Below, piece after piece: positions 1 through 64,000 of a DNA stretch of 64,000 bases. Position 1 is the first letter of the stretch. Each line of letters begins with the position of its first letter. The notes beneath the pieces were generated by a model. It searched no databases. It had not been told where the DNA came from and saw only the letters and a list, made by a program, of their open reading frames with translations. The translations under genes and the position numbers were made by a program. The stretch is taken from positions 1,798,001 through 1,862,000 of the forward strand of contig NC_013743.1 in the NCBI RefSeq assembly GCF_000025325.1, written 5' to 3'. Origin of the DNA: Haloterrigena turkmenica DSM 5511. GTDB lineage: Archaea > Halobacteriota > Halobacteria > Halobacteriales > Natrialbaceae.

Positions 1-411
1 CACCACCGGAGTGAGTGTGATAAAACCGAGAGAGGAATTCTATGACACCCTCGTACGGAGCCGAGGTTCGAAACCGAAAAAACCGGAGCCGCGGGCGAAA
101 GCCCAATGACTGACCAGAGTCCGTCGGATTCGGGCACCACCCCGAACCGACGTGGCTCCACGCCGCGAGTCGTCCGGCTCGAGACCGTATCGACGCGCTG
201 ACCGTTCCGTCGCCGATCCGGTCGCGCGGTCCCGGTACGGGAGCGGTCCCGAACGCGTCGGAGCCGCGCGTGGGACCGTTCCGATGGCGGCTACTTGGCG
301 GTTCGTCCGCACATATTCACCGATGTCGTACGGGGTCGACACCCTCGAGCGAGCGACGGCGTCGCCGCTGCCCGATCTCGAGGCGAAAACGGAAAAGTCG
401 ACCGCGCGGGC
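1..411. other. Noncoding stretch downstream of pccA
   Basis: No convincing gene is seen here. Open frames exist on both strands, but they have the random arginine/serine-rich composition of GC-rich shadow frames and no promoter. A small GNRA-type hairpin (GGGC-GAAA-GCCC) lies at 93-104. A GTTCGAAAC string near 66-74 resembles a tRNA T-loop, but no acceptor or anticodon stem can be built around it. The region may hold the 3' end of the pccA transcript. Confidence 0.5.
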
Positions 412-2244
<1,833 letters not shown>

Positions 2245-2295
2245 TCCTGATTAAACCACATGCGAACCCGCTACGTTACTTTTTCGCAATGGGTC

Positions 2296-2302
2296 GTATA
2301 TT
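2296..2302 (-). promoter_or_regulatory. Candidate TATA box for pccA
   Basis: On the minus strand AATATAC is centred about 55 nt before the pccA start, which would give a short leader of roughly 28 nt. A second AT-rich run near 2515 (reads CTTTTTATTCC on the minus strand) could be a distal promoter. The rest of the 423-bp gap between pccA and the hydrolase gene holds the 22-bp palindrome listed separately and no gene. Confidence 0.35.
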
Positions 2303-2409
2303 GACGAGAGTCCGCGAAAACGACGGGTGTCGCCGCCGAACGCGGCGCTTCTCGGGCGAAAAGTACCGAAAGGGACGTGGACGAGGGAGAGGCGGACGCG
2401 GGCGAGAGG

Positions 2410-2431
2410 TGCTCGTTCCCGGGAACGAGCA
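2410..2431. promoter_or_regulatory. 22-bp perfect palindrome upstream of pccA
   Basis: Two 11-nt arms (TGCTCGTTCCC and its exact complement) meet without a spacer, about 166-187 bp before the pccA start. A perfect 22-bp palindrome is unlikely by chance at this length. It could bind a dimeric regulator, or fold as a hairpin at the end of the upstream hydrolase transcript; no T-run follows on the minus strand, which makes a terminator less likely. Confidence 0.5.
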
Positions 2432-2667
2432 TGCGACGGGCCGGAGCGACGCGCAGTTGCCGGTCGTGACGTGAAAAGCGCCGTAAACCGGCATCCGGAC
2501 AAATGCCGTGACGGAATAAAAAGTCAGCGGTCGCCGAACCATCTCCGATCGAATACGTCACGAAACGTGATGACTCGAGCAACCACGTTGCCGAGAGCGG
2601 GTCTACTCCGTGAGGAACGAAGTGCGTACCGAGCGACGAACTGTCGTCCGCGACGGCACAACCTCCG

Positions 2668-3501
2668 TTACAGGCGTCGGTCCCGCAGCGCCGGAAACTC
2701 CTCGCGAATCCGGTCGACCGCGCCGAGGTCGAGGTCGGCGACGACCAGCGTCGGATCGTCGCCGCTCGAGGCCAGGGTCGTCCCCCACGGGTCGTAAACG
2801 GTCGAGCGACCGAGCAGCGTCGCGTCTTCGTCAGGGAACCGACCCGAGCCGTTGATCGTCGCGACGAAGGCCTGATTCTCGATCGCCCGCGCGCGCGAAA
2901 GCGTTTCCCAGTGTTCGATCCGCGGGTAGGGCCACGCGCTCGGGACGAGGACCAGTTCCGCGCCGGCGTCGATCAGCCGCCGGTACAGTTCCGGAAACCG
3001 CAGGTCGTAACAGGTCGTCGCGCCGACGGGGACGCCGGCGACGGTCGCCGTCTCGATGCGCTCGCCGGGGACGAGCAGCTCCGACTCGGCCGACTGGTAG
3101 CCGAAGAGGTGGTGTTTCCGGTAGACCAGTTGCAACCCGCCGTCGGCGTCGAACAGCGCCGCGGTGTTGGCGAGCCCCTCCTCGGCCGGGGTGTCGGCGG
3201 TCTCGGTGGCCGCGAGGTCCTCGACGATACTCCCCGCCAGGACTGCGATCTCGTGGTCCGCCGCGGCCTCGCGAAGTCGCGTGAGCGTCTCCCCCTCGAG
3301 GGGTTCGGCGAGACGGTTGTAACTGTCGAACGCGAAGTAGCCGACGTTGAACAGCTCCGGGAGCGCGACGAGGTCGGCGCCCCGCTCGGCGGCACGGGAA
3401 ATCGCCTCGAGCGCCCGCTCGACGTTTTCGTCGACCGCGGTCGGTTCGACCTCGAGTTGGGCGAGCGCGAGTCTGAGCGTCTCGTCGGTCCCCCCGGTCA
3501 T
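2668..3501 (-). CDS. Carbon-nitrogen hydrolase (nitrilase superfamily, omega-amidase-like)
   Basis: 277 residues, a normal length for this family. The Glu-Lys-Cys triad is visible: E49 in LPELF, K129 in YRKHHLF and C164 in TTCYDLRFPE. Such enzymes hydrolyse C-N bonds of amides such as 2-oxoglutaramate or 2-oxosuccinamate in the cytoplasm. The DLRFPE context after the cysteine is typical of the omega-amidase/Nit2 branch, but the substrate is inferred. The start ATG overlaps the stop of the SRPBCC gene (ATGA), so the two are translationally coupled. Confidence 0.85.
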   Translation of the reverse strand: MTGGTDETLRLALAQLEVEPTAVDENVERALEAISRAAERGADLVALPELFNVGYFAFDSYNRLAEPLEGETLTRLREAAADHEIAVLAGSIVEDLAATETADTPAEEGLANTAALFDADGGLQLVYRKHHLFGYQSAESELLVPGERIETATVAGVPVGATTCYDLRFPELYRRLIDAGAELVLVPSAWPYPRIEHWETLSRARAIENQAFVATINGSGRFPDEDATLLGRSTVYDPWGTTLASSGDDPTLVVADLDLGAVDRIREEFPALRDRRL

Positions 3502-3944
3502 GGTTCCTCGGAGGGCGACGACCGCAGGTCTCGCTCGAGCGCCCGCTGGAGGTTCCGGAGCTCGTCGTCCAGATTGCGCTTGAAGAACTTCTCGACGCCC
3601 GGTAGTTTACCGTCGACGATGAAGCGGTTCTCGAGGCGGGTGCCGTCGTCGGTCTCGACGATCTCGTGTTCGCCGGTGACGTCCATCACTTTCGAGTTGC
3701 CGACGAACTTGACGTACGACGGCGGCTCGCGCGTGACGTCCTCGGTCTCGACGGCGATCGTTTTCCGGACGAGCGGGATCGGGAGCTCGACGTGCCAGGT
3801 GACCCGTCGGGCCTCCGAGTCCTCGACGGTGTACCGCTGGACCACGCTGATCGCCCGGGCCCGGTTCTCCGGATCGGCGATGAACTCCCAGACGCGCTCG
3901 GGCGAGGCGGCGAGTTCGAACGAGCGGTCGACGCGTACAGTCAT
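3498..3944 (-). CDS. SRPBCC (START/polyketide-cyclase fold) protein, CoxG-like
   Basis: 148 residues starting MTVRVDRSFELAASPERVWEFIADPENRARA, the N-terminal beta strand and helix of the SRPBCC fold. The domain fills the whole protein and suggests a hydrophobic ligand pocket. I chose the ATG at 3944 over a longer in-frame start at 4091 because the fold begins there and a TATA-like run sits 26 nt upstream. It is co-transcribed with the nitrilase-like gene through a 4-nt overlap. The ligand is unknown. Confidence 0.8.
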   Translation of the reverse strand: MTVRVDRSFELAASPERVWEFIADPENRARAISVVQRYTVEDSEARRVTWHVELPIPLVRKTIAVETEDVTREPPSYVKFVGNSKVMDVTGEHEIVETDDGTRLENRFIVDGKLPGVEKFFKRNLDDELRNLQRALERDLRSSPSEEP

Positions 3945-3965
3945 GGCACTACGTGGGACAGTCGG

Positions 3966-3975
3966 TAATAAAAAG
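3966..3975 (-). promoter_or_regulatory. TATA box of the SRPBCC-hydrolase operon
   Basis: CTTTTTATTA on the minus strand is centred 26 nt before the ATG at 3944. This is the spacing of a leaderless haloarchaeal promoter and supports the shorter start. Confidence 0.6.
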
Positions 3976-4045
3976 ACCGCGGACCGGGAGTCAGCCGTCG
4001 TCTGGGTCGACTCCCGCTCCCGACGCGAGCGGGCCGCGGGCGAGG

Positions 4046-4270
4046 TCAACTGAGGGAGACTTTCCAGGTCGTCGACCGAGCACGTCCCCATTTCTCGATG
4101 TCGACGTCGTCTGATTTCTCCGCCAGATGGGGGAGTCGCACGCCGACCTGTTTCGACGAGAGTCCGATCGCGTCCGCGATGTTCTTCGCCCGGAAGTACT
4201 GTTCGCCTCGGGCGGCACTCTCCCGGAGGTACGAGAGAATTCGCTGCTCTTCGTCGGAGTAATCGGTCAT
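4046..4270 (-). CDS. Small winged-helix protein, DUF7123 type
   Basis: 74 residues. An N-terminal helix pair (YSDEEQRILSYLRESA) is followed by a helix-turn-helix-like segment (YFRAKNIADAIGLSSKQVGVRLPHL) and a basic tail WGRARSTTWKV that could be the wing. I recognise it as the haloarchaeal DUF7123 family, common in the class but without a known function. A DNA-binding role is inferred from the fold. It is monocistronic, with about 100 nt to the next gene on each side. Confidence 0.75.
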   Translation of the reverse strand: MTDYSDEEQRILSYLRESAARGEQYFRAKNIADAIGLSSKQVGVRLPHLAEKSDDVDIEKWGRARSTTWKVSLS

Positions 4271-4363
4271 CGTCCGTATCTCTTCGTAGGGCGTCAGTGC
4301 TCTTAACTGTTAACGGTTGTTTCGGTCTCGATCGCCCTCGAGACGCCCCCGACTCGAGTGCGA

Positions 4364-4552
4364 TCAGTCCCAGTAGAGGTGGATGCCGACGACGGCGAGC
4401 GCGCTAAAACCAATCGCTGCAGCGAATCCCCAGGCGGCGGTGACGTCCGGCGCGCCGGTAAACATCACCAGCGCACCGATCGTCGCGACCGCGCCGAGTG
4501 CGAGCGCCAGTCCAACACCCATGTCCGTCGTTGACTCGGTTTCCGTGGCCAT
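4364..4552 (-). CDS. Small two-helix membrane protein, DUF7525-like
   Basis: 62 residues with two hydrophobic helices (about 11-33 and 39-58) and a short acidic N-terminus. The start at 4552 (MATETES) is preferred to 4591 because a TATA-like CTTAAGAG lies 27 nt upstream. I place it in the haloarchaeal DUF7525 group from memory, with moderate confidence. Function unknown; its position next to pccX may be incidental. Confidence 0.65.
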   Translation of the reverse strand: MATETESTTDMGVGLALALGAVATIGALVMFTGAPDVTAAWGFAAAIGFSALAVVGIHLYWD

Positions 4553-4574
4553 GCCAGGGATTTGCGTATGGGGT

Positions 4575-4583
4575 CTCTTAAGC
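4575..4583 (-). promoter_or_regulatory. TATA box of the small membrane protein gene
   Basis: GCTTAAGAG on the minus strand is centred 27 nt before the ATG at 4552, consistent with a leaderless transcript. Confidence 0.5.
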
Positions 4584-4693
4584 GCACTCATTCAGCGTCG
4601 ACGAAACGAACGGCGAGTCGCGTTCGCGGCAAACGATGTCGCTCTCGAGGGGCGGACGAACGGAGGGGCGGCGGCCAGAACCGATCATAACGG

Positions 4694-5062
<369 letters not shown>

Positions 5063-6613
5063 TTACAGCGGGATATTGCCGTGTTTCTTGTCCGGGTTCT
5101 GTTCGCGTTTGGTCTCGAGCATCTCGAGATCGTCGATCAGCCGCGGCCGCGTCTCGGTGGGAACGATGACGTCGTCCAAGAACCCTTTATCCGTTGCAGT
5201 GTACGGGTTGGCGAACTCCTCGCGGTACTCCTCGATGAGTTCGTCCCGGAGCTCGTCGGGGTTGTCGGACTCCTTGAGCTCTTCCCGATAGAGGATGTTG
5301 ACCGCGCCCTGGGGCCCCATGACCGCGATCTCGGCGGTCGGCCAGGCGTAGTTGACGTCGGCGCCGAGGTTCTTGGATGCCATGACGCAGTAGGCGCCGC
5401 CGTAGGCCTTCCGTGTGATCACGGTGAGCAGGGGGACGGTCGCTTCCGCGTACGCGTAGAGAAGCTTCGCGCCGTGACGGATGATCCCGCGGTGTTCCTG
5501 ATCGGTGCCGGGCATGTAGCCCGGGACGTCGACGAAGGTGACGATGGGGATGTTAAAGGAGTCACAGAAGCGGATGAACCGCGACCCCTTCATCGAGGAG
5601 TCGACGGTGAGCGTGCCGGCGTTGACGCGGGGCTGGTTGGCGACGAGGCCGACCGAGCGCCCGTCGAGGCGGCCGAAACCGACGACGATTTCCTTGGCGA
5701 AGTTGCCCGCCACTTCGAAGAACGAGCCCTCGTCGACGACGCTGTCGATGACGTCGACCATGTCGTAGGGCTTCTGGGGGCTCGGCGGGACGATCGACTT
5801 GAGTTCCTCGTCGCGCCGATCGGGGTCGTCCCACGGCTCGACGCGGGGCGGGTCTTCCATGTTGTTCTGCGGGAGGTAGGAGAGCAGGCGCTTGATGTCG
5901 TCCAAGGCCTGTTCCTCGCTCTCGCAGGCGAACTGGGCGACGCCGGTCTTACCGGCGTGGGTCATCGCGCCGCCGAGCTCCTCGTGGGTGACCTCCTCGC
6001 CGGTGACGGTCTTGGTGACGCCGGGCCCGGTGATGTACATGTGGCTCGTGTCCTTCACCATGAAGATGAAGTCGGTGATCGACGGCGAGTACACCGCGCC
6101 GCCGGCGCAGGGCCCCATGATGGAGGAGATCTGGGGGACGACGCCGCTGGCTTCCTGATTGCGCCGGAAGATCTCCGTGAATCCGGCCAGACTCTTGACC
6201 CCCTCCTGAATTCGGGCGCCGGCGGAGTCGTTGAGCCCGACGACGGGCGCGCCGACCTCCATCGCCATGTCCATGACCTTGCAGATCTTCTCGGCGAAGA
6301 CCTCGCCGAGCGAGCCGCCGAAGACGGTGAAGTCGTGGGCGAAGACGAAGGTGGTCCGCCCGTTGACCTCGCCGTAACCCGTGACGACGCCGTCGCCGGG
6401 GATCTTCTTCTCCTCCATCCCAAACTGGCTCGTCTGGTGGGTTCGAAGCTGATCGAACTCCGTGAAGGTGCCCTCGTCGAGGAAGTAGTCGATCCGCTCC
6501 CGAGCGGTCATCTTCCCCTTGTCGTGTTGCTTCTCGATACGGGCCTCGCCGCCGCCCAGTTCGGCCTCCGCGCGGAGGTCCTGGAGTTCGTCGATGCGGT
6601 CTTCCATCGTCAT
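5063..6613 (-). CDS. pccB: Acyl-CoA carboxylase carboxyltransferase subunit
   Basis: 516 residues from the ATG at 6613. Both carboxyltransferase halves are present: the N-terminal half with DGVVTGYGEVNGRTTFVFAHD and SAGARIQEGV, and the C-terminal half with GFGRLDGRSVGLVANQP and TVITRKAYGGAYCVMASK, including the paired oxyanion-hole glycine regions. The subunit moves the carboxyl group from biotin to propionyl- or acetyl-CoA. A purine-rich Shine-Dalgarno (GGGAGGG) 10 nt upstream selects this start over a longer in-frame start at 6799. It forms an operon with pccX. Confidence 0.93.
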   Translation of the reverse strand: MTMEDRIDELQDLRAEAELGGGEARIEKQHDKGKMTARERIDYFLDEGTFTEFDQLRTHQTSQFGMEEKKIPGDGVVTGYGEVNGRTTFVFAHDFTVFGGSLGEVFAEKICKVMDMAMEVGAPVVGLNDSAGARIQEGVKSLAGFTEIFRRNQEASGVVPQISSIMGPCAGGAVYSPSITDFIFMVKDTSHMYITGPGVTKTVTGEEVTHEELGGAMTHAGKTGVAQFACESEEQALDDIKRLLSYLPQNNMEDPPRVEPWDDPDRRDEELKSIVPPSPQKPYDMVDVIDSVVDEGSFFEVAGNFAKEIVVGFGRLDGRSVGLVANQPRVNAGTLTVDSSMKGSRFIRFCDSFNIPIVTFVDVPGYMPGTDQEHRGIIRHGAKLLYAYAEATVPLLTVITRKAYGGAYCVMASKNLGADVNYAWPTAEIAVMGPQGAVNILYREELKESDNPDELRDELIEEYREEFANPYTATDKGFLDDVIVPTETRPRLIDDLEMLETKREQNPDKKHGNIPL

Positions 6614-6623
6614 TGTTGATGAA

Positions 6624-6630
6624 CCCTCCC
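6624..6630 (-). promoter_or_regulatory. Shine-Dalgarno site of pccB
   Basis: GGGAGGG on the minus strand lies 10 nt before the ATG at 6613. Most genes in this window look leaderless, so this stands out and decides the pccB start. Confidence 0.6.
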
Positions 6631-6804
6631 GCTCATTGCCCGAGGAAACGACCACATCCCCCAAAAACGTTCGGTAAATCTGAGTGATATCCCGCCGACG
6701 GTGTGCGAAATTATGCCACAATGGTCCGGTTACGCTTACCGTCGGCTTCGGTGACCCGTGAACGGACGCGATCGTCGCCGCGGACTCGTTGCGGCACAAA
6801 CATC

Positions 6805-6810
6805 TATATA
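6805..6810 (+). promoter_or_regulatory. TATA box of the substrate-binding protein gene
   Basis: TATATA is centred about 25 nt before the ATG at 6833, a leaderless arrangement. It rules against a TTG start at 6818, which would lie upstream of the expected transcript start. Confidence 0.65.
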
Positions 6811-6832
6811 GGATACCTTGTCACTATTACCC

Positions 6833-8110
6833 ATGGTACGGCAAGTCAAACGGAGGTGGGTACTTAGTGGGATCGGTAGTGCAGGTGCGATCGGTCTCGC
6901 CGGATGTATCGGCGACGAAGGGGCCGTCGAAGGAGGCGGCCCGGCCGTCCTGAACATCATCGGCTACCCGGAGAGCGGCATTCAGATCTTCCGGGACTTC
7001 TACGCCGACTTCGACACCGGGACGGAGATCATCGTTCCCGACGGCCTGCAGGACGGCGATCTCCCCGACGAAGTCGGGAACGACATGACGAACGTCACCG
7101 GCACCGCGCCGGCGTCCCAGGGCCCGCACGAAGACGCCTTCGCAGAGCTCTACGAGGACGAGTACGGCGAATCACCGGGCGTGTTCACCTCGCACACGTT
7201 CGACGCCGTCGCGGTGTGTACCCTCGCGAACGTCGCGGCCGGCGAGAACGACGGCCAGACGATCCGAGATCAGATGCGCCGGGTCGCGAACCCCGGCGGC
7301 GACGAGTACGGACCCGGCGAACTCCAGGAGGCCGCCGAAGCCGCCGCGGCCGGCGACGAGATCACCTATCAGGGCGCTTCGAGCGCGGTCGACTTCGACG
7401 ACGTCGGCGACCCCGCGGAGGCCGCCTACGACGTCTGGGGGTTCAGCGACGGTGACATCGAAACGGTCGATACGATCACTTTCGAGGGGGACGGCCCCGG
7501 CGGCGAGATGGCCGACGAGTCGCCCGGCGGGACCGGTCGCGACGTGATGGTCGCGATGTTGCTCCCCGAGACGGGGGACCTCGGCGAACTCGGCACCCCG
7601 ATGATCGACGCCGGCCGCCTGGCCATTCAACGGATGGAGGGAGTCGACCTCACGTTCGATCTGCAGGTCGAGGACACGGAGACCGACGAGGACACGACCC
7701 TCAGCAACGGCGGGGCGCTCATCGACGCAGGGTATCCCGCGATCGTCGGCGCCGCGTCGTCCGGCAACTCCGTCCCGCTGGTCGGCGAGACCAGCAGCGC
7801 GGGCGTCGTCCAGTGTTCGCCGGCCAGTACGGCGCTGTCCCTGTCGAACGTCGAGGATGACGGCTACTTCTTCCGGACCGCGCCGAGCGACCTGCTGCAA
7901 GGGCAGGTGATGGCGGAGGTCTCCGCGAATCGCCTTGAGGCGGACCAGGTGGCCACGCTGTACGTCAACAACGACTACGGGCAGCAACTCTCGGAGCAGT
8001 ACGTCGAGTCCTTCGAGAACGATCAGGACGGCGAGGCGCTCAACGAGGTCTCGTTCGAGCCCGGACAGGGCACGTACACCGGCGAACTCGAGTCCGCACT
8101 GGCCGAGTAG
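6833..8110 (+). CDS. ABC transporter substrate-binding lipoprotein (LivJ-like), circularly permuted domain order
   Basis: 425 residues. A KRRWVL twin-arginine-type signal ends in a lipobox (GLAGC, C25), so the protein should be membrane-anchored outside the cell. Residues about 39-219 (VLNIIGYPESGIQIFRD to TITFEG) match what is normally the C-terminal half of type I periplasmic binding proteins of the Leu/Ile/Val class. After a Gly/Pro/Ser linker (about 220-235), residues 236-425 (VMVAMLLPETGDLGELGTPM to ELESALAE) match the normal N-terminal half. All expected parts are present once, but in swapped order; the cut falls in the loop before the IGYPESG strand. It converges on livF of an ABC operon that lacks its own binding protein. 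The ligand is inferred to be branched-chain amino acids or a related small molecule. Confidence 0.85.
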   Translation: MVRQVKRRWVLSGIGSAGAIGLAGCIGDEGAVEGGGPAVLNIIGYPESGIQIFRDFYADFDTGTEIIVPDGLQDGDLPDEVGNDMTNVTGTAPASQGPHEDAFAELYEDEYGESPGVFTSHTFDAVAVCTLANVAAGENDGQTIRDQMRRVANPGGDEYGPGELQEAAEAAAAGDEITYQGASSAVDFDDVGDPAEAAYDVWGFSDGDIETVDTITFEGDGPGGEMADESPGGTGRDVMVAMLLPETGDLGELGTPMIDAGRLAIQRMEGVDLTFDLQVEDTETDEDTTLSNGGALIDAGYPAIVGAASSGNSVPLVGETSSAGVVQCSPASTALSLSNVEDDGYFFRTAPSDLLQGQVMAEVSANRLEADQVATLYVNNDYGQQLSEQYVESFENDQDGEALNEVSFEPGQGTYTGELESALAE

Positions 8111-8129
8111 TAACGCGGCGCCGCGGTGG

Positions 8130-8143
8130 CCGGTCACGACCGG
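8130..8143. terminator. Weak hairpin between convergent genes
   Basis: CCGGTC-AC-GACCGG forms a 6-bp stem, followed on the plus strand by a pyrimidine run (ACTCCTCTTT). It lies between the binding protein and livF, where a terminator is expected. The short stem keeps confidence low. Confidence 0.25.
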
Positions 8144-8215
8144 ACTCCTCTTTCGTCGCCCGCCGATACGCGTCGATACCTCCCGACGACCGCCGAGTCG
8201 CGCGCGGACCGCGAG

Positions 8216-8920
8216 CTACCCGCCGAGGAACTGCTGGCGGACCTCGTCGTCGTTCAGCAGAACCTCGCCGGCGTCCTCGTATCGGTTCGATCCCTGAACG
8301 AGGACGTAGCCCCGGTCGCAGCGGCGCAGCGCCTCCTTCGCGTTCTGTTCGACGACCAGGACGGCGGTGCCGCTGGCGTTGATCGCGTTGACATGGTCGA
8401 ACATCTCGTCGACGAGGTCGGGGGCCAAGCCCGCGCTGGGTTCGTCGAGCAACAACAGGTCGGGATCGAGCATCAGCGCGCGCCCCATCGCGACCATCTG
8501 CTGTTGGCCGCCGCTCATCGAGCCCGCCTTCTGATCCTGTCGCTCGCGTAGTACGGGAAACTGATCGAATACGCTCTCGAGTGCCGCCTCCGGTACCTCG
8601 TCGAGGATGTACGCGCCCATCTCGAGGTTCTCGCGGACCGTCAGTGACGGGAAGACGTTGTCGTTCTGGGGAACGTAGCCGATTCCCTCGTGGATGATTT
8701 CGTCGGGCGAGCGGCCGGTGATGTCCCCCCCTTTGAACTCGACCGTCCCCCCCATGTACGTCGTCAGTCCGAAGACGGACTTCATGGCCGTCGACTTCCC
8801 GGCGCCGTTGGGGCCGACGATGACCACGTACTCGTCTTCGGCCACCTCGAGATCGACGCCGTGCAGGATCTGCAAGTCCCCGTAGCCGGCGTCGAGGTCA
8901 GTGACGTCGAGCATCGCCAT
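8216..8920 (-). CDS. livF: Branched-chain amino acid ABC transporter ATP-binding protein
   Basis: 234 residues, full family length. Walker A GPNGAGKST at about 38-46, LivF-type Q-loop region YVPQNDNVFPSLTVRENL, signature SMSGGQQQ and Walker B LLLLDEPSAGLAP are all present. It powers import through the LivH/LivM membrane pair. The ATG overlaps the end of livG, and it is the last gene of livH-M-G-F. Confidence 0.92.
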   Translation of the reverse strand: MAMLDVTDLDAGYGDLQILHGVDLEVAEDEYVVIVGPNGAGKSTAMKSVFGLTTYMGGTVEFKGGDITGRSPDEIIHEGIGYVPQNDNVFPSLTVRENLEMGAYILDEVPEAALESVFDQFPVLRERQDQKAGSMSGGQQQMVAMGRALMLDPDLLLLDEPSAGLAPDLVDEMFDHVNAINASGTAVLVVEQNAKEALRRCDRGYVLVQGSNRYEDAGEVLLNDDEVRQQFLGG

Positions 8921-9753
8921 CAGACCTCACCTCCGAGATAGGCCTCGATGACCCGCTCATTCGAGGTGATCGCTCCGGGGGCCCCCTCGGCCAGGACCGA
9001 TCCCTGATGCATGACGATGACGCGCTCGCAGTTCTCCATGATGAGGTCCATGTCGTGTTCGACGATCAGGAACGTGTACCCCTCCTCGCGGAGGTCGTGG
9101 ACGTGCTCGAGCAGCTTCTTCTCGAGCGTGGGGTTGACGCCCGCGAACGGCTCGTCGAGCAGGAGCATCTCCGGGTCGGTCATCAACGCGCGCGCCAGCT
9201 CGAGGAGCTTCCGCTGGCCGCCCGAGAGGGTCCCCGCTTTCTCCTCCGCGAGGTGCTGAATCTCGAAGAACTCGAGGGAGTCCCATACGCGCTCTAAGAG
9301 TTCGCGCTCCTCTCGGACGACTTCTCGGCGGGTGACCGGCAACACCGATCGCCAGAGCGCTTCGCCCCGCTGGCGCTTCGCCGGCAGCATCAGGTTCTCG
9401 AGGACCGTCATGTTCGCCATCTCGCGGGCGATCTGGAACGTCCGAACGAGCCCGTATTCGGCGCACTGGTAGGGCCTGATGCCCGTGATGTCCTCTCCCT
9501 GGAACGTCACCGTTCCGGCGTCGGGTTCGTGGATCCCCGTGATGCAGTTGAACGTCGTCGACTTCCCGGCGCCGTTGGGACCGATCAGTCCGGTCATCGA
9601 TCCCGACTCGACTTCGAACGTCGCGCCGTCGACGGCCGTGATCCCGCCGAAGCGCTTGACCAGGCCGTCGACGGCCAACTCGACGTCGTCCGTCGGTCGA
9701 TCCGGGCTCTCGCTCGTCAGGGAGCCGGTCGGTTCGGCGGTCGTATCGCTCAC
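8920..9753 (-). CDS. livG: Branched-chain amino acid ABC transporter ATP-binding protein
   Basis: 277 residues with a 27-residue hydrophilic N-terminal extension. Walker A GPNGAGKST, the FQIAREMANMTVLENLML segment with the longer LivG-type insertion, signature LSGGQRKLLELA and Walker B LLLDEPFAGVNP are present. It pairs with LivF as the second nucleotide-binding subunit. It overlaps livM upstream by 4 nt and livF downstream by 1 nt, so the operon is tightly coupled. Confidence 0.92.
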   Translation of the reverse strand: MSDTTAEPTGSLTSESPDRPTDDVELAVDGLVKRFGGITAVDGATFEVESGSMTGLIGPNGAGKSTTFNCITGIHEPDAGTVTFQGEDITGIRPYQCAEYGLVRTFQIAREMANMTVLENLMLPAKRQRGEALWRSVLPVTRREVVREERELLERVWDSLEFFEIQHLAEEKAGTLSGGQRKLLELARALMTDPEMLLLDEPFAGVNPTLEKKLLEHVHDLREEGYTFLIVEHDMDLIMENCERVIVMHQGSVLAEGAPGAITSNERVIEAYLGGEV

Positions 9754-11099
9754 TGGGAATCACCGCCGTGATCGGAATCTGTCCCTCCGGGACGGGGTCC
9801 GGCACCGGTCTCGGCGGCGGGTCGATCCGTCAGGGGGATCGCCGCCGCCGTCTCCTCCCGATGGCCGAGCAGCCCGTCGGGCCGTCGATGCATGAGGAGG
9901 ACGAGCGCGACGCCCATCAGCACGAACTGCAGCGTCAGGAACTCGTCGAAGGTGTAGCGCAGGAACGGCGCCGGGTTCGCCGAGAGCAGCGGCGCCACGG
10001 CGCCGGCGAACGTGTTCGGCGCGTCGCCGACCGTGATGACCTCCTCGATCAGGCGGCGCACGTAGCGTGGTCCCTCGAACAGCACCGCGACGAAGAGCCC
10101 GGAGCCGAGGACGCTGCCGGTGTTCGAACCGGCGCCACCGATTATCAGCGCGATCCAGATGTAGAACGTGACGTGCGGTCGGAACGCCGTCGGCGTCACG
10201 CCGGTACGGCGGACCCGCCAGAGGATGCCGGCCAAGCCCATCAGGGCACAGCCGAGCACGAACACCTTGATCTTGAATCGGTTCGTGTTCTTCCCGAGCG
10301 ATTGGGCGGCCTCTTCGTCCTCGCGGATCGCTTTGAGGACGCGTCCGAACGGCGACCGACTGGTCCGCTGGATGAGCCAATAGAACCCGATCAGGACGAG
10401 CACGAGCACGATCGAATAGACCAGCGCCCGCGCCTGCGTCGGCCCAAATCCGAACAGGGCGTTCGTGAGGTCGACGAACGAGGAGAACGCCTCGAGCTCG
10501 AAGATGACGTTCATCGGATCGCCGTAGTTTCGAGTGAGACCGCGACCGCCGCCGGTCCCCAGTTCGGCCCCGAGAACGCTGAACTGCTGGGCCATACCCG
10601 AGGTGAGCCCCAGCCGGACGATCTCCGCGAAGGCGATCGTCGTGATCGCGAAGTAGTCGGCCCGGAGGCGCAACGCGGGGATCGCGACGACGAGGCCCGC
10701 CAGGCCGGCGGCGACGACGCCGCCGGCGATCGCGATCGGCATCGGGAGCCCGAGCCCCGGGTACTGTGCGGCGCCGGTCGGATCGACCGGTTTCGCCAGC
10801 ATCATCGTCACGTACAGACCGATCGCCATGAACCCCGCGACGCCGATGTTGAACAGACCGGTGTACCCCCAGTGGAGGTTCAGCGCCAGCGTGACCATCC
10901 CGTAGACGGCGATCAGATAGGTCATCCGCCGCAAGGTGTTGACGATCCCGTCGAGGGAGTAGCCGAGCGCGAGTCCGATCGCCGCGTAGACGAGATAGAT
11001 CGCCGCGAAGGCCACGAAGATCTTCACGGCGTCCCGCTCCCAGAGCGCTTCCAATTGGGTCCGTTCGTCCGTCGCGTTCGCGGTCGTATTCGCGCTCAT
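9750..11099 (-). CDS. livM: Branched-chain amino acid ABC transporter permease
   Basis: 449 residues, with many hydrophobic helices. It has the LivM features NLHWGYTGLFNIGVAGFMAIG and the cytoplasmic loop FGRVLKAIREDEEAAQSLGKNT, which docks the ATPases. An extra helix pair at the N-terminus (about 27-65) and a polar C-terminal tail are present. It overlaps livH and livG by 4 nt at each end. Confidence 0.9.
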   Translation of the reverse strand: MSANTTANATDERTQLEALWERDAVKIFVAFAAIYLVYAAIGLALGYSLDGIVNTLRRMTYLIAVYGMVTLALNLHWGYTGLFNIGVAGFMAIGLYVTMMLAKPVDPTGAAQYPGLGLPMPIAIAGGVVAAGLAGLVVAIPALRLRADYFAITTIAFAEIVRLGLTSGMAQQFSVLGAELGTGGGRGLTRNYGDPMNVIFELEAFSSFVDLTNALFGFGPTQARALVYSIVLVLVLIGFYWLIQRTSRSPFGRVLKAIREDEEAAQSLGKNTNRFKIKVFVLGCALMGLAGILWRVRRTGVTPTAFRPHVTFYIWIALIIGGAGSNTGSVLGSGLFVAVLFEGPRYVRRLIEEVITVGDAPNTFAGAVAPLLSANPAPFLRYTFDEFLTLQFVLMGVALVLLMHRRPDGLLGHREETAAAIPLTDRPAAETGAGPRPGGTDSDHGGDSQ

Positions 11100-12208
11100 G
11101 CCGTCGTCTTCCCTCCGAAGAGTCCGGACGGTCTGATCAGCAGGACGAGGATCATCAGCAGGAACGCGGTGATCGTCGTGAAGTCACCGCCGGGGAGCCA
11201 GATCATCGACATGTGCATGCCGACGCCGATGACTAGACCGCCGAAGATGGCCCCGTAGATCGAGCCGATCCCGCCGAGGATCACGGCCGCGAAGATCAGC
11301 AACAGCAGCAACCACCCGAACTGCCAGTCGATGGTCCCCGTCCACAACACCATGAGATAGCCCGCGGTGCCGGCGAGTCCGCCGCCGATCATCCAGGTCC
11401 ACCGGATCACCCGTTCGGTCGGGATGCCGGTGACGAGGGCCAGGTCGCGGTTGTCCGACATCGCTCGCATCGCTTTCCCGAGTTTCGTCCGCTGGAGCAG
11501 GAAGTGAACGCCGAGCATCAACGTGACCGCGGCGACGATCAACGTCGCGTCGTGGGCGCCGATCGACACGTAGCCGTCGACCAGTAGGAAATCGACGGAC
11601 GGTACGCTCGCGGTCGTGCCACGCGTGCTGCTCGAGTAGACGAACACGAGGACGTACCGGAGCGCGAACGCCACGCCGACACTCGTGATCAGCAGCGGAA
11701 TACCGCCCGATCCGCGGACCGGTTTGAAAGCGAATCGGTCGATCAGCAGCACGAAAAGCGCCGTCGCGACGCCGGCTACGAGTAGGCCGGCGAGGACGGC
11801 GATCGGCGTCGCGGTGATCGCGACGTCGAGTTGCGCTCCGGAGACCTCGCGCTGAGGTGCGACGAGGACGAGCGGACCGACGCTCGCAACGCCCCAACCA
11901 GCGACGAGGTACGTGACTCCCCACCCGAAAAACGCCCCCGTCGTCACGTAGTCCCCGTGAGCGAAGTTCGCGAAGTTGAGGATGCTGTAGGTCATCGAGA
12001 GCCCGATCCCGGCTAGCCCGATGATCAGCCCGTAGAGAATACCTTCCGTCACGTATCGGGCGACACGTGAGATGCTGTACGTCCCGCTCGCGAGGCCGAG
12101 AATCAGGTCCCCCAGCAACGCCACGGCACCGATCCCCACGACCAGTAGCAGGAGCTGCTCGGACGAGAGACTTCGACCCCGATCGACCGCCTCATCTACT
12201 GTAGACAT
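11096..12208 (-). CDS. livH: Branched-chain amino acid ABC transporter permease
   Basis: 370 residues, first gene of livH-M-G-F. LivH motifs include YGLIIGLAGIGLSMTYSILNFANFAHGDY near 58-86 and the docking loop LGKAMRAMSDNRDLALVTGI. Several membrane helices cover the rest. A Shine-Dalgarno (GGAGG) lies 7 nt before the ATG at 12208, and a TATA-like run is found near 12248-12255. The operon has no adjacent same-strand binding protein; the convergent lipoprotein at 6833-8110 is the likely partner. Confidence 0.9.
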   Translation of the reverse strand: MSTVDEAVDRGRSLSSEQLLLLVVGIGAVALLGDLILGLASGTYSISRVARYVTEGILYGLIIGLAGIGLSMTYSILNFANFAHGDYVTTGAFFGWGVTYLVAGWGVASVGPLVLVAPQREVSGAQLDVAITATPIAVLAGLLVAGVATALFVLLIDRFAFKPVRGSGGIPLLITSVGVAFALRYVLVFVYSSSTRGTTASVPSVDFLLVDGYVSIGAHDATLIVAAVTLMLGVHFLLQRTKLGKAMRAMSDNRDLALVTGIPTERVIRWTWMIGGGLAGTAGYLMVLWTGTIDWQFGWLLLLLIFAAVILGGIGSIYGAIFGGLVIGVGMHMSMIWLPGGDFTTITAFLLMILVLLIRPSGLFGGKTTA

Positions 12209-12215
12209 GCACAGG

Positions 12216-12220
12216 CCTCC
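12216..12220 (-). promoter_or_regulatory. Shine-Dalgarno site of livH
   Basis: GGAGG on the minus strand lies 7 nt before the livH ATG. Together with a TATA-like GTATAACA at 12248-12255 it suggests a short leadered transcript. Confidence 0.5.
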
Positions 12221-12471
12221 GTACGAGTCGATACTTTCAGCGTACCGTGTTATACGTTATGGAGGACCTTGATAATGTATGCCAATCCGACGGCGAATAA
12301 GACAATTTCCTTACAGATATACACGTGAGAAAACGTTCGAGAGGGTCCGCGGTCGGTGTTTCCCCGCTACTGCCCTAGATGCAGGCCTGTCGAAGTGTTC
12401 ACCGCCAATTTCACGATTTATTATGAAGATTGTTCATTATCAGCGATGATAAATTCGGACTGCGAATGTAA

Positions 12472-12480
12472 GTCTTTAGG
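12472..12480 (+). promoter_or_regulatory. Possible promoter of the sodium symporter gene
   Basis: GTCTTTAGG is centred about 29 nt before the ATG at 12506. The whole 297-bp divergent gap (12209-12505) is AT-rich for this genome and carries imperfect inverted AT repeats around 12418-12455. No small gene is seen in it. Confidence 0.35.
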
Positions 12481-12505
12481 ACCCCGGGGGGCAGTCGCAT
12501 AACGT

Positions 12506-13846
12506 ATGGCACAACGTGAATCATGGGCAACGCGAGCAGGGTTCATCCTCGCTGCGGTCGGGAGCGCAGTGGGGCTCGGAAACATCTGGCGATTCCCGTA
12601 TCAAGTCGGAGAATACGGCGGCGCAGCGTTTCTCGTCGTCTATCTCCTGTTGGTCGCACTGATTGGATTCCCGGTAATGCTGGTCGAATTTACGATCGGG
12701 CGACGCACAGAACGCAATCCCGTCGGGGCGCTCAAACAGATCGGTGAAGGTGCGTGGACGAAAGTCGGATGGGTGTTCGTTCTCGCCGGATTCGTCATTC
12801 TGTCGTACTACAGCGTCGTCGCCGGCTGGATTCTCCGGTACACGGCTATCGGACTGCAGGGCAATTACGCGGCCGGCGGTGCCGGCGCACAGTTCATGTC
12901 GGTCGCCGGTGGGATGGATTCTGTCGTGACCCACGCCATCTTCATGGCTGCCATCGTCACCGTCGTCGCGTTCGGCATCCAGCAGGGTATCGAGTTCTCC
13001 GTGAAGCTCATGGTCCCCGCGATCATCGCGCTACTGATCGGCCTGGCGGTGTACGCCGGAACGCTCTCCGGTGCCGGAGAAGCGTACGCGTACTACCTCT
13101 CTCCCGATCTGGGAACGATCGCGGCGAACTGGACCGAGATCCTCCCCGCGGCGGCCGCACAGGCGTTCTTCACGCTGTCGCTCGGGATGGGCGTGATGAT
13201 CACCTACGCGTCGTATCTCGGCGAAGACCGGAATCTCGCCAAGGACGGTACCATCATCGTCGCGCTCGACACGGCGATCGCGTTTACCGCCGGTCTGGTC
13301 GCGTTTCCGGTGCTCTACACCGCCGAGTTGACGGACGTCGCCGCCGGACCGAGTTTCATCTTCGTCAGCCTCGCCCAAGCCTTCAGTAACATTCCGTTCG
13401 GCGGGATCATCGGCGCCATCTTCTTCGCCATCGTCACGATCGCCGCGCTCTCGAGTGCGATCAGCATCATGGAAGTCGTGGTCTCGTACCTGATCGACGA
13501 ACACGGGGTCGACCGCCTCCCGGCGACGATCGCGCTCGGCGTCGTGATCTTCGTCGTCGGTCTCCCGGTCGCCTACGAGCCGGAGGGGCTGAACTGGCTC
13601 GTCGTGTACGACGGGTTCGCCAATTCGATTCTGCTCATCCTCGGCGGCCTGCTGCTCGCCATCTACATCGGATGGGTCGCGACCGACCTCGGAATCGAGG
13701 AACTCGGCAAAGGTATTCACAATCTCGGATCGTGGGGAATGGTCTGGATCTGGACGCTCCGAGTGCCGGTCATCATCGTGCTGCTCATCGTCCTCACGCA
13801 GAACACGATCGGCTACTACGAGAGCCTCGTCGGTATCTTCGGCTGA
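12506..13846 (+). CDS. Sodium-dependent transporter, neurotransmitter:sodium symporter (SNF/NSS) family
   Basis: 446 residues, typical of prokaryotic NSS carriers of the LeuT fold with 11-12 helices. The hallmark unwound first helix is visible as AAVGSAVGLGNIWRFPY at about 16-32, which holds sodium- and substrate-binding backbone positions. It should couple import of an amino acid or similar solute to sodium entry, a plausible arrangement in a halophile. It is divergent from the liv operon, so the two could share regulation. The substrate cannot be told from sequence. Confidence 0.9.
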   Translation: MAQRESWATRAGFILAAVGSAVGLGNIWRFPYQVGEYGGAAFLVVYLLLVALIGFPVMLVEFTIGRRTERNPVGALKQIGEGAWTKVGWVFVLAGFVILSYYSVVAGWILRYTAIGLQGNYAAGGAGAQFMSVAGGMDSVVTHAIFMAAIVTVVAFGIQQGIEFSVKLMVPAIIALLIGLAVYAGTLSGAGEAYAYYLSPDLGTIAANWTEILPAAAAQAFFTLSLGMGVMITYASYLGEDRNLAKDGTIIVALDTAIAFTAGLVAFPVLYTAELTDVAAGPSFIFVSLAQAFSNIPFGGIIGAIFFAIVTIAALSSAISIMEVVVSYLIDEHGVDRLPATIALGVVIFVVGLPVAYEPEGLNWLVVYDGFANSILLILGGLLLAIYIGWVATDLGIEELGKGIHNLGSWGMVWIWTLRVPVIIVLLIVLTQNTIGYYESLVGIFG

Positions 13847-14006
13847 GCGGCGACCGGCCGCCGAGCCGCTTCGGTATCGACGTCTACAGTTTTCAGAACT
13901 AGTGACCGTGCGTGCGCCGCTCGCATCGAGCGATTGCCGTTCGCGGCAGTGTCGGATCGATGATCGCACGTCGCGCACAGTCCGTCTACCGTCGGCGCGA
14001 GCGTTC

Positions 14007-14729
14007 TCAGGCCTCGCCGTACACCGGCACAGCGGCGCCGGTCGTCACCGCCGCGCCGTCGCTACAGAGGAAGGCCATCACGTCCGCGATCTCGGTGGGA
14101 TCGACCCACGAGTCGTGGTCCGCGTCGGGCATCATCTCGCGGTTCATCGGCGTGTCGATCACGCTTGGCATCACGCAGTTCGCGCGGACGGTTCCTTTGT
14201 TCTCCTCGGCCAGCGTCTCCGTCAGCAGCCGGATCCCGGCCTTCGTGATCCGGTAGGGGCCGTCGCCCTCACCGCCCTCGAGCGACGAGCGCGCGCTGAC
14301 GCTCACGATCGAGCCCTCGCTGTCATGCAGGTGCGGGAGCGCGTGTTTCGAGGCCAGAAACGCCGTTTTGAGGTTGATATCGACGAGCAGCTCGAACTCC
14401 TCGAGGTCGGTCTCCTCGATGTGGTCGCCGCCGCGCCACGTTCCGGCGATGTTCACCAGATGATCGAGCCGACCGTGATCGTCGACGACGGCAGTCATCA
14501 GTTCCTCGACGTCGCCCTCGTCGGTCAGGTCGGCCTCGTAGAAGTGCGTCTTCGAATCGGGCTCGAGCAGGCTGTCCTCGTCGTCCGGCGCGACGACGTC
14601 GACGGCGCAGACGGTCGCGCCGGCCGTTCGGAACCGCTCGACCGCGGCGCTGCCGAGCGCGCCGCTCGCGCCCGTAACTACGGCGACGGTATCGTCGAAG
14701 TCGACGGAGTACGCTGTCGTCGGTGCCAT
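14007..14729 (-). CDS. SDR family oxidoreductase
   Basis: 240 residues. The Rossmann nucleotide motif TGASGALG is at 19-26, NIAG follows strand 4 (N93), and the catalytic S144/S146, Y159 and K163 (YRITK) are in place. An Asp after strand 2 (CAVDVV) suggests NAD rather than NADP preference. The substrate is unknown. The start at 14729 is the first in-frame ATG. A long N-terminal polar stretch before the fold is short enough to be native. Confidence 0.85.
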   Translation of the reverse strand: MAPTTAYSVDFDDTVAVVTGASGALGSAAVERFRTAGATVCAVDVVAPDDEDSLLEPDSKTHFYEADLTDEGDVEELMTAVVDDHGRLDHLVNIAGTWRGGDHIEETDLEEFELLVDINLKTAFLASKHALPHLHDSEGSIVSVSARSSLEGGEGDGPYRITKAGIRLLTETLAEENKGTVRANCVMPSVIDTPMNREMMPDADHDSWVDPTEIADVMAFLCSDGAAVTTGAAVPVYGEA

Positions 14730-14813
14730 GCTCTAGCGTTCGACGGCGGGCGACGTAATAACGTGGCCTCCGTCAGTCGAAGACGAGAAGTAGCGCCGAG
14801 GGCGTCGGCTCGA

Positions 14814-15263
14814 TCACGCCATCATCGGCGGCAGCGCGGCCCGCTGGAACCAGAAGTCCGCGACGGCCTCGACCATTCTGGTGTACTCGACCGGATCGGT
14901 CGGCTTGGTCAGGTAGGCGTTGGCCGCGAGCTCGTAGCTCTCGTGGACGTCCTCGATGGTCTCGGAGCTCGTGAGGACGAGGACAGGGATGCGAGCGAGC
15001 TTCGGTTCCTCCTGGATCGACTCGAGGAACTCGAGGCCGCCCATCCGCGGGAGGTTCAGATCGAGGAGCACGAGGTCCGGCAGCGGGGCGGTGCCGTCGT
15101 CGCATCGCTCCGTGAGGAAGTCGATACCCTCGTCGCCGTCGGTCGCGACGTGAATCGTCGTCTCCGTGGACAGTTGCCGGAACGCTTCCTGAGTGAGGCG
15201 GACGTCGCCGGGATTGTCCTCCACCAGGAGGATATCGATCTGCTCGTCGCGTCGATCGTTCAT
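14814..15263 (-). CDS. Stand-alone response regulator receiver (CheY/Rcp-like)
   Basis: 149 residues, a single receiver domain without output domain. The acidic pair E15-D16 (LLVEDNPGD), phosphoacceptor D68 (VLLDLNLP), T98 and K120 (YLTKP) are all present. The LVEDNPGD start is typical of Rcp1-like regulators that pair with phytochrome- or PAS-type histidine kinases. No kinase gene is in this window, so its partner is elsewhere. It has a clear Shine-Dalgarno and a leadered promoter, unlike most neighbours. Confidence 0.9.
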   Translation of the reverse strand: MNDRRDEQIDILLVEDNPGDVRLTQEAFRQLSTETTIHVATDGDEGIDFLTERCDDGTAPLPDLVLLDLNLPRMGGLEFLESIQEEPKLARIPVLVLTSSETIEDVHESYELAANAYLTKPTDPVEYTRMVEAVADFWFQRAALPPMMA

Positions 15264-15272
15264 GGGTTGGTT

Positions 15273-15278
15273 ACCTCC
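15273..15278 (-). promoter_or_regulatory. Shine-Dalgarno site of the response regulator
   Basis: GGAGGT on the minus strand, 9 nt before the ATG at 15263. A TATA-like GTTATACGG at 15347-15355 implies a leader of about 60 nt, and an ACGAATGTTCGT palindrome at 15324-15335 overlaps the expected transcript start. Confidence 0.55.
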
Positions 15279-15530
15279 AGCAGCGGTCTTGTCGCAGTTG
15301 ATGAGAATGCGGTCGGGACACTAACGAATGTTCGTAGCAGGAGTACCCGTATAACAGTACTTGCTAAAGGCTTTGGAACCCGCGACGATTCGGGCCCTAG
15401 AGGGACTGAGAGAGCCGATTGTCGCAACCGATGCGAACCGCCCACAAGCGATAGCTCGGAACCACCGGCTCGCGAGCGCGCGTGAGAATCGGCGACCGAC
15501 TGAAGCCGCTCGCCGTCCTTCTCTCGCCCA

Positions 15531-16190
15531 ATGCGTCTGATCGCCCACCGCGGATTCGCCGCGGCGGCGGCCGAGAACACGATCCCGGCGCTCCTGTCGG
15601 CGGCCGATTACGCGGACGCCGTCGAGTTCGACGTCCGTCGCTGTGGCTCGGGCGAACTCGTCGTCGTCCACGACGAGACGATCGACCGCGTGACCGACGG
15701 CACCGGCGCGGTCGCCGACAGCAGCCTCGACGCGCTCACATCTCACACCGTCCTCGATTCCGGCGAGCCCATCCCGACCCTCGAGGAGGTGCTCGAAGCG
15801 CTTCCGCCGTCAGTCGAGATCAACCTCGAACTCAAAGACGCCGGTATCGCGGCGGACGTTCTCGAGGTCATCGACGGCGCGGAGAACCGGGTCGTCGCGA
15901 CGTCCTTTCTGACGTCCGAACTGCGGTCGATCCGCGAGCTCGATCCCGACCAGTCGATCGGGCTGCTGGTCGACCGTCACGTCGAGACGCCGGTCACGAC
16001 CGCCGTCGAACTCGATTGCGACGTCATCGGCGCGAGCTACTGGCGCTGTCTCGTGACGGGGCTGGTCCCGCGAGCCGACGTCGTCGGCCTCGAGATCCAC
16101 GCGTGGACGATCGAGCGGCCCGCGCTGGCGCGACTCCTCGAGTGCCGCGGCGTCGACTGCGTCTCCGTGGATCGGCCGATTCCGGTGTGA
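15531..16190 (+). CDS. Glycerophosphodiester phosphodiesterase
   Basis: 219 residues, TIM-barrel GDPD family. The metal and catalytic residues are visible: H6-R7 (AHRGF), E15 (ENT), E32 and D34 (EFDV) and H47 (VVHDE). It hydrolyses glycerophosphodiesters to glycerol phosphate and alcohol. There is no signal peptide, so it should act in the cytoplasm, perhaps on archaeal lipid head-group fragments. It is convergent with yjbQ. Confidence 0.9.
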   Translation: MRLIAHRGFAAAAAENTIPALLSAADYADAVEFDVRRCGSGELVVVHDETIDRVTDGTGAVADSSLDALTSHTVLDSGEPIPTLEEVLEALPPSVEINLELKDAGIAADVLEVIDGAENRVVATSFLTSELRSIRELDPDQSIGLLVDRHVETPVTTAVELDCDVIGASYWRCLVTGLVPRADVVGLEIHAWTIERPALARLLECRGVDCVSVDRPIPV

Positions 16191-16207
16191 TCGGGTACGG
16201 ATCTCGA

Positions 16208-16267
16208 GTCTGACTGGCTATTTTCCGGCGGTCGTCAGTCTGACTGGCTACTCCCCGACAGTCGTCA
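16208..16267. repeat. 30-bp imperfect tandem duplication across the YjbQ stop codon
   Basis: The segments 16208-16237 and 16238-16267 are adjacent copies sharing GTCTGACTGGCTA at the start and GTCGTCA at the end, with five differences between. The right copy includes the last codons and stop of YjbQ; the left copy repeats that tail, including a second in-frame TAG, beyond the stop. It is noncoding now. Confidence 0.75.
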
Positions 16268-16646
16268 CGGAGACCGACCGCGTCCGCGGCCCGTCACACT
16301 CGATCAGCAGGACGGACTGCCACGTGCCAAGCGCCGGCTCGCCGTCTTCGACCGGAATCGTCACGTCCGGCCCGACGAGCGTCGCTCGGAGGTGCGAATC
16401 CGCATTGCCGTCCAGCCGGTCGTGCGCGTGGCCCTCGTCGGGAACGAGATCGCGGAGGAACGTCTCGAGGTCGCCGCGCAGCCGCGACTCGTTCTCCTGA
16501 ACGGCGAGTCCGGCCGTTGTGTGCCGGACGAACGCGGTCGCGGTGCCCGACTCGAGGTCGTCGGGGACGGCTGCGGCGACGCGGTCGGTCACATCGACGG
16601 TCGTCAGGCGCGCGTCGGTCTCGACGGAAAACGTCGACTGGCTCAT
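16248..16646 (-). CDS. yjbQ: YjbQ family protein (UPF0047, secondary thiamine-phosphate synthase type)
   Basis: 132 residues covering the whole family. Conserved HTTAGLAVQENE, the acidic/His stretch DEGHAHDRLDGNADSHLRA and LGTWQSVLL are present. The family forms trimers with a bound metal; some members show weak thiamine-phosphate synthase activity, but the physiological role is unsettled. The 3' end carries a 30-bp tandem duplication. A short gap separates it from the HEAT-repeat gene upstream. Confidence 0.88.
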   Translation of the reverse strand: MSQSTFSVETDARLTTVDVTDRVAAAVPDDLESGTATAFVRHTTAGLAVQENESRLRGDLETFLRDLVPDEGHAHDRLDGNADSHLRATLVGPDVTIPVEDGEPALGTWQSVLLIECDGPRTRSVSVTTVGE

Positions 16647-16697
16647 ACTCGACTCGAGGCGGGCCGGCCACCACTGTCTTGCGGTCGCGCGCCTCGC

Positions 16698-17720
16698 CTA
16701 CGCCGATGAGACCTGATCCAGCGCCCAGCTCGCCCGCTCGCGGACGTCCGGGTTCGGATCCTCGTGGGCCAGCGTCGAGAGTCGGTCCGCGGCCGCGTCG
16801 ACGCGGCCGTGCCCGAGCGCGACGGCGGCGTTGGCCCGCACGCGGTCGTGGTCGTCGTCTAACCGCTCGAGCAACGGCTCCCGGACCGGCTCGAGAACCG
16901 ACGTGAGCTCCGCCGTCACGCGCGCGATCGCGACGGCGGCGTTGGCCCGGGTCTCCCCGTCGTCGTGCTCGAGTGCGGTCGCGAGGGCCGGAACGGCCGG
17001 TTCGACCGCGGTGGGCGTCCGGCGGGCGACGTCGGCCAGACAGCCGACGGCGTTCCGGCGGAGTGGGACGGCGTCGTGGTCGACGAGTTCCAGGGCCGGG
17101 TCGACGAACTCGAGGGTCGGCAGCGGCGTCTCCGACCGGGCCAGGCGGCCGACCGCCGACAGCACCGCCACGCCGTGGCGCTCCGGATCGTCCTCGAGGG
17201 CCGCGGTGAGAAGCGGGACCGCGGACTGAATCGCGCCCGGTTGCGCCGCCGAGAGCTGCTGGAAGATCTTCAGCCCCCGGTGATCGTATCCGGAGCGGCG
17301 ATCGATCACGTCGGCGATCGCGTCGGCGTGATCGACGACGGCCGAGGGCTGGTCGGCCGTGATCGTCGCGAGACAGCGAAGCAACTCGGCGGTCGCCGGC
17401 CGTTCGGGGTTCTCGACGGCGAACGCGACGATCTCGTCGGTCGACGGCGCGACGTCGGCGGTCGATTCGGTCGCGAGCTCGGCCAGACAGTAGGCGACCT
17501 CCTCGTGGAAGTCGACGTCGGCGTCGCCGAGCAGCCGACGCAGTTTCGGGACGGTCGGAAGACAGACCGCCGGATCGTCGGCCAGCGTGTCGCGAACCGC
17601 CGCGACGGCGGCTCGCTGCTCGTCGCGATCGTCCGTATCGAGTCGTGCGAGGACGGCCGGCAGCTCGAACGCGTCGTCGGACTGTGGCGTTCCGACTGTC
17701 CGGCCCCCTTCCCCATCCAT
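16698..17720 (-). CDS. HEAT-repeat protein
   Basis: 340 residues made almost entirely of tandem helical pairs of about 35-40 residues, several with the pattern RxNAVGCLADVA or RANAAVAIARVT. The proline and charged positions fit HEAT/PBS-type repeats. Such proteins are scaffolds or adaptors; no catalytic motif is seen. The C-terminal repeats are the best conserved. A TATA box 29 nt upstream supports the ATG at 17720. Confidence 0.8.
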   Translation of the reverse strand: MDGEGGRTVGTPQSDDAFELPAVLARLDTDDRDEQRAAVAAVRDTLADDPAVCLPTVPKLRRLLGDADVDFHEEVAYCLAELATESTADVAPSTDEIVAFAVENPERPATAELLRCLATITADQPSAVVDHADAIADVIDRRSGYDHRGLKIFQQLSAAQPGAIQSAVPLLTAALEDDPERHGVAVLSAVGRLARSETPLPTLEFVDPALELVDHDAVPLRRNAVGCLADVARRTPTAVEPAVPALATALEHDDGETRANAAVAIARVTAELTSVLEPVREPLLERLDDDHDRVRANAAVALGHGRVDAAADRLSTLAHEDPNPDVRERASWALDQVSSA

Positions 17721-17744
17721 TGTATCCCGAGGATGTGCGATGGG

Positions 17745-17754
17745 GAGTAAAAGC
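17745..17754 (-). promoter_or_regulatory. TATA box of the HEAT-repeat gene
   Basis: CTTTTACTCC on the minus strand is centred about 29 nt before the ATG at 17720. This suggests the gene is transcribed separately from spoVR, whose stop is only 76 nt upstream. Confidence 0.5.
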
Positions 17755-17796
17755 CTTCCGAGTGTTTTATGCGCAGATGAAAATTCGAAACGAATA

Positions 17797-19824
17797 TTAG
17801 GCGAGCCACTCGTCCGGTTTCGTGTCGTAATCGACGTCGTCGGCGGCGAGGTGGTCGACCTCCTCCCAGGGGACGTCCTCGACGGTCACCTCGTCGCCGT
17901 CGTACCGGATCAGTTTCCCGCGCTCTTCGGGTTCGGGTTCGCGGTTCCGGCGCTTGGCGACCTCGATGTCGTGGTCGTCGACCTCCTTGACGATCGTCAG
18001 CAGGTTCACCGGCCGGCCCCAGAGCTCGAAGATCCGTTTCAGGGTCTCCCTGGCCTGACCGAGATCGAGCATGACGCCGTTGTACTGGTGGCCGAGCAGG
18101 AGTTCGTTGGCGTTGTTGTAGTTGCCGTCGTAGACCGCGATCGTCGGCTTCCCGAAGTTGGTGAACTGCAAGAGGAGTTTCTTCTTGACGTCCTCGGCGG
18201 CGTCGCTGGCGACGTGGAACTGGCCGGTCGCCTGCGAGTGCTCGTAGGTGAAGTAGTTGTTCTCCGTGATGAACTCCTGAGTGAGGAACTCATCGAGGAA
18301 GGTCACGTCGTTGTGGTTCTCGCGGATGTCGAACATGCGGTCCCAGCCCGCGCTGAAGTCGATGTCCGCGAGCGCCTCCTCGACGGTCTCGTAGCGGGCG
18401 TCGTCGAAGAGATAGCGGCCGATCTGCTCGAGATCGTTCTGACTGACCCGAGTCAGGAACCCGCGGTGCTGGCGCTTGACCAGCGAGTAGTGGCGCCGGG
18501 CCAGCCCCTCCCCGGTCAGGACCTTCCACGGATACTTCGCGACGTCGATCTCGCCCTCGCGGGCGGCCTCGAGGGCCTCGCGGTCGACGTACTCCTCGGG
18601 GACCTCCTCGAGCGCGTCGAGCGTCTCGGGCGTGATCGTGTCGATCGCTTCCGGCGGCTCGAGCCGTTCGAGCACCGCATCGAAGTCGACGACGTCCATT
18701 AGGTTCCGCCAGGAGATGCCCTCGACGCGCAGCAGGTGTTCGAGGACCTCGCGGCGGTTCGTCCGGTTCTCGACGTACTCCCAGAGCTCCATCCCGAGGC
18801 TGTAGGGGTTGAGCCCGCCCGAGGCGAGGACCTTGGCCATGTGATCGGCGTAGTTCATGAACTCGTCGTCGCCGGCGAAGGCCTCGTCGGTCATCATCGT
18901 CGACTCCCAGTAGGCCGCCCACCCCTCGTTCATCACCTTCGTCATCTTCTGAGCGGCGAAGTAGTAGGCCTCCGCGCGCATCATGTCGAGGACGTCGCGT
19001 TGCCACTCTTCCATCTCGACGGCGCGACCGGCCTCGCCGTCGTACTGCTTGCCGTGCTCGCGGACGAACGCGAGCACGTCCTTCTGGGGCTCTTCGGGGA
19101 AGCTGACGGACTCGTCCGCGTCCTCGAGTTTCTCGAGCCACTCCTCGTCGAAGACCTCGCCCTTCACCTCGTCGGAGAGGCCGAGTTCGTCGAGTTTCTC
19201 CGCGAGGTCGTCGTCCAAGTCGTCGACCGGCCCGTCGACGTCGAGGCGGCGCTCGAAGACGCGGTGCTGGTCGATGTTGTCCTCGAGCGAGAGGCAGTGG
19301 TCGATCCACTTCTCGACCTCGGCGCGGTCGATCTCGGGGTCGGCCATGTACTCGTCGATCGCCCGCGCGTGGCGCTCGAGCATAGCGGCGGCGTTGACCT
19401 GATCCTCGTCGGCGCGCCCGCGGGTGAACATGCCGAACCACTCGTTGTTCGCGAAGAAGTCGGAGTGGGCCTCGACGTGGGTGATGACCGCCTTCTGGTC
19501 GGCGATCGTGTTCGACTCCTGGAGGAACGCGTGGGCCGGATTGTCGTTGTTGACGATCTCGAAGGCCTTCCCGCCGCCGTACTGGCCTTGCTTTTGCTGC
19601 TTGTCGTACTGCATCCCCCACCGCCAGTGGGGGTATCGCGACTGAAAGCCCCCGTAGGCGATGAGTTCGTTCATCTCGTCGTAGTCGATGATCCAGTACT
19701 TCACCGGGTAGGGATCGAGGCCGAGCTTCCGGGCCAGGTTCCTGGCCTCCGAAACCGGTTCCTCGAGTTCGCCGGCGATCGCTTGCTTGCGGAATCGGTC
19801 CGCGTTGGAGTTTCGTTTACTCAT
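17797..19824 (-). CDS. spoVR: SpoVR family protein
   Basis: 675 residues from the ATG at 19824. It has the SpoVR N-terminal region (ARKLGLDPYPVKYWIIDYDEMNELIAYGGF, RYPHWRWGM) and the central FTRGRADEDQ, GWAAYWES and NPYSLGMELWEY segments. SpoVR proteins accompany PrkA kinase and a DUF444 protein in bacteria and archaea and are tied to stress or sporulation responses, but their biochemical activity is unknown. It is the last gene of the prkA1-prkA2-yeaH-spoVR cluster. The longer in-frame start at 19869 lacks family similarity. Confidence 0.9.
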   Translation of the reverse strand: MSKRNSNADRFRKQAIAGELEEPVSEARNLARKLGLDPYPVKYWIIDYDEMNELIAYGGFQSRYPHWRWGMQYDKQQKQGQYGGGKAFEIVNNDNPAHAFLQESNTIADQKAVITHVEAHSDFFANNEWFGMFTRGRADEDQVNAAAMLERHARAIDEYMADPEIDRAEVEKWIDHCLSLEDNIDQHRVFERRLDVDGPVDDLDDDLAEKLDELGLSDEVKGEVFDEEWLEKLEDADESVSFPEEPQKDVLAFVREHGKQYDGEAGRAVEMEEWQRDVLDMMRAEAYYFAAQKMTKVMNEGWAAYWESTMMTDEAFAGDDEFMNYADHMAKVLASGGLNPYSLGMELWEYVENRTNRREVLEHLLRVEGISWRNLMDVVDFDAVLERLEPPEAIDTITPETLDALEEVPEEYVDREALEAAREGEIDVAKYPWKVLTGEGLARRHYSLVKRQHRGFLTRVSQNDLEQIGRYLFDDARYETVEEALADIDFSAGWDRMFDIRENHNDVTFLDEFLTQEFITENNYFTYEHSQATGQFHVASDAAEDVKKKLLLQFTNFGKPTIAVYDGNYNNANELLLGHQYNGVMLDLGQARETLKRIFELWGRPVNLLTIVKEVDDHDIEVAKRRNREPEPEERGKLIRYDGDEVTVEDVPWEEVDHLAADDVDYDTKPDEWLA

Positions 19825-19917
19825 GAAAACCACCGCTTTTCGTGAGTTCGATGCGCGCTTTGCGTGCATCGGTCCTCGCGCTCGCGCGAGGACCAGAAGC
19901 GAACGGAGTTCACTTCG

Positions 19918-21243
19918 TTACTCATCTGCTTCGCCCTCCGTCGAGAGGATCTCGTAGATCGCGTCGGTCACGTCCTCTTTGCTGTTGACGTAGGCCACGG
20001 CCACGTCGTCGGCGTCGGTGCCGAAGTGGCGTTCGAGCTCCTCGGCGTGGGTGGCGTTGATCGCGTTGCCCGACGGCTGGGTCTCCACGTAGGCGTGGAG
20101 GTTCGCCGGGATCTTCTCCATCATCGGGATCACGCGCTCTTCGGTGTCGTTCGAGGAGTTCTCGGAGTCGCCCGCGGCGAACACGTAGCGGTTCCAGTCG
20201 CTCCAGGGGTACTCCTCTAACAGCTGATCGGCGAGTTCGTAGGCGCTCGAGATCTTCGTCCCGCCGCCGCTGCGGATGCCGAAGAAGTCGTCGCGTTCGA
20301 CCTCCCAGGCGTCGGCGTCGTGGGCGATGTAAACGAACTCGGCGTTGTCGTACTTGCCTTGGAGGTACCAGTCCAGCGGCGTGAAGGTCCGCTCGACGAG
20401 TTCCCGCTTCTTCTCGCGCATCGAGCCGGAGACGTCGCGGATGTTGACGACCACGACGTTCTTCTCCTTCTCCTCGATGATCTCCGGGTGGCGGTAGCGC
20501 TCGTCCTCGCGGCGGAAGGGGACCTGCTTGATCCCCTCCCGGCGGATCTTCTGCTGGACGGTCTCCCGCTCGACGTTCTCTTCGACCTCCTCGATGGAGT
20601 CCCACTTCCCGCGCTCGTCGGAAACGTCGCCGTAGGCCTCCTCGACCCAGGCCATCGAGACCGGGAGGTTCTCGCCGCGAGCCCACTCGAAGACCTCGCG
20701 AGGCTCGATCCCCTCGACCTTGCAGAGTTCGCGCAGGAACTCCTCGTCGAAGTCCATCGTGAGCTTCCGCTTGAGACCCTCCTTGAACATCCGCTCGAAG
20801 TCGAGCGTGCTGTCGGGGCCCGTCCGCGTCATGTCGGTGAAGGGACCTTCCTTCTCCTCGATGACCTTCTTCCCCTTCGGATCGAGGTCTAAGCCGAGTT
20901 CCTCGTCGAGTTCCTCGGCGAACTCCTCGGGGTCCATCTCGTAGTACTCGTGGTCGCCGCCCTCCTCGCCGGGTTCGCCGTCCTCGCCGTCGCCGTCGCC
21001 CGGTTGGGGCTGGGGCTGGCCGACCGGCTGGCCGGGCTGGGGCGTACCGTCCTCGCCCTGTCCGACGCCGCCCTTGTCCCGCTGATCGTACTCGAACTCG
21101 GGCAGCGAGACGATCTTCACCGGGATCTGGATGTCGCTGCGGCCGCCACCGCTCAGATCGCCGTACTGGATGAAGTCGGCCAGATCCTCGCGGCGCTGTT
21201 CGCCCACTTCGCGGAATCGCTCGAGGTCGTCTTTCAGTCCCAT
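19918..21243 (-). CDS. YeaH/DUF444 family protein with VWA-like domain
   Basis: 441 residues from [26 protein letters not shown] Gly/Pro/Gln-rich acidic linker lies at about 70-105. The C-terminal half has [11 protein letters not shown], a metal-ion-dependent adhesion site (DxSxS) of a VWA-like domain. The family is the usual partner of PrkA/YeaG. The start overlaps the end of prkA2 by 10 nt, and an in-frame upstream extension to 21513 only reads through prkA2, so I rejected it. Confidence 0.9.
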
Positions 21244-23522
21244 CTGTAGCTCACCTGTCCCATGACGTGTCGGCTGGTTAGCTCGGCCGAGGCCTCCGAG
21301 TAGTCGAAGAGGTCGACCATCGTCTCGATCGTTCGCTCCTTGACCGACGCCGTCTGCGTGCCGCTCGGCGGGTCGTCCCACTGGCGCGGATCGAAGTCCT
21401 CGAAGGTCCGCTGAACGTCTTCCCAGTCGTGGCTCTCGAGGACGGTCTTGATCACCGGGATCGCCGTCAGGTCGACGTCCTCGACCGAGAAGTCCTCGTT
21501 GCGGTGTTCCCACGCGTGGCGGTTCAGCGAGGTGATCACCTTCTCGCGGCGGAAGTTCCGGACGCTCTCGCGGGGGAGGTTCCCCTCGTACTCGCCCTCG
21601 GAGAACCGGCCGAGGTGTTCGATCTCGAACAGCTTCATCTTTAGCGGATCCGGCTCGACGCGCTCACCGCGGTCGTTGTACAGCGGCTCCTCGGTCTCCC
21701 AGGCGTAGACGTGCTCGACGTACTCGGCGACGGTCTCCTCGTCGACCCGCTTGTCGTGCATGATCGCCTCGATGACGTCCGATTCCTGCTGGTCGAACAG
21801 ATAGTTCTTCACGGGCACGATTCGGTTCTCGAACTCCGAGCGCTCGCCCGTCGAGAAGACGGGGGCGTCGGCCAGTCCCTCGGCCATCGCGTTCAGGACG
21901 TCCCGTGGCATGACGACGTTCTCGACCGGCAGGTCGGGGTGGTGGCGATCCCGCTCGGTCTGGAGCAGTTCGGCGAGGGTGTCCCGCGTGTAGGTCACCG
22001 GGATGCCGTGTTCGCCGTCGTGGGCCTCGCCGTCGAAGTCGAACTCGTCCTTCTCGCGGCGGGAGTCGCCCTCCTGGAGGTAGCCCTGGTCGTAGATCAG
22101 GGCCTTGTCGACGAGGTCCAGCCCGTTGGGGAGGTTCTCTTCGTCGAGGCGCGTGGCGACCGCGTACAGGCCGGCCGCCTCGATCGCGTGGGGCGCGAAC
22201 TCTCGCGTGTGCGTCTCGCCGTCCTGATCCCTGATCGTCACCGACACCGGTTCGCGGATGCGATCCTCGAGTTCGTCGTAGCTCTCGGCCTCCCAGACGG
22301 ACGTCTCGTTGGTCAGTTCGCGCCGGATGAGTTCACACTCCAGCGAGAGGTTCGTCAGGTAGCCGAACTGGTGTTTGTCCAGTCGGCGTTTGAGGGCTTT
22401 CAGGGGGTCCATGCCGTTGCGGTCGGAGTGCTGGTTGAGCTGGGCCTCGAGGTCGGGGTTCGAGATGATCAGCAGCTGCGAGTCGACGTCCATCCCGATC
22501 CCCTTGTCCAGTTTCACCGACTGCTCGTCGGGGACGTTCAGCAGCTTCTGTAGGAGGTCAGCGTGTTGGGCCGCGTCCTCGACGATCGTGAGGACGCCGT
22601 TGCCCTGCGAGAGCACGCCGTCGTAGCTGAATGCCTGCGGGTTCTTGCGCCCGCGCGAGTCCAGTTCCTGGAGCATGCCGTGCATCCAGGAGCCGACGAG
22701 CCGTTCCTTGGGTCGACCCTCGTCCTCCGAGTGGAGGACGCCGACGCCCTGACCGATGTCGACGACGTAGTTCTTCACGCGCAGGTGGTCGTCGTCCGTG
22801 ATCGCCGAGAACAGTTCCGCCTCGCCAGCCCGGCGGTAGCGCTCCTCCAAGAAGTCGTACGCCTCCCGGGAGAAGGGGTCGAGTTCCGCGTCGACCTGGA
22901 CGGGGACGTGGTCGTCGAGTTGGCTATTGAGGTCCTCGAGCAACCGCTCGCGGACGTCCTGGGGAAACACCGACAGTGGGTGGGTCTGGACGGGGCTCTC
23001 GTACCAGTGCTGGTCGTCCGTCGCGGTCGGGTCGCCGCTGCCGTAGCTCAGGCCGCGGTCGTCGGACTCGGCGGTCGTGACGTTCCACTCGACCGTGTAC
23101 CGGCGTCCCGCCGGCGTCTTCGAGTACTCGCGCAGCCCGTTGACCAGACAGCGCTTGAGTTCGGACTTGCCCGTCGCCGTGGGCCCCTCGAACCAGATGA
23201 TCTTCTCGTCTTTCGCCCGACCCGCCGCGATCGAGCGGAGGTCGTCGACGAACCCGTTTAGGACCTCAGTGTTACCGAGGATGGCGTGTTCGCCGTCGTT
23301 GTGCGGATCGTCGAAGAAGCGGTACCGCTCCTTCTCCTCGCCCTCCTCGACGACGGTCCGCGTGCCGGCGGCCTCGATCGCCTCGAGCAGGTACTTCGAG
23401 GCGTGGGAGGCGATCGTCGGGTTCTCGAAGATCCGATCGACGTAGGTCGCGAGGTCCATCGGCTCCTCGTAGGTCTCCTCTAAGGTCCGGTCGGCCTCGG
23501 TGACGTAGTCGTCGCCGGTCAT
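21234..23522 (-). CDS. PrkA family serine protein kinase, second paralogue
   Basis: 762 residues. An AAA-type P-loop is visible as [13 protein letters not shown], followed by the PrkA core with [12 protein letters not shown] and [19 protein letters not shown]. It is clearly related to the adjacent kinase but is longer and has diverged, with a different P-loop (GPTATGKS against GPVGSGKS). In E. coli and Bacillus, PrkA/YeaG acts in nitrogen-starvation and stationary-phase responses. Carrying two kinases in one operon is common in haloarchaea, which suggests a heteromeric or sequential role. Confidence 0.9.
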
Positions 23523-23542
23523 GTTAGTCGACCCCGATCATG

Positions 23543-25615
23543 TTAATCGTCCATCTCCGCTTTGGCGACCTCCGCGCCGGCGAACTCGAGCACTTCCTTG
23601 GCACCCTCCTCGGAGTAGCCCTGCTCCATCAGGGCGTCGATCCACGCGGAGCGCTCGTCGTCGTCGAACTCGTTGGCGCTGACCAGCGCGGAGAAGTTGA
23701 TGTTGTGCTTCTTGTCCTCCCAGAGTTTGCGCTCTAACGCGCGGCGCAGGCGTTCGTTATCCTGCGGGTTGAACGCCTCGCCCTCGCGGGCCCGGCGAGA
23801 GACCCAGTTGGAGACCTCCTGGCGGAAGTCCTCCTTGCGGTCTTCGGGGATGTCGAGTTTCTCCTCGACGCTGCGGAGGAACGTCTCGTCGGGCTCCTGC
23901 TCGCGGCCCGTGAGGTCGTCCTCGATGGTGTCGTCGTCGATGTAGGCCATCACGTGGTCCATGTACTTCTCGCCCTGGCGCTGGATCTCGTCGATGTCGT
24001 AGGCCAGCGCGTGGCGGACGTCCTCGATGGCCCGCTCCTTGTACTCCTCGCGGACCGTCTCGAGGTAGCGGTAGTACTTCTCGAAGTTGTCCTCGGGGAT
24101 GGAGCCGTGGTGCTCTAAGTTCTCCTCGAAGAAGTTGAACACCGTCAGCGGCGAGAGGAACCCGCGCTGGCGGTGTTTCGAGTCCATGATGGCCTCGGCG
24201 ATCTCGTCACCGATGAACCGGGGCGAGACGCCGACCATCCCCTCGCCGATCTCGGCCTTCTGTTCGGCCTCTTCGCGGAGCTTCTTGACGTCGATGTCGT
24301 CGCCCTCGTCGATCTCGCCGTTGTAGGCCTTGGCCTTCGAGAGCAGATCGATCGTCTCGGTGTCGGGCTCCTCGATGCGCGTGAGGACGCCGAACAGCCC
24401 CGCCATCTCGAGCGTGTGTGGCTCGACGTTGATGTCGGGGACGTCGGCGTTGGAAAGCATCTTGTTGTAGATCTCGGCCTCGTCCTCGTAGGAGAGGACG
24501 TACGGGAAGTCGATCCGCTTGGTGCGGTCGTTGAAGGCCTCCATCTTCTCGTCGCCCTTCTTGTCCTTGTACTCGGGCATGTTCGTCCGGCCGACGATCA
24601 CCTGGTCGATGTCGATCCGCGGGTTGTTCTTTGGCTTGATCGTCTGCTCCTGGGTCGCGTGCAGGAAGTCGTAGAGGAACTCCCGCTGGAGTTTGAGCAG
24701 CTCCTCGCCGGAGAAGATGCCGCGGTTGGCGTTACAGAACGCCCCCGAGTAGTCGAACGCGCGCGGGTCGGACTCGCCGTAGATGGCGATCTTCGAGTAG
24801 TTGACGTCGCCGGTCAGCTCCGTCTCGTCCTGGTTCTTCTTGTCCTTGGGCTCGAAGGTCTCGAGTCCCTGGCGCTTGTTCTCGTCGGCGACGAAGCGGA
24901 CGATCTCGACGTGGTTCTCTAAGACCTGCTGGAGGTCGTCGTCGTAGTAGGCCAGCAGCTTGTCCATGTAGAACTCGCTTTCCGGATCCAGCGCCTGCTC
25001 GTTCTGGATCGTGTACGGCGCGTCCAAGTTCTCGTTGAGGTCGTCGATGACCCGCTGGCGCTGCTCTAAGGGCAGCAAGACGAGGGGATCCTGGTTCATC
25101 GGGGACCGGACGGTGTCGTCGGACGGATCCTGGTCCTGGATGACGTCACAGAGGTTGGTCCACCGGAACGTGTACATCCGGCCCTCCTCGCGGAGCGTGT
25201 AGTCCTCGAAGTACTTGCGGACCTGCTTGTCGAAGTGGGACTTCCCGGAGCCGACCGGTCCGAGCAGCAGCTTGATACGCCGCTCGGGGCCGAGTCGACG
25301 GGCGCCCGACTTGACCTTGTTCACGAACTCGTGGATCGACTGGTGGATCACCCGTCCGTAGAAGGTGTTCTCACCGTCGTTCAGCGGATCCTCGCTCGCG
25401 AGGAGGTACTCGACGACGCCCTCGGTCTCGTCGTAGGTCGTCCCGTAGTAGTCGAACATGTCCGCGACGCGCTGGTGGGCGTTGCGGGTGATCTTCGGGT
25501 CCTCGTAGCACTCCTCTAGGTACCAGTCGAAGGACTTGGTCTCCCGCAGGTCTGCGGGCATCGATTCCTTGTAATCCGTGCTGAGCGTCTCGAGTGTCTC
25601 GATGTCACCGGTCAT
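23543..25615 (-). CDS. prkA: PrkA family serine protein kinase, first paralogue
   Basis: 690 residues from MTGDIETLETLSTDYKESMP. P-loop LLLGPVGSGKSHFDK, the segment RIDIDQVIVGRTNMPEYKDKKGDEKMEAFNDRTKRIDFPYVLS and the C-terminal PrkA domain are complete. First gene of the operon, 20 nt before prkA2. An in-frame extension to 25744 exists, but it lacks family features. The nearest TATA-like runs are 330-390 nt upstream, so the transcript may carry a long leader. Confidence 0.92.
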   Translation of the reverse strand: MTGDIETLETLSTDYKESMPADLRETKSFDWYLEECYEDPKITRNAHQRVADMFDYYGTTYDETEGVVEYLLASEDPLNDGENTFYGRVIHQSIHEFVNKVKSGARRLGPERRIKLLLGPVGSGKSHFDKQVRKYFEDYTLREEGRMYTFRWTNLCDVIQDQDPSDDTVRSPMNQDPLVLLPLEQRQRVIDDLNENLDAPYTIQNEQALDPESEFYMDKLLAYYDDDLQQVLENHVEIVRFVADENKRQGLETFEPKDKKNQDETELTGDVNYSKIAIYGESDPRAFDYSGAFCNANRGIFSGEELLKLQREFLYDFLHATQEQTIKPKNNPRIDIDQVIVGRTNMPEYKDKKGDEKMEAFNDRTKRIDFPYVLSYEDEAEIYNKMLSNADVPDINVEPHTLEMAGLFGVLTRIEEPDTETIDLLSKAKAYNGEIDEGDDIDVKKLREEAEQKAEIGEGMVGVSPRFIGDEIAEAIMDSKHRQRGFLSPLTVFNFFEENLEHHGSIPEDNFEKYYRYLETVREEYKERAIEDVRHALAYDIDEIQRQGEKYMDHVMAYIDDDTIEDDLTGREQEPDETFLRSVEEKLDIPEDRKEDFRQEVSNWVSRRAREGEAFNPQDNERLRRALERKLWEDKKHNINFSALVSANEFDDDERSAWIDALMEQGYSEEGAKEVLEFAGAEVAKAEMDD

Positions 25616-26033
25616 GGTATCATTGCCAGTTACGGGTCCCCCGTCTGCAGCGTCCGTTGTCACACGGACCGTCAGTTGCGCGGACGTCGTTCGACCAGCC
25701 GTGGCGTCGTGGCCGAACCGTCGGAATCCGTCGAACCGCGTCACCCGACAGCGTGACGTCGCTACCGCCGTTGCGTCGCTCCGCGAGCGGGGCGCTCTCG
25801 GAACGGACCGAACGGCGGCGGGCGGCGATCTGTCGTGTCATGTGTGGTCGAGTACCACTCTCCGTTGCGCGACGAGCGCGTCGGGGACTCGGGCAACGGT
25901 GCGCCGGGGACGGACGCGGAGTGGATCGGTCCGGCGAACGGATACCGATAGTATTTAATGAGTGAGTAATCCAGCTACTTAGCCTTGGCCCCAAAAGATA
26001 TTTATCGGGACTTTATTGCAGGCAAATTCTACC

Positions 26034-26052
26034 AGTATCGTATTATGATACT
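26034..26052. promoter_or_regulatory. Inverted repeat AGTATC-N7-GATACT
   Basis: Two exact 6-nt arms separated by 7 nt in an AT-rich patch just upstream of the likely prkA promoter. The size and symmetry fit a dimeric regulator site. Confidence 0.35.
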
Positions 26053-26187
26053 CGATACCACACCTCATCTTCGAAGGTTAGCGGCATAAACCACTGCCCA
26101 GCAATGGCCAGTGACGCTCGCGCGCGCCGACCGCGCGGTTCGCGCGACACGATCTTGTCGCCGTATCTGCATGAAACCGGACCGATC

Positions 26188-26204
26188 GCCGCCGAATCGG
26201 CGGC
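26188..26204. promoter_or_regulatory. 17-bp inverted repeat upstream of the DUF5820 promoter
   Basis: GCCGCCGA and its complement TCGGCGGC flank a single A, ending 11 nt before the TATA-like box at 26215. It could be an activator or repressor site, or chance in GC-rich DNA. Confidence 0.35.
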
Positions 26205-26214
26205 CGACGACGAG

Positions 26215-26223
26215 GCTTTATGA
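26215..26223 (+). promoter_or_regulatory. TATA box of the DUF5820 gene
   Basis: GCTTTATGA centred about 26 nt before the ATG at 26245, the leaderless spacing. It supports this ATG over the one at 26224. Confidence 0.55.
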
Positions 26224-26244
26224 GTGCCGTCCGTAGCGTCGGCC

Positions 26245-26691
26245 ATGACCGATCCGGCTGTCGACGCCGATTCCGACGCGCTGTCGCCGCTTCCGGACGG
26301 CTGGGACGTCTGGAACCGGAGCGAGGACGGACGACTCGTGCTCGCCTACCGACCGGACGTCTTCGACGGCGACGCGTTCCCGGCGGCCTGTCTGCCCACG
26401 CTCTACCTGACACACGGGAAACGGACGCGTCGGCCCGGCACCAACCCCGCCAGCCGAGCCGATGACGACGACTGGTACGTCAACCTCTACCTCGAGCCCG
26501 ACGTCTCGGCGGACACCGAACGGTTCGCGACGCGGGAGGCGGCGCTCGAGCGAGCCGGCGAACTCGCGCGGGCGTTCGACGGCGGCGAGATCGACTACCG
26601 CGGGCTCTACCAGGTCCCGCGCGAGACGTACTTCGAGCGACTAGACGAATTGACGGGCGAGGACGAGGCCGACGCCGCGTCTGCCGAGTGA
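26245..26691 (+). CDS. DUF5820 family protein
   Basis: 148 residues starting MTDPAVDADSDALSPLPDGWDVWNRSEDGRLVLAYRPDVFDG. The sequence LPDGWxVWNxxxDGRxVLAYRPDVFDGDxFPAACLPTLYLTHG matches my memory of the haloarchaeal DUF5820 family, whose function is unknown. It is soluble, acidic and has no signal peptide. It stands alone, divergent from the prkA operon. Confidence 0.75.
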   Translation: MTDPAVDADSDALSPLPDGWDVWNRSEDGRLVLAYRPDVFDGDAFPAACLPTLYLTHGKRTRRPGTNPASRADDDDWYVNLYLEPDVSADTERFATREAALERAGELARAFDGGEIDYRGLYQVPRETYFERLDELTGEDEADAASAE

Positions 26692-26757
26692 TCGCGCGCG
26701 AGCCGGTCACTGATCGACCGCGGCAGACCGCCAGCGACCGATTACGGCGGGCCGAGG

Positions 26758-26807
26758 ATCCGTTCGGTATCGGACATCGACGACGACCGAATCCGTTCGG
26801 TATCGGA
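26758..26807. repeat. 17-bp direct repeat upstream of the UPF0179 gene
   Basis: ATCCGTTCGGTATCGGA occurs exactly twice, at 26758-26774 and 26791-26807, 33 bp apart (about three helical turns). The second copy ends about 18 nt before the TATA-like box of the next gene. It may be a tandem regulator site. Confidence 0.6.
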
Positions 26808-26824
26808 GCGGCTAACGCGTGAGT

Positions 26825-26830
26825 CTTAAC
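26825..26830 (+). promoter_or_regulatory. TATA box of the UPF0179 gene
   Basis: CTTAAC centred 28 nt before the ATG at 26855, the expected leaderless spacing; it argues against the upstream GTG at 26819. Confidence 0.5.
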
Positions 26831-26854
26831 CGCTACCGCCGACTACGTAGCGCT

Positions 26855-27301
26855 ATGTCGACCGTCACGCTCATCGGAACCCGGCTGGCCGAACCGGGAA
26901 CCGAGTTCGTCTACCACGGCGAGGCCGACGCCTGCGCCGGCTGTCCATACCGCAGTCAGTGTCTCAATCTCGAGTCCGGCACCAAGTACCGCATCACGTC
27001 CGTTCGGGAAAACGCCCAGACGCTCGAGTGTGCGATGCACGACGGCGGCGTTCGCGCCGTCGAGGTCGAACCCGCCGACGTGCGCGCGAACATCACCTCG
27101 AAGGGCGCCTTCGCCGGCAGCAAGACCAGCCTCCCCGGCCCCTGTCCCTACGTCGAGTGCCCCAGCCACGAGTACTGCGAACCCGACGGCGCCGAGTTCG
27201 ACGAGGAGTATCGCATCCGCGAGATTCTCGGTGAACCGCCACACGACGTCTGTCATCTGAATCGGGCACTCGAGTTGGTCGAACTGGATACCGACGACTG
27301 A
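26855..27301 (+). CDS. UPF0179 family protein
   Basis: 148 residues, starting MSTVTLIGTRLAEPGTEFVYHGEADACAGCPYRSQCLNLE. Conserved cysteines (CAGCPYRSQC and, later, CPYVECPSHEYC and CHLN) suggest a metal or Fe-S site. The family is archaeal and of unknown function. It is flanked by a 17-bp direct repeat upstream and a dispersed-repeat pair downstream. Confidence 0.82.
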   Translation: MSTVTLIGTRLAEPGTEFVYHGEADACAGCPYRSQCLNLESGTKYRITSVRENAQTLECAMHDGGVRAVEVEPADVRANITSKGAFAGSKTSLPGPCPYVECPSHEYCEPDGAEFDEEYRIREILGEPPHDVCHLNRALELVELDTDD

Positions 27302-27469
27302 CGACGACCGCATCGATCCGCTCGTCGCGTCCCGCGGGACGGCGTTCCGTCGCTCCTGAGGATCTTCTCTTCCGTTTCGATTCACCTTGCTCGATCACGG
27401 CCGAGTCAGCGTTCGAGCTCGGAGCCGTTTCGTTGCGCCCCGTCTCACTCGAGCCACAATGTATCATGC

Positions 27470-27608
27470 GGTGGCGCGCGCCGTGCTGCGCCGAACGGAG
27501 AGTGAGGCGCAGGTCGAAGCTGCGCGAGGGATGAGCGAGCCTGCGAGTGAGTGAATCGGCTGGGGAGGGAGTGGCAATTCCTTGTTGCCAGCAGCAGTAG
27601 TCTACTCG
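27470..27608 (+). repeat. Dispersed noncoding repeat, copy A
   Basis: It begins GGTGGCGCGCGCC and carries the core GCGAGGGATGAGCG (27524-27537), then GAATCGGCTGGGGAGG, and ends near GTTGCCAGCAGCAG. Three further copies in this window share the same blocks in the same order. No transposase or open frame. Copy A faces copy B tail to tail. Confidence 0.75.
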
Positions 27609-27687
27609 TTTTATCACGGTTGCCTCGAGTAGAGCGATCGGTTCTAGCAGTATTGAACGGCGGACTTGAAGCGATCGAACGTGAAGA

Positions 27688-27829
27688 TGAGCGTTCTGCT
27701 ACCGTGGCAACGGGGATTTCCACCTCCTCCCCAGCCGATTCGCTCGCTCCCGCAGTCGCTCGCTCATCCCTCGCGCACTGTCGACGGCAGCCCTCACTGT
27801 CGTTCGGTCCGCCGACAGCGCGCGCCACC
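27688..27829 (-). repeat. Dispersed noncoding repeat, copy B (inverted)
   Basis: Read on the minus strand it begins GGTGGCGCGCGCTGTCGGC, has the core GCGAGGGATGAGCG (27761-27774 complement), then GAATCGGCTGGGGAGG, and ends GTTGCCACGGTAGCAGAACGCTC. It forms an inverted pair with copy A, about 80 bp apart. The 706-bp gap 27302-28007 otherwise contains no gene. Confidence 0.75.
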
Positions 27830-28007
27830 GCACCTCGGTGTCGCGTCTCGAGTCGATTGTGGCGTCTCGAGTGAGACGGCGGTTCCGCTCGTCTGTACGC
27901 GGAGGACACTCGCCGGAACCAGTTACAGTCGCAGTCGAAGCGGACGCGACTCGTCCGTGCGGACCGAGGTGTTTTTGATCGATCCACCCTAACGCCGAGA
28001 CAGACAC

Positions 28008-28694
28008 GTGCTGTCGGTTGAACTCCACACTCACTCGTCGCTGTCCTACGACGGCCGCGACCCGGTCGAACTCATCCTCGAACAGGCCGACGCCGTCGGG
28101 TTGGACGCGATCGCCGTCACCGACCACGACGAGATCGACGCGAGCCTCGAGGCCGCCGAACGCGCCGCCGACTACGGACTGCTCGGGATCCCCGGCATGG
28201 AGATCTCGAGCAAGGCCGGTCACGTTCTGGGCTTCGGCCTCGAGGAGGCCGTCCCGCCGGGACTCTCCTACGAATCGACGCTCGAAGCGATCTGGGAGCA
28301 GGGCGGTCTCGCGGTGATCCCCCATCCGTTCCAGGAGTCGCGCCACGGCGTGATGGCCCGCATCTCCCGCGAGGAACTCGCTCGGGGCGACGCCATCGAG
28401 GTCTACAACTCCCGGCTCCTGACCGGTCGCGCGAACCGACAGGCCGAACGGTTCGCCCGCGCCCGCGACCTGCCGATGACCGCCGGTAGCGACGCCCACA
28501 TCAGCGAGATGGTCGGCCAGGCCGTCACCCGCGTCGACGCCGAGGAACGCTCCGTCGACGCCGTCCTCGAGGCGATCCGCGAGGGTCGGACCACCGTCGA
28601 AGGGAAGCGGACGCCCTGGCACATCAGCTTCCGGCAGGCCGCCGGCGGCGTCACTCGCCGCGTCAGAAACACCATGCTCGGGCTGTTCCGATGA
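28008..28694 (+). CDS. PHP domain phosphoesterase
   Basis: 228 residues from a GTG start. Metal-binding motifs of the polymerase-and-histidinol-phosphatase fold are clear: HTHSSLSYDG (H7, H9), VTDHDE, GMEISS, VIPHPF and GSDAH. It probably hydrolyses a phosphate ester in the cytoplasm; the substrate is unknown. It overlaps the asparagine-synthase-like gene by 4 nt, so the two are coupled. The C-terminus has a basic helix (RQAAGGVTRRVRNTMLGLFR). Confidence 0.88.
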   Translation: MLSVELHTHSSLSYDGRDPVELILEQADAVGLDAIAVTDHDEIDASLEAAERAADYGLLGIPGMEISSKAGHVLGFGLEEAVPPGLSYESTLEAIWEQGGLAVIPHPFQESRHGVMARISREELARGDAIEVYNSRLLTGRANRQAERFARARDLPMTAGSDAHISEMVGQAVTRVDAEERSVDAVLEAIREGRTTVEGKRTPWHISFRQAAGGVTRRVRNTMLGLFR

Positions 28695-29854
28695 CGCTGC
28701 GCGGCGCCGCCCCCGAGACCGTCCGCACGGCCCTCGAGACCGGCGATCCCCTCCCCGGGACGAGCGGTTTCGCCGGCGAACTCGAGGGAACGCTCGTCCG
28801 GGACGTCCTCGGCCGCGTGCCGATCTACGTCGAGGCCGACGGTGAGGCCGACGCTCGAACCAAAAGCGACAGCGGGAGTCGCGAGTGGGCCTTCGAACCC
28901 GGCGCGCTCGAGACACCGGAGCTCCTTCCGGCGGGGACCGCGCTCGATCTCACAGTCCCCGACGCCGCGCCCGAGCGTCGCTGGACGCTGCCCGACCCGA
29001 CCCCAGAGAGCGACGAAACGGCAGCCCTCGAGGCCCTCACCGACGCGATCGAGACCGCTGCGACCGACGCGCTCGCTCCCGATCGAGAGATCGCCGTCGC
29101 CTTCTCCGGCGGCGTCGACTCGGCGCTGGTCGCCGAACTGCTGGACGCGCCGCTGTACGTCGTCGGCTTCTCCGACAGCCACGACGTCGAGGCCGCCCGG
29201 ACCGCTGCCGACGCGATGGGCCGGGAACTGACCGTCGTCGACCTCGAGCCGGCCGATTTGGAGCGAGCCGTCCCCCGCGTCGCCGCGGCGACCGGGCGCA
29301 CGAACGCGATGGACGTCCAGATCGCGCTGCCGCTGTACCTGGTCGGCGAGCGCGTCGCCGCCGACGGCTTCGACGCGCTGGCGGTCGGCCAGGGCGCCGA
29401 CGAGCTGTTCGGCGGCTACGAGAAGGTCGTCCGCCTCGATCACCGCGTCGACGCCGAGACGACCCGGGCCGCGGTCCGCGAGCAGATCGCCTCCCTGCCC
29501 GACCAGCTCCCCCGAGACGTCCGCGCGATCGAGGCGACCGGCCTCGAGCCGGTCGCGCCGCTCCTCCACGATACCGTCGTCGACGCGGCGCTGCGGCTCC
29601 CGGACTCGCTGCTGGCCGACGAGGACGAGCGGAAGCGCGCGCTTCGACGCGTCGCGGCCGGTTATCTGCCCGAGGAGGTCGTCTCGAGGGAGAAGAAGGC
29701 CGTCCAGTATGGAAGCCTTGTCGCCCGCGAACTCGACCGCCTCGCCAGGCAGGCCGGCTACAAGCGGCGCATCGACGACCACGTGACGAAGTACGTCCGC
29801 TCGCTGACGCCGGGCGTCGGGGCGCCCTCACCACCGACCGAAACCGAGTCCTGA
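28691..29854 (+). CDS. Asparagine synthase-related ATP-pyrophosphatase
   Basis: 387 residues. The PP-loop VAFSGGVDSALVAEL at about 136-150 and the later GQGADELFGGYEKV match the synthetase domain of asparagine synthase. The N-terminal glutaminase domain is absent; the first 110 residues are an unrecognised haloarchaeal extension. It probably adenylates a carboxylate and amidates it with ammonia or another donor. Coupled by overlap to the PHP gene, which may act on the same pathway. Confidence 0.82.
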   Translation: MTLRGAAPETVRTALETGDPLPGTSGFAGELEGTLVRDVLGRVPIYVEADGEADARTKSDSGSREWAFEPGALETPELLPAGTALDLTVPDAAPERRWTLPDPTPESDETAALEALTDAIETAATDALAPDREIAVAFSGGVDSALVAELLDAPLYVVGFSDSHDVEAARTAADAMGRELTVVDLEPADLERAVPRVAAATGRTNAMDVQIALPLYLVGERVAADGFDALAVGQGADELFGGYEKVVRLDHRVDAETTRAAVREQIASLPDQLPRDVRAIEATGLEPVAPLLHDTVVDAALRLPDSLLADEDERKRALRRVAAGYLPEEVVSREKKAVQYGSLVARELDRLARQAGYKRRIDDHVTKYVRSLTPGVGAPSPPTETES

Positions 29855-29927
29855 CTGTCTCGAGCGTTGATAGCTCACCGGACGAACGCTCTCGACGGCG
29901 GCCCTGCCTGCCGATTCCCAGCCAATC

Positions 29928-29935
29928 TATTTACA
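29928..29935 (+). promoter_or_regulatory. TATA box of the amphi-Trp gene
   Basis: TATTTACA is centred 27 nt before the ATG at 29958, a textbook leaderless spacing. Confidence 0.6.
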
Positions 29936-29957
29936 TCCGCTCGGTGGCCGTTCAGCC

Positions 29958-30212
29958 ATGGCTGAGAAAACCGCCAACGAACAGACCGTGACGCGAGAAG
30001 AGGCCGCGGACCTCGTTCAGGAGCTCGCTCGCGAGTTGCGAAACGAGGGCGCCGCCGAAGTACGAGTCGGGAACAAGATGCTGACGCTCTCGCCGACGCC
30101 CGAAGTCGAGTACGGGATCGAAGTCCAGGAGCGTTCGCCGATGCTCGGCGGGCCCCGAGAGGAGATCACGGTGACCCTCGAGTGGGAGGTCGAAGAAGAA
30201 CCGTCGCCGTAA
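29958..30212 (+). CDS. amphi-Trp domain protein
   Basis: 84 residues, highly acidic, filling the small amphi-Trp domain (EVRVGNKMLTLSPTPEVEYGIEVQERSP, then VTLEWEVE). The domain is widespread in haloarchaea; function unknown. It is monocistronic and convergent with the Mrp gene. Confidence 0.8.
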   Translation: MAEKTANEQTVTREEAADLVQELARELRNEGAAEVRVGNKMLTLSPTPEVEYGIEVQERSPMLGGPREEITVTLEWEVEEEPSP

Positions 30213-30289
30213 CCGCATCGCACGGACGTCCCGCACCGCATTGCGCGGGCGTTCCGAATCTCGAACGCCGACGTCGTTCGACCGAGCCG

Positions 30290-31381
30290 TTAGTCTTCGG
30301 TCTCGGTCGGCAGCTGGTTGTCCGGACCGCCCTCGACGTTGTCGGCGACGCGCTGTCGATTGGTCATTCCGACGCGGTCGGAGACGTCCGCGACGAGGTC
30401 CGAGAGGGTCTCCTGGACCTCGCTCGTCTCGTCTTTGACGAGCGCGCCCTCGCTGCCCTCGGCGCCGAAGTCGGGGTGGATCGGGATCTGAGCGAGCAGC
30501 GGCGTGTCGTACTTGTCGACGATCGTCTGTGCGCCCTCGGTGCCGAACAGGCCGTGCTGGTCGCCACAGGACGGGCAGATGAACGAACTCATGTTCTCGA
30601 CGACGCCCAATACGGGCGTGTCGTGCTTCTGGAACATCTGGATCCCCTTTCGGGTGTCGTCCAAGGACATCTCCTGGGGCGTCGTGACGACGACCGCGCC
30701 GGTCACCGGCATCGACTGCAGGAGGTTCAGCGTCGCGTCACCCGTCCCCGGCGGCAGGTCGACGACGAGGTAGTCGAGGCGACCCCACTCGACGCCCTCG
30801 AGGAACTTCAGCATGAACTTGTTGACCATTGGGCCGCGGAGAATCGCGGGGTCGTCCTCGTCTTCGGTCAGCATGCCCATGCTGATGACGCGGACGCCGT
30901 CCGAACGGGGCGGGACGATGTCTTCGTTCGGCGTGACGCCGGGCTCGCTCTCGGGCGGGAGGATCCGCGGGATGTTCGGCCCGTGGATGTCGGCGTCGAG
31001 CAGGCCGACCATCGCGCCGCGCTTCTCGAGGCCGGCCGCGATGTTCGCGGCGACCGTCGTCTTGCCGACGCCGCCCTTCCCGGAGGCGACGGCGATGACG
31101 TTGCGAACCCGCGGGAGGACCTCGTCGTCGAACCCGTGTTCCTCGCCGACGTGGGCCCGCAGATCCGCCTCGAGGCCGGCCTCGTCACAGACCTCGCGGA
31201 TCCGGTTGCCCAGCTCCATCTCGGCGGGCGCGTAGGGCGCGTTCAGCGCGAGGTCGATCCGCGCCGTTTCGTCCTCGATGCGGACGTCGTTGACCAGGCC
31301 GAGCGAGACGATATCCTCGCCGAGATCCGGATCCTCGATGCCCTCGAGTTTGATCTTGAGTTCGTGCTCTGTGATGCTCAT
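30290..31381 (-). CDS. Mrp/ApbC-type iron-sulfur cluster carrier ATPase
   Basis: 363 residues from MSITEHELKIKLEGIEDPDLG. An N-terminal MIP18/DUF59 domain (about 1-80) is followed by a deviant Walker A GKGGVGKTTVAANIA, DADIHGPNIPRIL, and Walker B YLVVDLPPGTGD. A CPSC pair (SFICPSCGDQHG) is the expected cluster-bridging site of the dimer. It transfers Fe-S clusters to apoproteins, such as the neighbouring four-cluster protein. The start at 31381 is where family similarity begins; a longer frame to 31714 overlaps the next gene. Confidence 0.92.
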   Translation of the reverse strand: MSITEHELKIKLEGIEDPDLGEDIVSLGLVNDVRIEDETARIDLALNAPYAPAEMELGNRIREVCDEAGLEADLRAHVGEEHGFDDEVLPRVRNVIAVASGKGGVGKTTVAANIAAGLEKRGAMVGLLDADIHGPNIPRILPPESEPGVTPNEDIVPPRSDGVRVISMGMLTEDEDDPAILRGPMVNKFMLKFLEGVEWGRLDYLVVDLPPGTGDATLNLLQSMPVTGAVVVTTPQEMSLDDTRKGIQMFQKHDTPVLGVVENMSSFICPSCGDQHGLFGTEGAQTIVDKYDTPLLAQIPIHPDFGAEGSEGALVKDETSEVQETLSDLVADVSDRVGMTNRQRVADNVEGGPDNQLPTETED

Positions 31382-31515
31382 AGCGGATGTTACTGCACGT
31401 AAGGCATCGGAACGGGATACGTGTGATGGTTCGATACTCGAGTCGCGCCGCTGGCGTCGATTTCCGTACCGGTTGAGGGGGTTGGGACACCGTACGGATC
31501 GATATCGCCGATCGC

Positions 31516-31800
31516 TTACTGCCCCGGTAGTTCGCCGAAGAAGACGAGCCCGAGTATCACCGTGAGAACGAGCATTGAGACCCACATCGACGTGGTAATG
31601 CCGACGAGATACGAGACGCCGAGCAGTCCCGTCCGCGTGTCGCGCGGGGTGCCGACGAACCACGCGACGAGCATCACGTAGATCGGGACCAGAATGACCG
31701 CGAAGATGATCCAAGTCCCCTCGTTAGCGAAGCCGGTCCAGCCCTGTGTCCCCCCGTAGCCGTGATAGAGGACCGTCGCCAGCGCGTCGACGAGCGTCAT
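31516..31800 (-). CDS. Small membrane protein of the Fe-S/NrfD module, paralogue 2
   Basis: 94 residues. After YHGYGGTQGWTGFANEGTW come two hydrophobic helices (about 30-50 and 66-90). It is about 60% similar by eye to the protein encoded at 31943-32245, so the pair arose by tandem duplication. It lies 142 nt after the first copy and may be read from the same transcript. Function unknown; by context it is a membrane subunit of the quinol-linked module. Confidence 0.75.
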   Translation of the reverse strand: MTLVDALATVLYHGYGGTQGWTGFANEGTWIIFAVILVPIYVMLVAWFVGTPRDTRTGLLGVSYLVGITTSMWVSMLVLTVILGLVFFGELPGQ

Positions 31801-31942
31801 AGGGGAGGTTTTCCGTTCGACGGGGTCGTGGTTTCCCCTGCCTGTGCATGGTTGTCATAGCACACTGCGCATCCGTCGCTCGCGGACGTCGATGACGAGC
31901 GAACCAAAAAAGCGAATCGCGAAATCGGAGCCTCGAGCGGTC

Positions 31943-32245
31943 TTACGGCCCGGGGGCGCCGATGGGTTCCGGCGCGCCGCCGTAGAAGACCAGCCCGATG
32001 ATCACGGTCAGCACGAACATGCCGATCCACATCGACGAGGTGAGCCCGACGAGGTAGGAGACGCCGAGCAGTCCGCTTTTCGTATCGCGGGGTTCGCCGG
32101 TAAACCACGCGACCAGCATGATGTAGACCGGGACCAGGATGATCGCGAAGATGACCCAGGTCCCCTCGTTGACGAACCCGGTCCACCCTTCGGTGCCGTT
32201 GTAGCCGTGGTAGAGGAGTTGCTGTGAGAGGCTCATCAGTGACAT
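31943..32245 (-). CDS. Small membrane protein of the Fe-S/NrfD module, paralogue 1
   Basis: 100 residues, with YHGYNGTEGWTGFVNEGTW and two membrane helices. The start codon overlaps the stop of the NrfD-like gene (TAATG), so translation is coupled. A second ATG three codons in is also possible. The tight overlap with nrfD argues for a physical subunit role rather than a separate job. Confidence 0.8.
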   Translation of the reverse strand: MSLMSLSQQLLYHGYNGTEGWTGFVNEGTWVIFAIILVPVYIMLVAWFTGEPRDTKSGLLGVSYLVGLTSSMWIGMFVLTVIIGLVFYGGAPEPIGAPGP

Positions 32246-33606
32246 TAGGCCTTCACCTCCGGTTCAGTAGCGTGTTCATCGTCCTCGCCGTGCTCGTGAT
32301 CGCCGCGCATGTGTTCGACGGCGTGGAGTTCGACCACGGGAACGAGCTTCGAGAGGTTGAGGAACAACAGCGCGACCAGACCGGCCGTCCCGGCGAGGGA
32401 CAGCCACTCGATGAGGCTCGGGAAGTACGTCCCGGGCGTCGCCGCGTAGATGTCGAACGTCGGATGCAGGAATCCTTCGACGACGAACAGGACCTTCTCG
32501 GTCAGCGTTCCCGTCAGGATGATACCGCTAGCGAGAAGCGCCCGTTTCTTGCTGAACAGCGACGGACGGATTCCCTGCAGGAAGATGAACACGAGCGTGC
32601 CGAACATCATCGTCATCGCGACCTGATAGGCCGGGTGCGCCATCTTCGCCTCGGCCGCTTTCTGGCTCGAAAGCGGCCCCATGAACACGCCGTTGAGGAC
32701 GGACTGGAGCTGGAACCACAGGAACAGCAGAGTGAAGAAGCCCAGCCACAGGAGCAGTCCGCGGAAAATGTCGTCAGTGATGATGTGCTCCCAGTCGTAG
32801 GCGCGGCGGAACGAGTAGGAGATGATCATCACGCCGCTGATCGCCGACATCAGCGCGATGCTGAGGAACATCGGTCCCTGAATGCCGCCGGACCAGGCGG
32901 GCATCGCCGGGAGCAGCGCGAACAGCCACGGAATGACGCCGCCGTGAAGCAGGAGCGGCGCCATGATGATGACCGCCGCTGCGAGCCACCAGACCATCCG
33001 GTCGATGACCTCGTCTTCACGCTCGGTGTAGCCGAGCGTCATCAGCTTGTAGACCGGCTCGAACATGTCGGGCAGATCGTCGCGCAGACGGCTAATGTCG
33101 TATCGAAGCGTCAGACCGAGATACGTTGCCGACAGCACGAAGTACGCCGTAATGACGGTCACGTCCCACACCAGCGGCGAGTTGTTGACCGTGATGTGAT
33201 AGTGACCCAGGACGCTCGTGACCATCCGGTCCGGGCGACCCATGTGGACCAGAATGTAGAACCCGGCTGCCGAGAGGCCACCGATCGTGGTCATCTCCGC
33301 GAGTCGGGCGATCGGCATGTATCGATCCATACCGAGCAGGCGAACGGCGGCCGAAAGGATGATCCCGCCGTGTGCCACACCGACCCACCAGATGAACGCG
33401 CCGATATACAGGCCCCAAGTCGAACCGCCGCCCGAGCCCCAGTCACCGAGGCCGGTGACGATCAGCCCCTTCTGGAGCTGGTACGCCCAGCCCACGAGGA
33501 AGGCCAGCAGCGCCAGGGAGGCGATACCGTACAGGATGAAGTATTTCTTCGTGAGGGTGTTGATCGGTCGGAGGATGTCCTCCTCAGTGGGCAGTTTCGT
33601 GCTCAC
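32245..33606 (-). CDS. NrfD/polysulfide-reductase-type quinol-interacting membrane subunit
   Basis: About 453 residues with eight or more hydrophobic helices of the NrfD family, which binds quinone and hands electrons to a Fe-S partner. I chose the GTG at 33606 because it overlaps the upstream stop (GTGA); a GTG at 33615 in the same frame is an alternative. Both partners, the Fe-S protein upstream and a small membrane protein downstream, are coupled by overlap. No molybdopterin catalytic subunit is near. Confidence 0.85.
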   Translation of the reverse strand: MSTKLPTEEDILRPINTLTKKYFILYGIASLALLAFLVGWAYQLQKGLIVTGLGDWGSGGGSTWGLYIGAFIWWVGVAHGGIILSAAVRLLGMDRYMPIARLAEMTTIGGLSAAGFYILVHMGRPDRMVTSVLGHYHITVNNSPLVWDVTVITAYFVLSATYLGLTLRYDISRLRDDLPDMFEPVYKLMTLGYTEREDEVIDRMVWWLAAAVIIMAPLLLHGGVIPWLFALLPAMPAWSGGIQGPMFLSIALMSAISGVMIISYSFRRAYDWEHIITDDIFRGLLLWLGFFTLLFLWFQLQSVLNGVFMGPLSSQKAAEAKMAHPAYQVAMTMMFGTLVFIFLQGIRPSLFSKKRALLASGIILTGTLTEKVLFVVEGFLHPTFDIYAATPGTYFPSLIEWLSLAGTAGLVALLFLNLSKLVPVVELHAVEHMRGDHEHGEDDEHATEPEVKA

Positions 33607-35261
33607 AGCGACCACCCGACGTCACCGACGGTCCCTTCGTCAAGGATCTCCTGACGTTTGTCGACCAGATCCACCTCGGAGCCGTCCGAGCGCTCGTACG
33701 AGATATCACTGTACGTCGACGGCCCCTCGACCTGATGGGCTTCCGGACCGGGTTCCTGGCCGATGTACGTGATGTTCGGATGCGTCCCGATGTCTTCGAG
33801 CAGCTTGAACTTCGAACTCGGGTTGCCGGCGAACTCCCGGAGCCGAGCGTTGGCGTCGTCTTCTTCGCCGTCTCCGAGTCGCAGTTCCGTCAGCACCTCC
33901 TCGCTCTCGAGGTCGACGTACTGTTCGAGCGCATTGAGGGACTCGAGGATCGTCTCTTCGCCCTCGAGGATGCTGTTGTTCTCCTCGTCGCCGGATTCGA
34001 GCCCCTCGCTGGCGAGACCGATCGCCTTCATGATGCTGACCACTTCAGCATCGAGCTCGAGTTCCTCGTTCTCGAGCGCGGTCTGGAGGTCGTCGCCCTC
34101 GCTGAGCTGCTCGTTGATCGTCGACGGGTCCGGCACGCCGCCTTTAATCTCGATGATCGCGCGGCTTTTGCTCGGGTGCTCGCCGTGCTGATACGCGTCG
34201 CTGCGCTCGTCTTTGACGTTGCCGAACTGGATCGCGTTCGGCGGACAGGCGCGCTCACAGGCGGTCGTCCCGACTCTGTCCTCGCCCTGTCGGCCGTCCT
34301 GCATCGACGGACACATCGTACACTTGCTCATCGTCCCGCGGGGTGAGCGACTGTCGACCCACCGTTCGGTGCCGTTTTCGTACTCGGCGTGGGTAATCTC
34401 TTTGGGGTCTTCACCGTTCTCCCCGCTGATCTCCTCGTGGGCCACGTCGGGTTCGTCCCACTGGAAGTAGTTGACGCCGTAGGGACAGGCGACCTGACAG
34501 TAGCGACAGCCGATACAGACGTCGTAGTCGGTCAGCACCAGACCGTCCTTGTCGCGGGTGTGACGGGCCGTGGTCGGACACACCTTCTCACAGGGGGCGT
34601 CCGTACAGTGCTGACACGGCCGAACGAGCATATTGTGGTCGCTCGTTCCGCCGACGATGTTGTCGGGCGCCGGAGAGCCGCCGGACGTGAGCTCGTCCTC
34701 GAAGGCCATGACGTACATCCAGTTGACGCCCTGGTCCAGATCGTTCTCGCTGGCACAGGCCTCCATACAGGAGAGACAGCCGTCACAGCGCTCGAGGTCG
34801 ATAGTCATCCCCCACTGGAGATCCTCGTTCTGCTCGGCCTGGGAGCCGCCACCGTGGCCTTTCTCGGCGAGCGAGGGTTGGCCGTCGACGGTGCTACCGA
34901 ACGCACCCATGCCGACGGCGGCCGCGCCGACCCCCATTTTCTTCATGACGTCGCGGCGACTCTCCTCGCTGTCGCCGTCGAACGCAGAGAGCATGCGGGA
35001 GACGGTCCCCTTGGCTTCCTCCTGGGCCGCTTCGAAGGCCTCCTGGGTGGGACGCTGGTCCTCGCCGAACTCCTCCATCACGTCGTCGTGATACATCTCG
35101 TGGAACTCGGCTTCGGAGAGCTCGCCCTTCGTGACCCGCATCGCGTCCTGGGCCATCTGCATACCGAGATCCGTATCGTACTCGGTATCGTCGAGCATCT
35201 CCTCGAGCTCGCCCTCCCACTCCTGACCGAGCGGGTGGAATGATTCGTCGTCCGTGCTCAT
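33603..35261 (-). CDS. Four-[4Fe-4S] electron-transfer protein with internal Tat motif
   Basis: 552 residues. Cysteine sets C159/162/165/169, C216/219/224/228, C249/252/255/259 and C314/317/335/339 match the four clusters of DmsB/NrfC-type subunits. An SRRDVMKKMG twin-arginine motif with a hydrophobic stretch lies at 101-122, preceded by a 100-residue acidic helical extension, so the Tat-like segment is internal. The C-terminal 170 residues are acidic and helical with no known domain. It probably works with the NrfD-like subunit to move electrons to or from menaquinone. The terminal donor or acceptor is not encoded here. Confidence 0.87.
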   Translation of the reverse strand: MSTDDESFHPLGQEWEGELEEMLDDTEYDTDLGMQMAQDAMRVTKGELSEAEFHEMYHDDVMEEFGEDQRPTQEAFEAAQEEAKGTVSRMLSAFDGDSEESRRDVMKKMGVGAAAVGMGAFGSTVDGQPSLAEKGHGGGSQAEQNEDLQWGMTIDLERCDGCLSCMEACASENDLDQGVNWMYVMAFEDELTSGGSPAPDNIVGGTSDHNMLVRPCQHCTDAPCEKVCPTTARHTRDKDGLVLTDYDVCIGCRYCQVACPYGVNYFQWDEPDVAHEEISGENGEDPKEITHAEYENGTERWVDSRSPRGTMSKCTMCPSMQDGRQGEDRVGTTACERACPPNAIQFGNVKDERSDAYQHGEHPSKSRAIIEIKGGVPDPSTINEQLSEGDDLQTALENEELELDAEVVSIMKAIGLASEGLESGDEENNSILEGEETILESLNALEQYVDLESEEVLTELRLGDGEEDDANARLREFAGNPSSKFKLLEDIGTHPNITYIGQEPGPEAHQVEGPSTYSDISYERSDGSEVDLVDKRQEILDEGTVGDVGWSL

Positions 35262-35416
35262 GCTGTTAGAACACCTCTGGACGAGAATCCGTACGATGCA
35301 AAGCGATTACACGCCGACACGCACGTCAATATGGTCATATATGGATCCTCTACACCGGACTCACAACTAGACGACGTTGAAATATAGAGCCGATTTCCAT
35401 CGCGTGAGAATCGACG

Positions 35417-35428
35417 CGAATATGTTCG
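35417..35428 (+). promoter_or_regulatory. CGAAYRYRTTCG element with TATA box, no adjacent gene
   Basis: CGAATATGTTCG fits the palindrome seen before the nearby cupin, HTH-10 and DUF2249 genes. A good TATA box (AGTATAATAC, 35431-35440) follows within 8 nt on the plus strand, predicting a transcript start near 35461. No start codon or frame fits there; it may make a small RNA or a long leader for the cupin gene. The surrounding 399-bp gap 35262-35660 holds no supported gene. Confidence 0.5.
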
Positions 35429-35608
35429 TGAGTATAATACGCGACTTAATAGCTGTTACTTGTGCTGGCCTGCATTCCGAATCGGGTAGTAGTATAGACG
35501 GCTGATATGACGGGTGTCGAAATCCCTCGAAAACTCCGCAAGAGTTTCTCGAGTCGGATCGAGTTCGTCGCAGCTCGCAGTCGGGATACCGGCCGGGATA
35601 TGGACTCC

Positions 35609-35620
35609 CGAACCTGTTCG
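35609..35620 (+). promoter_or_regulatory. CGAA-N4-TTCG operator before the cupin gene
   Basis: CGAACCTGTTCG begins 52 nt before the cupin ATG at 35661. It keeps both CGAA/TTCG half-sites of the element in the neighbouring promoters, with CT at the centre. Confidence 0.55.
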
Positions 35621-35660
35621 CGCCAGCCCTCACGGGCCTCCGTCCCGTCGAGACGACCGT

Positions 35661-35990
35661 ATGACCGATACCGATCAACTGGCGACGCGGACGGAACGCC
35701 GACGCCTCGACGACCTCGAGGAGACCCCCCACGCTCACGTGTTCGACGGCGAGCCGCGGACGGTTCGACTCGAACTCGCCGCCGGCGAGGGGGTGCCGGC
35801 GCATCGACATCCCGAACGGACCATCGTCTGCCACGTCCTTAAGGGAACTCTCGAGATACGACTCGGTGACGAGGAGTACGTGCTCGAGGCGGGAGAACTA
35901 CTCAAATTCGACGGGCGACAGGAGATCGCGCCCGAGGCCCGAACCGACGCGACGGCGCTGCTCGTGTTGGCGCCCAGAGCCGACGACTAA
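35661..35990 (+). CDS. Small cupin-fold protein
   Basis: 109 residues forming a single cupin barrel: PAHRHPERTIVCHVLKGTLEIRLGDEEYVLEAGELLKFDGRQEIAPEA, with the His-x-His metal site of the first motif. The role is unknown; small cupins of this sort often sit with DUF2249 genes in haloarchaea and may sense or bind a metal or small ligand. The ATG at 35661 was preferred to 35514 because the fold starts there and the operator is placed relative to it. It overlaps the 3' end of the convergent regulator by 4 nt. Confidence 0.8.
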   Translation: MTDTDQLATRTERRRLDDLEETPHAHVFDGEPRTVRLELAAGEGVPAHRHPERTIVCHVLKGTLEIRLGDEEYVLEAGELLKFDGRQEIAPEARTDATALLVLAPRADD

Positions 35991-36658
35991 CGCGTCGCGA
36001 GTTGTTCCTCGAGGGAGTCCCCCTCGACGCCCGGCAGATCTTCGACGAATCGCTTGATGATCGCCTCCTCCGCCCGGTGGAGGGTCTCGCTACAGGTCGA
36101 CTTCGCGATACCCAGCTGTTCGGCGAGTTCCGTCAACGAGGACTCTCGGGGGGTGTCGTAGTAGCCCTCGTCGACGGCGGCGACGACCACCTCGAGCTGG
36201 CGATCCGAGAGCAGTTGGCTCTCGTGGAGCCGCTCGCGGACGTGTTCGATCCGGTACTGCAGCCCGAAGTGCTCGAGCTGTTCGGCGAGTTCGGCCAGCC
36301 GGTCTCGCGAGCCGGTCACCTCGATGGTCGCCTCACCGTCGACGATCTCGACGGGGAGTTCAATCGGCATCCCCGAGTCCCGCGAGGAGAACAGCAACAG
36401 CGGGGCCGTCGTCTCGAAGTGGACCGTCACCTCGTTGTCGCTGTACTGGGCGAGAGAGAGTTCAGTGATCTGGTCGTGATCGCGCATGTCCTCGACGATG
36501 TCCGCGACGTCGGAACCGGCGATGCGGACGAGCGCGAATCCCGTATCGGAGCCGGGAACGGCCGCCAGTACCCGAAAGGTCGCCCCCGGATACGCCGTCG
36601 AGAGCTGCTGTATCCAGATCTGTTCGGGCATCGTGATAGTGAGTGTCGCCTGAGCCAT
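35987..36658 (-). CDS. Bat/HTH-10 family transcriptional regulator
   Basis: 223 residues. The C-terminal HTH-10 domain (LSDRQLEVVVAAVDEGYYDTPRESSLTELAEQLGIAKSTCSETLHRAEEAI) is typical of bacterio-opsin-activator-type regulators, a class that in haloarchaea includes regulators of anaerobic respiration. The N-terminal half (about 1-140) is a ligand-sensing-like alpha/beta region without the cysteine cluster described for NarO. It is transcribed away from the three DUF2249 genes, and its own promoter carries the same palindrome at the same distance, so autoregulation is likely. Confidence 0.88.
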   Translation of the reverse strand: MAQATLTITMPEQIWIQQLSTAYPGATFRVLAAVPGSDTGFALVRIAGSDVADIVEDMRDHDQITELSLAQYSDNEVTVHFETTAPLLLFSSRDSGMPIELPVEIVDGEATIEVTGSRDRLAELAEQLEHFGLQYRIEHVRERLHESQLLSDRQLEVVVAAVDEGYYDTPRESSLTELAEQLGIAKSTCSETLHRAEEAIIKRFVEDLPGVEGDSLEEQLATR

Positions 36659-36672
36659 ACGAACGTGTTCCG

Positions 36673-36700
36673 TTCGACGGTATATCCCCGTACCGTCGAA
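36673..36700. promoter_or_regulatory. 10-bp-arm inverted repeat in the regulator promoter
   Basis: TTCGACGGTA and its exact complement TACCGTCGAA are separated by 8 nt and enclose the likely TATA box of the HTH-10 gene (ATATA at 36681-36685 on the minus strand). Binding here would block initiation, which suggests a repressor site, distinct from the palindrome just upstream. Confidence 0.55.
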
Positions 36701-36708
36701 TATATTCG
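36697..36708 (-). promoter_or_regulatory. CGAAYRYRTTCG operator before the HTH-10 gene
   Basis: CGAATATATTCG is a perfect palindrome beginning exactly 50 nt before the regulator ATG at 36658, the same distance as in the three DUF2249 genes. Confidence 0.65.
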
Positions 36709-36713
36709 CCGTA

Positions 36714-36732
36714 GTTCCCAGGCCGTGGGAAC
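36714..36732. promoter_or_regulatory. GTTCCCA-N5-TGGGAAC inverted repeat
   Basis: A perfect 7-nt-arm inverted repeat lies between the two divergent CGAAYRYRTTCG elements in the 134-bp regulator-DUF2249 gap. It could be a site for a second dimeric factor. Confidence 0.45.
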
Positions 36733-36742
36733 ACCCCCAGAT

Positions 36743-36754
36743 CGAACACGTTCG
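36743..36754 (+). promoter_or_regulatory. CGAAYRYRTTCG operator before DUF2249 gene 1
   Basis: CGAACACGTTCG begins exactly 50 nt before the ATG at 36793. The TATA region that follows is weak, as expected of an activator-dependent promoter. Confidence 0.7.
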
Positions 36755-36792
36755 CCCGAATAGCCACGCCCGCTCCGTCCCATAATCGACCT

Positions 36793-37023
36793 ATGGCAAC
36801 CGATTCCACCGCTTCCGAGACGATCCTCGACGTCCGCGAGATCGACGGCCCGCCGTTCGACGACATCGTGGCCGCCCTCGAGGACCTCCCGGCGGACGGC
36901 CGCCTGCACCTGATCGCCCCCTTCGAACCGAAGCCGCTCTACGAGGTCCTCGAGAGCCGCGGGTTCACGCGCGAGACCGAACGGCTCGACGACGTCTGGC
37001 ACGTCTTCGTCGAGCACGCCTAG
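36793..37023 (+). CDS. DUF2249 protein 1
   Basis: 76 residues: LDVREIDGPPFDDIVAALEDLPADGRLHLIAPFEPKPLYEVLESRGF, then a short tail. The APFEPKPLYE segment is the family hallmark (EPxPL loop). DUF2249 proteins have a TusA-like fold and occur near denitrification and cytochrome genes; their biochemistry is unknown. First of three tandem copies, each with its own copy of the upstream palindrome. Confidence 0.85.
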   Translation: MATDSTASETILDVREIDGPPFDDIVAALEDLPADGRLHLIAPFEPKPLYEVLESRGFTRETERLDDVWHVFVEHA

Positions 37024-37047
37024 ACGCGACGGTCCGCCGCTTGCGAG

Positions 37048-37059
37048 CGAACACGTTCG
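37048..37059 (+). promoter_or_regulatory. CGAAYRYRTTCG operator before DUF2249 gene 2
   Basis: CGAACACGTTCG, identical to the element before gene 1, begins exactly 50 nt before the ATG at 37098. It shows that gene 2 has its own promoter although it lies only 74 nt after gene 1. Confidence 0.7.
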
Positions 37060-37097
37060 GACGAACACCCATACGACCGGGATACCCACCACTACCT

Positions 37098-37331
37098 ATG
37101 ACACGACTCGACGTCAGGGACGTGCCGCCGATGAACCGCCATCCCAAGATCCACGACGCCTTCGAGGAGCTCGAGCCCGGCGAGACGCTGACGATCGTCA
37201 ACGATCACGAGCCGAAGCCGCTGTTCTACGAGTTCCAGGCGGAGGTCGACGCGTTCGACGCCGACGGCTACGAGGTCGAGCGCGTCGAGGCCGACGAGTT
37301 CGTCGCTCGATTCCCCAAGGTCGAGGCGTAG
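37098..37331 (+). CDS. DUF2249 protein 2
   Basis: 77 residues from MTRLDVRDVPPMNRHPKIHDAFEELEPGETLTIVNDHEPKPLFYEFQ. The EPKPLFYEF motif and the early RHPKIHDAF histidines are typical of the DUF2249 subgroup found near nitrite and nitric oxide reductases. The ATG at 37098 was chosen over 37041 because the domain starts there and the operator spacing matches the sister genes. Confidence 0.85.
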   Translation: MTRLDVRDVPPMNRHPKIHDAFEELEPGETLTIVNDHEPKPLFYEFQAEVDAFDADGYEVERVEADEFVARFPKVEA

Positions 37332-37421
37332 CCGGCCGCGAACCGCGTCGCTCGAGTCCCCGGCTCGGCCGCCTCGCGTCATGTTTCGCGCTGTCTCGAG
37401 CGTCTACCCAGCTTCGACGGC

Positions 37422-37433
37422 CGAACACGTACG
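37422..37433 (+). promoter_or_regulatory. CGAAYRYRTTCG-like operator before DUF2249 gene 3
   Basis: CGAACACGTACG, one mismatch from the other copies, begins exactly 50 nt before the ATG at 37472. Confidence 0.6.
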
Positions 37434-37471
37434 GGACGAAAGCGAGGTATCGTCGCCGTGAACGACCACGT

Positions 37472-37792
37472 ATGCAATCGCCCGAGACCGTCGTCGACGG
37501 CACCGATGCACCGAGCGACCGACCGCGGACGGTGATCGACGTGCGGTCGCTCGGTCCGCCGGAGCCGCTCAAAAACACCCTCGAGAAACTGGTCGAACTA
37601 CCCGACGAGACCGTCCTCGTCCAGCGCAACGACCGCGTTCCGCAGTTCCTCTTCCCCAAACTCGAGGACCGCGGCTACGCGTACGAGACCGTCGAGGACG
37701 GCGAGGCGTCTGAGGACAGCGAAGGACGAAGTCCCGTGAGCAATCGGACGCAGTCCGGTGACGAGGTCGTGACCGTCATCTGGCGGCCGTAG
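37472..37792 (+). CDS. DUF2249 protein 3
   Basis: 106 residues. RTVIDVRSLGPPEPLKNTLEKLVELPDETVLVQRNDRVPQFLFPKLEDRGYAYE is a DUF2249-type domain in which the usual EPxPL loop is changed to DRVPQFLFPK, so it is the most divergent of the three. An acidic insert (EDSEGRSPVSNRTQSG) precedes the last strand. Third gene of the tandem set; it ends 18 nt from the convergent hydrolase. Confidence 0.8.
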   Translation: MQSPETVVDGTDAPSDRPRTVIDVRSLGPPEPLKNTLEKLVELPDETVLVQRNDRVPQFLFPKLEDRGYAYETVEDGEASEDSEGRSPVSNRTQSGDEVVTVIWRP

Positions 37793-37810
37793 TCGGTTCG
37801 ACAGGCGCGA

Positions 37811-38725
37811 CTACGCGCCGTTTTCGAACGTCTCGAGCAACAGCTCCGTCAGTCGGGCCGGTCGTTCGTGTTGCACCCAGTGGCTCGTCTCCGCCAGGAG
37901 TTCGAGACGGCTCCGGTGACACCGCTGGTCGCTGTCGACCGCGAGCGGCGTCGTCAAGGCGGTGTCGTCCTCGCCCCAGACGATTAGCGTGGGCGTTTCG
38001 ACCTGTTCGAGCGGCGGTGACGGCGGATTCCGTCCGTTCGCTCGATACCAGTCCAGCATCCCGCTGATCGCGCCGTCCCGCCGCCACGCGCGGCGGTATC
38101 GCTCCAGTTCTACATCGGTGAACGTTCCCGGAGCGGCCGTCTCTCGGAGCGCACGCTCGAGGAACCGGAAGTCGCCCCGACGACAGACGAATTCGGGCAC
38201 CAGCGGCAGCTGGAAGCACGCCGCATACACGCTTCGCCGAAGCTGGTCGGGGTTGGCGAGCAGGTGCTGGCGATAGACAGTCGGATGCGGCGCGTTGACG
38301 ATCGCGAGCCGATCGACCGCCGAGGGGCGCCGGAGCGCGAGATCCCAGGCGACCATGCCGCCCCAGTCGTGGCCGACGACGCGTGCGCTGTCCCGTCCCT
38401 CGGTCGCGATCAGATCGACGATATCCCGCGAGCACTCGCTAATTCGGTAGGCCCGTACGGCCGCCGGTTTCTCGCTCAGATTGTAGCCCCGCTGATCGGG
38501 CACGAGCACCCGATAGCCGGCATCGACGAGTGGCTCGAGTTGGTGGCGCCAGCCGTACCAGAACTCCGGGAAGCCGTGAAGGAGGACGACCAGCGGATCG
38601 TCCTCGTCGCCCGCGACGACGACGTGCAACCGGACCTCGTTGACCTCCCGAACGGTCGACTCCGCGTCGACCGTCGACAGTAGCTCCGCGTCCGTCTCGG
38701 TCCACGTCGACGGCATCGTAGCCAT
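37811..38725 (-). CDS. Alpha/beta hydrolase, epoxide-hydrolase-like
   Basis: 304 residues. HGFPEFWYGWR at 50-60 forms the oxyanion hole, GHDWGG gives the nucleophile D120, the acid lies in WGEDD and the histidine is H282 in SHWVQHERP. A nucleophilic aspartate together with HGFPE is the mark of epoxide hydrolases and dehalogenases. The natural substrate is unknown. Either ATG at 38725 or one three codons in may be used. Confidence 0.85.
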   Translation of the reverse strand: MATMPSTWTETDAELLSTVDAESTVREVNEVRLHVVVAGDEDDPLVVLLHGFPEFWYGWRHQLEPLVDAGYRVLVPDQRGYNLSEKPAAVRAYRISECSRDIVDLIATEGRDSARVVGHDWGGMVAWDLALRRPSAVDRLAIVNAPHPTVYRQHLLANPDQLRRSVYAACFQLPLVPEFVCRRGDFRFLERALRETAAPGTFTDVELERYRRAWRRDGAISGMLDWYRANGRNPPSPPLEQVETPTLIVWGEDDTALTTPLAVDSDQRCHRSRLELLAETSHWVQHERPARLTELLLETFENGA

Positions 38726-38824
38726 ACCTCGACCGACGACGGAGAGCGTGATACCGGTTCGGGGGCGACCGTCGCGAGTCGGCGTCTCAGATCGGAATCC
38801 ACCGGTCGACCCGGTAGCGCCGCG

Positions 38825-38950
38825 CTACGTCCAGACGCGGAGGCACTCGCTTGAGCAGAAGTGCAGTTCGACCCGCTCGTCCGGCGCGTCCGCGACGTGG
38901 GTCGTCAGCGTGTAGGCGACCTCCTCGGCTCGGCAGTTGTCGCAGTTCAT
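38825..38950 (-). CDS. 41-residue two-CxxC zinc-finger-like microprotein
   Basis: The frame reads MNCDNCRAEEVAYTLTTH, an acidic middle, then LHFCSSECLRVWT and stop. Two cysteine pairs (C3/C6 and C33/C37) can bind one zinc ion. The codon pattern is typical of the genome. Haloarchaea have many such one-finger microproteins, some with roles in motility and stress, so I take this as real. It lies 99 nt upstream of the hydrolase on the same strand. Confidence 0.65.
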   Translation of the reverse strand: MNCDNCRAEEVAYTLTTHVADAPDERVELHFCSSECLRVWT

Positions 38951-39164
38951 ACGCGACCGGTTGCTATCGATGTCTTTCAGTATACGGTTACTATATTCGG
39001 TTCGTGTCGGTTAGCGGTGTAATAACTCGAGTCAAGCCGGTATTGACGACCGACCGTGATCGACGGCCGGCGGCGCCCTGAACGGGTCGAGCCCACACGC
39101 TCCGTCTTCGATCCGCAACGACGGTATCGAAACCCTTACTCTCTGCCCGCCGGTTCGAGCAACC

Positions 39165-39443
39165 ATGAGCGACGACGCCGTCAGCCCCGAGGAGGTCCGC
39201 CACGTCGCGGGACTCGCTCGCGTCGACCTCGACGACGACGAGGTCGACCGGTTCGCGCGACAGTTCGCGGACATCCTCGAGTACTTCGAGACGCTGGACG
39301 AGGTGCCCGAGGTCGACCGCGAGGCCGACCTCACGAACGTGATGCGCCCGGACGAGGAACGCGACTCGCTGGACCGCGAGGCGGCCCTCGAGAACGCCTC
39401 GGAGTCCGAAGACGGCTACTTCAAAGGCCCCAACGTATCGTGA
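39165..39443 (+). CDS. gatC: Aspartyl/glutamyl-tRNA amidotransferase subunit C
   Basis: 92 residues with the GatC pattern: VSPEEVRHVAGLARVDLDDDEVDRFARQFADILEYFETLDEVPEV and a C-terminal DGYFKGPNVS. GatC holds GatA and GatB together in the enzyme that converts Asp-tRNA(Asn) and Glu-tRNA(Gln) to the amide form. It lies 2 nt before gatA. A weak TATA-like CTTACT occurs about 26 nt upstream. Confidence 0.93.
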   Translation: MSDDAVSPEEVRHVAGLARVDLDDDEVDRFARQFADILEYFETLDEVPEVDREADLTNVMRPDEERDSLDREAALENASESEDGYFKGPNVS

Positions 39444-39445
39444 TC

Positions 39446-40720
39446 ATGTCGGAGAACATCTACATCACCGAGGAGCGAATCGAGGGGACCGACGACGGGC
39501 CGCTTTCGGGAACGACCGTCGCGGTCAAGGACAACATCTCGACCGAGGGCGTCCGGACGACCTGCGGTTCGAAGATGCTCGCCGAGTACGTCCCTCCCTA
39601 CGACGCGACGGTCGTCGAACGCCTGAAGGAAGCGGGCGCGACCATCGTCGGGAAAGCGAACATGGACGAGTTCGGGATGGGGACGACCAACGAGACCTCG
39701 TACTTCGGGTCGGTGGACAACCCCGCCGCGCCGGGTCGCGTCCCCGGCGGCTCCTCCGGCGGTTCCGCGGCCGCGGTCGCCGCCGGCGAGGCCGACGTCG
39801 CGCTGGGCTCGGACACCGGCGGCTCGGTCCGCTGTCCCGCCGCGTTCTGCGGCGTCGTCGGGATCAAGCCCACCTATGGGCTGGTCTCCCGATACGGGCT
39901 CGTCGCCTACGCCAACAGCCTAGAGCAGATCGGCCCCTTCGGCGAGACCGTCGAGGACGCCGCGCAGTTGCTCGACGTCATCGCCGGCGACGACGAGCGG
40001 GACGCGACGACGCGCGAACTGCCCCTCGACGAAGACGAGACCTACGCCGACGCCGCGACGGGCGACGTCGACGGCCTGCAGATCGGCGTCCCCACCGAAC
40101 TGCTCGAGGGTGCCGACGAAGGTGTCGTCGAGACCTTCTGGGACGCTATCGCCGAGTTGGAGGACCGCGGCGCGGAGTACCACGAGGTCTCCCTGCCCTC
40201 CGTCGAGCACGCCGTCGAGGCCTACTACGTGATCGCGATGTCGGAGGCCTCTTCCAACCTGGCGCGGTTCGACGGCGTCCGCTACGGCCACTCGGCCGAC
40301 GCCGAGGGCAACTGGAACGAGACGTTCGCCCGGACCCGCGAGGAAGGGTTCGGCGACGAGGTCAAGCGTCGAATCCTGCTGGGCACCTACGCCCTCTCGG
40401 CGGGCTACCACGACAAGTACTACAAGAAGGCTCAGGACGCCCGCGCCTGGGTCAAACAGGACTTCGACGAGGCGCTGTCGGAGGCCGACGTGCTCGCCAG
40501 CCCGACGATGCCCGTCCCGCCGTTCGAACTCGGCGAGAGCCTCGACGACCCGCTCCAGATGTACCTCGCCGACGCGAACACGGTTCCGGTCAATCTGGCC
40601 GACCTCCCCGCGATCTCGGTGCCGGCCGGCGAGACCGACGGCCTCCCCGTCGGGCTCCAACTGGTCGGTCCCGCGTTCGGCGAGCGGCGGCTGATCCGCA
40701 CCGCGAGCGCGCTGGCCTGA
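39446..40720 (+). CDS. gatA: Aspartyl/glutamyl-tRNA amidotransferase subunit A
   Basis: 424 residues. The amidase signature is complete: the lysine in TVAVKDNIS, and GGSSGGSAAAVAAGEADVALGSDTGGSVRCPAAF with the cis-serine and nucleophilic serine. It releases ammonia from glutamine for the transamidation done by GatB. The ATG at 39446 is chosen because it follows gatC by 2 nt; longer in-frame starts run through gatC. gatB is not in this window. Confidence 0.94.
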   Translation: MSENIYITEERIEGTDDGPLSGTTVAVKDNISTEGVRTTCGSKMLAEYVPPYDATVVERLKEAGATIVGKANMDEFGMGTTNETSYFGSVDNPAAPGRVPGGSSGGSAAAVAAGEADVALGSDTGGSVRCPAAFCGVVGIKPTYGLVSRYGLVAYANSLEQIGPFGETVEDAAQLLDVIAGDDERDATTRELPLDEDETYADAATGDVDGLQIGVPTELLEGADEGVVETFWDAIAELEDRGAEYHEVSLPSVEHAVEAYYVIAMSEASSNLARFDGVRYGHSADAEGNWNETFARTREEGFGDEVKRRILLGTYALSAGYHDKYYKKAQDARAWVKQDFDEALSEADVLASPTMPVPPFELGESLDDPLQMYLADANTVPVNLADLPAISVPAGETDGLPVGLQLVGPAFGERRLIRTASALA

Positions 40721-40811
40721 GCCGCGACTCACGTCTCGAGTCGGAAGATAGCTTTTTATACTGATTTTGCTAACAGTACCCATAGCTAACCGATCGCTCG
40801 GTGACCGTTCA

Positions 40812-41225
40812 ATGCAAATTACACACAATCAACAGGTCGAATTCGACGAGTTCTCTCGGGCGTGTGATCTCGTCGAAGGCTACTTCGGGGAGACGGTCGA
40901 CGACGTCGCGCTGCACGCGCCGGTCTCGCGGCGCCAGCTCGTGGCCGTCCTCGCGCGAGCACAGCTGTCGGGACGCCAGCTCGCGATCGACGGGCTGACC
41001 GAGGAGGGAGAGGTCGTCTACCAGTCCAACGACGAGACGCTGCTCTGGCTCGACGGTGGGTTCTGGAACGACATGCGGGGTCGACACCACTTAGAGCCCG
41101 ACGAGGGCCGGGCCGCACGCGAGGTCCACCGTCGGCTCATCGAGGCCATCGACGGCGACGTTCCCTACTACAACCGCGAGCGGGATCCGTTCGTCCTCAT
41201 CGAGCGGTTCGATCCCTACGAGTAG
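40812..41225 (+). CDS. Conserved-looking haloarchaeal protein of unknown function
   Basis: 137 residues, soluble and acidic, starting MQITHNQQVEFDEFSRACDLVEGYFGETVDDVALH. I do not recognise a family. It is mostly helical in the first half (an RRQLVAVLARAQLSGRQLAIDGL stretch), followed by WLDGGFWNDMRGRHH. A TATA-like TTTTTATACTG about 55 nt upstream and a GGTGA before the ATG suggest a leadered transcript. It may be a regulator or adaptor; no evidence decides. Confidence 0.6.
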   Translation: MQITHNQQVEFDEFSRACDLVEGYFGETVDDVALHAPVSRRQLVAVLARAQLSGRQLAIDGLTEEGEVVYQSNDETLLWLDGGFWNDMRGRHHLEPDEGRAAREVHRRLIEAIDGDVPYYNRERDPFVLIERFDPYE

Positions 41226-41299
41226 CCGTCGCTGGACGGTCGAAGAAGTCGAAAACTGCGTGCTCGAGGCCCGAGCGATCCTCGATTCGGCGTCGGTCG

Positions 41300-41644
41300 C
41301 TAGTCCTCGTAGGCGAGGTTCATGATCCACTGCGAGAAGGCGTCGCTGTTGGGATCGACCTCCTCCTCGCCGATAAACGGCGAGAGCATGTCGCCGGCCA
41401 TCAGCAGCGTGAAATCCAGGTCTCGAGCGGTCGGCGCGATGTAGTAGGTGTTGTGACCGTCGTAGACCGTGTCCTCACGGTCGACGAGTTCCTTCTCGAC
41501 CAGCGACTCGACGATTCGGCTGCCCTTTCGCGAGGAGACGCCCAGTTCCTTCCAGAAGTCGCTCTGGTGGATGCCGCCGGTCTCGCGAACGAGTTCGAGC
41601 CCGGCGCGCTCGTCCTCGGAGAGTTCCGCTTCGGCTGTCGACAT
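41300..41644 (-). CDS. Winged-helix DNA-binding protein (MarR/B-block TFIIIC-like)
   Basis: 114 residues. GLELVRETGGIHQSDFWKELGVSSRKGSRIVESLVEKELVDRE is a winged helix whose HQSDFWKELG start resembles the B-block-binding type as well as MarR proteins. A C-terminal acidic segment may mediate dimerisation or contact. The ATG at 41644 was preferred to the GTG at 41659. The target is unknown. Confidence 0.75.
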   Translation of the reverse strand: MSTAEAELSEDERAGLELVRETGGIHQSDFWKELGVSSRKGSRIVESLVEKELVDREDTVYDGHNTYYIAPTARDLDFTLLMAGDMLSPFIGEEEVDPNSDAFSQWIMNLAYED

Positions 41645-41788
41645 GCTCACGGTGACCACCTCTCCGTACTCGTCGCTAGCGGCAGGAGTGCGTCCATGTG
41701 CGTATGAGATGGACGGAGGCGCATGAATCTACCGCTCCCCGGTTCAGTCCACCGCCGGCCGCGCTCGAGGACGGCGACTCGACGAACG

Positions 41789-42586
41789 TTATCCCCGCCC
41801 ATCGGAGGCGAGATCGGTCTCGAGGGAGACGGGTTCGTACGCCGTCTCGCAGGGCGGCCCCGGTGCGAACTCGTAGCGAGGCCCTGCAGGACCGAGCGCG
41901 ATCAGCGACGACGACCGCGTCCCGAATCCGTTGCGATGGATGCAGACGCCGTACTCGTGGTCGCCTAAGACCTCGCCGGCCCGCTCGAGCCACTCGTCGA
42001 CCGATTCGTCGGCATCGTCGTCATCGTCGCCGCGGTCCCCATCGCCGTCGACCGACAGCGCCTCGCGGACCCCGCGGGCGTTCGCGGCCTGCATTCGCCC
42101 CGCGTCCGCCCGGAACTCGGGCACGTCGACCGTCTCGTCGACCGCGACGTTGACCACGACGTGAACACCGGGGTCGAAGTCGATCCGCTCGAGGGTGCCG
42201 TCCCAGTAATAGCAGTACGCGTCCGTCTCGTCGGCGACGACGAGATAGAACCCGTCGTACTCGTAGTCGTCCGTCTGGGCCTCGACGATCGCACCCGCCT
42301 CGGCGGCCGACGCCGCCTCGAGGACGTCGGCGACGAGCAGGCCCCGCGAGCGCTCCCCCGCGAGATCCGCGTCGGTCCACTTGTTCGTGATCCCCGCGAA
42401 GACGCCGCGCTCGTTGTAGCCGATCCACGTCCCGCCGGCCTCGGCGTCTCTGGGCGCGACGGTCAGCGGCTCCTCGCGGTAGACGCCCGGCGGGAACGAC
42501 TCGCGGCCGACCGCCTCGTCGCGGTTGGCGGCGACCGCGACCGGCGCGTCCTCGAAGACCTTCCAGGCGAGGGTCAGTGTACACAC
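41789..42586 (-). CDS. NRDE/TANGO2 family protein
   Basis: 265 residues beginning MCTLTLAWKVFEDAPVAVAANRDEAVGRES. C2 is a candidate N-terminal nucleophile and NRDE is at 21-24; GGTWIGYNERGVFAGITN follows. The family (human TANGO2) has been linked to heme and lipid handling, but its reaction is unknown. An acidic insert (GDRGDDDDDADES) is a haloarchaeal feature. Its start is 246 nt from the divergent BCCT gene. Confidence 0.88.
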   Translation of the reverse strand: MCTLTLAWKVFEDAPVAVAANRDEAVGRESFPPGVYREEPLTVAPRDAEAGGTWIGYNERGVFAGITNKWTDADLAGERSRGLLVADVLEAASAAEAGAIVEAQTDDYEYDGFYLVVADETDAYCYYWDGTLERIDFDPGVHVVVNVAVDETVDVPEFRADAGRMQAANARGVREALSVDGDGDRGDDDDDADESVDEWLERAGEVLGDHEYGVCIHRNGFGTRSSSLIALGPAGPRYEFAPGPPCETAYEPVSLETDLASDGRG

Positions 42587-42682
42587 GGCTCGAGATACGG
42601 ACGCCAGCGGTTTAACTTCCGTTTCGGCGGCAATCCGCTTCGGTGGTTCCCCGCCGTAGACCGCCCCGTGAGATGCGATATC

Positions 42683-42699
42683 ACCCCTGTATCAGGGGT
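42683..42699. promoter_or_regulatory. ACCCCTG-N3-CAGGGGT inverted repeat upstream of the BCCT gene
   Basis: Perfect 7-nt arms with a 3-nt centre, followed by a TATA-like GGTATTTC at 42710-42717. It lies between the NRDE and BCCT genes and could control either. Confidence 0.5.
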
Positions 42700-42784
42700 C
42701 GAGACGAAGGGTATTTCAAGAACTAGCCGCGGGATTGGAGACACATTTGATGGTAGCTCGCGAGCCTGCGAGTGACGGCGGTGT

Positions 42785-42800
42785 GCAGTTGAACAACTGC
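42785..42800. promoter_or_regulatory. GCAGTTG-AA-CAACTGC inverted repeat before the BCCT start
   Basis: Perfect 7-nt arms around AA, centred about 40 nt before the BCCT ATG at 42833. In the leader RNA it would fold as a hairpin upstream of the start codon; in DNA it is a possible operator. Confidence 0.45.
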
Positions 42801-42832
42801 TCCAGAGACGGTCGTATCGAGGGGACCAAGCG

Positions 42833-44428
42833 ATGAACGCGGCGAAAATCCTCGGTCTCGAGGAGGCGTCCTGGCCGGAACGAGCCCTCTTCGCCGTGAC
42901 GATGTGTGTGATGCTCTCGCTCGGGGCGGTCGGATTTTTGCGCCCGTCGGCGCTGAGTAGCGCGCTCACTGGCGCGAAGGGGTGGATACTTACCTACTTC
43001 GGCTGGTGGTTCATCCTCCTCGGATTCGTGCTGCTCATTGCCGTCTTCGCATTCACTGCCTCGCGATATGGCCGACTCCGTATCGGCGGCCCGGACGCCG
43101 AACCGGAGTTCGACAGGTTCTCGTGGCTCTCGATGGTGTTCACCGTTGGCTTCGGTGCCTCGGTTCTCATCTGGGGCGTCGCGGAACCGGTGTCGATCGC
43201 CCAGCATCCGCCACCGGATCCGGCTCCCGTTCAGGGCGCGTCCGTCGAGTCGATGGCGCTGGCGTTCATGTTCATCCACGAGGTGTTCCCGGGGCTGGCG
43301 ATGTGGTATCTCCCCGTCGCGATCGCCTTCGGGATCGTGGTCTACACGGAGGGCGTCGGTGACTACAAGATTAGTTCGATGCTCACCGGCATCGTCGACG
43401 AGGATCGCATTCCCGGCCTCTACTGGCTGGTCGACTTGGCGGCGCTCGTCGCCACGATCGGCGGTATCTCGACGACGCTGGGCTTCAGCGCACAGACGAT
43501 GTCGGCAATCCTCGGGCGCGTGTTCGGACTCGAGGCGACGATCCTGACGTACGCGGTGTTCGCCCTCATCGGCGTCGTCTTCCTCGGCGACGTCTGGCTC
43601 GGCCTCCGGAAAGGAATCCGCAACGCCGCGCGCGCGACCGTAGTTCTCATCGGCGTCGCGATGGCCCTGCTCGTGGCGGTCGGACCGAGTCTCTACATGG
43701 TCGAACTGAGTCTGGACGCGACGGGCGTCTGGCTCAGCAATATGTTCCGGTTAACGCTGTACACTGCGCCGGAATCCGGCGGGAACTGGGCGGCCAACTG
43801 GACCGGCTTCTGGTGGGCCTGGTGGGCCGCCTGGAGCATCTTCGTCGGGAGCTTCGTCGCCCGCGTCTCGAAAGGGCGGACCATCCGGGAGATGTTCGCC
43901 GTCCTCGTCATCGTCCCGACCATGTTCACTTGGATCCAGCACGGCCTCATCGGCGGCTGGGTGCTCGCGCCGGGATATCAGGAACCGGTCGCCGAAGCGA
44001 TGGCCTCGGGGGGGAACCCCGCAGCGATTGCGACAGCGCTCCAGATCACCCCGTTCGGAACGGTGCTCGCGGTGCTGTTCGTCTTCATCATCGCCGGCTA
44101 CATCATCACGTCGCTCGACTCGGCGGTATTCATGATCTCGGCCATCACGCTCGGCGACGAGAATCCGAACGCGCGGAACCGAGCATGGTGGGGTGCACTG
44201 CTCGCGCTGTTCGGGATGCTGTCGCTCAGGCTCGAGGAGTTCAGCGCCATCGAGTCGCTCTCGGTGACGATGGCGCTCCCGTTCTCGCTGTTCCTGCTGC
44301 TCGTTCTGTACGGGAGTTACGTCGTCGCCCGGGACTACGTCCGTGAAGGCGAGGACGAGATGCCCCAATCGGACCCGCAGACGTCCCGTCCGCAGTCGGC
44401 TGATCACGGCGTTCCCGACGACGATTGA
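42833..44428 (+). CDS. BCCT family osmolyte (betaine/choline/carnitine-type) transporter
   Basis: 531 residues with 12 hydrophobic helices. The BCCT core is clear: WGVAEPVSI, FGWWFILLGF near the N-terminus, and WTGFWWAWWAAWSIFVGSFVARVSKGRTIREM around helix 8. It should import a trimethylammonium compound with sodium or protons, useful for osmotic balance. The C-terminal tail is polar and acidic. Two inverted repeats upstream suggest tight regulation. The exact substrate is unknown. Confidence 0.9.
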   Translation: MNAAKILGLEEASWPERALFAVTMCVMLSLGAVGFLRPSALSSALTGAKGWILTYFGWWFILLGFVLLIAVFAFTASRYGRLRIGGPDAEPEFDRFSWLSMVFTVGFGASVLIWGVAEPVSIAQHPPPDPAPVQGASVESMALAFMFIHEVFPGLAMWYLPVAIAFGIVVYTEGVGDYKISSMLTGIVDEDRIPGLYWLVDLAALVATIGGISTTLGFSAQTMSAILGRVFGLEATILTYAVFALIGVVFLGDVWLGLRKGIRNAARATVVLIGVAMALLVAVGPSLYMVELSLDATGVWLSNMFRLTLYTAPESGGNWAANWTGFWWAWWAAWSIFVGSFVARVSKGRTIREMFAVLVIVPTMFTWIQHGLIGGWVLAPGYQEPVAEAMASGGNPAAIATALQITPFGTVLAVLFVFIIAGYIITSLDSAVFMISAITLGDENPNARNRAWWGALLALFGMLSLRLEEFSAIESLSVTMALPFSLFLLLVLYGSYVVARDYVREGEDEMPQSDPQTSRPQSADHGVPDDD

Positions 44429-44470
44429 GCGCCGCCGGCGATCGGCTCGATCCCGTTTCTGTGACCGAGA

Positions 44471-46057
44471 TTACATCGACTCGGTTACGTCGATTCCGTC
44501 CTCGAGCAGTCGCTCCCGGACGGCCGCCCGGTCGACGGTCCCCGACGCGGTCCGGGGGAGCGCGTCGATGGTTCCGATCGTCTTCGGACGTTTGAATCCC
44601 GCGAGCCGCTCGTCGCAGTGGGCGAGCAGCGACTCGAGATCGATCGCGTCGGTCACGCTGGCGGCGCCACTCGCGGCGTCGGCAGCAGGGACGATCAACG
44701 CAGCGACGCGCTCGCCCCACTCGGGGTCCTCGAGGCCGACGACCGCTGCCTCCTCGATGTCCGGATGAGAGCGCAGCGCCGCGAGCACCTCGCCGGGATC
44801 GACGTTCTCGCCGCCGGTGACGATCCGGTCGCTCCGCCGGTTGAGGATCCAGAGTCGACCGTCCTCGTCACGGTAGCCGATATCGCCGGTGTGCAAGCCG
44901 TGCTCGCCGAACGCCGCCTCGGTCTCCGCATCGGAGAGGTACCCCGGAGTCACCGTCGGCCCGGCGACGACGAGTTCGCCCGATTCGCCCGCCGGAAGCG
45001 GGGCACCGCTCTCGTCGACGACCGTCACGTCCGTACAGACGAGCGGGCGGCCGACCGTCCCCTCGTGACTCGCGATCTCTTCGGGCGTCGCCGTCGCGAT
45101 CTGGGAGGCCGTCTCGGTCATCCCGTAGGTCGGGTGGACCGGCACGCCGGCCTCGAGACAGCGCTCGAGCAACTCGCTCGAGGCGGGCGCACCGCCCAGC
45201 AGGACGAAGCGAAGCGAGTCGGGCGGGCTCCAGCCGGCGTCGAGCAGCCGCTTGCACATCGTCGGGACGAGCGAGACGCCCGTGATATCGTCGGCGTCGA
45301 GAACGCGGGCGGTCGCCTCGGGATCGAACGACCGCTGAATCACGACAGGCGTCCCGTAGAGCGTCGAGCGGACGACCGGAGCCAGCCCGCCCATATGGTA
45401 CATCGGGAGACAGCAGAGCCACCGGTCGTCGGGCGTGACGCCGAGCCGGAACGCCGAGGCGGTCGCACTCGAGACGAGGTTTCCGAGGGTCAGCCGAACG
45501 ATCTTCGGTTCGCCCGACGTGCCCGATGTGAACATGAGCAGGTGGGTCCGGTCGCGCTCGAGCGCGACCGGCTCCAGATCCGGCTCCGGCGTCGTCCCGC
45601 TATTCGAGCGGAGCGAGTCCACGCCGTTGCGTTCTGGATCGTCGACCGAGACGACGGGACAGTCCGCGACCTCGAGCGACAACCCCTCCGTTCCGGCCTC
45701 ACAAACGAGCGCGTCGAGGTCAGTCCGCCGGACCTTCGACTCGAGTTCGGCGGCCGTCTCGCGGACATTCAGCGGGACGACCGTGACGCCCCGGCGCATC
45801 GCAGCGAAGTAGAGTTCGGCGAACTCGACGCGCGTCTCCATCAACACGCCGAGTCGGTCGGGGCCGTCGGATCGTCCATCGGAGTCCGTGAGGAGCGACT
45901 CGAGGCTGGCGGCGACGGCGTCGACCCGCCGATCGAACGCCCCGAACGTCCACGACTCGTCGGCGTCGGCGTCGATCACGGCCGTCGCGTCCGGCGTCGT
46001 CGACGCGCGGTGGGCGAGGAGGTCCCGCGTCGGCCAGTCGACCGGCCCGGGCGTCAC
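44471..46057 (-). CDS. menE: o-Succinylbenzoate-CoA ligase
   Basis: 528 residues from a GTG that overlaps the menC stop (GTGA). Adenylate-forming motifs are present: LLMFTSGTSGEPKIVRLT, YGMTETAS, and HTGDIGYRDEDGRLWILNRRSDRI with the C-terminal lysine in GFKRPKTIG. It activates o-succinylbenzoate to its CoA thioester. Assignment to MenE rather than another acyl-CoA ligase rests on coupling to menC and menA. An in-frame extension to 46288 reads through menC and is rejected. Confidence 0.9.
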   Translation of the reverse strand: MTPGPVDWPTRDLLAHRASTTPDATAVIDADADESWTFGAFDRRVDAVAASLESLLTDSDGRSDGPDRLGVLMETRVEFAELYFAAMRRGVTVVPLNVRETAAELESKVRRTDLDALVCEAGTEGLSLEVADCPVVSVDDPERNGVDSLRSNSGTTPEPDLEPVALERDRTHLLMFTSGTSGEPKIVRLTLGNLVSSATASAFRLGVTPDDRWLCCLPMYHMGGLAPVVRSTLYGTPVVIQRSFDPEATARVLDADDITGVSLVPTMCKRLLDAGWSPPDSLRFVLLGGAPASSELLERCLEAGVPVHPTYGMTETASQIATATPEEIASHEGTVGRPLVCTDVTVVDESGAPLPAGESGELVVAGPTVTPGYLSDAETEAAFGEHGLHTGDIGYRDEDGRLWILNRRSDRIVTGGENVDPGEVLAALRSHPDIEEAAVVGLEDPEWGERVAALIVPAADAASGAASVTDAIDLESLLAHCDERLAGFKRPKTIGTIDALPRTASGTVDRAAVRERLLEDGIDVTESM

Positions 46058-47133
46058 TCCTCCCACACCCCCTCGACGCCCAGCCCCTTCGCCTGCGGGA
46101 CGACCGCGGACCCCTTCTCGAGGAGGACGGGATCCTTGCCCAGATCGTCCGCGAGCAGGTCCGCGGTGGCCAACCCGCAGGCCGACACGTCGGGGATCGA
46201 CGCGGCCAGGTGGACCGCCCCCGTCCGAGCGACGACGGCGTCGATCGTCGTCGTCACGATCGGGTCGATGTCGAGTTCGCTCACCCACGCCGCGACCGTT
46301 CGGGCGACGTCGACGCCGCCCAGCGCCATCGGCTTCAGGACGAGGGCGTCGGCCGCCTCGGCCTCGCAGATCGCGTCGACGCCGTGCTCGAGCAGCCCCT
46401 CGTCGAGTGCGATATCGACGCCCTCGCCCCGGTCGTCCGTCCGGAGGTCGGCGTGACCCTCGAGGGCCCCCGCGGGGAGCGGCTGCTCGAGGATCGCCAC
46501 GTCGAACTCGGCGGCGGCCTCGAGCGCTGTCGCCGCCTCCTCGTACGTCCAGGCCTCGTTGGCGTCGACCCGCAGTTCGACGTCGGGGCCGACGGCCTCG
46601 CGGACGCGCCGGACGCGTTCGATGTCCTCCTCGACGCTCCGCCGGCCAGCTTTGAGCTTACAGCAGTTGAACCCGCGGTCGACGGCGTCGGTGGCCTCCC
46701 GGACGGTCTCGACCGTCGGGCCGTCGCCGATCGTCGCGTTGACCGGCACCCGGCCGACCATCGGCCCCTGTCCGATGTACCGGTACAGCGGCGTCGACTC
46801 GCGTCTCGCGGTCAGATCCGTCAGCGCGAGCCCGACCGCGTGTCTGGCCGCGACCTGCTCGTCGACCGCCTCGATCGCCGCGGCCGATCCGGACTCGATC
46901 GCCTCGGCGGCGCGGGCGAGCGCCGCCTCGCAGTCGGCGTGGGACTCCGTCCAGCCCTGCAGCGGCGTGGCCTCGCCGTAGCCCGCGGGACCGTCGTCGG
47001 TCCCCTGCTCCGTAATCCGAACGAGGAAGCCGTTTCGGGAGTCGATCGTCCCGTCGGCCGTCTCGAGCGGGTCCGCGAGATCCAGCGAAAACGGCCTGTA
47101 CTCGAGTTCGAGATCCCGGTCGTCGTCGGACAT
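46054..47133 (-). CDS. menC: o-Succinylbenzoate synthase
   Basis: 359 residues, enolase superfamily. The catalytic KxK lies in CCKLKAGRR, metal ligands in LRVDANEAW and ILEQPLP, and the second lysine in ADALVLKPMALGG. It dehydrates SHCHC to o-succinylbenzoate. It starts 1 nt after the menA stop and overlaps menE by 4 nt, giving an operon menA-menC-menE. Confidence 0.92.
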   Translation of the reverse strand: MSDDDRDLELEYRPFSLDLADPLETADGTIDSRNGFLVRITEQGTDDGPAGYGEATPLQGWTESHADCEAALARAAEAIESGSAAAIEAVDEQVAARHAVGLALTDLTARRESTPLYRYIGQGPMVGRVPVNATIGDGPTVETVREATDAVDRGFNCCKLKAGRRSVEEDIERVRRVREAVGPDVELRVDANEAWTYEEAATALEAAAEFDVAILEQPLPAGALEGHADLRTDDRGEGVDIALDEGLLEHGVDAICEAEAADALVLKPMALGGVDVARTVAAWVSELDIDPIVTTTIDAVVARTGAVHLAASIPDVSACGLATADLLADDLGKDPVLLEKGSAVVPQAKGLGVEGVWEE

Positions 47134-47134
47134 G

Positions 47135-48076
47135 CTACGTCGCCACCCCCGCGGCGAACAGGATCGCGTAGATCGCCAGCAGTTTGCCGGTTCCCTCGAG
47201 GGCCGGGTTCAGCGCCTCGCCGTCGGTCCGCGTACAGACCGTTCGGGCGACGACGGCCGCGTAGGGCAGCGAGGCGAGCGGGAGCAACACGCGCGGGCCG
47301 AACCCTTCGGCCAGCCAGAGCCACGGCGGTACGAGGTAGGCGAGTCCGAGCAGCGCGACGTACTCGACGCGGCTCCAGCGGTAACCGATCCGAACCGCCA
47401 GCGTCCGCTTGCCGGTCTCGGCGTCGGTCTCGCGGTCGCGGATGTTGTTCACGACGATGATCGCCGTCGAGATGCCGGCGACCGGGAGACTCGCGAGGAA
47501 CGCCTCGCGGGTAACGGTTCCCTCGGGGATCGTCGTCGTCAGCGGTTCGGCGACCGTCGCCGCGGCCTGGACGTAGAACGTCCCCATCACGGCGACGAGT
47601 CCGAAGAAAATGAAGACGAACAGATCCCCGAGGCCGTGGTAGCCCAGCGGATAGGGGCCGCCGGTGTAGGCCCAGCCGCAGACGACGCTCGCCAGTCCGA
47701 CGACGAGGATCGGCAGGCCGCCGACGTAGACGAGGTAGGTTCCCGACAGGATCGCCAGCGCGAAGGTGACGAACGTCGCCAGCTTCACTTGTTCCGGGGA
47801 GATAATCCCCGCCTGGGTGACCCGCGTGAATCCTTCTCGGTCGTCGGTGTCGGCTCCCTTGATCGCGTCGTAATAGTCGTTCGCGAAGTTGGTCCCGATC
47901 TGAATCAGCGCCGCGCCGACGAACGCCAGCAGCGCCGGTAGCGGGGCGAACACGCCCTCGTGGATCGCGACCCCCGTCCCGACGATCACCGGCGCCGCGG
48001 CCGCGGGCAGCGTCTGTGGGCGTGCGGCCATCAGCCACGCCTTCGTCCGTGAGATGTCGACCTCGGCCGTACTCAT
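47135..48076 (-). CDS. menA: 1,4-Dihydroxy-2-naphthoate polyprenyltransferase
   Basis: 313 residues, membrane UbiA family. The two aspartate motifs NFANDYYDAIKGAD and NNIRDRETDAETGKRTLAV bind the prenyl diphosphate with magnesium; about eight helices are predicted. It attaches the polyprenyl tail to the naphthoate ring. The ATG at 48076 begins MSTAEVDISRTKAWLMAARPQTLPA, standard for the family. First gene of the menA-C-E operon. Confidence 0.93.
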   Translation of the reverse strand: MSTAEVDISRTKAWLMAARPQTLPAAAAPVIVGTGVAIHEGVFAPLPALLAFVGAALIQIGTNFANDYYDAIKGADTDDREGFTRVTQAGIISPEQVKLATFVTFALAILSGTYLVYVGGLPILVVGLASVVCGWAYTGGPYPLGYHGLGDLFVFIFFGLVAVMGTFYVQAAATVAEPLTTTIPEGTVTREAFLASLPVAGISTAIIVVNNIRDRETDAETGKRTLAVRIGYRWSRVEYVALLGLAYLVPPWLWLAEGFGPRVLLPLASLPYAAVVARTVCTRTDGEALNPALEGTGKLLAIYAILFAAGVAT

Positions 48077-48175
48077 TGCTCGAGTGTCCCACTCGCGGGA
48101 GTGTCAACGTTGGCATTGCGATCGACCGACGCCGCTCGAGCGGGTCGCTACCGGAGACCTCCCGCGGACGGTCGC

Positions 48176-48898
48176 TCACCGCGATCGTCGGGCCCGCAGC
48201 CAGAGCGCCGCACCGAGACCGGCCAGTCCCGAAAGCGGCGTCAGTCCGGGGACGGGATCCTCGAGACCGCCGTCGCTCTCGTCGCCCGCGGCGCCGTCGA
48301 CGACCAGCGTCGCGTTGCGTTCGATCGGGTCGACCGAGTAGCCGCTCGGGAACATCGCCGAGTCGTTCGTGATCGCGAGGGTCTCGTTGGTCGTCGACGC
48401 GTCGTCGCTGACCTCGAGGGTGATCGTCGACGTCGTCCCGGTTCCCTTCGTGCCGTTTCCTGGCGGAGTCCGCTCCTGCTCGACGGTTATCACGCCGCTT
48501 TCGTCGTCGATCTCGACGTCGCCGTCGACCGTCGCGTTCTCACTCCCGTTCTCGCTTTCGTCCTCGTCTCCGCCGGCCAGCATCGATCCCTGTTCGACGT
48601 CGGTCACGGTGAGTACGTCGGGATCGTACTCGATCGCGTAGGAGAGCCCGCTGATTCCGTTGCCCGCGGGGTTCCCGTGCGTGCTCGCCACGAGATCGAG
48701 CGTCACGGTCTCGCCGGCCGCGACGTCGAGTTCCGTCGTGTCGTCGTTGAACCCCTCGGAGTCGAAGTACAGCAGCGTCGCGCTGTCGATGGCGCCGGCC
48801 GGCGCGGAGACGACCGCGAGCGGGGCGAAGAGGAGCCCGCAGGCGACGGCGGCCGCCAACGCGGCCGAGATGACGGCCGCGAGGCGTTCACTCGGCAT
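48176..48898 (-). CDS. Secreted cohesin-domain protein with C-terminal membrane anchor
   Basis: About 240 residues: signal peptide, then a cohesin-like beta domain (TVTLDLVASTHGNPAGNGISGLSYAIEYDPDVLTVTDVEQG), an acidic, Asn-rich stretch with N-glycosylation sequons (NGS, NAT), and a C-terminal VPGLTPLSGLAGLGAALWLRARR anchor of the PGF-CTERM type. It should be displayed on the cell surface. It overlaps the upstream lipoprotein gene by 11 nt; a GTG two codons upstream at 48904 is an alternative start. The partner is unknown. Confidence 0.75.
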   Translation of the reverse strand: MPSERLAAVISAALAAAVACGLLFAPLAVVSAPAGAIDSATLLYFDSEGFNDDTTELDVAAGETVTLDLVASTHGNPAGNGISGLSYAIEYDPDVLTVTDVEQGSMLAGGDEDESENGSENATVDGDVEIDDESGVITVEQERTPPGNGTKGTGTTSTITLEVSDDASTTNETLAITNDSAMFPSGYSVDPIERNATLVVDGAAGDESDGGLEDPVPGLTPLSGLAGLGAALWLRARRSR

Positions 48899-50144
48899 CG
48901 TCACTGCCCTCCGGCACCCGCAGTTCGATCGGCGGCATTTCGAGGAAGGCCGTGTCGTACCCCTGGTGGCGGGCGACCTGCGGCGGCGACCGAATCGTCA
49001 GCGTCACCGTATCGCCGGCCCGGAGATCGACGTCCTCGAGCGACGCTCCGTAGTGGAGCCCGTACTCTCCGTCGATGGTCTGCTCGAGGGAAACCGGTTC
49101 GGCGGTGACCGACTCCCCGTCGCGTTCGATCGTCGCGTCGAGGCTCATGTTCGGAAGCGGGACGCGGTTGTACGGCGTCCGCGGCGAGACGAGCAGGGAG
49201 CGCCCGTCACCGCCGGTCAGTCGGTGGTCCGACTCGAGGACGGTCGCGAGAAACGCCGCGTCGCCGCTTCGGGGCAGTTCGGCCGTCGATTCGGGACGTC
49301 CCTCGCGAATCTCGCCGCTCTCGTCGGTTCCGACGAGGAGCGTCCCGGGGAACGCGTCGACCTCGGGGAGCCGTGAGTAGGGAACGTGATCGTGAGCCAT
49401 CGGCTCGAGGGCACTGCGTTCGCCCCACCGCTGCTCGTCGAAGTAGTCGACGTCCGAGACCGTCTCGCGAAAGTCCTGATCGTAGTCGAACTCGAAGGTG
49501 GCCGTCTCGCTCTCGTCGAATCGGCCCGCGAGGTCGCCGGTCGTCCGCGCCGACAGCGGTGGCAGTTCGACCTCGACCGTATAGGTGCCGTCCTCCTCGA
49601 GGGGGACGTTGTCGCCGAAGTGAAAGCCCATCTCCTGGGAGAGCATCGGCCACATCGACTGCGGGGACCCGACCCGTTCGCCGTCTCGAGAGAGCCTGAC
49701 GACGTTGCCGCTGTCGACCGGCAGGATGACGCCTGTCTCCGCGTCCCAGAGAGCGAACATCATGTGGACGCCCCGCATCTGATCGGGCGGAACGTGCTGG
49801 ACGTCGTCCTCGCCGTCGCCGGTCACGAGCCAGAACGGGTGGGGGTACGATAGCATCGGCGCGAGCCGGTAGTCGCCGGCCGCAACCGGCTCGAGAGCGC
49901 GCATCGACTCGCGGTGGGTCGGCACGTAGACCGCGTCCGGTTTGTCCTCTATTTCGGGAAGGCGAGGCCCGACGTTGGCGGTCTCGTCCGATTCCTCGCC
50001 GGTTTCGTTCCCCTCACCGTCGGATTCGTTTTGCTTCTCGCCGTTTCCGTCGTCGCCGCCGAGTCCCAGACAGCCAGCCAGCGCGAGCCCGCCGGTCGCC
50101 GCCCCCCAGCCGACGAACGTCCGTCGATCGATTTCGTGGCCCAT
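48888..50144 (-). CDS. Tat lipoprotein, DUF7350-like, possibly P19-type iron-binding
   Basis: 418 residues. RRTFVGWGAATGGLALAGC is a Tat signal with lipobox, followed by an acidic, Asn-rich linker. The segment GFHFGDNVPLEEDGTYTVEVELPP resembles the metal-binding region of periplasmic P19/Tp34 iron proteins, with HMMFALWD upstream. I recall related haloarchaeal proteins as DUF7350. With the DyP-like protein upstream it may form an extracellular iron-handling set. The metal role is inferred only. Confidence 0.65.
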   Translation of the reverse strand: MGHEIDRRTFVGWGAATGGLALAGCLGLGGDDGNGEKQNESDGEGNETGEESDETANVGPRLPEIEDKPDAVYVPTHRESMRALEPVAAGDYRLAPMLSYPHPFWLVTGDGEDDVQHVPPDQMRGVHMMFALWDAETGVILPVDSGNVVRLSRDGERVGSPQSMWPMLSQEMGFHFGDNVPLEEDGTYTVEVELPPLSARTTGDLAGRFDESETATFEFDYDQDFRETVSDVDYFDEQRWGERSALEPMAHDHVPYSRLPEVDAFPGTLLVGTDESGEIREGRPESTAELPRSGDAAFLATVLESDHRLTGGDGRSLLVSPRTPYNRVPLPNMSLDATIERDGESVTAEPVSLEQTIDGEYGLHYGASLEDVDLRAGDTVTLTIRSPPQVARHQGYDTAFLEMPPIELRVPEGSDDAE

Positions 50145-50196
50145 GTGGATGGTCGTAGGTCGTCGTCTCCGATTTCGTCCTCGCGTCCTCGAGTCG

Positions 50197-51474
50197 TCAC
50201 TCCGTCTCCGTCGGGTCCGCCGGCGGCAGCGCCCGCAGCAAACGCGGCGGGACCAGATAGTTTCCGCGCCGATTCACGAAGATGTAGCCAGTGATGCCGT
50301 TGTTCAGGTTGGTCACGGAGAGGTCGTCACCCTCCATCGCCCGGCGAACGCGGACGAAGTCCTCGATCCCCTCCTGAAGGGCGAGGAAGTGGATCCCCGG
50401 CCGGTCGTCGTCGACCGTGCTGAAGTCGCGGCGCAACAGCGGCGGTTCTCCGTCCACCCGCCCGCGAGCGGCCTTCTGGGCGTGGCCGACGACGCCGCGA
50501 TCGCTGGCGTCGGATTCGGTCGCCGCGATGCGCTCGTCGGTCAGGCCGTTGGTCGTCGTCAGTTTCTCACCGGTCGCGCCGACCGCGTCCTCGTCGGCGT
50601 GTTCCGGGCTGAACATCTTCTGAACGCGCTGGTGCTGGCTGTCCTGTTCGAACCACTGGCGGAGGTTGAGTCCCATCGAGGAGACGTGCTGAGTCGTCGC
50701 CCCCTCGAACGGTCCTTCCGTGATCGTCACGCGATCCTCGGTGGCCTGGCTCTCGGTGAAGCCCGACCGAAAGCCCATCAGCGACGGCGCCTCGTCGGGG
50801 ATCGAGTCCGGGACGCCGTCGAGATCGGTGTGGTTAGCCGGCAGCCCTTCCCCGATGAACCCGGTCCGGCGCCGCTCGTCGACGCGCTCGAAGACGCCGG
50901 TCAGGTCCGTCTCGATCCCGCGGCCGTTGTACGCGTCGCGCTCGCCGAACAGCCCCTGCTCGGCCTCGAGGGCGACCTCCGGGTGGTCGCTGGCGAGGTG
51001 GAGGACGGCGTCGAACTCGTCGAACCTGTCGGCGTCGCCGACGACCGGCTCCGGGTCGGGGAGATCGACCGAGTCGGGCAGTGAGCCGTCGAATCGATCG
51101 AAGTACGCCGGCGTGTAGCCCATCGTGAAGACCAGCCCCTCGTTGCTCCACTCGTAGGCGCGCTCGAGGGCCCGAAGCGCGTCCTCGACCTGCGTTCGAG
51201 CGTCGTCGGTCGGCTCCGCCTCGAGCGACAGCGCTACCAGCACGTGGTGTTCCGGCAACTGGACGTTCCCGTCGTCATCCGTCGAGAGGAACTCGTTCCA
51301 GGCGTGCTGTCGCGACGGCAGCGAGTCGGGATCGTCGGTCCCGGACGGGACGTCGACCTCGTCGTCCCCGCCGTTCTCGGAGAGACAGGCGCTGAGCGCC
51401 GACGCGCCGCCGACGGCCACCAGCGCTCGGAGGTAGTCCCGGCGGGACAGCGCGGACCGATCGGGAAGTGTCAC
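50197..51474 (-). CDS. Tat lipoprotein of the dye-decolourising peroxidase superfamily (DUF7405-like)
   Basis: 425 residues. Signal SRRDYLRALVAVGGASALSAC with the lipid cysteine C30. The DyP fold is indicated by GVVGHAQKAARGR, whose H331 matches the heme-ligand position, and by LLRRDFS followed by GIHFLALQEGIEDFVRVRRAMEG. The usual GxxDG motif reads GFRSG at 234-238, so the catalytic aspartate is replaced by S237. It may bind heme without normal peroxidase activity. It probably works with the P19-like lipoprotein, as EfeB works with EfeO in bacteria. Confidence 0.7.
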   Translation of the reverse strand: MTLPDRSALSRRDYLRALVAVGGASALSACLSENGGDDEVDVPSGTDDPDSLPSRQHAWNEFLSTDDDGNVQLPEHHVLVALSLEAEPTDDARTQVEDALRALERAYEWSNEGLVFTMGYTPAYFDRFDGSLPDSVDLPDPEPVVGDADRFDEFDAVLHLASDHPEVALEAEQGLFGERDAYNGRGIETDLTGVFERVDERRRTGFIGEGLPANHTDLDGVPDSIPDEAPSLMGFRSGFTESQATEDRVTITEGPFEGATTQHVSSMGLNLRQWFEQDSQHQRVQKMFSPEHADEDAVGATGEKLTTTNGLTDERIAATESDASDRGVVGHAQKAARGRVDGEPPLLRRDFSTVDDDRPGIHFLALQEGIEDFVRVRRAMEGDDLSVTNLNNGITGYIFVNRRGNYLVPPRLLRALPPADPTETE

Positions 51475-51597
51475 TGGTCGGAAGTCGGGTGCCGATGTTC
51501 AAATGGTTTTCTCCCTTGATCGCAGGGTCGAAGAGATGGGACTCGAGGAGTGTTGTCGACCCACACGAAAGTGCTCTTGACTGGCGATCCGACGTTC

Positions 51598-51865
51598 GGT
51601 GGCGCGCGCTGTCGGCGAGACGCGACCGAAGGGAGCGCCTCGAAACGCGAATCGCGCGGGACCGACGGTCCCGCGAACCATACGAACGGGCGCGGAGCGC
51701 CCGTGAGTAGACGGGGAACGAAGTGATCCGTGAGCGAGGTCGGCCGAACGCCAGTGAGGGCGGACGACGATTCGTGCGAGGGATGAGCGGTGAGTAGCGC
51801 GAACGAGCGAATCGGCTGGGGAGGGTGTGGCGCTCCCTGTTGCCAGTAATAGCAGAATGTTCGAG
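51598..51865 (+). repeat. Dispersed noncoding repeat, copy C
   Basis: The longest copy (about 268 bp). It begins GGTGGCGCGCGCTGTCGGC, has extra inner sequence with small hairpins, the core GCGAGGGATGAGCG (51776-51789), GAATCGGCTGGGGAGG, and the tail GTTGCCAGTAATAGCAGAATG. It lies in the 455-bp gap 51475-51929, which otherwise has no gene. Confidence 0.75.
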
Positions 51866-51929
51866 TCACCTCCCGTACGGCCGAAACCCGATCTGAGACG
51901 TTCCTCGACCGAATAACGCGTTCAGACGT

Positions 51930-52823
51930 TCAGTAGTGCCACGGGAAGTCGTCGAAATCGGGATCGCGGCCCTCGACGAAGGCGTCCCGGCCCTCCTTCG
52001 CCTCGTCGGTCATGTAGCCCAGTCGCGTCGCCTCGCCGGCGAAGACCTGCTGGCCGATCATGCCGTCGTCGGTCATGTTGAAGGCGTACTTGAGCATCCG
52101 CATCGCCGTCGGGCTCTTGGCATTGATGCGCTCGCCCCACTCGAGGGCCGTCTCCTCGAGTTCCTCGTGGGGGACCGCTTCGTTGACCATTCCCATCTCA
52201 GCGGCTTCTTCGGCGTCGTACGTTTTCCCGAGGAAGAAGACTTCGCGGGCCTTCTTCTGGCCGATCTGTTTCGCGAGGTAGGCCGAGCCGAAGCCGGCGT
52301 CATAGCTGGCCACGTCGGGATCGGTCTGGAGGAACTTCGCGTGCTCCTCGCTCGCGAGCGTCAGGTCGCAGACGACGTGCAGCGAGTGGCCGCCGCCGAC
52401 GGCCCACCCGGGAACGACGGCCACGACGACCTTCGGGATGTGGCGGATGAGACGCTGGACCTCGAGAATGTGCAGACGACCCTGCTCCGACGCCCGTTCT
52501 TCGTCGCCCTCGTACTGGTAGCCGTCCTCGCCGCGGATGGTCTGGTCGCCGCCCGAACAGAAGGCCCAGCCGCCGTCCTTCGAGGAGGGGCCATTGCCGG
52601 TCAGCAGGATGCAGCCGACGTCGGTCTGGCGCTTGGCGTGGTCCAAGGCGTCGTACAGCTCGTCGACCGTCCCCGGCCGGAAAGCGTTGCGCACGTCGGG
52701 CCGGTCGAAGGCGATCCGGACCGTGCCGGAATCGACCGCTCGATGGTAGGTGATGTCCCTGAACTCGTCGTTCAGCTCCGCGACCGGCTCCCAGCGCTCG
52801 GGGTCGAACAGTTCCGAAACCAT
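51930..52823 (-). CDS. menB: 1,4-Dihydroxy-2-naphthoyl-CoA synthase
   Basis: 297 residues from MVSELFDPERWEPVAELNDEFRDITYHRA. Crotonase fold with MenB-specific segments: CILLTGNGPSSKDGGWAFCSGGDQ, PGWAVGGGHSLHVVCDLTLAS and FLQTDPDVASYDAGFGSAYLA. It closes the second ring of the naphthoquinone. Longer in-frame starts (to 52967) lack the family N-terminus. It is separated from menA-C-E by about 3.9 kb and lies inside a block bracketed by the repeat copies C and D. Confidence 0.93.
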   Translation of the reverse strand: MVSELFDPERWEPVAELNDEFRDITYHRAVDSGTVRIAFDRPDVRNAFRPGTVDELYDALDHAKRQTDVGCILLTGNGPSSKDGGWAFCSGGDQTIRGEDGYQYEGDEERASEQGRLHILEVQRLIRHIPKVVVAVVPGWAVGGGHSLHVVCDLTLASEEHAKFLQTDPDVASYDAGFGSAYLAKQIGQKKAREVFFLGKTYDAEEAAEMGMVNEAVPHEELEETALEWGERINAKSPTAMRMLKYAFNMTDDGMIGQQVFAGEATRLGYMTDEAKEGRDAFVEGRDPDFDDFPWHY

Positions 52824-52968
52824 TGGCTCGACGTTGGTCCGCGGGCTGTGAAATAGGTTCGCGTCGCGCTCGAGGGGCTTGCGGATGCGGTTACGGTTTC
52901 GGTGTGACGCCCAAGCAACCGGTCCGCTGTGTTCGAGCCGTCGTTTCGTTCGGGCGACCCGAATCAAG

Positions 52969-54312
52969 TCACTCTCGAGTCGCGTTCAGTCCCCGCTGGA
53001 TATCGACCGCGTAGGTGTCGTCGATCTCGATCGGTGCGGGACTGTTCCGGATCGTGTTCGTCGCGACGACGCCCGCCTCGCCCGAGCGGATCCGGATGCC
53101 GGCGTCCGCGGCGTCGCTGATCGCGTTCCCGGTTACGGTGAAGCTGTAGGGACGCTCCGTCTCGCGGGCGACCTCGTCGTCGGCGTCGGCCGGGACGGTC
53201 CGCGCGAGCACGCCGACTGGACAGTTGTCGACCTGATTGCCGGAGATCGTGATATCGTACGAACGCGCCAAGGGCGTGCCGGCGATCTCCTCGCGGACGT
53301 GGGTCTCCTTGTACTCGATCTCGATGCCCGCCTCGCCGCCGGGATCGGGGGCGTACTCCTCGAGGTCGCGACAGACGTTCCCGACGATCGCGCCCTGCTG
53401 GGCGGGCGAGCAGGCGATGAGGCTGTGGCCGCCGTCCTCGACGACGTTGCCGTAGATGGTGAAGTTGCTGACGTTGTAGGTGGCGATGTTGTTGTAAGTC
53501 ACGCCGGCGACGTAGTTGCGCGCGACGACCACGTTCTCGGAGCGGCGCAGATCCCGCTCGCCGCCGGTCGGCGCGGCTCGGGCGGTGATGCCGTACCAGT
53601 TGGGTTCGAGCACTTCGTTGCCGACGACCTGCACGTTCGTACACCGCGAGAACGAGATGGCCATCTGGAAGCCGTCGACGGTGCGGGTGTTCGCCACCAG
53701 CAGGCCGTCGCAGTCGTCGGCCTGGACGGCGTGGTTGTCGAGTTGCGTTCCGTTCGCGTCGAACTCGATATTGGCGACCGTCGCGTCGTCGCCGCGGACG
53801 CGGATCAGGTCGTGGCCCGACGGTTCGTCGGTCGTCGCGGGGTCTTCCCCGTCGGCGACGACGAACCGCGTTCCCTGCTGGCCGATCAGCGCCGTGTCGT
53901 CGCCGACCGTGGCCGGGCCGCCGAAGCGGAAGTCGCCGCCGCCCGCGACGACGGTGCCGCCGCTCGAGGCGAGTTCGTCGAAGGCGTACTGGAACGCCTC
54001 GTCGGCGGTGCCGTCGGTCGAGAACGCGACGCGACCGGACCCGGCCTCGAGGACGAGGTAGCTGGCGCCGTCCTCGTCGCGGCCGCGTTCCGAACCGCGG
54101 TTCCACCACCCGCCGCGGCCGTTCGGTCCGCGGCCGTCGCTGCGGACGACGTAGTAGCTCGCACTCGAGAGCGCGCCGGCGTCGCGTCCTCGCGCTTCAC
54201 CGAGTCCGGTCAGCGCGCCGAGTCCGGCGGTCGCTCCGAGACCGCCGAGGAACGTCCGTCGCGTCGACCGTCCGAACCGCCGGCCGCTGGTGACGTTGGT
54301 GTCGTTGGACAT
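52969..54312 (-). CDS. Tat-exported right-handed beta-helix protein
   Basis: 447 residues. STRRTFLGGLGATAGLGALTGLGEARG is a Tat signal. The mature part holds short parallel beta-helix turns typical of pectate-lyase/NosD-type proteins, e.g. CTNVQVVGNEVLEPNWYGITA, SENVVVARNYV, YNVSNFTIYGNVVED. Many turns end in N. It is probably a secreted carbohydrate-active or surface protein; no catalytic residues can be named. The ATG at 54312 follows a TATA-like run by about 35 nt. Confidence 0.78.
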   Translation of the reverse strand: MSNDTNVTSGRRFGRSTRRTFLGGLGATAGLGALTGLGEARGRDAGALSSASYYVVRSDGRGPNGRGGWWNRGSERGRDEDGASYLVLEAGSGRVAFSTDGTADEAFQYAFDELASSGGTVVAGGGDFRFGGPATVGDDTALIGQQGTRFVVADGEDPATTDEPSGHDLIRVRGDDATVANIEFDANGTQLDNHAVQADDCDGLLVANTRTVDGFQMAISFSRCTNVQVVGNEVLEPNWYGITARAAPTGGERDLRRSENVVVARNYVAGVTYNNIATYNVSNFTIYGNVVEDGGHSLIACSPAQQGAIVGNVCRDLEEYAPDPGGEAGIEIEYKETHVREEIAGTPLARSYDITISGNQVDNCPVGVLARTVPADADDEVARETERPYSFTVTGNAISDAADAGIRIRSGEAGVVATNTIRNSPAPIEIDDTYAVDIQRGLNATRE

Positions 54313-54340
54313 CACCCGTCACTGTCAGCGTATCAGTCAT

Positions 54341-54354
54341 ATTATCTTATAATA
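54341..54354 (-). promoter_or_regulatory. AT-rich promoter of the beta-helix gene
   Basis: On the minus strand TATTATAAGATAAT is centred about 35 nt before the ATG at 54312. It is one of the strongest TATA-like runs in the window. Confidence 0.5.
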
Positions 54355-54759
54355 CATCTATAGTTGAATTTCATCGTACCTTGCCCGGAACATGCTGGTC
54401 CCGAGAAGTGTATAGCGGTCTCGATTCAATCGCCTCATATCGATTCGAACAGCGCCAGCGGCGGTCGCGACGTCGTCCCCCGGCCTCGAGTCGCGGCTCG
54501 ATCGAGCGCTGCAGTCGGAGGAGACACGGCTCGCCGGTCGCCAACCGAGGCCGTCGCTTTCAGACGCCAGATCCTCCGATATCGCCGTCAGAGCGGCGAG
54601 ACTCCGTCTCTGCCCCACCCTCGATTTGATATAGCGTTATACAATACATAAGTCCGAAATACGACGCAGCGGAACGGCGCTTTCAGTTTCCAGCCCGCGC
54701 TCGAACGGCGATCACCTAAGCCGATTGATTTTTCAGCCGGCCGTTCGATTCCGCAGGCG
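54355..54759. other. Noncoding gap between the beta-helix and DnaJ genes
   Basis: A locally AT-richer stretch. A minus-strand frame from a GTG at 54618 (86 codons) is preceded by a TATA-like run (CTATATC near 54632-54640), but its composition is not clearly protein-like, so I do not call it. No repeat or RNA gene is recognised. Confidence 0.35.
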
Positions 54760-55797
54760 ATGGGCGAGACGTACTACGAGGTCCTCGAGGTCGATCCGGA
54801 CGCGACTCGCGAGGAGATTCAGACCGCCTACCGCGAGCGCGTCCTCGAGACCCATCCAGACCACAACGACGCGCCCGACGCCGCCGAGCAGTTTACGCGC
54901 ATCTCGACGGCGAAGTCGGTGCTGACCGACGGCGCCGAACGGGCTCGGTACGACCGCCTCGGGCACGAGTCCTACGTTCGTCTCGCCGACCACGCCGGCG
55001 GCGATGGGAGTTCGGACGACTCGAGTGCGGCGAGCGATTCGGACGCCGCGACGGCGAACGAGTCAGACTCGTCGACGACCGGTGACTCGAGTACCGATGC
55101 GAGTGCGAATGCGGCGGGGTCGAGAACGACACAGCGTACGAACTCGAGCACGGGATCGAAGCGCGGCCGGCGTCGGACGAGCAATCGAACCGCCGCCGAC
55201 TCGAGTCGGGCCGACTCGGGACGCTCCGGCTCCCAGCGCGGTGCGCGAACCGAGAGCCATCACGCGCGACAGCGCAAGCGACGACGTCAGCAGCGGGCCC
55301 GACGACGGGCGACGAGTGGCCGGTCGGTCGACGACGAGACGACGGCGTCGGCGTCCTCGACCCGCGGCGGGTCGAGCGCGACGGCCACCGGAGCCGACCG
55401 CGACAGCGAGGCGTCGGCGTCCCGGTACGCCGTCCACGACTGGACGGACGACGTCGACCTCGAGTGGGAGGGCCAATCGCTCGAGTACTCGACGGCGGTG
55501 ACGATCGGCTGTTGCTGGCTGCTGTATCCGGTGTTCGTCGCGACGGTGCTGACACCGGTGTTTTCGATCGCGGTCAGCGCCATCGTCGCCGCCTGTACGC
55601 TCGGCCTCGTCGGCTACCTGCTCACCAGACCGCGAGTCGCGGCTGTGGTGTTTGGCTCCTGGAGCGTACTGTTCCCGGTCGGGATCTACTGGCTGGCACC
55701 CGTGTCGCAGTTCTCGCTGGTCGGGCTGGTCGCGCTCAGCTTCGCCTGGATCCCCTTCGGCTACGCCCTCGCGCTCTGGTGGGCCCTTCGTCCCTGA
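54760..55797 (+). CDS. Membrane-anchored J-domain protein
   Basis: 345 residues. The J domain (about 1-67) has YYEVLEVDPDATREEIQTAYRE and the HPD tripeptide at 32-34. A long Ser/Thr/Asp- and Arg-rich linker (about 80-220) carries basic clusters. The C-terminal 105 residues hold three or four membrane helices. It would recruit DnaK to the membrane, rather than act as a general DnaJ (no Gly/Phe or zinc region). The neighbouring genes give no hint of the client. Confidence 0.8.
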   Translation: MGETYYEVLEVDPDATREEIQTAYRERVLETHPDHNDAPDAAEQFTRISTAKSVLTDGAERARYDRLGHESYVRLADHAGGDGSSDDSSAASDSDAATANESDSSTTGDSSTDASANAAGSRTTQRTNSSTGSKRGRRRTSNRTAADSSRADSGRSGSQRGARTESHHARQRKRRRQQRARRRATSGRSVDDETTASASSTRGGSSATATGADRDSEASASRYAVHDWTDDVDLEWEGQSLEYSTAVTIGCCWLLYPVFVATVLTPVFSIAVSAIVAACTLGLVGYLLTRPRVAAVVFGSWSVLFPVGIYWLAPVSQFSLVGLVALSFAWIPFGYALALWWALRP

Positions 55798-55879
55798 TCG
55801 CTTGGGTGCTCGTTTTCAATCGGTATCCGACGCAATACGCTCGGATCCATTTTCGTGGGGACTACGTAGAAACTGGACA

Positions 55880-56088
55880 CTCGAGCGTTTTGCTCACGCT
55901 GGCAACGGGGAATCGCCACACCCTCCCCAACGATTCGCTCGCTCCAGAGAGTCACTCGCTCATCCCTCGCACGGCTTCGTGCCGTGGTTCGTCTCAGGCT
56001 CGCGGGTCACTCCGCTCCCCGCTCGCTTCTCGAGGCGCTCGGTTCCCTCGCGCCTCGCATCCCTCACCGCGGCACGGCGCGCGCCACC
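55880..56088 (-). repeat. Dispersed noncoding repeat, copy D (inverted)
   Basis: Read on the minus strand it starts GGTGGCGCGCGCCGTGCCGC and contains the core GCGAGGGATGAGCG (55957-55970 complement) and GAATCGTTGGGGAGGG, ending GTTGCCAGCGTGAGCAAAACGC. It fills most of the 328-bp gap 55798-56125 and is in the opposite orientation to copy C. Confidence 0.75.
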
Positions 56089-56125
56089 GTAGGCCAGAGC
56101 AAATGCAGGAAAATCTATAGCGAAC

Positions 56126-57928
56126 CTACGCGTCCTCGCCACGGAGTTCGTCACGAACTCGCTCTGCGAGCACGTCTCGGCGTCGATGACTCTCTTCCGA
56201 GTCGAATTCGACCGCGAGCACCTGCGTCCCCGCGGACTCGAGCGACCGCCGGTAGGCGCTCGCGAAGTCGGCGGGAGCGACGCGCTCGAACGCGAGGTCG
56301 TAGCAGTCGGCCAGCGCGTCGAACTCGAGGCCGTGGGGCGTCTTGAACTGATCCGTAAAGGGCGGTTCGAACTCTTCGATAGGGAGTTCGTGGAAGATGC
56401 CGCCGCCGTCGTTGTCCAGCAGGACGATCGTGGCGTCGACGCCGCAGCGGTCGACGGCCAGCAGCCCGTTGGAATCGTGGTAGAAGGCCAGATCGCCGGT
56501 GACGAGCACGAGCGGCTCGTCGGTCGCGCTGCCGGCGCCCAGCGCCGTGCTCGTGATCCCGTCGATTCCGCTGGCGCCGCGATTCGAGAGCACCGTCAGG
56601 TCGGCGTCGCGGGGCCGACCGAACCGGTCGGCGTCCCGGATCGGCATGCTGTTGGACACGAAAACCGTCGCCGGATCGGGTGCGCCTTCGAACACGTCGG
56701 CGAGAACGGCTCCCTCGAACGGCTCGGACTCGAGCCTATTCGGCTCGAGGGCCGCGTCGCGAACCGACCAGTGGCGACGCTCCGCATCGGCGAAGGCGGC
56801 CAGCCACTCGTTTTCGGAGCCCGTTTTCGACCCAGTGTCGACCTCGAGACGCTCACACAGCCCCTCGAAGACGGATCCGGGCGCGGCCGCGAGCAAGTCC
56901 GTCGCGGTGAACGTCGCCTCGCGCCAGTCGCCCGCGGGGTCGACCAGAAACTGCCGCGCGTCCGAATCCCGCAGCGCGTTCCGCAGGGGTTTCGAGGTCG
57001 GCGACGCGCCGAACCGGACGACGACATCGGGCGCCGGCAGCAGGTCGATGTAGGCGTCGTAACCGCCGTACACCGGCCCCGTCGCGGACTCCCGGTTGAC
57101 GTGCGGGCCGAACCGCAGGTTCGAGAGCGGATCCGCGAGGATCGGCGCGCCGACGCGCTCGGCGACGGTCACGACGTGGCCGGCCTCGAGCGCGGGCAGA
57201 TCGGCGGGATCGGCCGGTCCCGCGACGATCAACGGTCGGTCTGCGTCCGCGAGCGCCTGGACGAGGTCGGCGTACTGCGCGTCCGCGAGCGAGCGCGTTC
57301 CCGACTCGGTTTCGACGAACGCGCCGTCGCGTCCGCGTCCGGCGGGCGTCTCCGCGAACGAATCGGGGACGGCGTCGGGAACCTCGGTCGGCTCGAGGGG
57401 CTTGCGAAACGGACAGTTCAGGTGGACGGGTCCGGGGTCGACGCCGCCGGTCTCGGCCAGCGCCCGGGCGGCGGTCGTCCGGAGGCCCCGGACCTTGCGC
57501 TCGTCGGCCTCGGGATCTGGGAGTTCCGAATACCAGCGGACCGCGTCGCCGTAGAGTTTGACCTGATCGACGGTCTGGTTCGCGCCGCTGTCCCTGAGTT
57601 CGTGCGGCCGGTCGGCCGTGAGCACGAGCAGCGGGACGCGGGCCTGATCGGCCTCCATTACGGCCGGATGAAAGTTCGCGGCCGCCGTCCCGGAGGTACA
57701 GACCAGCGCCGTCGGTTCGCCGGTCCGGCGCGCCCGCCCGAGCGCGAAGTAGGCCGCCGAGCGCTCGTCGAGGTGGGAGTAGACGTCGACCGCCTCGTGT
57801 GCGGCGAAGGCGACCGTCAGCGGCGTCGACCGGCTGCCGGGGGCGATACAGACCGCCTCGAGGCCGCCCTTCGCGAGTTCGTCGACGAGCACGCGGCCCC
57901 ACAGCGTCGCGCGGTTCGGTGCGCTCAT
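56126..57928 (-). CDS. menD: 2-Succinyl-5-enolpyruvyl-6-hydroxy-3-cyclohexene-1-carboxylate synthase
   Basis: 600 residues from MSAPNRATLWGRVLVDELAKGG. Thiamine diphosphate enzyme: the N-terminal IAPGSRSTPL and SHLDERSAAYFALG, and the C-terminal TPP loop GDLAFYHDSNGLLAV with LLDNDGGGIFHELP. It joins isochorismate and 2-oxoglutarate. It overlaps the menF stop by 4 nt (ATGA). Confidence 0.94.
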   Translation of the reverse strand: MSAPNRATLWGRVLVDELAKGGLEAVCIAPGSRSTPLTVAFAAHEAVDVYSHLDERSAAYFALGRARRTGEPTALVCTSGTAAANFHPAVMEADQARVPLLVLTADRPHELRDSGANQTVDQVKLYGDAVRWYSELPDPEADERKVRGLRTTAARALAETGGVDPGPVHLNCPFRKPLEPTEVPDAVPDSFAETPAGRGRDGAFVETESGTRSLADAQYADLVQALADADRPLIVAGPADPADLPALEAGHVVTVAERVGAPILADPLSNLRFGPHVNRESATGPVYGGYDAYIDLLPAPDVVVRFGASPTSKPLRNALRDSDARQFLVDPAGDWREATFTATDLLAAAPGSVFEGLCERLEVDTGSKTGSENEWLAAFADAERRHWSVRDAALEPNRLESEPFEGAVLADVFEGAPDPATVFVSNSMPIRDADRFGRPRDADLTVLSNRGASGIDGITSTALGAGSATDEPLVLVTGDLAFYHDSNGLLAVDRCGVDATIVLLDNDGGGIFHELPIEEFEPPFTDQFKTPHGLEFDALADCYDLAFERVAPADFASAYRRSLESAGTQVLAVEFDSEESHRRRDVLAERVRDELRGEDA

Positions 57929-59280
57929 CGGTCGTCCAGTTCGTCGAGGATCGGTCGGAACTTCAGCTGTACCTCCTCCCACTCCTCGTCGGGGTCGCTG
58001 TCGGCGACGATACCGCTGCCCGCAAAGAGCGTGACCGTCCGGTCGGTCGCGATCCCCGAGCGGAGGCCGACCGCGAACTCGCCGTCGCCGGCGGCGTCGA
58101 ACCAGCCGATTGGTGCCGCGTACCAGCCGCGATCGAACGTCTCGGCGTCGCGGATCGTCTCCCAGGCCGCCGCGGGCGGCACGCCGCCGACGGCGGGCGT
58201 CGGGTGCAGCGCCTCGACGATTTCGAGGACGTGGCGATCGCCCCCGAGGGTCGCTTCGATCGGCGTCTGGAGGTGTTGAATGTTCGCCAGCCGCCTGATC
58301 GTCTGCTCGTCGATCGTCAGGTCGCTCGCGAGGGGCGCGAGTTGCTCGCGGATCGCGTCGGCGACGAGGCCGTGTTCGCGCTGGAATTTCTCGCTGTCGC
58401 GCATCTCGTCGGCGTAGGCTCGATCCGCTTCGGGGGTCTCGCCGCGAGGGACCGACCCCGCGAGCGCCTCCGTCTCGACGCGGTCGCCGCGCTTGGCGAC
58501 GAGCCGTTCCGGCGGCGCGCCGAAGAACGTGCCGCCGTCGTCGCGACCGATCAGGAACCGGTAACAGTTCGGATACCGACGGCGCAGTCGCTCGAGCGTT
58601 TCGGGGACGTCAACCGGCCCCTCGAGGTCGACCGACAGCGCCTGCGCGAGGACGACCTTGGTGAGTTCGCCCCGACCGATCCGTTCGAGGGCGGTCTCGA
58701 CCTGGGCGGTCCAGTCCTCGCGCGACGTGGTTCGCCGGGTCGATTCGACGCCGGGGCCGTCGCCGCTCGGTCGCATCGTCGGCAGCCCCCGGAGCCGGTC
58801 GGTCCAGCGCTCGAGTCGATCCGCCGCCGTCTCGGGGTCCGACGCGACGGCCGTCAGCCAGGTGTCCGCGTCGCTCCGGACGACGAGTACCCGCGGAACG
58901 ACGAACTCGGCCGCCCGAAACCCGGACCACGGCGGCGTCGGCTCGTGGCCGTCGTGAAAGGAGAGGCCGCCGAAGGCCCGCGGCCGGGCGACGCGCGGGC
59001 CGTCGTGTTCGAGGCCGTCGAATATCCGGTTCGCGCGAGCCCGGAGTCGGTTGAAGCGCTCGATTCCGTCGGCAGTGAGGCGTGCGGCGACGCCGCGGCC
59101 GACGATCTCCAGTCCGTCGGGCGTCGACCAGAGCACTCGCGACTCGTCGTCGGCGTCGATGACCGCGCCGAACGACACGTCCTCGAGTTCCCGGCTGGCG
59201 CTGACGAGGGGGGTCGCGTCGGCGTCCGGCAGCGAGCCGGACTCGCTCGCGAGCCGACGCTCACCCGACGATCGATCCAT
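57925..59280 (-). CDS. menF: Isochorismate synthase
   Basis: 451 residues, chorismate-binding family. The core is clear: ELTKVVLAQALSVDL, FLIGRDDGGTFFGAPPERLVAKRGDRVETEALAGSVPRG, and the C-terminal HPTPAVGGVP with GWYAAPIGWFDAAGDGEFAVGLRSG. It starts menaquinone synthesis from chorismate. Forms the operon menF-menD. A TATA-like run lies about 38 nt upstream of the ATG at 59280. Confidence 0.94.
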   Translation of the reverse strand: MDRSSGERRLASESGSLPDADATPLVSASRELEDVSFGAVIDADDESRVLWSTPDGLEIVGRGVAARLTADGIERFNRLRARANRIFDGLEHDGPRVARPRAFGGLSFHDGHEPTPPWSGFRAAEFVVPRVLVVRSDADTWLTAVASDPETAADRLERWTDRLRGLPTMRPSGDGPGVESTRRTTSREDWTAQVETALERIGRGELTKVVLAQALSVDLEGPVDVPETLERLRRRYPNCYRFLIGRDDGGTFFGAPPERLVAKRGDRVETEALAGSVPRGETPEADRAYADEMRDSEKFQREHGLVADAIREQLAPLASDLTIDEQTIRRLANIQHLQTPIEATLGGDRHVLEIVEALHPTPAVGGVPPAAAWETIRDAETFDRGWYAAPIGWFDAAGDGEFAVGLRSGIATDRTVTLFAGSGIVADSDPDEEWEEVQLKFRPILDELDDR

Positions 59281-59365
59281 CGAACGCAGTTCGGGACCGC
59301 CGCGCCTTCAGCCTAACTATCCCGGGCGCCGGCCCGCGCCTCCCGCTATCGATTCCCGCTCGCGT

Positions 59366-59968
59366 CTAGCTGTACCGCTCTTCCTCCCACGGGTTCGCCG
59401 TCTCCGAGTAGCCGCGTTTCTCCCAGTAGCCCCGCTGGGCCTCGGTGAGGAACTCGACGCCGTCGACCCACTTCGCCCCCTTGTAGGCGTACTTGTGGGG
59501 GGTGACGACCCGCAGTGGCCCGCCGTGGTCTTCCGGGAGATCCTCGCCGTCGTAGGCCCACGCGAACAGGACCTCCTCGCGCATGCAGTCCTCGAGGGGC
59601 AGATCGGTGGTGTAGCCGTCGAGCGCGGAGAACATGACGTGGACCGCGTCGTCGTAAACGCCCGCGCGCTCGGCGAGAGCGGGGAAGGAAACGCCGGTAA
59701 ACCGGCAGTCGAACTTGCTCCAGCCGGTGACGCAGTGGAAGTCCTGCTGTTGGGTCTCGCTGGGCAGGTCGCGGAACTCGTCCCACGAGAGCGAGAGCTC
59801 CTCGTCGACGGCGCCGGTGACGGTGAACTCCCACGTCTCGGGATCCCAGTCGGGCGTCCCGCTCTTCGAGAGCACCGGAAACGCTGAAGTCTCCCGCTGG
59901 CCGGGCGGCAGCCGCTCGTCGCCGAACTCCCGGTAGAGATCCGTGACGTCGATGGCGTCGTTGGTCAT
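59366..59968 (-). CDS. Sulfite-oxidase-like molybdopterin oxidoreductase, cytoplasmic
   Basis: 200 residues with no signal peptide. The molybdenum-ligand cysteine is C79 in FHCVTGWSKFDC, and DHGGPLRVVTPHKYAYKGAKWV is the second pterin-contact region. It is shorter than true sulfite oxidases and lacks heme and dimerisation domains, as in YedY-like proteins. The substrate is unknown; no membrane or heme partner is adjacent. Confidence 0.87.
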   Translation of the reverse strand: MTNDAIDVTDLYREFGDERLPPGQRETSAFPVLSKSGTPDWDPETWEFTVTGAVDEELSLSWDEFRDLPSETQQQDFHCVTGWSKFDCRFTGVSFPALAERAGVYDDAVHVMFSALDGYTTDLPLEDCMREEVLFAWAYDGEDLPEDHGGPLRVVTPHKYAYKGAKWVDGVEFLTEAQRGYWEKRGYSETANPWEEERYS

Positions 59969-60223
59969 ACGCGTGCGTACGTCCCGACGGACGTAGATGT
60001 GACGCCTTCGTCGAGCGGGCGAGCCGACGACCCATCCGTCGACGTGTCGCGTGCGACGGAGACACACCGCTCGAATGAAACGATCGTCGACACGTAAGCC
60101 CGTATTTCCGGGCCGGTAGCGGGGGTGAAACGAACTGTAACAGTCGGCTCGACATCACAATTCAGGGCCTTCTTCGCGAAACCCTCGCCATCCCTTAGTA
60201 CAGTCTCGACCACGCTCACCTGT

Positions 60224-60523
60224 ATGGCGAGCAAACCGCAGATAGCCGAACGAGAAGTCACCGAACAGGCAGCAGAAGAAGTCGGCGAAGAGGCCATGGG
60301 CCCCGCGTTCGTCGCGTCGGCCGCGTCCGTCGGACTCTCACTGTACTACTACTTCATGCGCGGAGAGCGCCAGCTCGGCACGTTTATCGGTCTCTGGCCG
60401 CCGACGATCCTCGCGTTCGCGAGCTATTTCAACCAGCGAAAGATGCTCAACCAGCTTCAGTCGGTCACCCAGCCGGGGACGACGCTGAAGAACGCGTTCG
60501 ACTCGATGATGGGCAACCGCTAA
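60224..60523 (+). CDS. Haloarchaeal small membrane protein
   Basis: 99 residues. An acidic N-terminus (EREVTEQAAEEVGEEA) precedes two hydrophobic helices (about 27-45 and 52-68) and a polar tail KMLNQLQSVTQPGTTLKNAFDSMMGNR. I do not recognise a named family. The ATG at 60224 starts MASKPQIAE; the upstream in-frame extension reads non-protein-like. Confidence 0.65.
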   Translation: MASKPQIAEREVTEQAAEEVGEEAMGPAFVASAASVGLSLYYYFMRGERQLGTFIGLWPPTILAFASYFNQRKMLNQLQSVTQPGTTLKNAFDSMMGNR

Positions 60524-60807
60524 CGGAATCGAACGAGACCGATAACCGCGACTGCGATCGCGATTCGATCGCTGCGACTGCGACGCCGTCAGCGGTCCTT
60601 TCTGGACGAGCGCTACTGACCGTCGATCACCGACGGTTCTCCGATCGGTCGAGCACGGTGAGACCACTGACCTCCCGACTCGAGATCGGTCACAGCGAAC
60701 TCGAGATGACCGAAATCCTGATTCGCGAGCGGTGACGACGGCCACGACCTCCGGCGCCGGGATCGCCGATTGGGGGCGATTCACAGCGTATGGAGTCCCC
60801 GTCAGAC
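60524..60807. other. Noncoding gap before the ribbon-helix-helix gene
   Basis: No gene is seen. It contains GCGACTGCG repeats (about 60548-60585) flanking GATCGCGATTCGATC and could form a hairpin, but no T-run or partner promoter is present. Confidence 0.3.
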
Positions 60808-60815
60808 CTAAATAC
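60808..60815 (+). promoter_or_regulatory. TATA box of the ribbon-helix-helix gene
   Basis: CTAAATAC centred 27 nt before the ATG at 60839, a leaderless promoter. Confidence 0.55.
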
Positions 60816-60838
60816 CCCCTCGCCGAAAGCCGAATCAG

Positions 60839-61066
60839 ATGCCGAAAGTAGAGATCACCATCCCGGAACACCTCGAGATGCAGATCGCCCAGATGGTCGA
60901 GCGCGGCGAGTTCGTCAACCGCGAGGAGGCGATCGAAGACCTCCTCTCGACGGGGATCAAAGCCTACAAGACCAGTGGACCGATGGACGAGGAAGAGGGG
61001 ACGAGCGGTGGTACCGGCCTCGAAGACGACGGTATGATGGGTCACGACGACGAGTACGTCTTCTAA
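60839..61066 (+). CDS. Ribbon-helix-helix (CopG-type) transcriptional regulator
   Basis: 75 residues. MPKVEITIPEHLEMQIAQMVERGEFVNREEAIEDLLSTGIKAY is a ribbon-helix-helix domain; the beta strand VEITIP would insert in the DNA groove of a dimer. A Gly/Asp-rich tail follows (EEEGTSGGTG, then MMGHDDEYVF). I recall this subgroup as DUF7120. The target is unknown. Convergent with the next small gene. Confidence 0.8.
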   Translation: MPKVEITIPEHLEMQIAQMVERGEFVNREEAIEDLLSTGIKAYKTSGPMDEEEGTSGGTGLEDDGMMGHDDEYVF

Positions 61067-61096
61067 CGTCGCCGATTTTCGCTCTCGACCACTCAG

Positions 61097-61279
61097 TCAG
61101 ACCGTGAGCAACGGGATTCCGAACGCGACGGCCAGACCGAGAAGGGCGACGACGAGGCCGATGCCGACCTCGCGCAGTCCGTACTCGCTCATCGGTGCGG
61201 TCGTCCGCTCGGCCTCGAGGTCGTGGCCGACGTCGGCGCCCGTATCGCCGTCTTCCGTCTGGTGCGTGTCGTCTGCCAT
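61097..61279 (-). CDS. Single-helix membrane protein, DUF7550-like
   Basis: 60 residues: an acidic N-terminus, conserved DLEAERTTAPMSEYGLREV, and a C-terminal helix GIGLVVALLGLAVAFGIPLLTV. Matches my memory of the haloarchaeal DUF7550 family (function unknown). The ATG at 61279 is preferred over 61300. Confidence 0.65.
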   Translation of the reverse strand: MADDTHQTEDGDTGADVGHDLEAERTTAPMSEYGLREVGIGLVVALLGLAVAFGIPLLTV

Positions 61280-61449
61280 ACTCAGCTGTTGCCGACTCAC
61301 CGCCTTAAAGACACCTCTCTCGTCGGCGAGCGGGCGCCTCGATCGTTCCCCGAGGTCGTCGAACGGTCGGTAGGCGCGACTCAGCGTCTCGCAACGAAAC
61401 GCGTCGCGCGGGGCGAGCGCTCCCGCATCGCGTCACGTCAGTCACTACG

Positions 61450-61457
61450 TATTTACA
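61450..61457 (+). promoter_or_regulatory. TATA box of the lipoprotein pair
   Basis: TATTTACA centred 28 nt before the ATG at 61481, a leaderless promoter driving both lipoprotein genes. Confidence 0.55.
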
Positions 61458-61480
61458 CTCCGGCTACCAATACGGTGTCG

Positions 61481-62215
61481 ATGCCCTCCACATCGATCTC
61501 TCGCCGGCGACTGCTCGCAGCGGGCGGCGGCTGTCTCTCGGCTGCGTTCGCCGGCTGCGTCGAGTTCAGCGAAGGGGAATCGGTTTCCGGCCACTCCTCC
61601 GAGGGAGGCACGTTCGAGTCGACCCACGAGTACGAGTCGCTGTCGATCCGCTCGGCGGACGATACGCCCGTCGCCTACTCGAGCGAGGACGCCGCTGAAG
61701 ACGGCGACGAGAACCGAGAGCCGCGACATCTCGATACGGTCTTCGTCACCAACGAGGACGACGCCACGGCGCTGTGGTTCACCGACGCCGCCGCGGACGA
61801 CGACGTCGACACCGCTCGAGCGTTCGTCGAGGAGACCAACTTCGAGAGCGAGACCGTCGTCGTCGACCAGCGCTCGATCGACGACTGCTATCGCCGGCAC
61901 CTGCTGGGCGTCCGCGCGGCGGACGACGAGTTTCGGACGAGCTACTGCCGAGAAATGAAAGCCGCGACGGAGCCGTGCGAGGCCGACAAGACCGTCGTAG
62001 AGGCGATATTCGTCCGCGTTCACCGGCCCTACGGCGATCCCCCCTCGAGTCGGGGGAGCTCCGAACGCACCACCTGCCCGAGCGATGCCGGCGTCGCGAA
62101 CGGCTCCGCGGCGAACGAAACGGACGGAAACGGCACTGAGACCGGCGCGGACGGAACCGGAACCGAAAACGAGACGCACGAACCCGACACCTCGAGCACG
62201 GAGGGCCAGCGATGA
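61481..62215 (+). CDS. Tat lipoprotein of unknown function
   Basis: 244 residues. SRRRLLAAGGGCLSAAFAGC is a Tat signal with a lipobox. The mature part has LDTVFVTNEDDATALWF and several conserved-looking cysteines (DDCYRRHLLG, TSYCREMK, EPCEADK, TTCPSD), perhaps disulfides. The tail (NGS, NET, NGT, NET) is rich in N-glycosylation sequons, fitting an extracellular protein. It overlaps the next lipoprotein by 4 nt. I do not recognise a family. Confidence 0.7.
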   Translation: MPSTSISRRRLLAAGGGCLSAAFAGCVEFSEGESVSGHSSEGGTFESTHEYESLSIRSADDTPVAYSSEDAAEDGDENREPRHLDTVFVTNEDDATALWFTDAAADDDVDTARAFVEETNFESETVVVDQRSIDDCYRRHLLGVRAADDEFRTSYCREMKAATEPCEADKTVVEAIFVRVHRPYGDPPSSRGSSERTTCPSDAGVANGSAANETDGNGTETGADGTGTENETHEPDTSSTEGQR

Positions 62216-63573
62216 GAGGAGACGGTCGAAGCCATCGCCGGCAATTCCTCGTGGGACTCGCCGCGACCGGCAGCGCCGCGCTCGCCGGCTGTAGCGCTCT
62301 CTCGTGGATCGACGACGGCGGGTCGTCGTTCACCGCGGCCGACGCGGCCGACGTGCTCGCCGACGGAACCGAGGCGCCGGAGATCGAGTGGCCGGCGCCG
62401 GTGGTTCCGGCGTCGGACGCCATCGACGACGGCCTCGAGCGCGTCGAGACCCTCCTGGCGGACGTTCCAGACCCGCTCGAGGCCGAGACGGTCCCCAACG
62501 GCGTCGTTCGGCAGTCGATCGGCGAGCGTCGGGACGAGGCCCGCGACCGCCGCGACGAGGCCGCTGCGGCGACCGGGGACGATCGCTACCGCGCGCTGCG
62601 GACGACCCGCGAGGCGCGCGACGCCGCGCGGGCGGCGACGACCACGCTCGACGCCATCGACGCCGAGAACGAAGCGATCATCGCGGACCTGCGCGAGGAG
62701 CGTACCGAGACCCGCTCGAGCGTTCGCGATCGGCTCGAGTCGATCGCCTATCGGGGCGACGGCGCCGGGGACGAACTGCTCCGCGCGGCGCTGTTCTACG
62801 CGCGCCGGGAATCGGACCTCCGACGTGCGGCGGATCGGCTCGGTCGAAATCGGTGGGAGGTCGACGGGGACGCCACCGTCATCGACATCGGCGACGGTGC
62901 CGGTGCGGTCGAGTTCGGGACGGCCACGCGGACCGTCTGGGAACACCTCGCGGAGCGCTTCGACGAGCGAACCGACGAGTCGACGGATCTGACGCCGGTC
63001 TTCGAGGCCGCCCTCGAGGCGTCGACCGAGCGCGTCGAGAGCATCATCATCCCCGACCGATCCGACGAGGACTGGCTCGACGGCATCGTCGACGGGGAAC
63101 TCGACCAGCACACGGAGCAGGTGCTCTGGCGGACGGTGGATCCGGTCTCGAGCGCGGGGGACGGCCTGAACCGGGCCATCGAAGACGGTAACACGGGTAT
63201 CGCACTCTACGAGGCCGTCCGGTTCGAGGTGCTGTACCGGGCCTTCGAACGCATGCGCGGTCGAATCGACGGCGGGACGCTGGCAACCCCCGAATCGGCC
63301 GCGGAGCTCCGCGCGGAGCGAACGGCCGCGATCGAGGCGGCCGACGCAGCCGCCTCGTCGGTGACCGAGCCGTCGATCGGCGCGTACGTCCTCGCAGAGA
63401 CGCTTCGGTCGCTCGAGTGGACCGACGAGAGCGTCCGCCGGGCCGCGGACAACGATCCAGAAGTCGGTGTCTCACTGTTCACCGAGTACGGAGATTACGC
63501 GCGCATCCGGGCCCAACTCGAGGCGCTTCCCAACGCAGTCGAGACCTTCCGGGAGCGACTGCGGTCGGCGTGA
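62212..63573 (+). CDS. Tat lipoprotein of unknown function, helical
   Basis: 453 residues. HRRQFLVGLAATGSAALAGC is a Tat signal and lipobox. The rest is alpha-helical, acidic and Ala/Arg/Glu-rich, with repeated ERxDEARDRRDEA-type heptads at about 100-150 that suggest a coiled coil. No known domain. Coupled to the previous lipoprotein by ATGA overlap, so the two probably act together at the membrane surface. Confidence 0.68.
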   Translation: MRGDGRSHRRQFLVGLAATGSAALAGCSALSWIDDGGSSFTAADAADVLADGTEAPEIEWPAPVVPASDAIDDGLERVETLLADVPDPLEAETVPNGVVRQSIGERRDEARDRRDEAAAATGDDRYRALRTTREARDAARAATTTLDAIDAENEAIIADLREERTETRSSVRDRLESIAYRGDGAGDELLRAALFYARRESDLRRAADRLGRNRWEVDGDATVIDIGDGAGAVEFGTATRTVWEHLAERFDERTDESTDLTPVFEAALEASTERVESIIIPDRSDEDWLDGIVDGELDQHTEQVLWRTVDPVSSAGDGLNRAIEDGNTGIALYEAVRFEVLYRAFERMRGRIDGGTLATPESAAELRAERTAAIEAADAAASSVTEPSIGAYVLAETLRSLEWTDESVRRAADNDPEVGVSLFTEYGDYARIRAQLEALPNAVETFRERLRSA

Positions 63574-63654
63574 GGGCGGCGCCGTTGCGACGGCAGTGAT
63601 AACTCGCCATCGGGACGGAGACCCGTCCGTCGCTCGAGACACCGATGGGGACCA

Positions 63655-63663
63655 CTTTACTAT
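63655..63663 (+). promoter_or_regulatory. Promoter of hisF
   Basis: CTTTACTAT centred about 35 nt before the ATG at 63694. Confidence 0.45.
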
Positions 63664-63693
63664 CCCGGGTTCCAAGGCTCGCACAACGACCAC

Positions 63694-64000
63694 ATGCTGA
63701 CAAAGCGAATCATTCCGTGTATCGACGTGGACTTAGACGAGGACGGGAACCCGGCAGTCTACACCGGCGTCAACTTCGAGGACCTGAAGTACACCGGCGA
63801 TCCGGTGGAGATGGCCAAAGCGTACAACGAGTCCGGCGCCGACGAGTTCGTCTTCCTCGACATCACCGCCTCCGCGGAGGGCCGCGAGACGATGCTCGAC
63901 GTCGTCGAGCGCGTCGCCGACGAGGTCTTCATTCCCCTCACGGTCGGCGGCGGCATCCGCACCACCGACGACATCAAGGAGACGCTGCGGGCCGGCGCCG
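63694..64000 (+). CDS. hisF: Imidazole glycerol phosphate synthase, cyclase subunit (partial at window end)
   Basis: The first 102 codons are visible. [13 protein letters not shown] with the catalytic aspartate of strand 1, [33 protein letters not shown], and [14 protein letters not shown] match HisF. The second catalytic aspartate and the rest of the barrel lie beyond the window. HisF with HisH makes imidazole glycerol phosphate in histidine synthesis. The gene has its own promoter. Confidence 0.95.

Follow-up and report, generated by a model that had tools for sequence, protein, structure and literature searches.

The 64,000-nucleotide stretch of the Haloterrigena turkmenica DSM 5511 chromosome analysed here in its entirety, which we refer to as the window, carries a gene for a LivJ-class substrate-binding lipoprotein whose parts and neighbours are collected in Table 1. 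The gene lies tail-to-tail with a livF-livG-livM-livH cluster, as it does at most of the related loci that we examined, and the four transporter genes match LivF, LivG, LivM and LivH models with scores below the curated cut-offs. In the window's family, genes for an acyl-CoA carboxylase carboxyltransferase and a biotin carboxylase are often found on the other flank of the binding-protein gene. A sodium-dependent, SNF family-like transporter gene (12506-13846) adjoins livH in the window, and SNF-like genes also occur near several related loci, where their position and orientation vary.

Table 1. Features at the binding-protein locus of the window (positions count from its first nucleotide).
Feature	Position	Strand	Basis or remark
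Biotin carboxylase/carrier subunit	412..2244	-	Second syntenic marker
Acyl-CoA carboxylase carboxyltransferase	5063..6619	-	Transcribed divergently; marks synteny within the window's family
TATA box TATATA, about 25 nt 5' of the ATG	6805..6810	+	Sequence; conservation in orthologues
Permuted LivJ-class (type I) substrate-binding lipoprotein, 425 aa	6833..8110	+	ATG at 6833; order signal-B-linker-A; profile matches
Twin-arginine-type signal peptide (RRWVL), residues 1-24	6833..6904	+	R7 and R8 invariant in 21 permuted homologues
Lipobox cysteine, residue 25 (LAGC)	6905..6907	+	Sequence
Block B, residues 39-219 (VLNIIGYPESG to TITFEG), equivalent to the second half of canonical LivJ	6947..7489	+	Block HMM b3; 3td9 205-342
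Linker DGPGGEMADESPGGTG between old C- and N-termini, residues 220-235	7490..7537	+	Conserved in clade Ia
Block A, residues 236-425 (RDVMVAMLLPETG to ELESALAE), equivalent to the first half of canonical LivJ	7538..8107	+	Block HMMs b1 and b2; 3td9 13-202
livF	8216-8920	-	Associated transporter; convergent with the binding-protein gene
livG	8920-9753	-	Associated transporter
livM	9750-11099	-	Associated transporter
livH	11096-12208	-	Associated transporter

Behind the signal peptide, the two halves of the binding protein stand in swapped order, which we call type I. The protein belongs to the family described by Pfam Peripla_BP_6 (PF13458; E=1e-19, above the curated cut-off), and positions 2-186 of this model match residues 238-422. 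Late positions of ANF_receptor (233-351 of 353) match residues 85-205, and the halves are therefore reversed. When the halves are re-joined as A+B, a single Peripla_BP_6 match extends over positions 2-311 of 343, compared with 2-186 only in the native order. We also aligned a profile built from 21 permuted homologues to the solved structure 3td9: profile positions 237-430 fall on chain residues 13-202 and positions 40-160 on chain residues 205-328, placing the cut at the equivalent of a point between chain residues 202 and 205. The linker at residues 220-235 is Gly/Pro-rich, the ends of the block HMMs are separated by 19-30 residues in 73 type I proteins, and the linker-spanning sequence FEGDGPGGEMADESPGGTGR is exclusive to the permuted protein. 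AlphaFold2 models made from shallow alignments reached a pLDDT of 35 for the permuted protein (7 sequences) and 30 for a canonical control (3 sequences).

The canonical N- to C-terminal order of strands is thus not found in the protein encoded at 6833-8110: its old ends are joined, its new ends lie elsewhere, and homologues that share its order show no end-to-end alignment to canonical proteins. A sequence-only reading of this DNA had proposed that the halves are swapped and that this reflects a permutation rather than a deletion. The reverse-order profile matches and the near end-to-end match after re-joining bear out the first proposal, and the presence of every part, each once, bears out the second. 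Together, these sequence comparisons confirm the 425-residue protein as a naturally occurring, circularly permuted LivJ-type binding protein.

The elements around the 5' end of the gene are shared with its relatives. The TATATA box is kept in the four closest orthologues, with TATA-like sequences in other relatives, and its spacing to the start codon is compatible with a leaderless haloarchaeal transcript. The lipobox cysteine is present in most homologues and missing in L014, L037 and L038; these three are type I proteins with a twin-arginine signal, and they may be secreted or otherwise tethered.

Related genomes do share the permuted order, a possibility that the sequence-only reading had raised. 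We found it at full length in 18 of 61 genomes in a search of relatives (49-97% identity apart from the window itself), and in about 165 of the 391 sampled Halobacteria genomes, the latter count comprising genomes with a best match at E below about 1e-100. Agreement on this scale is far more than chance would produce. The same search listed 209 genomes, of which the other ~42 hold canonical, type II (see below) or disrupted copies. The permuted order is present in many independent assemblies, including named assemblies of Haloterrigena, Natrialba, Halopiger and Halorussus. A phylum-wide search beyond Halobacteria returned half matches only, and those inspected were canonical. In a plasmid collection, no collinear full-length permuted match was found among the matches listed, and the best matches consisted of two joined pieces, the pattern expected of canonical order. 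The H. turkmenica genome has no normal-order copy at the same locus; the sole close normal-order copy, at G000:C1:3435008-3436135, sits on a long branch of the tree and represents a distant paralogue. Among individual type I copies, that of L163 (G104:C2:2081075-2083870) is disrupted, with about 1.4 kb separating its two parts, and that of L164 (G365:C13:22806-23494) is broken inside block B. Two type I copies lie about 11.5 kb apart in L155 (G332:C1:1444000-1460000), the second of which enters a masked stretch.

A second permutant, type II, occurs in three genomes (G390, G398 and G325; proteins L064, L065 and L066). Its signal is followed by the rest of A, then B and the linker, and the strand and helix that open A come last, at the C-terminus. 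Of 170 ORF rows sorted with block profiles, 94 are type I, 70 are canonical and 6 are type II, the last representing three genes, and a type II query against all 125 genomes of the window's family found it in G390 and G398 only. The type II linker has an ADExPGG-like motif in common with clade Ia of type I, defined below. The ends of the type II proteins repeat about three residues (SEI/GEI in L064, GLE/DIS in L066), both copies aligning to one place in type I, and this repeat may be a faint trace of duplication.

The three orders alternate at one syntenic place, which is occupied by type I in the window, L184, L195 and L200, by canonical proteins in L176, L178, L193, L196, L197, L199, L201 and L204, and by type II in L170 and L171. 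They mix even within genera: in genus g9, G153 is type I and G171 and G337 are canonical, and in genus g19, G390 and G398 are type II and G023 is canonical. In L195 (G153:C2:169000-185000), the binding protein and all four LivFGMH proteins are 92-98% identical to those of the window, and at this site the genus mates of G153 have a canonical cassette that has diverged; in G153, the whole cassette of binding-protein and LivFGMH genes was likely exchanged horizontally as a unit. At four loci from outside Halobacteria (L168, L169, L206 and L207), the related protein has canonical order and its gene again lies tail-to-tail with livF, suggesting that the canonical arrangement is ancestral.

We counted changes of order on two trees. 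The first is a maximum-likelihood tree of 97 substrate-binding proteins (SBP tree), whose blocks were de-permuted beforehand. Type I proteins fall into clades Ia, Ib and Ic plus the lone protein L140; Ia comprises the window's protein, with its ADESPGG-type linker, and includes type II, and Ib and Ic are presumably Halorubrum-like and Haloarcula-like, the genus names being our guess. Clade Ib is nested with canonical L024, L071 and L022, and canonical lineages lie basal to it. The second tree, built from LivH, LivM, LivG and LivF of 56 loci (1342 columns) and therefore independent of the binding protein, reproduces the SBP groups. Type II is placed at two positions in both trees. Parsimony from a canonical root requires at least five changes of order on the transporter tree and at least six on the SBP tree. 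Because type I is divided among no fewer than three distinct clades on both trees, we conclude that the protein was permuted repeatedly, most likely starting from the normal order. Nor is the window's gene a one-off permutant, given that its order is widespread and of more than one origin and that a second permutant exists.

The alternative that deserves most attention is a single ancient permutation in Halobacteria, scattered afterwards by reversions and by gene conversion or exchange between paralogues, which we consider unlikely. It would readily explain why the cut site is identical across the type I clades, but the linkers of Ia, Ib and Ic are unlike one another. When the tree is built from half B alone, the majority of type I rows share one side with three canonical rows, which leaves room for a degree of reversion or gene conversion; yet one permuted clade is rejected on the SBP tree (all permuted proteins together, AU p=0.0087) and a single permuted group is rejected on the transporter tree (AU p=5.6e-50). 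Cassettes do move, as in G153, but the starred branches of the transporter tree force five changes, and canonical L024/L071 (L176/L177 in the transporter tree) group with Ib in both trees. Moreover, even under reversion each switch between orders amounts to a circular permutation in its own right.

That the gene joins halves taken from two distinct binding proteins, instead of permuting a single one, is considerably less probable still: the deep placements in the half-A and half-B trees differ somewhat, but Ia, Ib and Ic come out with the same membership from either half, and both halves are close to the same canonical relatives. We likewise give very little weight to a pseudogene or non-functional rearranged relic. 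Type I copies are disrupted in G104 and G365, but ORFs are intact across the class, and the permuted gene, with dN/dS of 0.12-0.29 against six orthologues and low values in both halves, is evidently under purifying selection. The presumed pocket residues are conserved as well: we take S310, T333, Y382 and D70 to be the counterparts of S79, T102, Y150 and E226 in the LivJ pocket, and in an alignment of 102 rows of type I, type II and canonical proteins the first three are identical throughout and D70 is kept in all rows but one canonical protein, which has E. An ordinary amino-acid-type binding protein for the adjoining transporter is therefore to be expected. With all parts there and selection acting on them, we rejected a deletion or pseudogene. 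Mis-assembly or a sequencing chimera of a normal gene is least credible of all and was rejected, since, even though normal order prevails in the wider family, the permuted order is shared by about 165 independent genomes and named assemblies, and the source is a finished genome produced with Sanger and 454 sequencing (PMC3035258).

We therefore favor repeated circular permutation of one protein. Judged from sequence data, the window's gene very probably encodes a functional, membrane-tethered LivJ-class permutant serving the adjacent LivHMGF transporter, one product of recurrent permutation at the same site, with duplication and loss as the likely route. Along this route, a tandem duplication would have been followed by in-frame fusion and by loss of the outer pieces. 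The canonical ends would be joined through the flexible linker, and new ends would have opened in a loop of lobe II, between helix ELESALAE and strand VLNIIGYPESG. The protein would keep the usual two-lobed flytrap fold, predicted to hold an amino-acid-like ligand in its cleft, and its lipid anchor would now attach to the lobe II strand and not to lobe I. The same site would have been permuted repeatedly in Halobacteria, in at least three type I lineages, and in type II the linker-closed chain would have been re-opened at another place.

Tandem duplication followed by loss is a plausible origin. Tandem pairs of intact type I genes occur in L161 (G156:C2:186385-189128) and L162 (G341:C1:890990-893626), and the pairs form two separate branches, indicating that the duplication is older than the split of the two genomes. 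None of the 170 classified ORF rows is a double-length intermediate, and a partly deleted duplication intermediate was not found. More speculatively, the gene may behave in evolution as a ring of sequence, which at least three lineages opened at the same loop and two re-opened elsewhere in its linker-closed form; re-cutting might then be favored because it shifts the membrane anchor to another lobe or in some other way adjusts docking on the transporter, a suggestion that we hold only tentatively.

Most known cases of natural circular permutation are isolated, ancient events that separate distant proteins, and their origin is hard to study. DNA methyltransferases are an example of proteins permuted more than once. 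In the haloarchaeal gene, the canonical, type I and type II forms occur at the same syntenic place, sometimes in one genus, and sequence identity between the orders is roughly 45-60%. With three comparable orders, it becomes possible to test directly how permutation arises and what it costs or gains, and the question is raised of why the same loop is opened repeatedly. There is also a practical consequence, in that order-dependent family models cover only part of the protein in about two fifths of the sampled Halobacteria genomes.

The sequence-only reading knew of no described natural permutant in this family. One is in fact known among type I binding lipoproteins, in the MglB branch and with another cut: Tp0684/TpMglB-2 of Treponema pallidum, a cluster B protein designated 'Type Ic / Cluster Bc' (PMC4990184). 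For the LivJ branch the statement stands, as our search of mainly open-access literature found no LivJ-branch, haloarchaeal or recurrent permutation of a binding protein. Tp0684 carries its first three N-lobe strands at the C-terminus and has a fourth lobe crossover added; it binds glucose and closes normally, and a link of its permutation to membrane tethering has been proposed (PMC4990184). Both it and the protein described here are natural circular permutants of type I binding lipoproteins, but Tp0684 belongs to the sugar-binding MglB branch and the haloarchaeal protein to the LivJ branch. The cuts differ, too: in the haloarchaeal proteins, the type I cut falls in the second lobe and the type II cut follows the first helix. 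Neither of these moves the first three N-lobe strands to the C-terminus, the moved segment being the whole first half A in type I and the first strand and helix only in type II. In addition, the permuted part of Tp0684 is only 13% identical to MglB (PMC4990184), whereas the haloarchaeal permutants are highly similar to relatives that have the normal order at this locus, and they arose in several separate events.

Engineered permuted halves of the Thermotoga maritima ribose-binding protein show that cuts and re-joined ends are tolerated in type I binding proteins (PMC9815098); those permutants are man-made, whereas the haloarchaeal ones are natural. Compared with LivJ/LivK (2LIV, 1Z15, 2LBP and 3TD9; Peripla_BP_6), the permuted protein belongs half by half to the same family, has a corresponding presumed pocket and is likewise paired with LivHMGF, and it differs in the order of its halves, the position of its membrane anchor and its added linker.

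Follow-up and report, generated by a model that had tools for sequence, protein, structure and literature searches.

The window, a stretch of 64,000 nucleotides from Haloterrigena turkmenica DSM 5511, holds three adjacent genes on the minus strand (positions are those of the window). A DUF7405 gene of the DyP/EfeB fold (50197..51474, 425 aa) is followed by a gene for a P19/FtrA-fold lipoprotein with a C-terminal DUF7350 (48888..50144, 418 aa) and by a gene for a cohesin-domain protein (48176..48904, 242 aa), the last two sharing 17 bp. Further minus-strand genes flank the set: menA (1,4-dihydroxy-2-naphthoate polyprenyltransferase; 47135..48076), the first of the downstream men genes, and an upstream ECH_1-family gene (51930..52967) that synteny suggests is probably menB. 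Between the DyP-like gene and its upstream neighbor, a gap of 455 bp (51475..51929) contains a dispersed repeat element. A functional tie to the menaquinone genes was considered and rejected because ECH and menA hits were confined to the 15 closest of 54 loci, and menA probably lies outside the DyP-like/P19 system. The cohesin-domain neighbor named in an earlier, sequence-only reading of this DNA is well founded (Pfam Cohesin, 35.2 bits against a cut-off of 24.1, E 1.7e-8), with a weak PGF-CTERM-like tail that scores under the NCBIfam cut-off. It was nevertheless rejected as a core part of the system: tblastn hits of more than 60 aa place it at 12 of the 15 closest loci, against 0 of the 39 others.

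The kinship of the first protein to dye-decolorizing peroxidases is weak by single sequence and clear by family and fold. When the protein alone was searched against the PDB, no DyP was among the matches listed, and it reaches 12.7 bits against the TIGR01413 cut-off of 100.5. Dyp_perox_C has no match in the organism's own genome and exceeds its cut-off in 6 of 41 genomes; it matches 31 of 55 DUF7405 members at E<=1 (best 5.4e-6), and most members are missed by curated DyP models. DUF7405 itself (PF24152) covers residues 74-410 as a full-length match (488.6 bits against a cut-off of 27.1, E 1.1e-146). The predicted structure (pLDDT 87.4, pTM 0.87) retrieves DyPs as the structural matches listed, with EfeB on top (Z 27.5, rmsd 3.2, 318 residues aligned); this lead is not decisive because other DyPs fall within 1 Z and are effectively tied. 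Foldseek likewise gives E 2.5e-15 to a DyP, and the model has the two ferredoxin-like domains of the DyP/EfeB fold. The protein also carries a twin-arginine motif (RR11-12, Tat) and a lipobox-type cysteine (C30), and judging from these motifs it is probably exported and lipid-anchored. The fold match and the two motifs together bear out the earlier description of a DyP-like lipoprotein. Of 391 genomes sampled from the same class as the window's organism, 346 carry DUF7405. The papers searched make no mention of DUF7405, DUF7350, PF24152 or PF24041, and searches on haloarchaeal or halophilic DyPs, Haloferax volcanii and distal residues yielded titles and abstract openings with none on a haloarchaeal DyP.

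To follow individual residues through the family, loci L001-L196 were aligned without L055 (a copy in the window's own genome) and L086, taking ORFs of at least 150 aa at E <=1e-10; the 195 rows, the window included, became 185 distinct sequences once identical ones were merged. The genomes behind these loci were a non-random choice (roughly one for each genus, with divergent and multi-copy genomes added), with the best 30 loci listed and high scores favored, and gene pieces and frame-broken copies (for example in G114, G217 and G374) were left out. Smaller sets of 86 DUF7405 rows and 50 P19 rows include the window alongside L055, the copy from its own genome. Seven residues are invariant over the 185 homologues: G330, H331, K334, R348, R349, F363 and G393. 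Conservation of the key residues over these homologues is beyond chance. H331 (codon 50482..50484, minus strand), within VVGHAQK, aligns by motif with H329 of EfeB and is by homology the proximal heme histidine. R348 and R349 (minus-strand codons of R348-R349-D350-F351 at 50422..50433) form the distal arginine motif, which reads MLRRG in EfeB and IVRQS in YfeX. The sequence-only reading had noted the kept histidine and downstream arginines together with the loss of the GxxDG aspartate, and all of these residues are read as it gave them. Position 237 (codon 50764..50766, minus strand), the place of the distal aspartate in DyPs, is a serine within MGFRSGF, so that GxxDG becomes GFRSG. The change is real and holds for the family at large, with nothing peculiar to the window's protein: 182 of the 185 sequences lack the aspartate and 3 have D237, whereas it is present in 21 of 23 control bacterial DyPs. 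With this distribution, and with no internal stops in the gene, a one-off mutation or a decayed gene can be dismissed.

What every member does have is an ionizable residue just past the arginine pair, where class-P DyPs often have Asn. Either that place holds Asp or His, or the next one holds Glu, in 185/185 sequences; one row (L123) has a gap at the first place and reads RRSE. None of the 23 bacterial DyPs, a control set containing the near-copies L212/L218 and L213/L214, has D, H or E at either place; seven class-P-type rows read RxN, and YfeX reads RQS. In the window's protein the residue is D350 (codon 50425-50427, minus strand). PDB titles describe variants of DtpB at R243 and N245 and of DypB at R244 and N246, an R-x-N spacing identical to R348-x-D350, and in DtpB an Asn reaches into the distal pocket, where it takes the position that in A-type enzymes belongs to a water bound to the distal Asp (excerpt of PMC8463360). 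The alignment to one PDB DyP chain is gap-free from RRD on and shows Ser at 350. The register between D350 and EfeB is set by motif: in the HMMER alignment of the family profile with E. coli EfeB (a weak 2.4 bits), a gap opens immediately behind RR. The loop after RR is also longer in EfeB than in DUF7405. The S237/D350 state of the window's protein recurs in a DUF7405 copy on a Streptomyces plasmid (L230), which shows that the family is not confined to haloarchaea.

The textbook acid is thus lost while another acid or histidine stands beside the arginine, and instead of disappearing the catalytic group may have changed its place. The earlier proposal of a function "without normal peroxidase chemistry" does not follow when all members keep an acid or histidine beside the catalytic arginine and D350, two residues past the invariant R348, is a candidate for the alternative distal aspartate that the earlier reading itself named as counting against its idea. 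We favor DUF7405 as a putative peroxidase with a moved acid-base group. Whether the distal Asp or the distal Arg cleaves peroxide in DyPs is a matter of debate (PMC8463360, PMC8197335 and PMC6153280, in the parts consulted), and a widespread family that lacks the Asp and has D, H or E elsewhere offers a natural test of that question. It is conceivable, though on balance rather unlikely, that the distal arginine alone cleaves peroxide, that residue 350 merely shapes the pocket as the Asn does in class-P enzymes, and that the loss of D237 is tolerated. Both arginines are present in 185/185 sequences, and Arg is described as essential in DypB and key in DtpB by a review seen in excerpt (PMC8197335; also PMC8463360). 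From the available part of PMC6153280, KpDyP D143A still makes Compound I, about as fast as R232A, for which a rate three orders of magnitude lower is given. A space-filler would have no need to be ionizable, however, and the place after RR, or the next, is D, H or E throughout the 185.

The history of these residues can be read only in part from the trees. The A-H, S/T-E and D237 states each need one change, with 4 changes overall for five labels. Since one origin per state suffices, the coupling of 237 and 350 is not independent covariation, and we discarded it as independent evidence; a Fisher value computed for it takes no account of kinship and carries no weight here. D237 and D350 are both present in three members. 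The D237 rows fall near the base in a quick tree and join the S/T-E clade in a careful one (support 93/86), and the placement of these members has a p-AU of 0.07; a firm story of an ancestor with both acids was set aside because the two trees disagree. A second DUF7405 clade pairs with an FG-GAP/ASPIC protein (18/18). A tentative account, which we would put somewhat below even, is that the acid moved from GxxDG to the stretch after the arginines, that Asp later became His or a shifted Glu, and that clades acquired their own exported partners, P19-DUF7350 or FG-GAP/ASPIC. If true, the Asp-to-His change would recreate the His/Arg pair of plant-type peroxidases within the DyP fold.

The partner in the window is itself a candidate metal protein. 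It carries a Tat motif (RR7-8) and a cysteine at position 25, and the P19-like neighbor reported earlier holds up by both Pfam (Iron_transport/P19 at E 7.9e-6, 26.6 bits against 21; DUF7350 at E 2.5e-53) and fold. FetP, FtrA and P19 chains match residues 77-233 at Z 11.5-12.6, the best match (residues 78-227) having Z 12.6 with 134 residues aligned at 2.5 A. A profile built on the N-terminal half of this domain and run against the PDB gave no P19 match. DUF7350 has structural matches over residues 293-413 at Z <=7.8, to cytokine-receptor-like and other sandwich domains. The invariant residues are H102, H127, M129, M167, M172, H175 and M249; M167 and H175 (invariant in 41) align with the PM...GPH stretch of FtrA, and the Asp of the FtrA DGPH iron site is replaced at the aligned place by M172, also invariant in 41. 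A P19 gene is in view at 97 of 184 DUF7405 loci, a count in which 26 rows have one flank under 2 kb and no P19 in view and one counted P19 lies more than 2.5 kb off; it is present at 15/15 loci of the closest group, and there is none in the vicinity of the S/T-E clade genes or of many S-D loci. No FTR1/EfeU permease exceeds the cut-off in any of 41 genomes, the organism's own included (one sub-cut-off match in G398).

A metal link of the DUF7405 family has our moderate confidence. The metal or heme role suggested before is plausible, while "iron" is less sure given the lack of FTR1 over the cut-off in those 41 genomes and the Met in place of the FtrA Asp. A site with Met and His and with that substitution makes copper as possible as iron. 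That the pair serves copper instead of iron, oxidizing it or delivering it to exported proteins as in DtpA-GlxA maturation in Streptomyces, nonetheless seems unlikely. The kept M167 and H175, Met for Asp at 172 and the additional invariant H127, M129 and M249 would suit it, FtrA/P19 structures bind copper by their PDB titles, and DtpA is linked to GlxA in Streptomyces (PMC4736821, in part). A PCu(A)C copper chaperone adjoins one bacterial DyP, and a metal P-type ATPase lies about 4 kb from the DUF7405-P19 pair on a Haloarcula plasmid, but two other plasmid regions inspected have none, two lineages have Ferritin_2 genes close to DUF7405, and the annotation of many P19 genes on plasmids reads iron transporter. 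We think it equally improbable that the protein is, in line with the earlier proposal, a non-enzymatic pseudo-peroxidase that together with P19 would bind, store or hand on heme or strip it of iron. The missing hallmark Asp, the P19 neighbor and the claim that EfeB extracts iron from heme (excerpt of PMC9174327) speak for it. Against it, even very diverged paralogues retain RR and the acid or His that follows, an argument that catalysis has been kept, and the Pfam-identified neighbors (a part of all neighbors) include no heme-uptake genes.

Our preferred reading, of an exported DyP-fold heme protein whose acid-base group has moved to D350 and which works with the P19 lipoprotein on Fe(II) or Cu(I), falls just short of an even chance as a whole. 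In it, H331 would ligate the heme iron and R348 would be the distal arginine; the acid-base group would have shifted from GxxDG (S237) to a site just behind the arginine, which is D350 in the window's protein and has H350 or E351 as its counterpart in two sister clades. D350 would face the heme and support peroxidase turnover with peroxide, and the oxidizing equivalents would pass to Fe(II) or Cu(I) that the P19 partner holds or delivers, the two proteins probably working together at the outside of the cell membrane. A widespread haloarchaeal family of unknown function would thereby gain one, and genomes with no FTR1 over the cut-off would have a candidate system for oxidizing metal at the cell surface.

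Among known systems, EfeB (class I, or A-type, DyPs of E. coli and Sphingomonas) is alike in fold (Z 26.1 and 27.5), in the Tat motif, GFKxG loop, proximal His and LRR distal Arg motif, and in its extracytoplasmic, metal-related setting. DUF7405 differs from it in having Ser or Ala for the GxxDG Asp, D or H rather than G after RR, a shorter loop there, a lipobox, a P19 neighbor in place of EfeO, and no FTR1/EfeU over the cut-off. Class P, or B-type, DyPs (DtpB, DypB, YfeX) share the fold and an Arg with a polar residue two places on (R-x-N against R-R-D), but keep the GxxDG Asp and have Asn or Ser where DUF7405 has D or H; they are not known to carry an export signal. The window's P19 protein shares its fold and the aligned metal-site Met and His with P19, FtrA, FetP and Tp34 (Pfam Iron_transport), and departs from them in the Met at the FtrA Asp, the extra invariant His and Met residues and the C-terminal DUF7350; it adjoins a DyP-fold gene, whereas their systems have FTR1. 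The iron uptake systems EfeUOB, P19-cFtr1 and FtrABCD (PMC9174327) resemble the present pair in that an extracytoplasmic protein of the DyP or P19 fold serves in a metal context; none of the three is known to combine an EfeB-like protein with P19.

The sequence-only reading held that the DyP-like protein (425 aa) has lost the aspartate of the hallmark GxxDG motif. It was right, and the loss is wider than stated: across 185 distinct sequences of DUF7405, position 237 is Ser in 132, Ala in 46, Thr in 3, Asp in only 3 and Gly in 1. DUF7405 (PF24152) is a Pfam family of unknown function that spans almost the entire mature protein. Its relationship to DyPs becomes visible in stages. A PDB search with the single sequence listed no DyP, a profile from 55 homologues reached DyP chains weakly (E 0.17 and above; gap-free across GHAQK...LRRDF and beyond), and Dyp_perox_C matches 31/55 homologues at E<=1, the best at 5.4e-6. 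AlphaFold gives a confident model (pLDDT 87.4), and EfeB enzymes rank first among its structural matches (Z 27.5 over 318 residues, rmsd 3.2, 16% identity; Z 26.1 for E. coli EfeB); further DyPs are less than 1 Z behind and thus tied. A predicted DyP fold does not by itself show function, and the protein is filed here as DUF7405, a DyP-fold branch falling outside the GxxDG criterion, neither a canonical DyP nor an EfeUOB member.

The family is common among relatives: PF24152 matched 346/391 genomes of the same class and 26/196 in a phylum sample, all 26 from the same family or order. It is not restricted to haloarchaea, since one clear member sits on a Streptomyces plasmid (L230, 3989-5065; 358 aa, DUF7405 E 5.6e-88, annotated hypothetical); no signal sequence was seen in it. 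Matches to Dyp_perox_C turned up in 6 of 41 relatives and in 2 of the 196 phylum genomes. These matches are the DUF7405 places of the PF24152 search in both phylum genomes and four relatives, and a fifth relative (G137, locus L087) is likewise a DUF7405 match; the sixth, G045, lies outside this comparison. Because all the compared matches fall on DUF7405, the samples of 41 relatives and 196 phylum genomes yielded no ordinary DyP gene distinct from it, the G045 match aside.

Where, then, might the acid be? G330, H331, K334, R348, R349, F363 and G393 are kept in 185/185 sequences, and position 350, directly after the two arginines, is Asp in 124, His in 43, Ser in 11, Thr in 6 and Glu in 1. All 17 rows with Ser or Thr at 350 have Glu at 351; the single Glu row (L123) is gapped at this point, its sequence being RRSE, which brings the RR[S/T]E rows to 18. 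The Streptomyces copy (GFHSG, GHAQA, RRDF) keeps S237 and D350 with K334 changed. The three D237 rows (L151-L153), long frames of 681, 733 and 801 aa, read GFND, with the Asp kept, and RRD, so they have D350 too. As a control, 23 bacterial DyPs were compared (E. coli EfeB, YfeX and 21 from plasmids, some of them near-copies): 21 keep the GxxDG Asp, L211 has Glu and L221 neither. After the arginine motif they have G, S, A, N, P or L, then Y, F, M, L or I; none of the 23 has D, H or E at either place. Seven class-P-type control rows read RxN, and YfeX reads RQS. The Asn of DtpB is reported to project into the distal pocket, at the site that in A-type enzymes is taken by a water bonded to the distal Asp (PMC8463360), and PDB titles give R243 and N245 for DtpB and R244 and N246 for DypB, the spacing of R348 and D350. 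The conserved D/H/E, absent from the controls, and this R-x-N spacing make D350 a good candidate for a distal acid. Against this reading, the register is set by the motif, and in the profile alignment to E. coli EfeB, which is weak, HMMER places a gap directly after RR.

In a tree built without the trait columns, the A237-H350 (support 100), S/T-E (97) and D237 (100) members each lie on one side of a single branch, with four changes in total, so one origin of each state suffices; the placement of the D237 rows differs between analyses. The residue pattern fits a moved acid but falls short of proof by covariation. Partner choice tracks clade. A P19 gene is in view at 97/184 DUF7405 loci: 73/120 of S237-D350, 24/43 of A-H, 0/17 of S/T-E, 0/1 for L123 and 0/3 of D237. 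An FG-GAP/UnbV_ASPIC protein lies within 1.5 kb in 18/18 RR[S/T]E loci (L123 included), and in 2/120 S-D, 0/43 A-H and 0/3 D237 loci. The RR[S/T]E clade (L117, L121, L123, L125, L127 and others) is diverged DUF7405, and several members also have a family-5 solute-binding protein and a BPD_transp_1 permease nearby. Ferritin_2 genes occur near the DUF7405 gene in two lineages; an FTR1 search of 41 genomes gave no match over the cut-off and one under it (G398).

In the window, the DyP-like (50197-51474), P19-like (48888-50144) and cohesin (48176-48904) genes fill the range singled out earlier, all on the minus strand. Given the shared strand, a 52-bp gap between the first two and a 17-bp overlap between the last two, they look like one transcription unit. 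The first two genes encode lipoproteins, each with a conserved cysteine as well as a twin-arginine motif (RR11-12 with C30 in 86/86 DyP-like rows; RR7-8 with C25 in 50/50 P19 rows), and the cohesin protein ends in a PGF-CTERM-like tail under the NCBIfam cut-off (12 vs 24.5 bits). The same genome has two dockerin-domain genes (L222, L223; G000:C1:655445-658543), possible partners of the cohesin protein. P19 is directly downstream of the DyP-like gene in 15/15 closest loci, with ECH upstream in 11 and menA downstream in 11. At loci L006, L007 and L011, from Halovivax, Natronoglomus and Halostagnicola, DyP-P19-cohesin occurs with no men genes in view; we regard the men genes as neighbours rather than partners. 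Upstream of the DyP-like gene, in 51475-51929, is a dispersed repeat of roughly 100 bp that recurs at 27490-27838 and 55879-56058; it has at least 48 matches in the genome (40 of 100 candidates scored), every listed one on contig C1.

In the P19-like model (pLDDT 85.3), roughly residues 78-228 match chains of FetP, FtrA, P19 and Tp34 at Z 11.5-12.6, and H102, H127, M129, M167, M172, H175 and M249 are invariant across 50 rows. In the alignment to FtrA, M167 falls on the Met of PM, while H175 and M172 fall on the His and the Asp of DGPH, respectively. The likely iron site of C. jejuni P19 is described as an acidic patch of Glu3, Glu44, Asp46 and Asp92 (PMC9174327); on our reading M172 corresponds to Asp92. 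With Met at the FtrA Asp place and the other Met and His residues kept, the predicted site is possibly a copper-type Met/His site. Two more P19 (Iron_transport) genes (G000:C1:1542385-1542537, G000:C5:120882-121043) lie away from the genome's single DUF7405 gene. On Haloarcula marismortui plasmid pHMA155 (L227, 7614-9969) DUF7405 and P19 genes adjoin; a heavy-metal P-type ATPase is about 4 kb away and a cation diffusion facilitator about 7.5 kb.

The suggestion of a surface heme or iron role without normal peroxidase chemistry thus survives in part: chemistry on metal or heme at the surface is plausible, but the evidence leans towards peroxidase chemistry that has been kept, with the acid-base group relocated. 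Loss of the GxxDG Asp would not exclude activity even without D350, since KpDyP lacking its Asp is reported still to make Compound I, far more slowly (PMC6153280). The A237-H350 members would pair a His with the Arg, as described for HRP-type peroxidases (PMC8463360).
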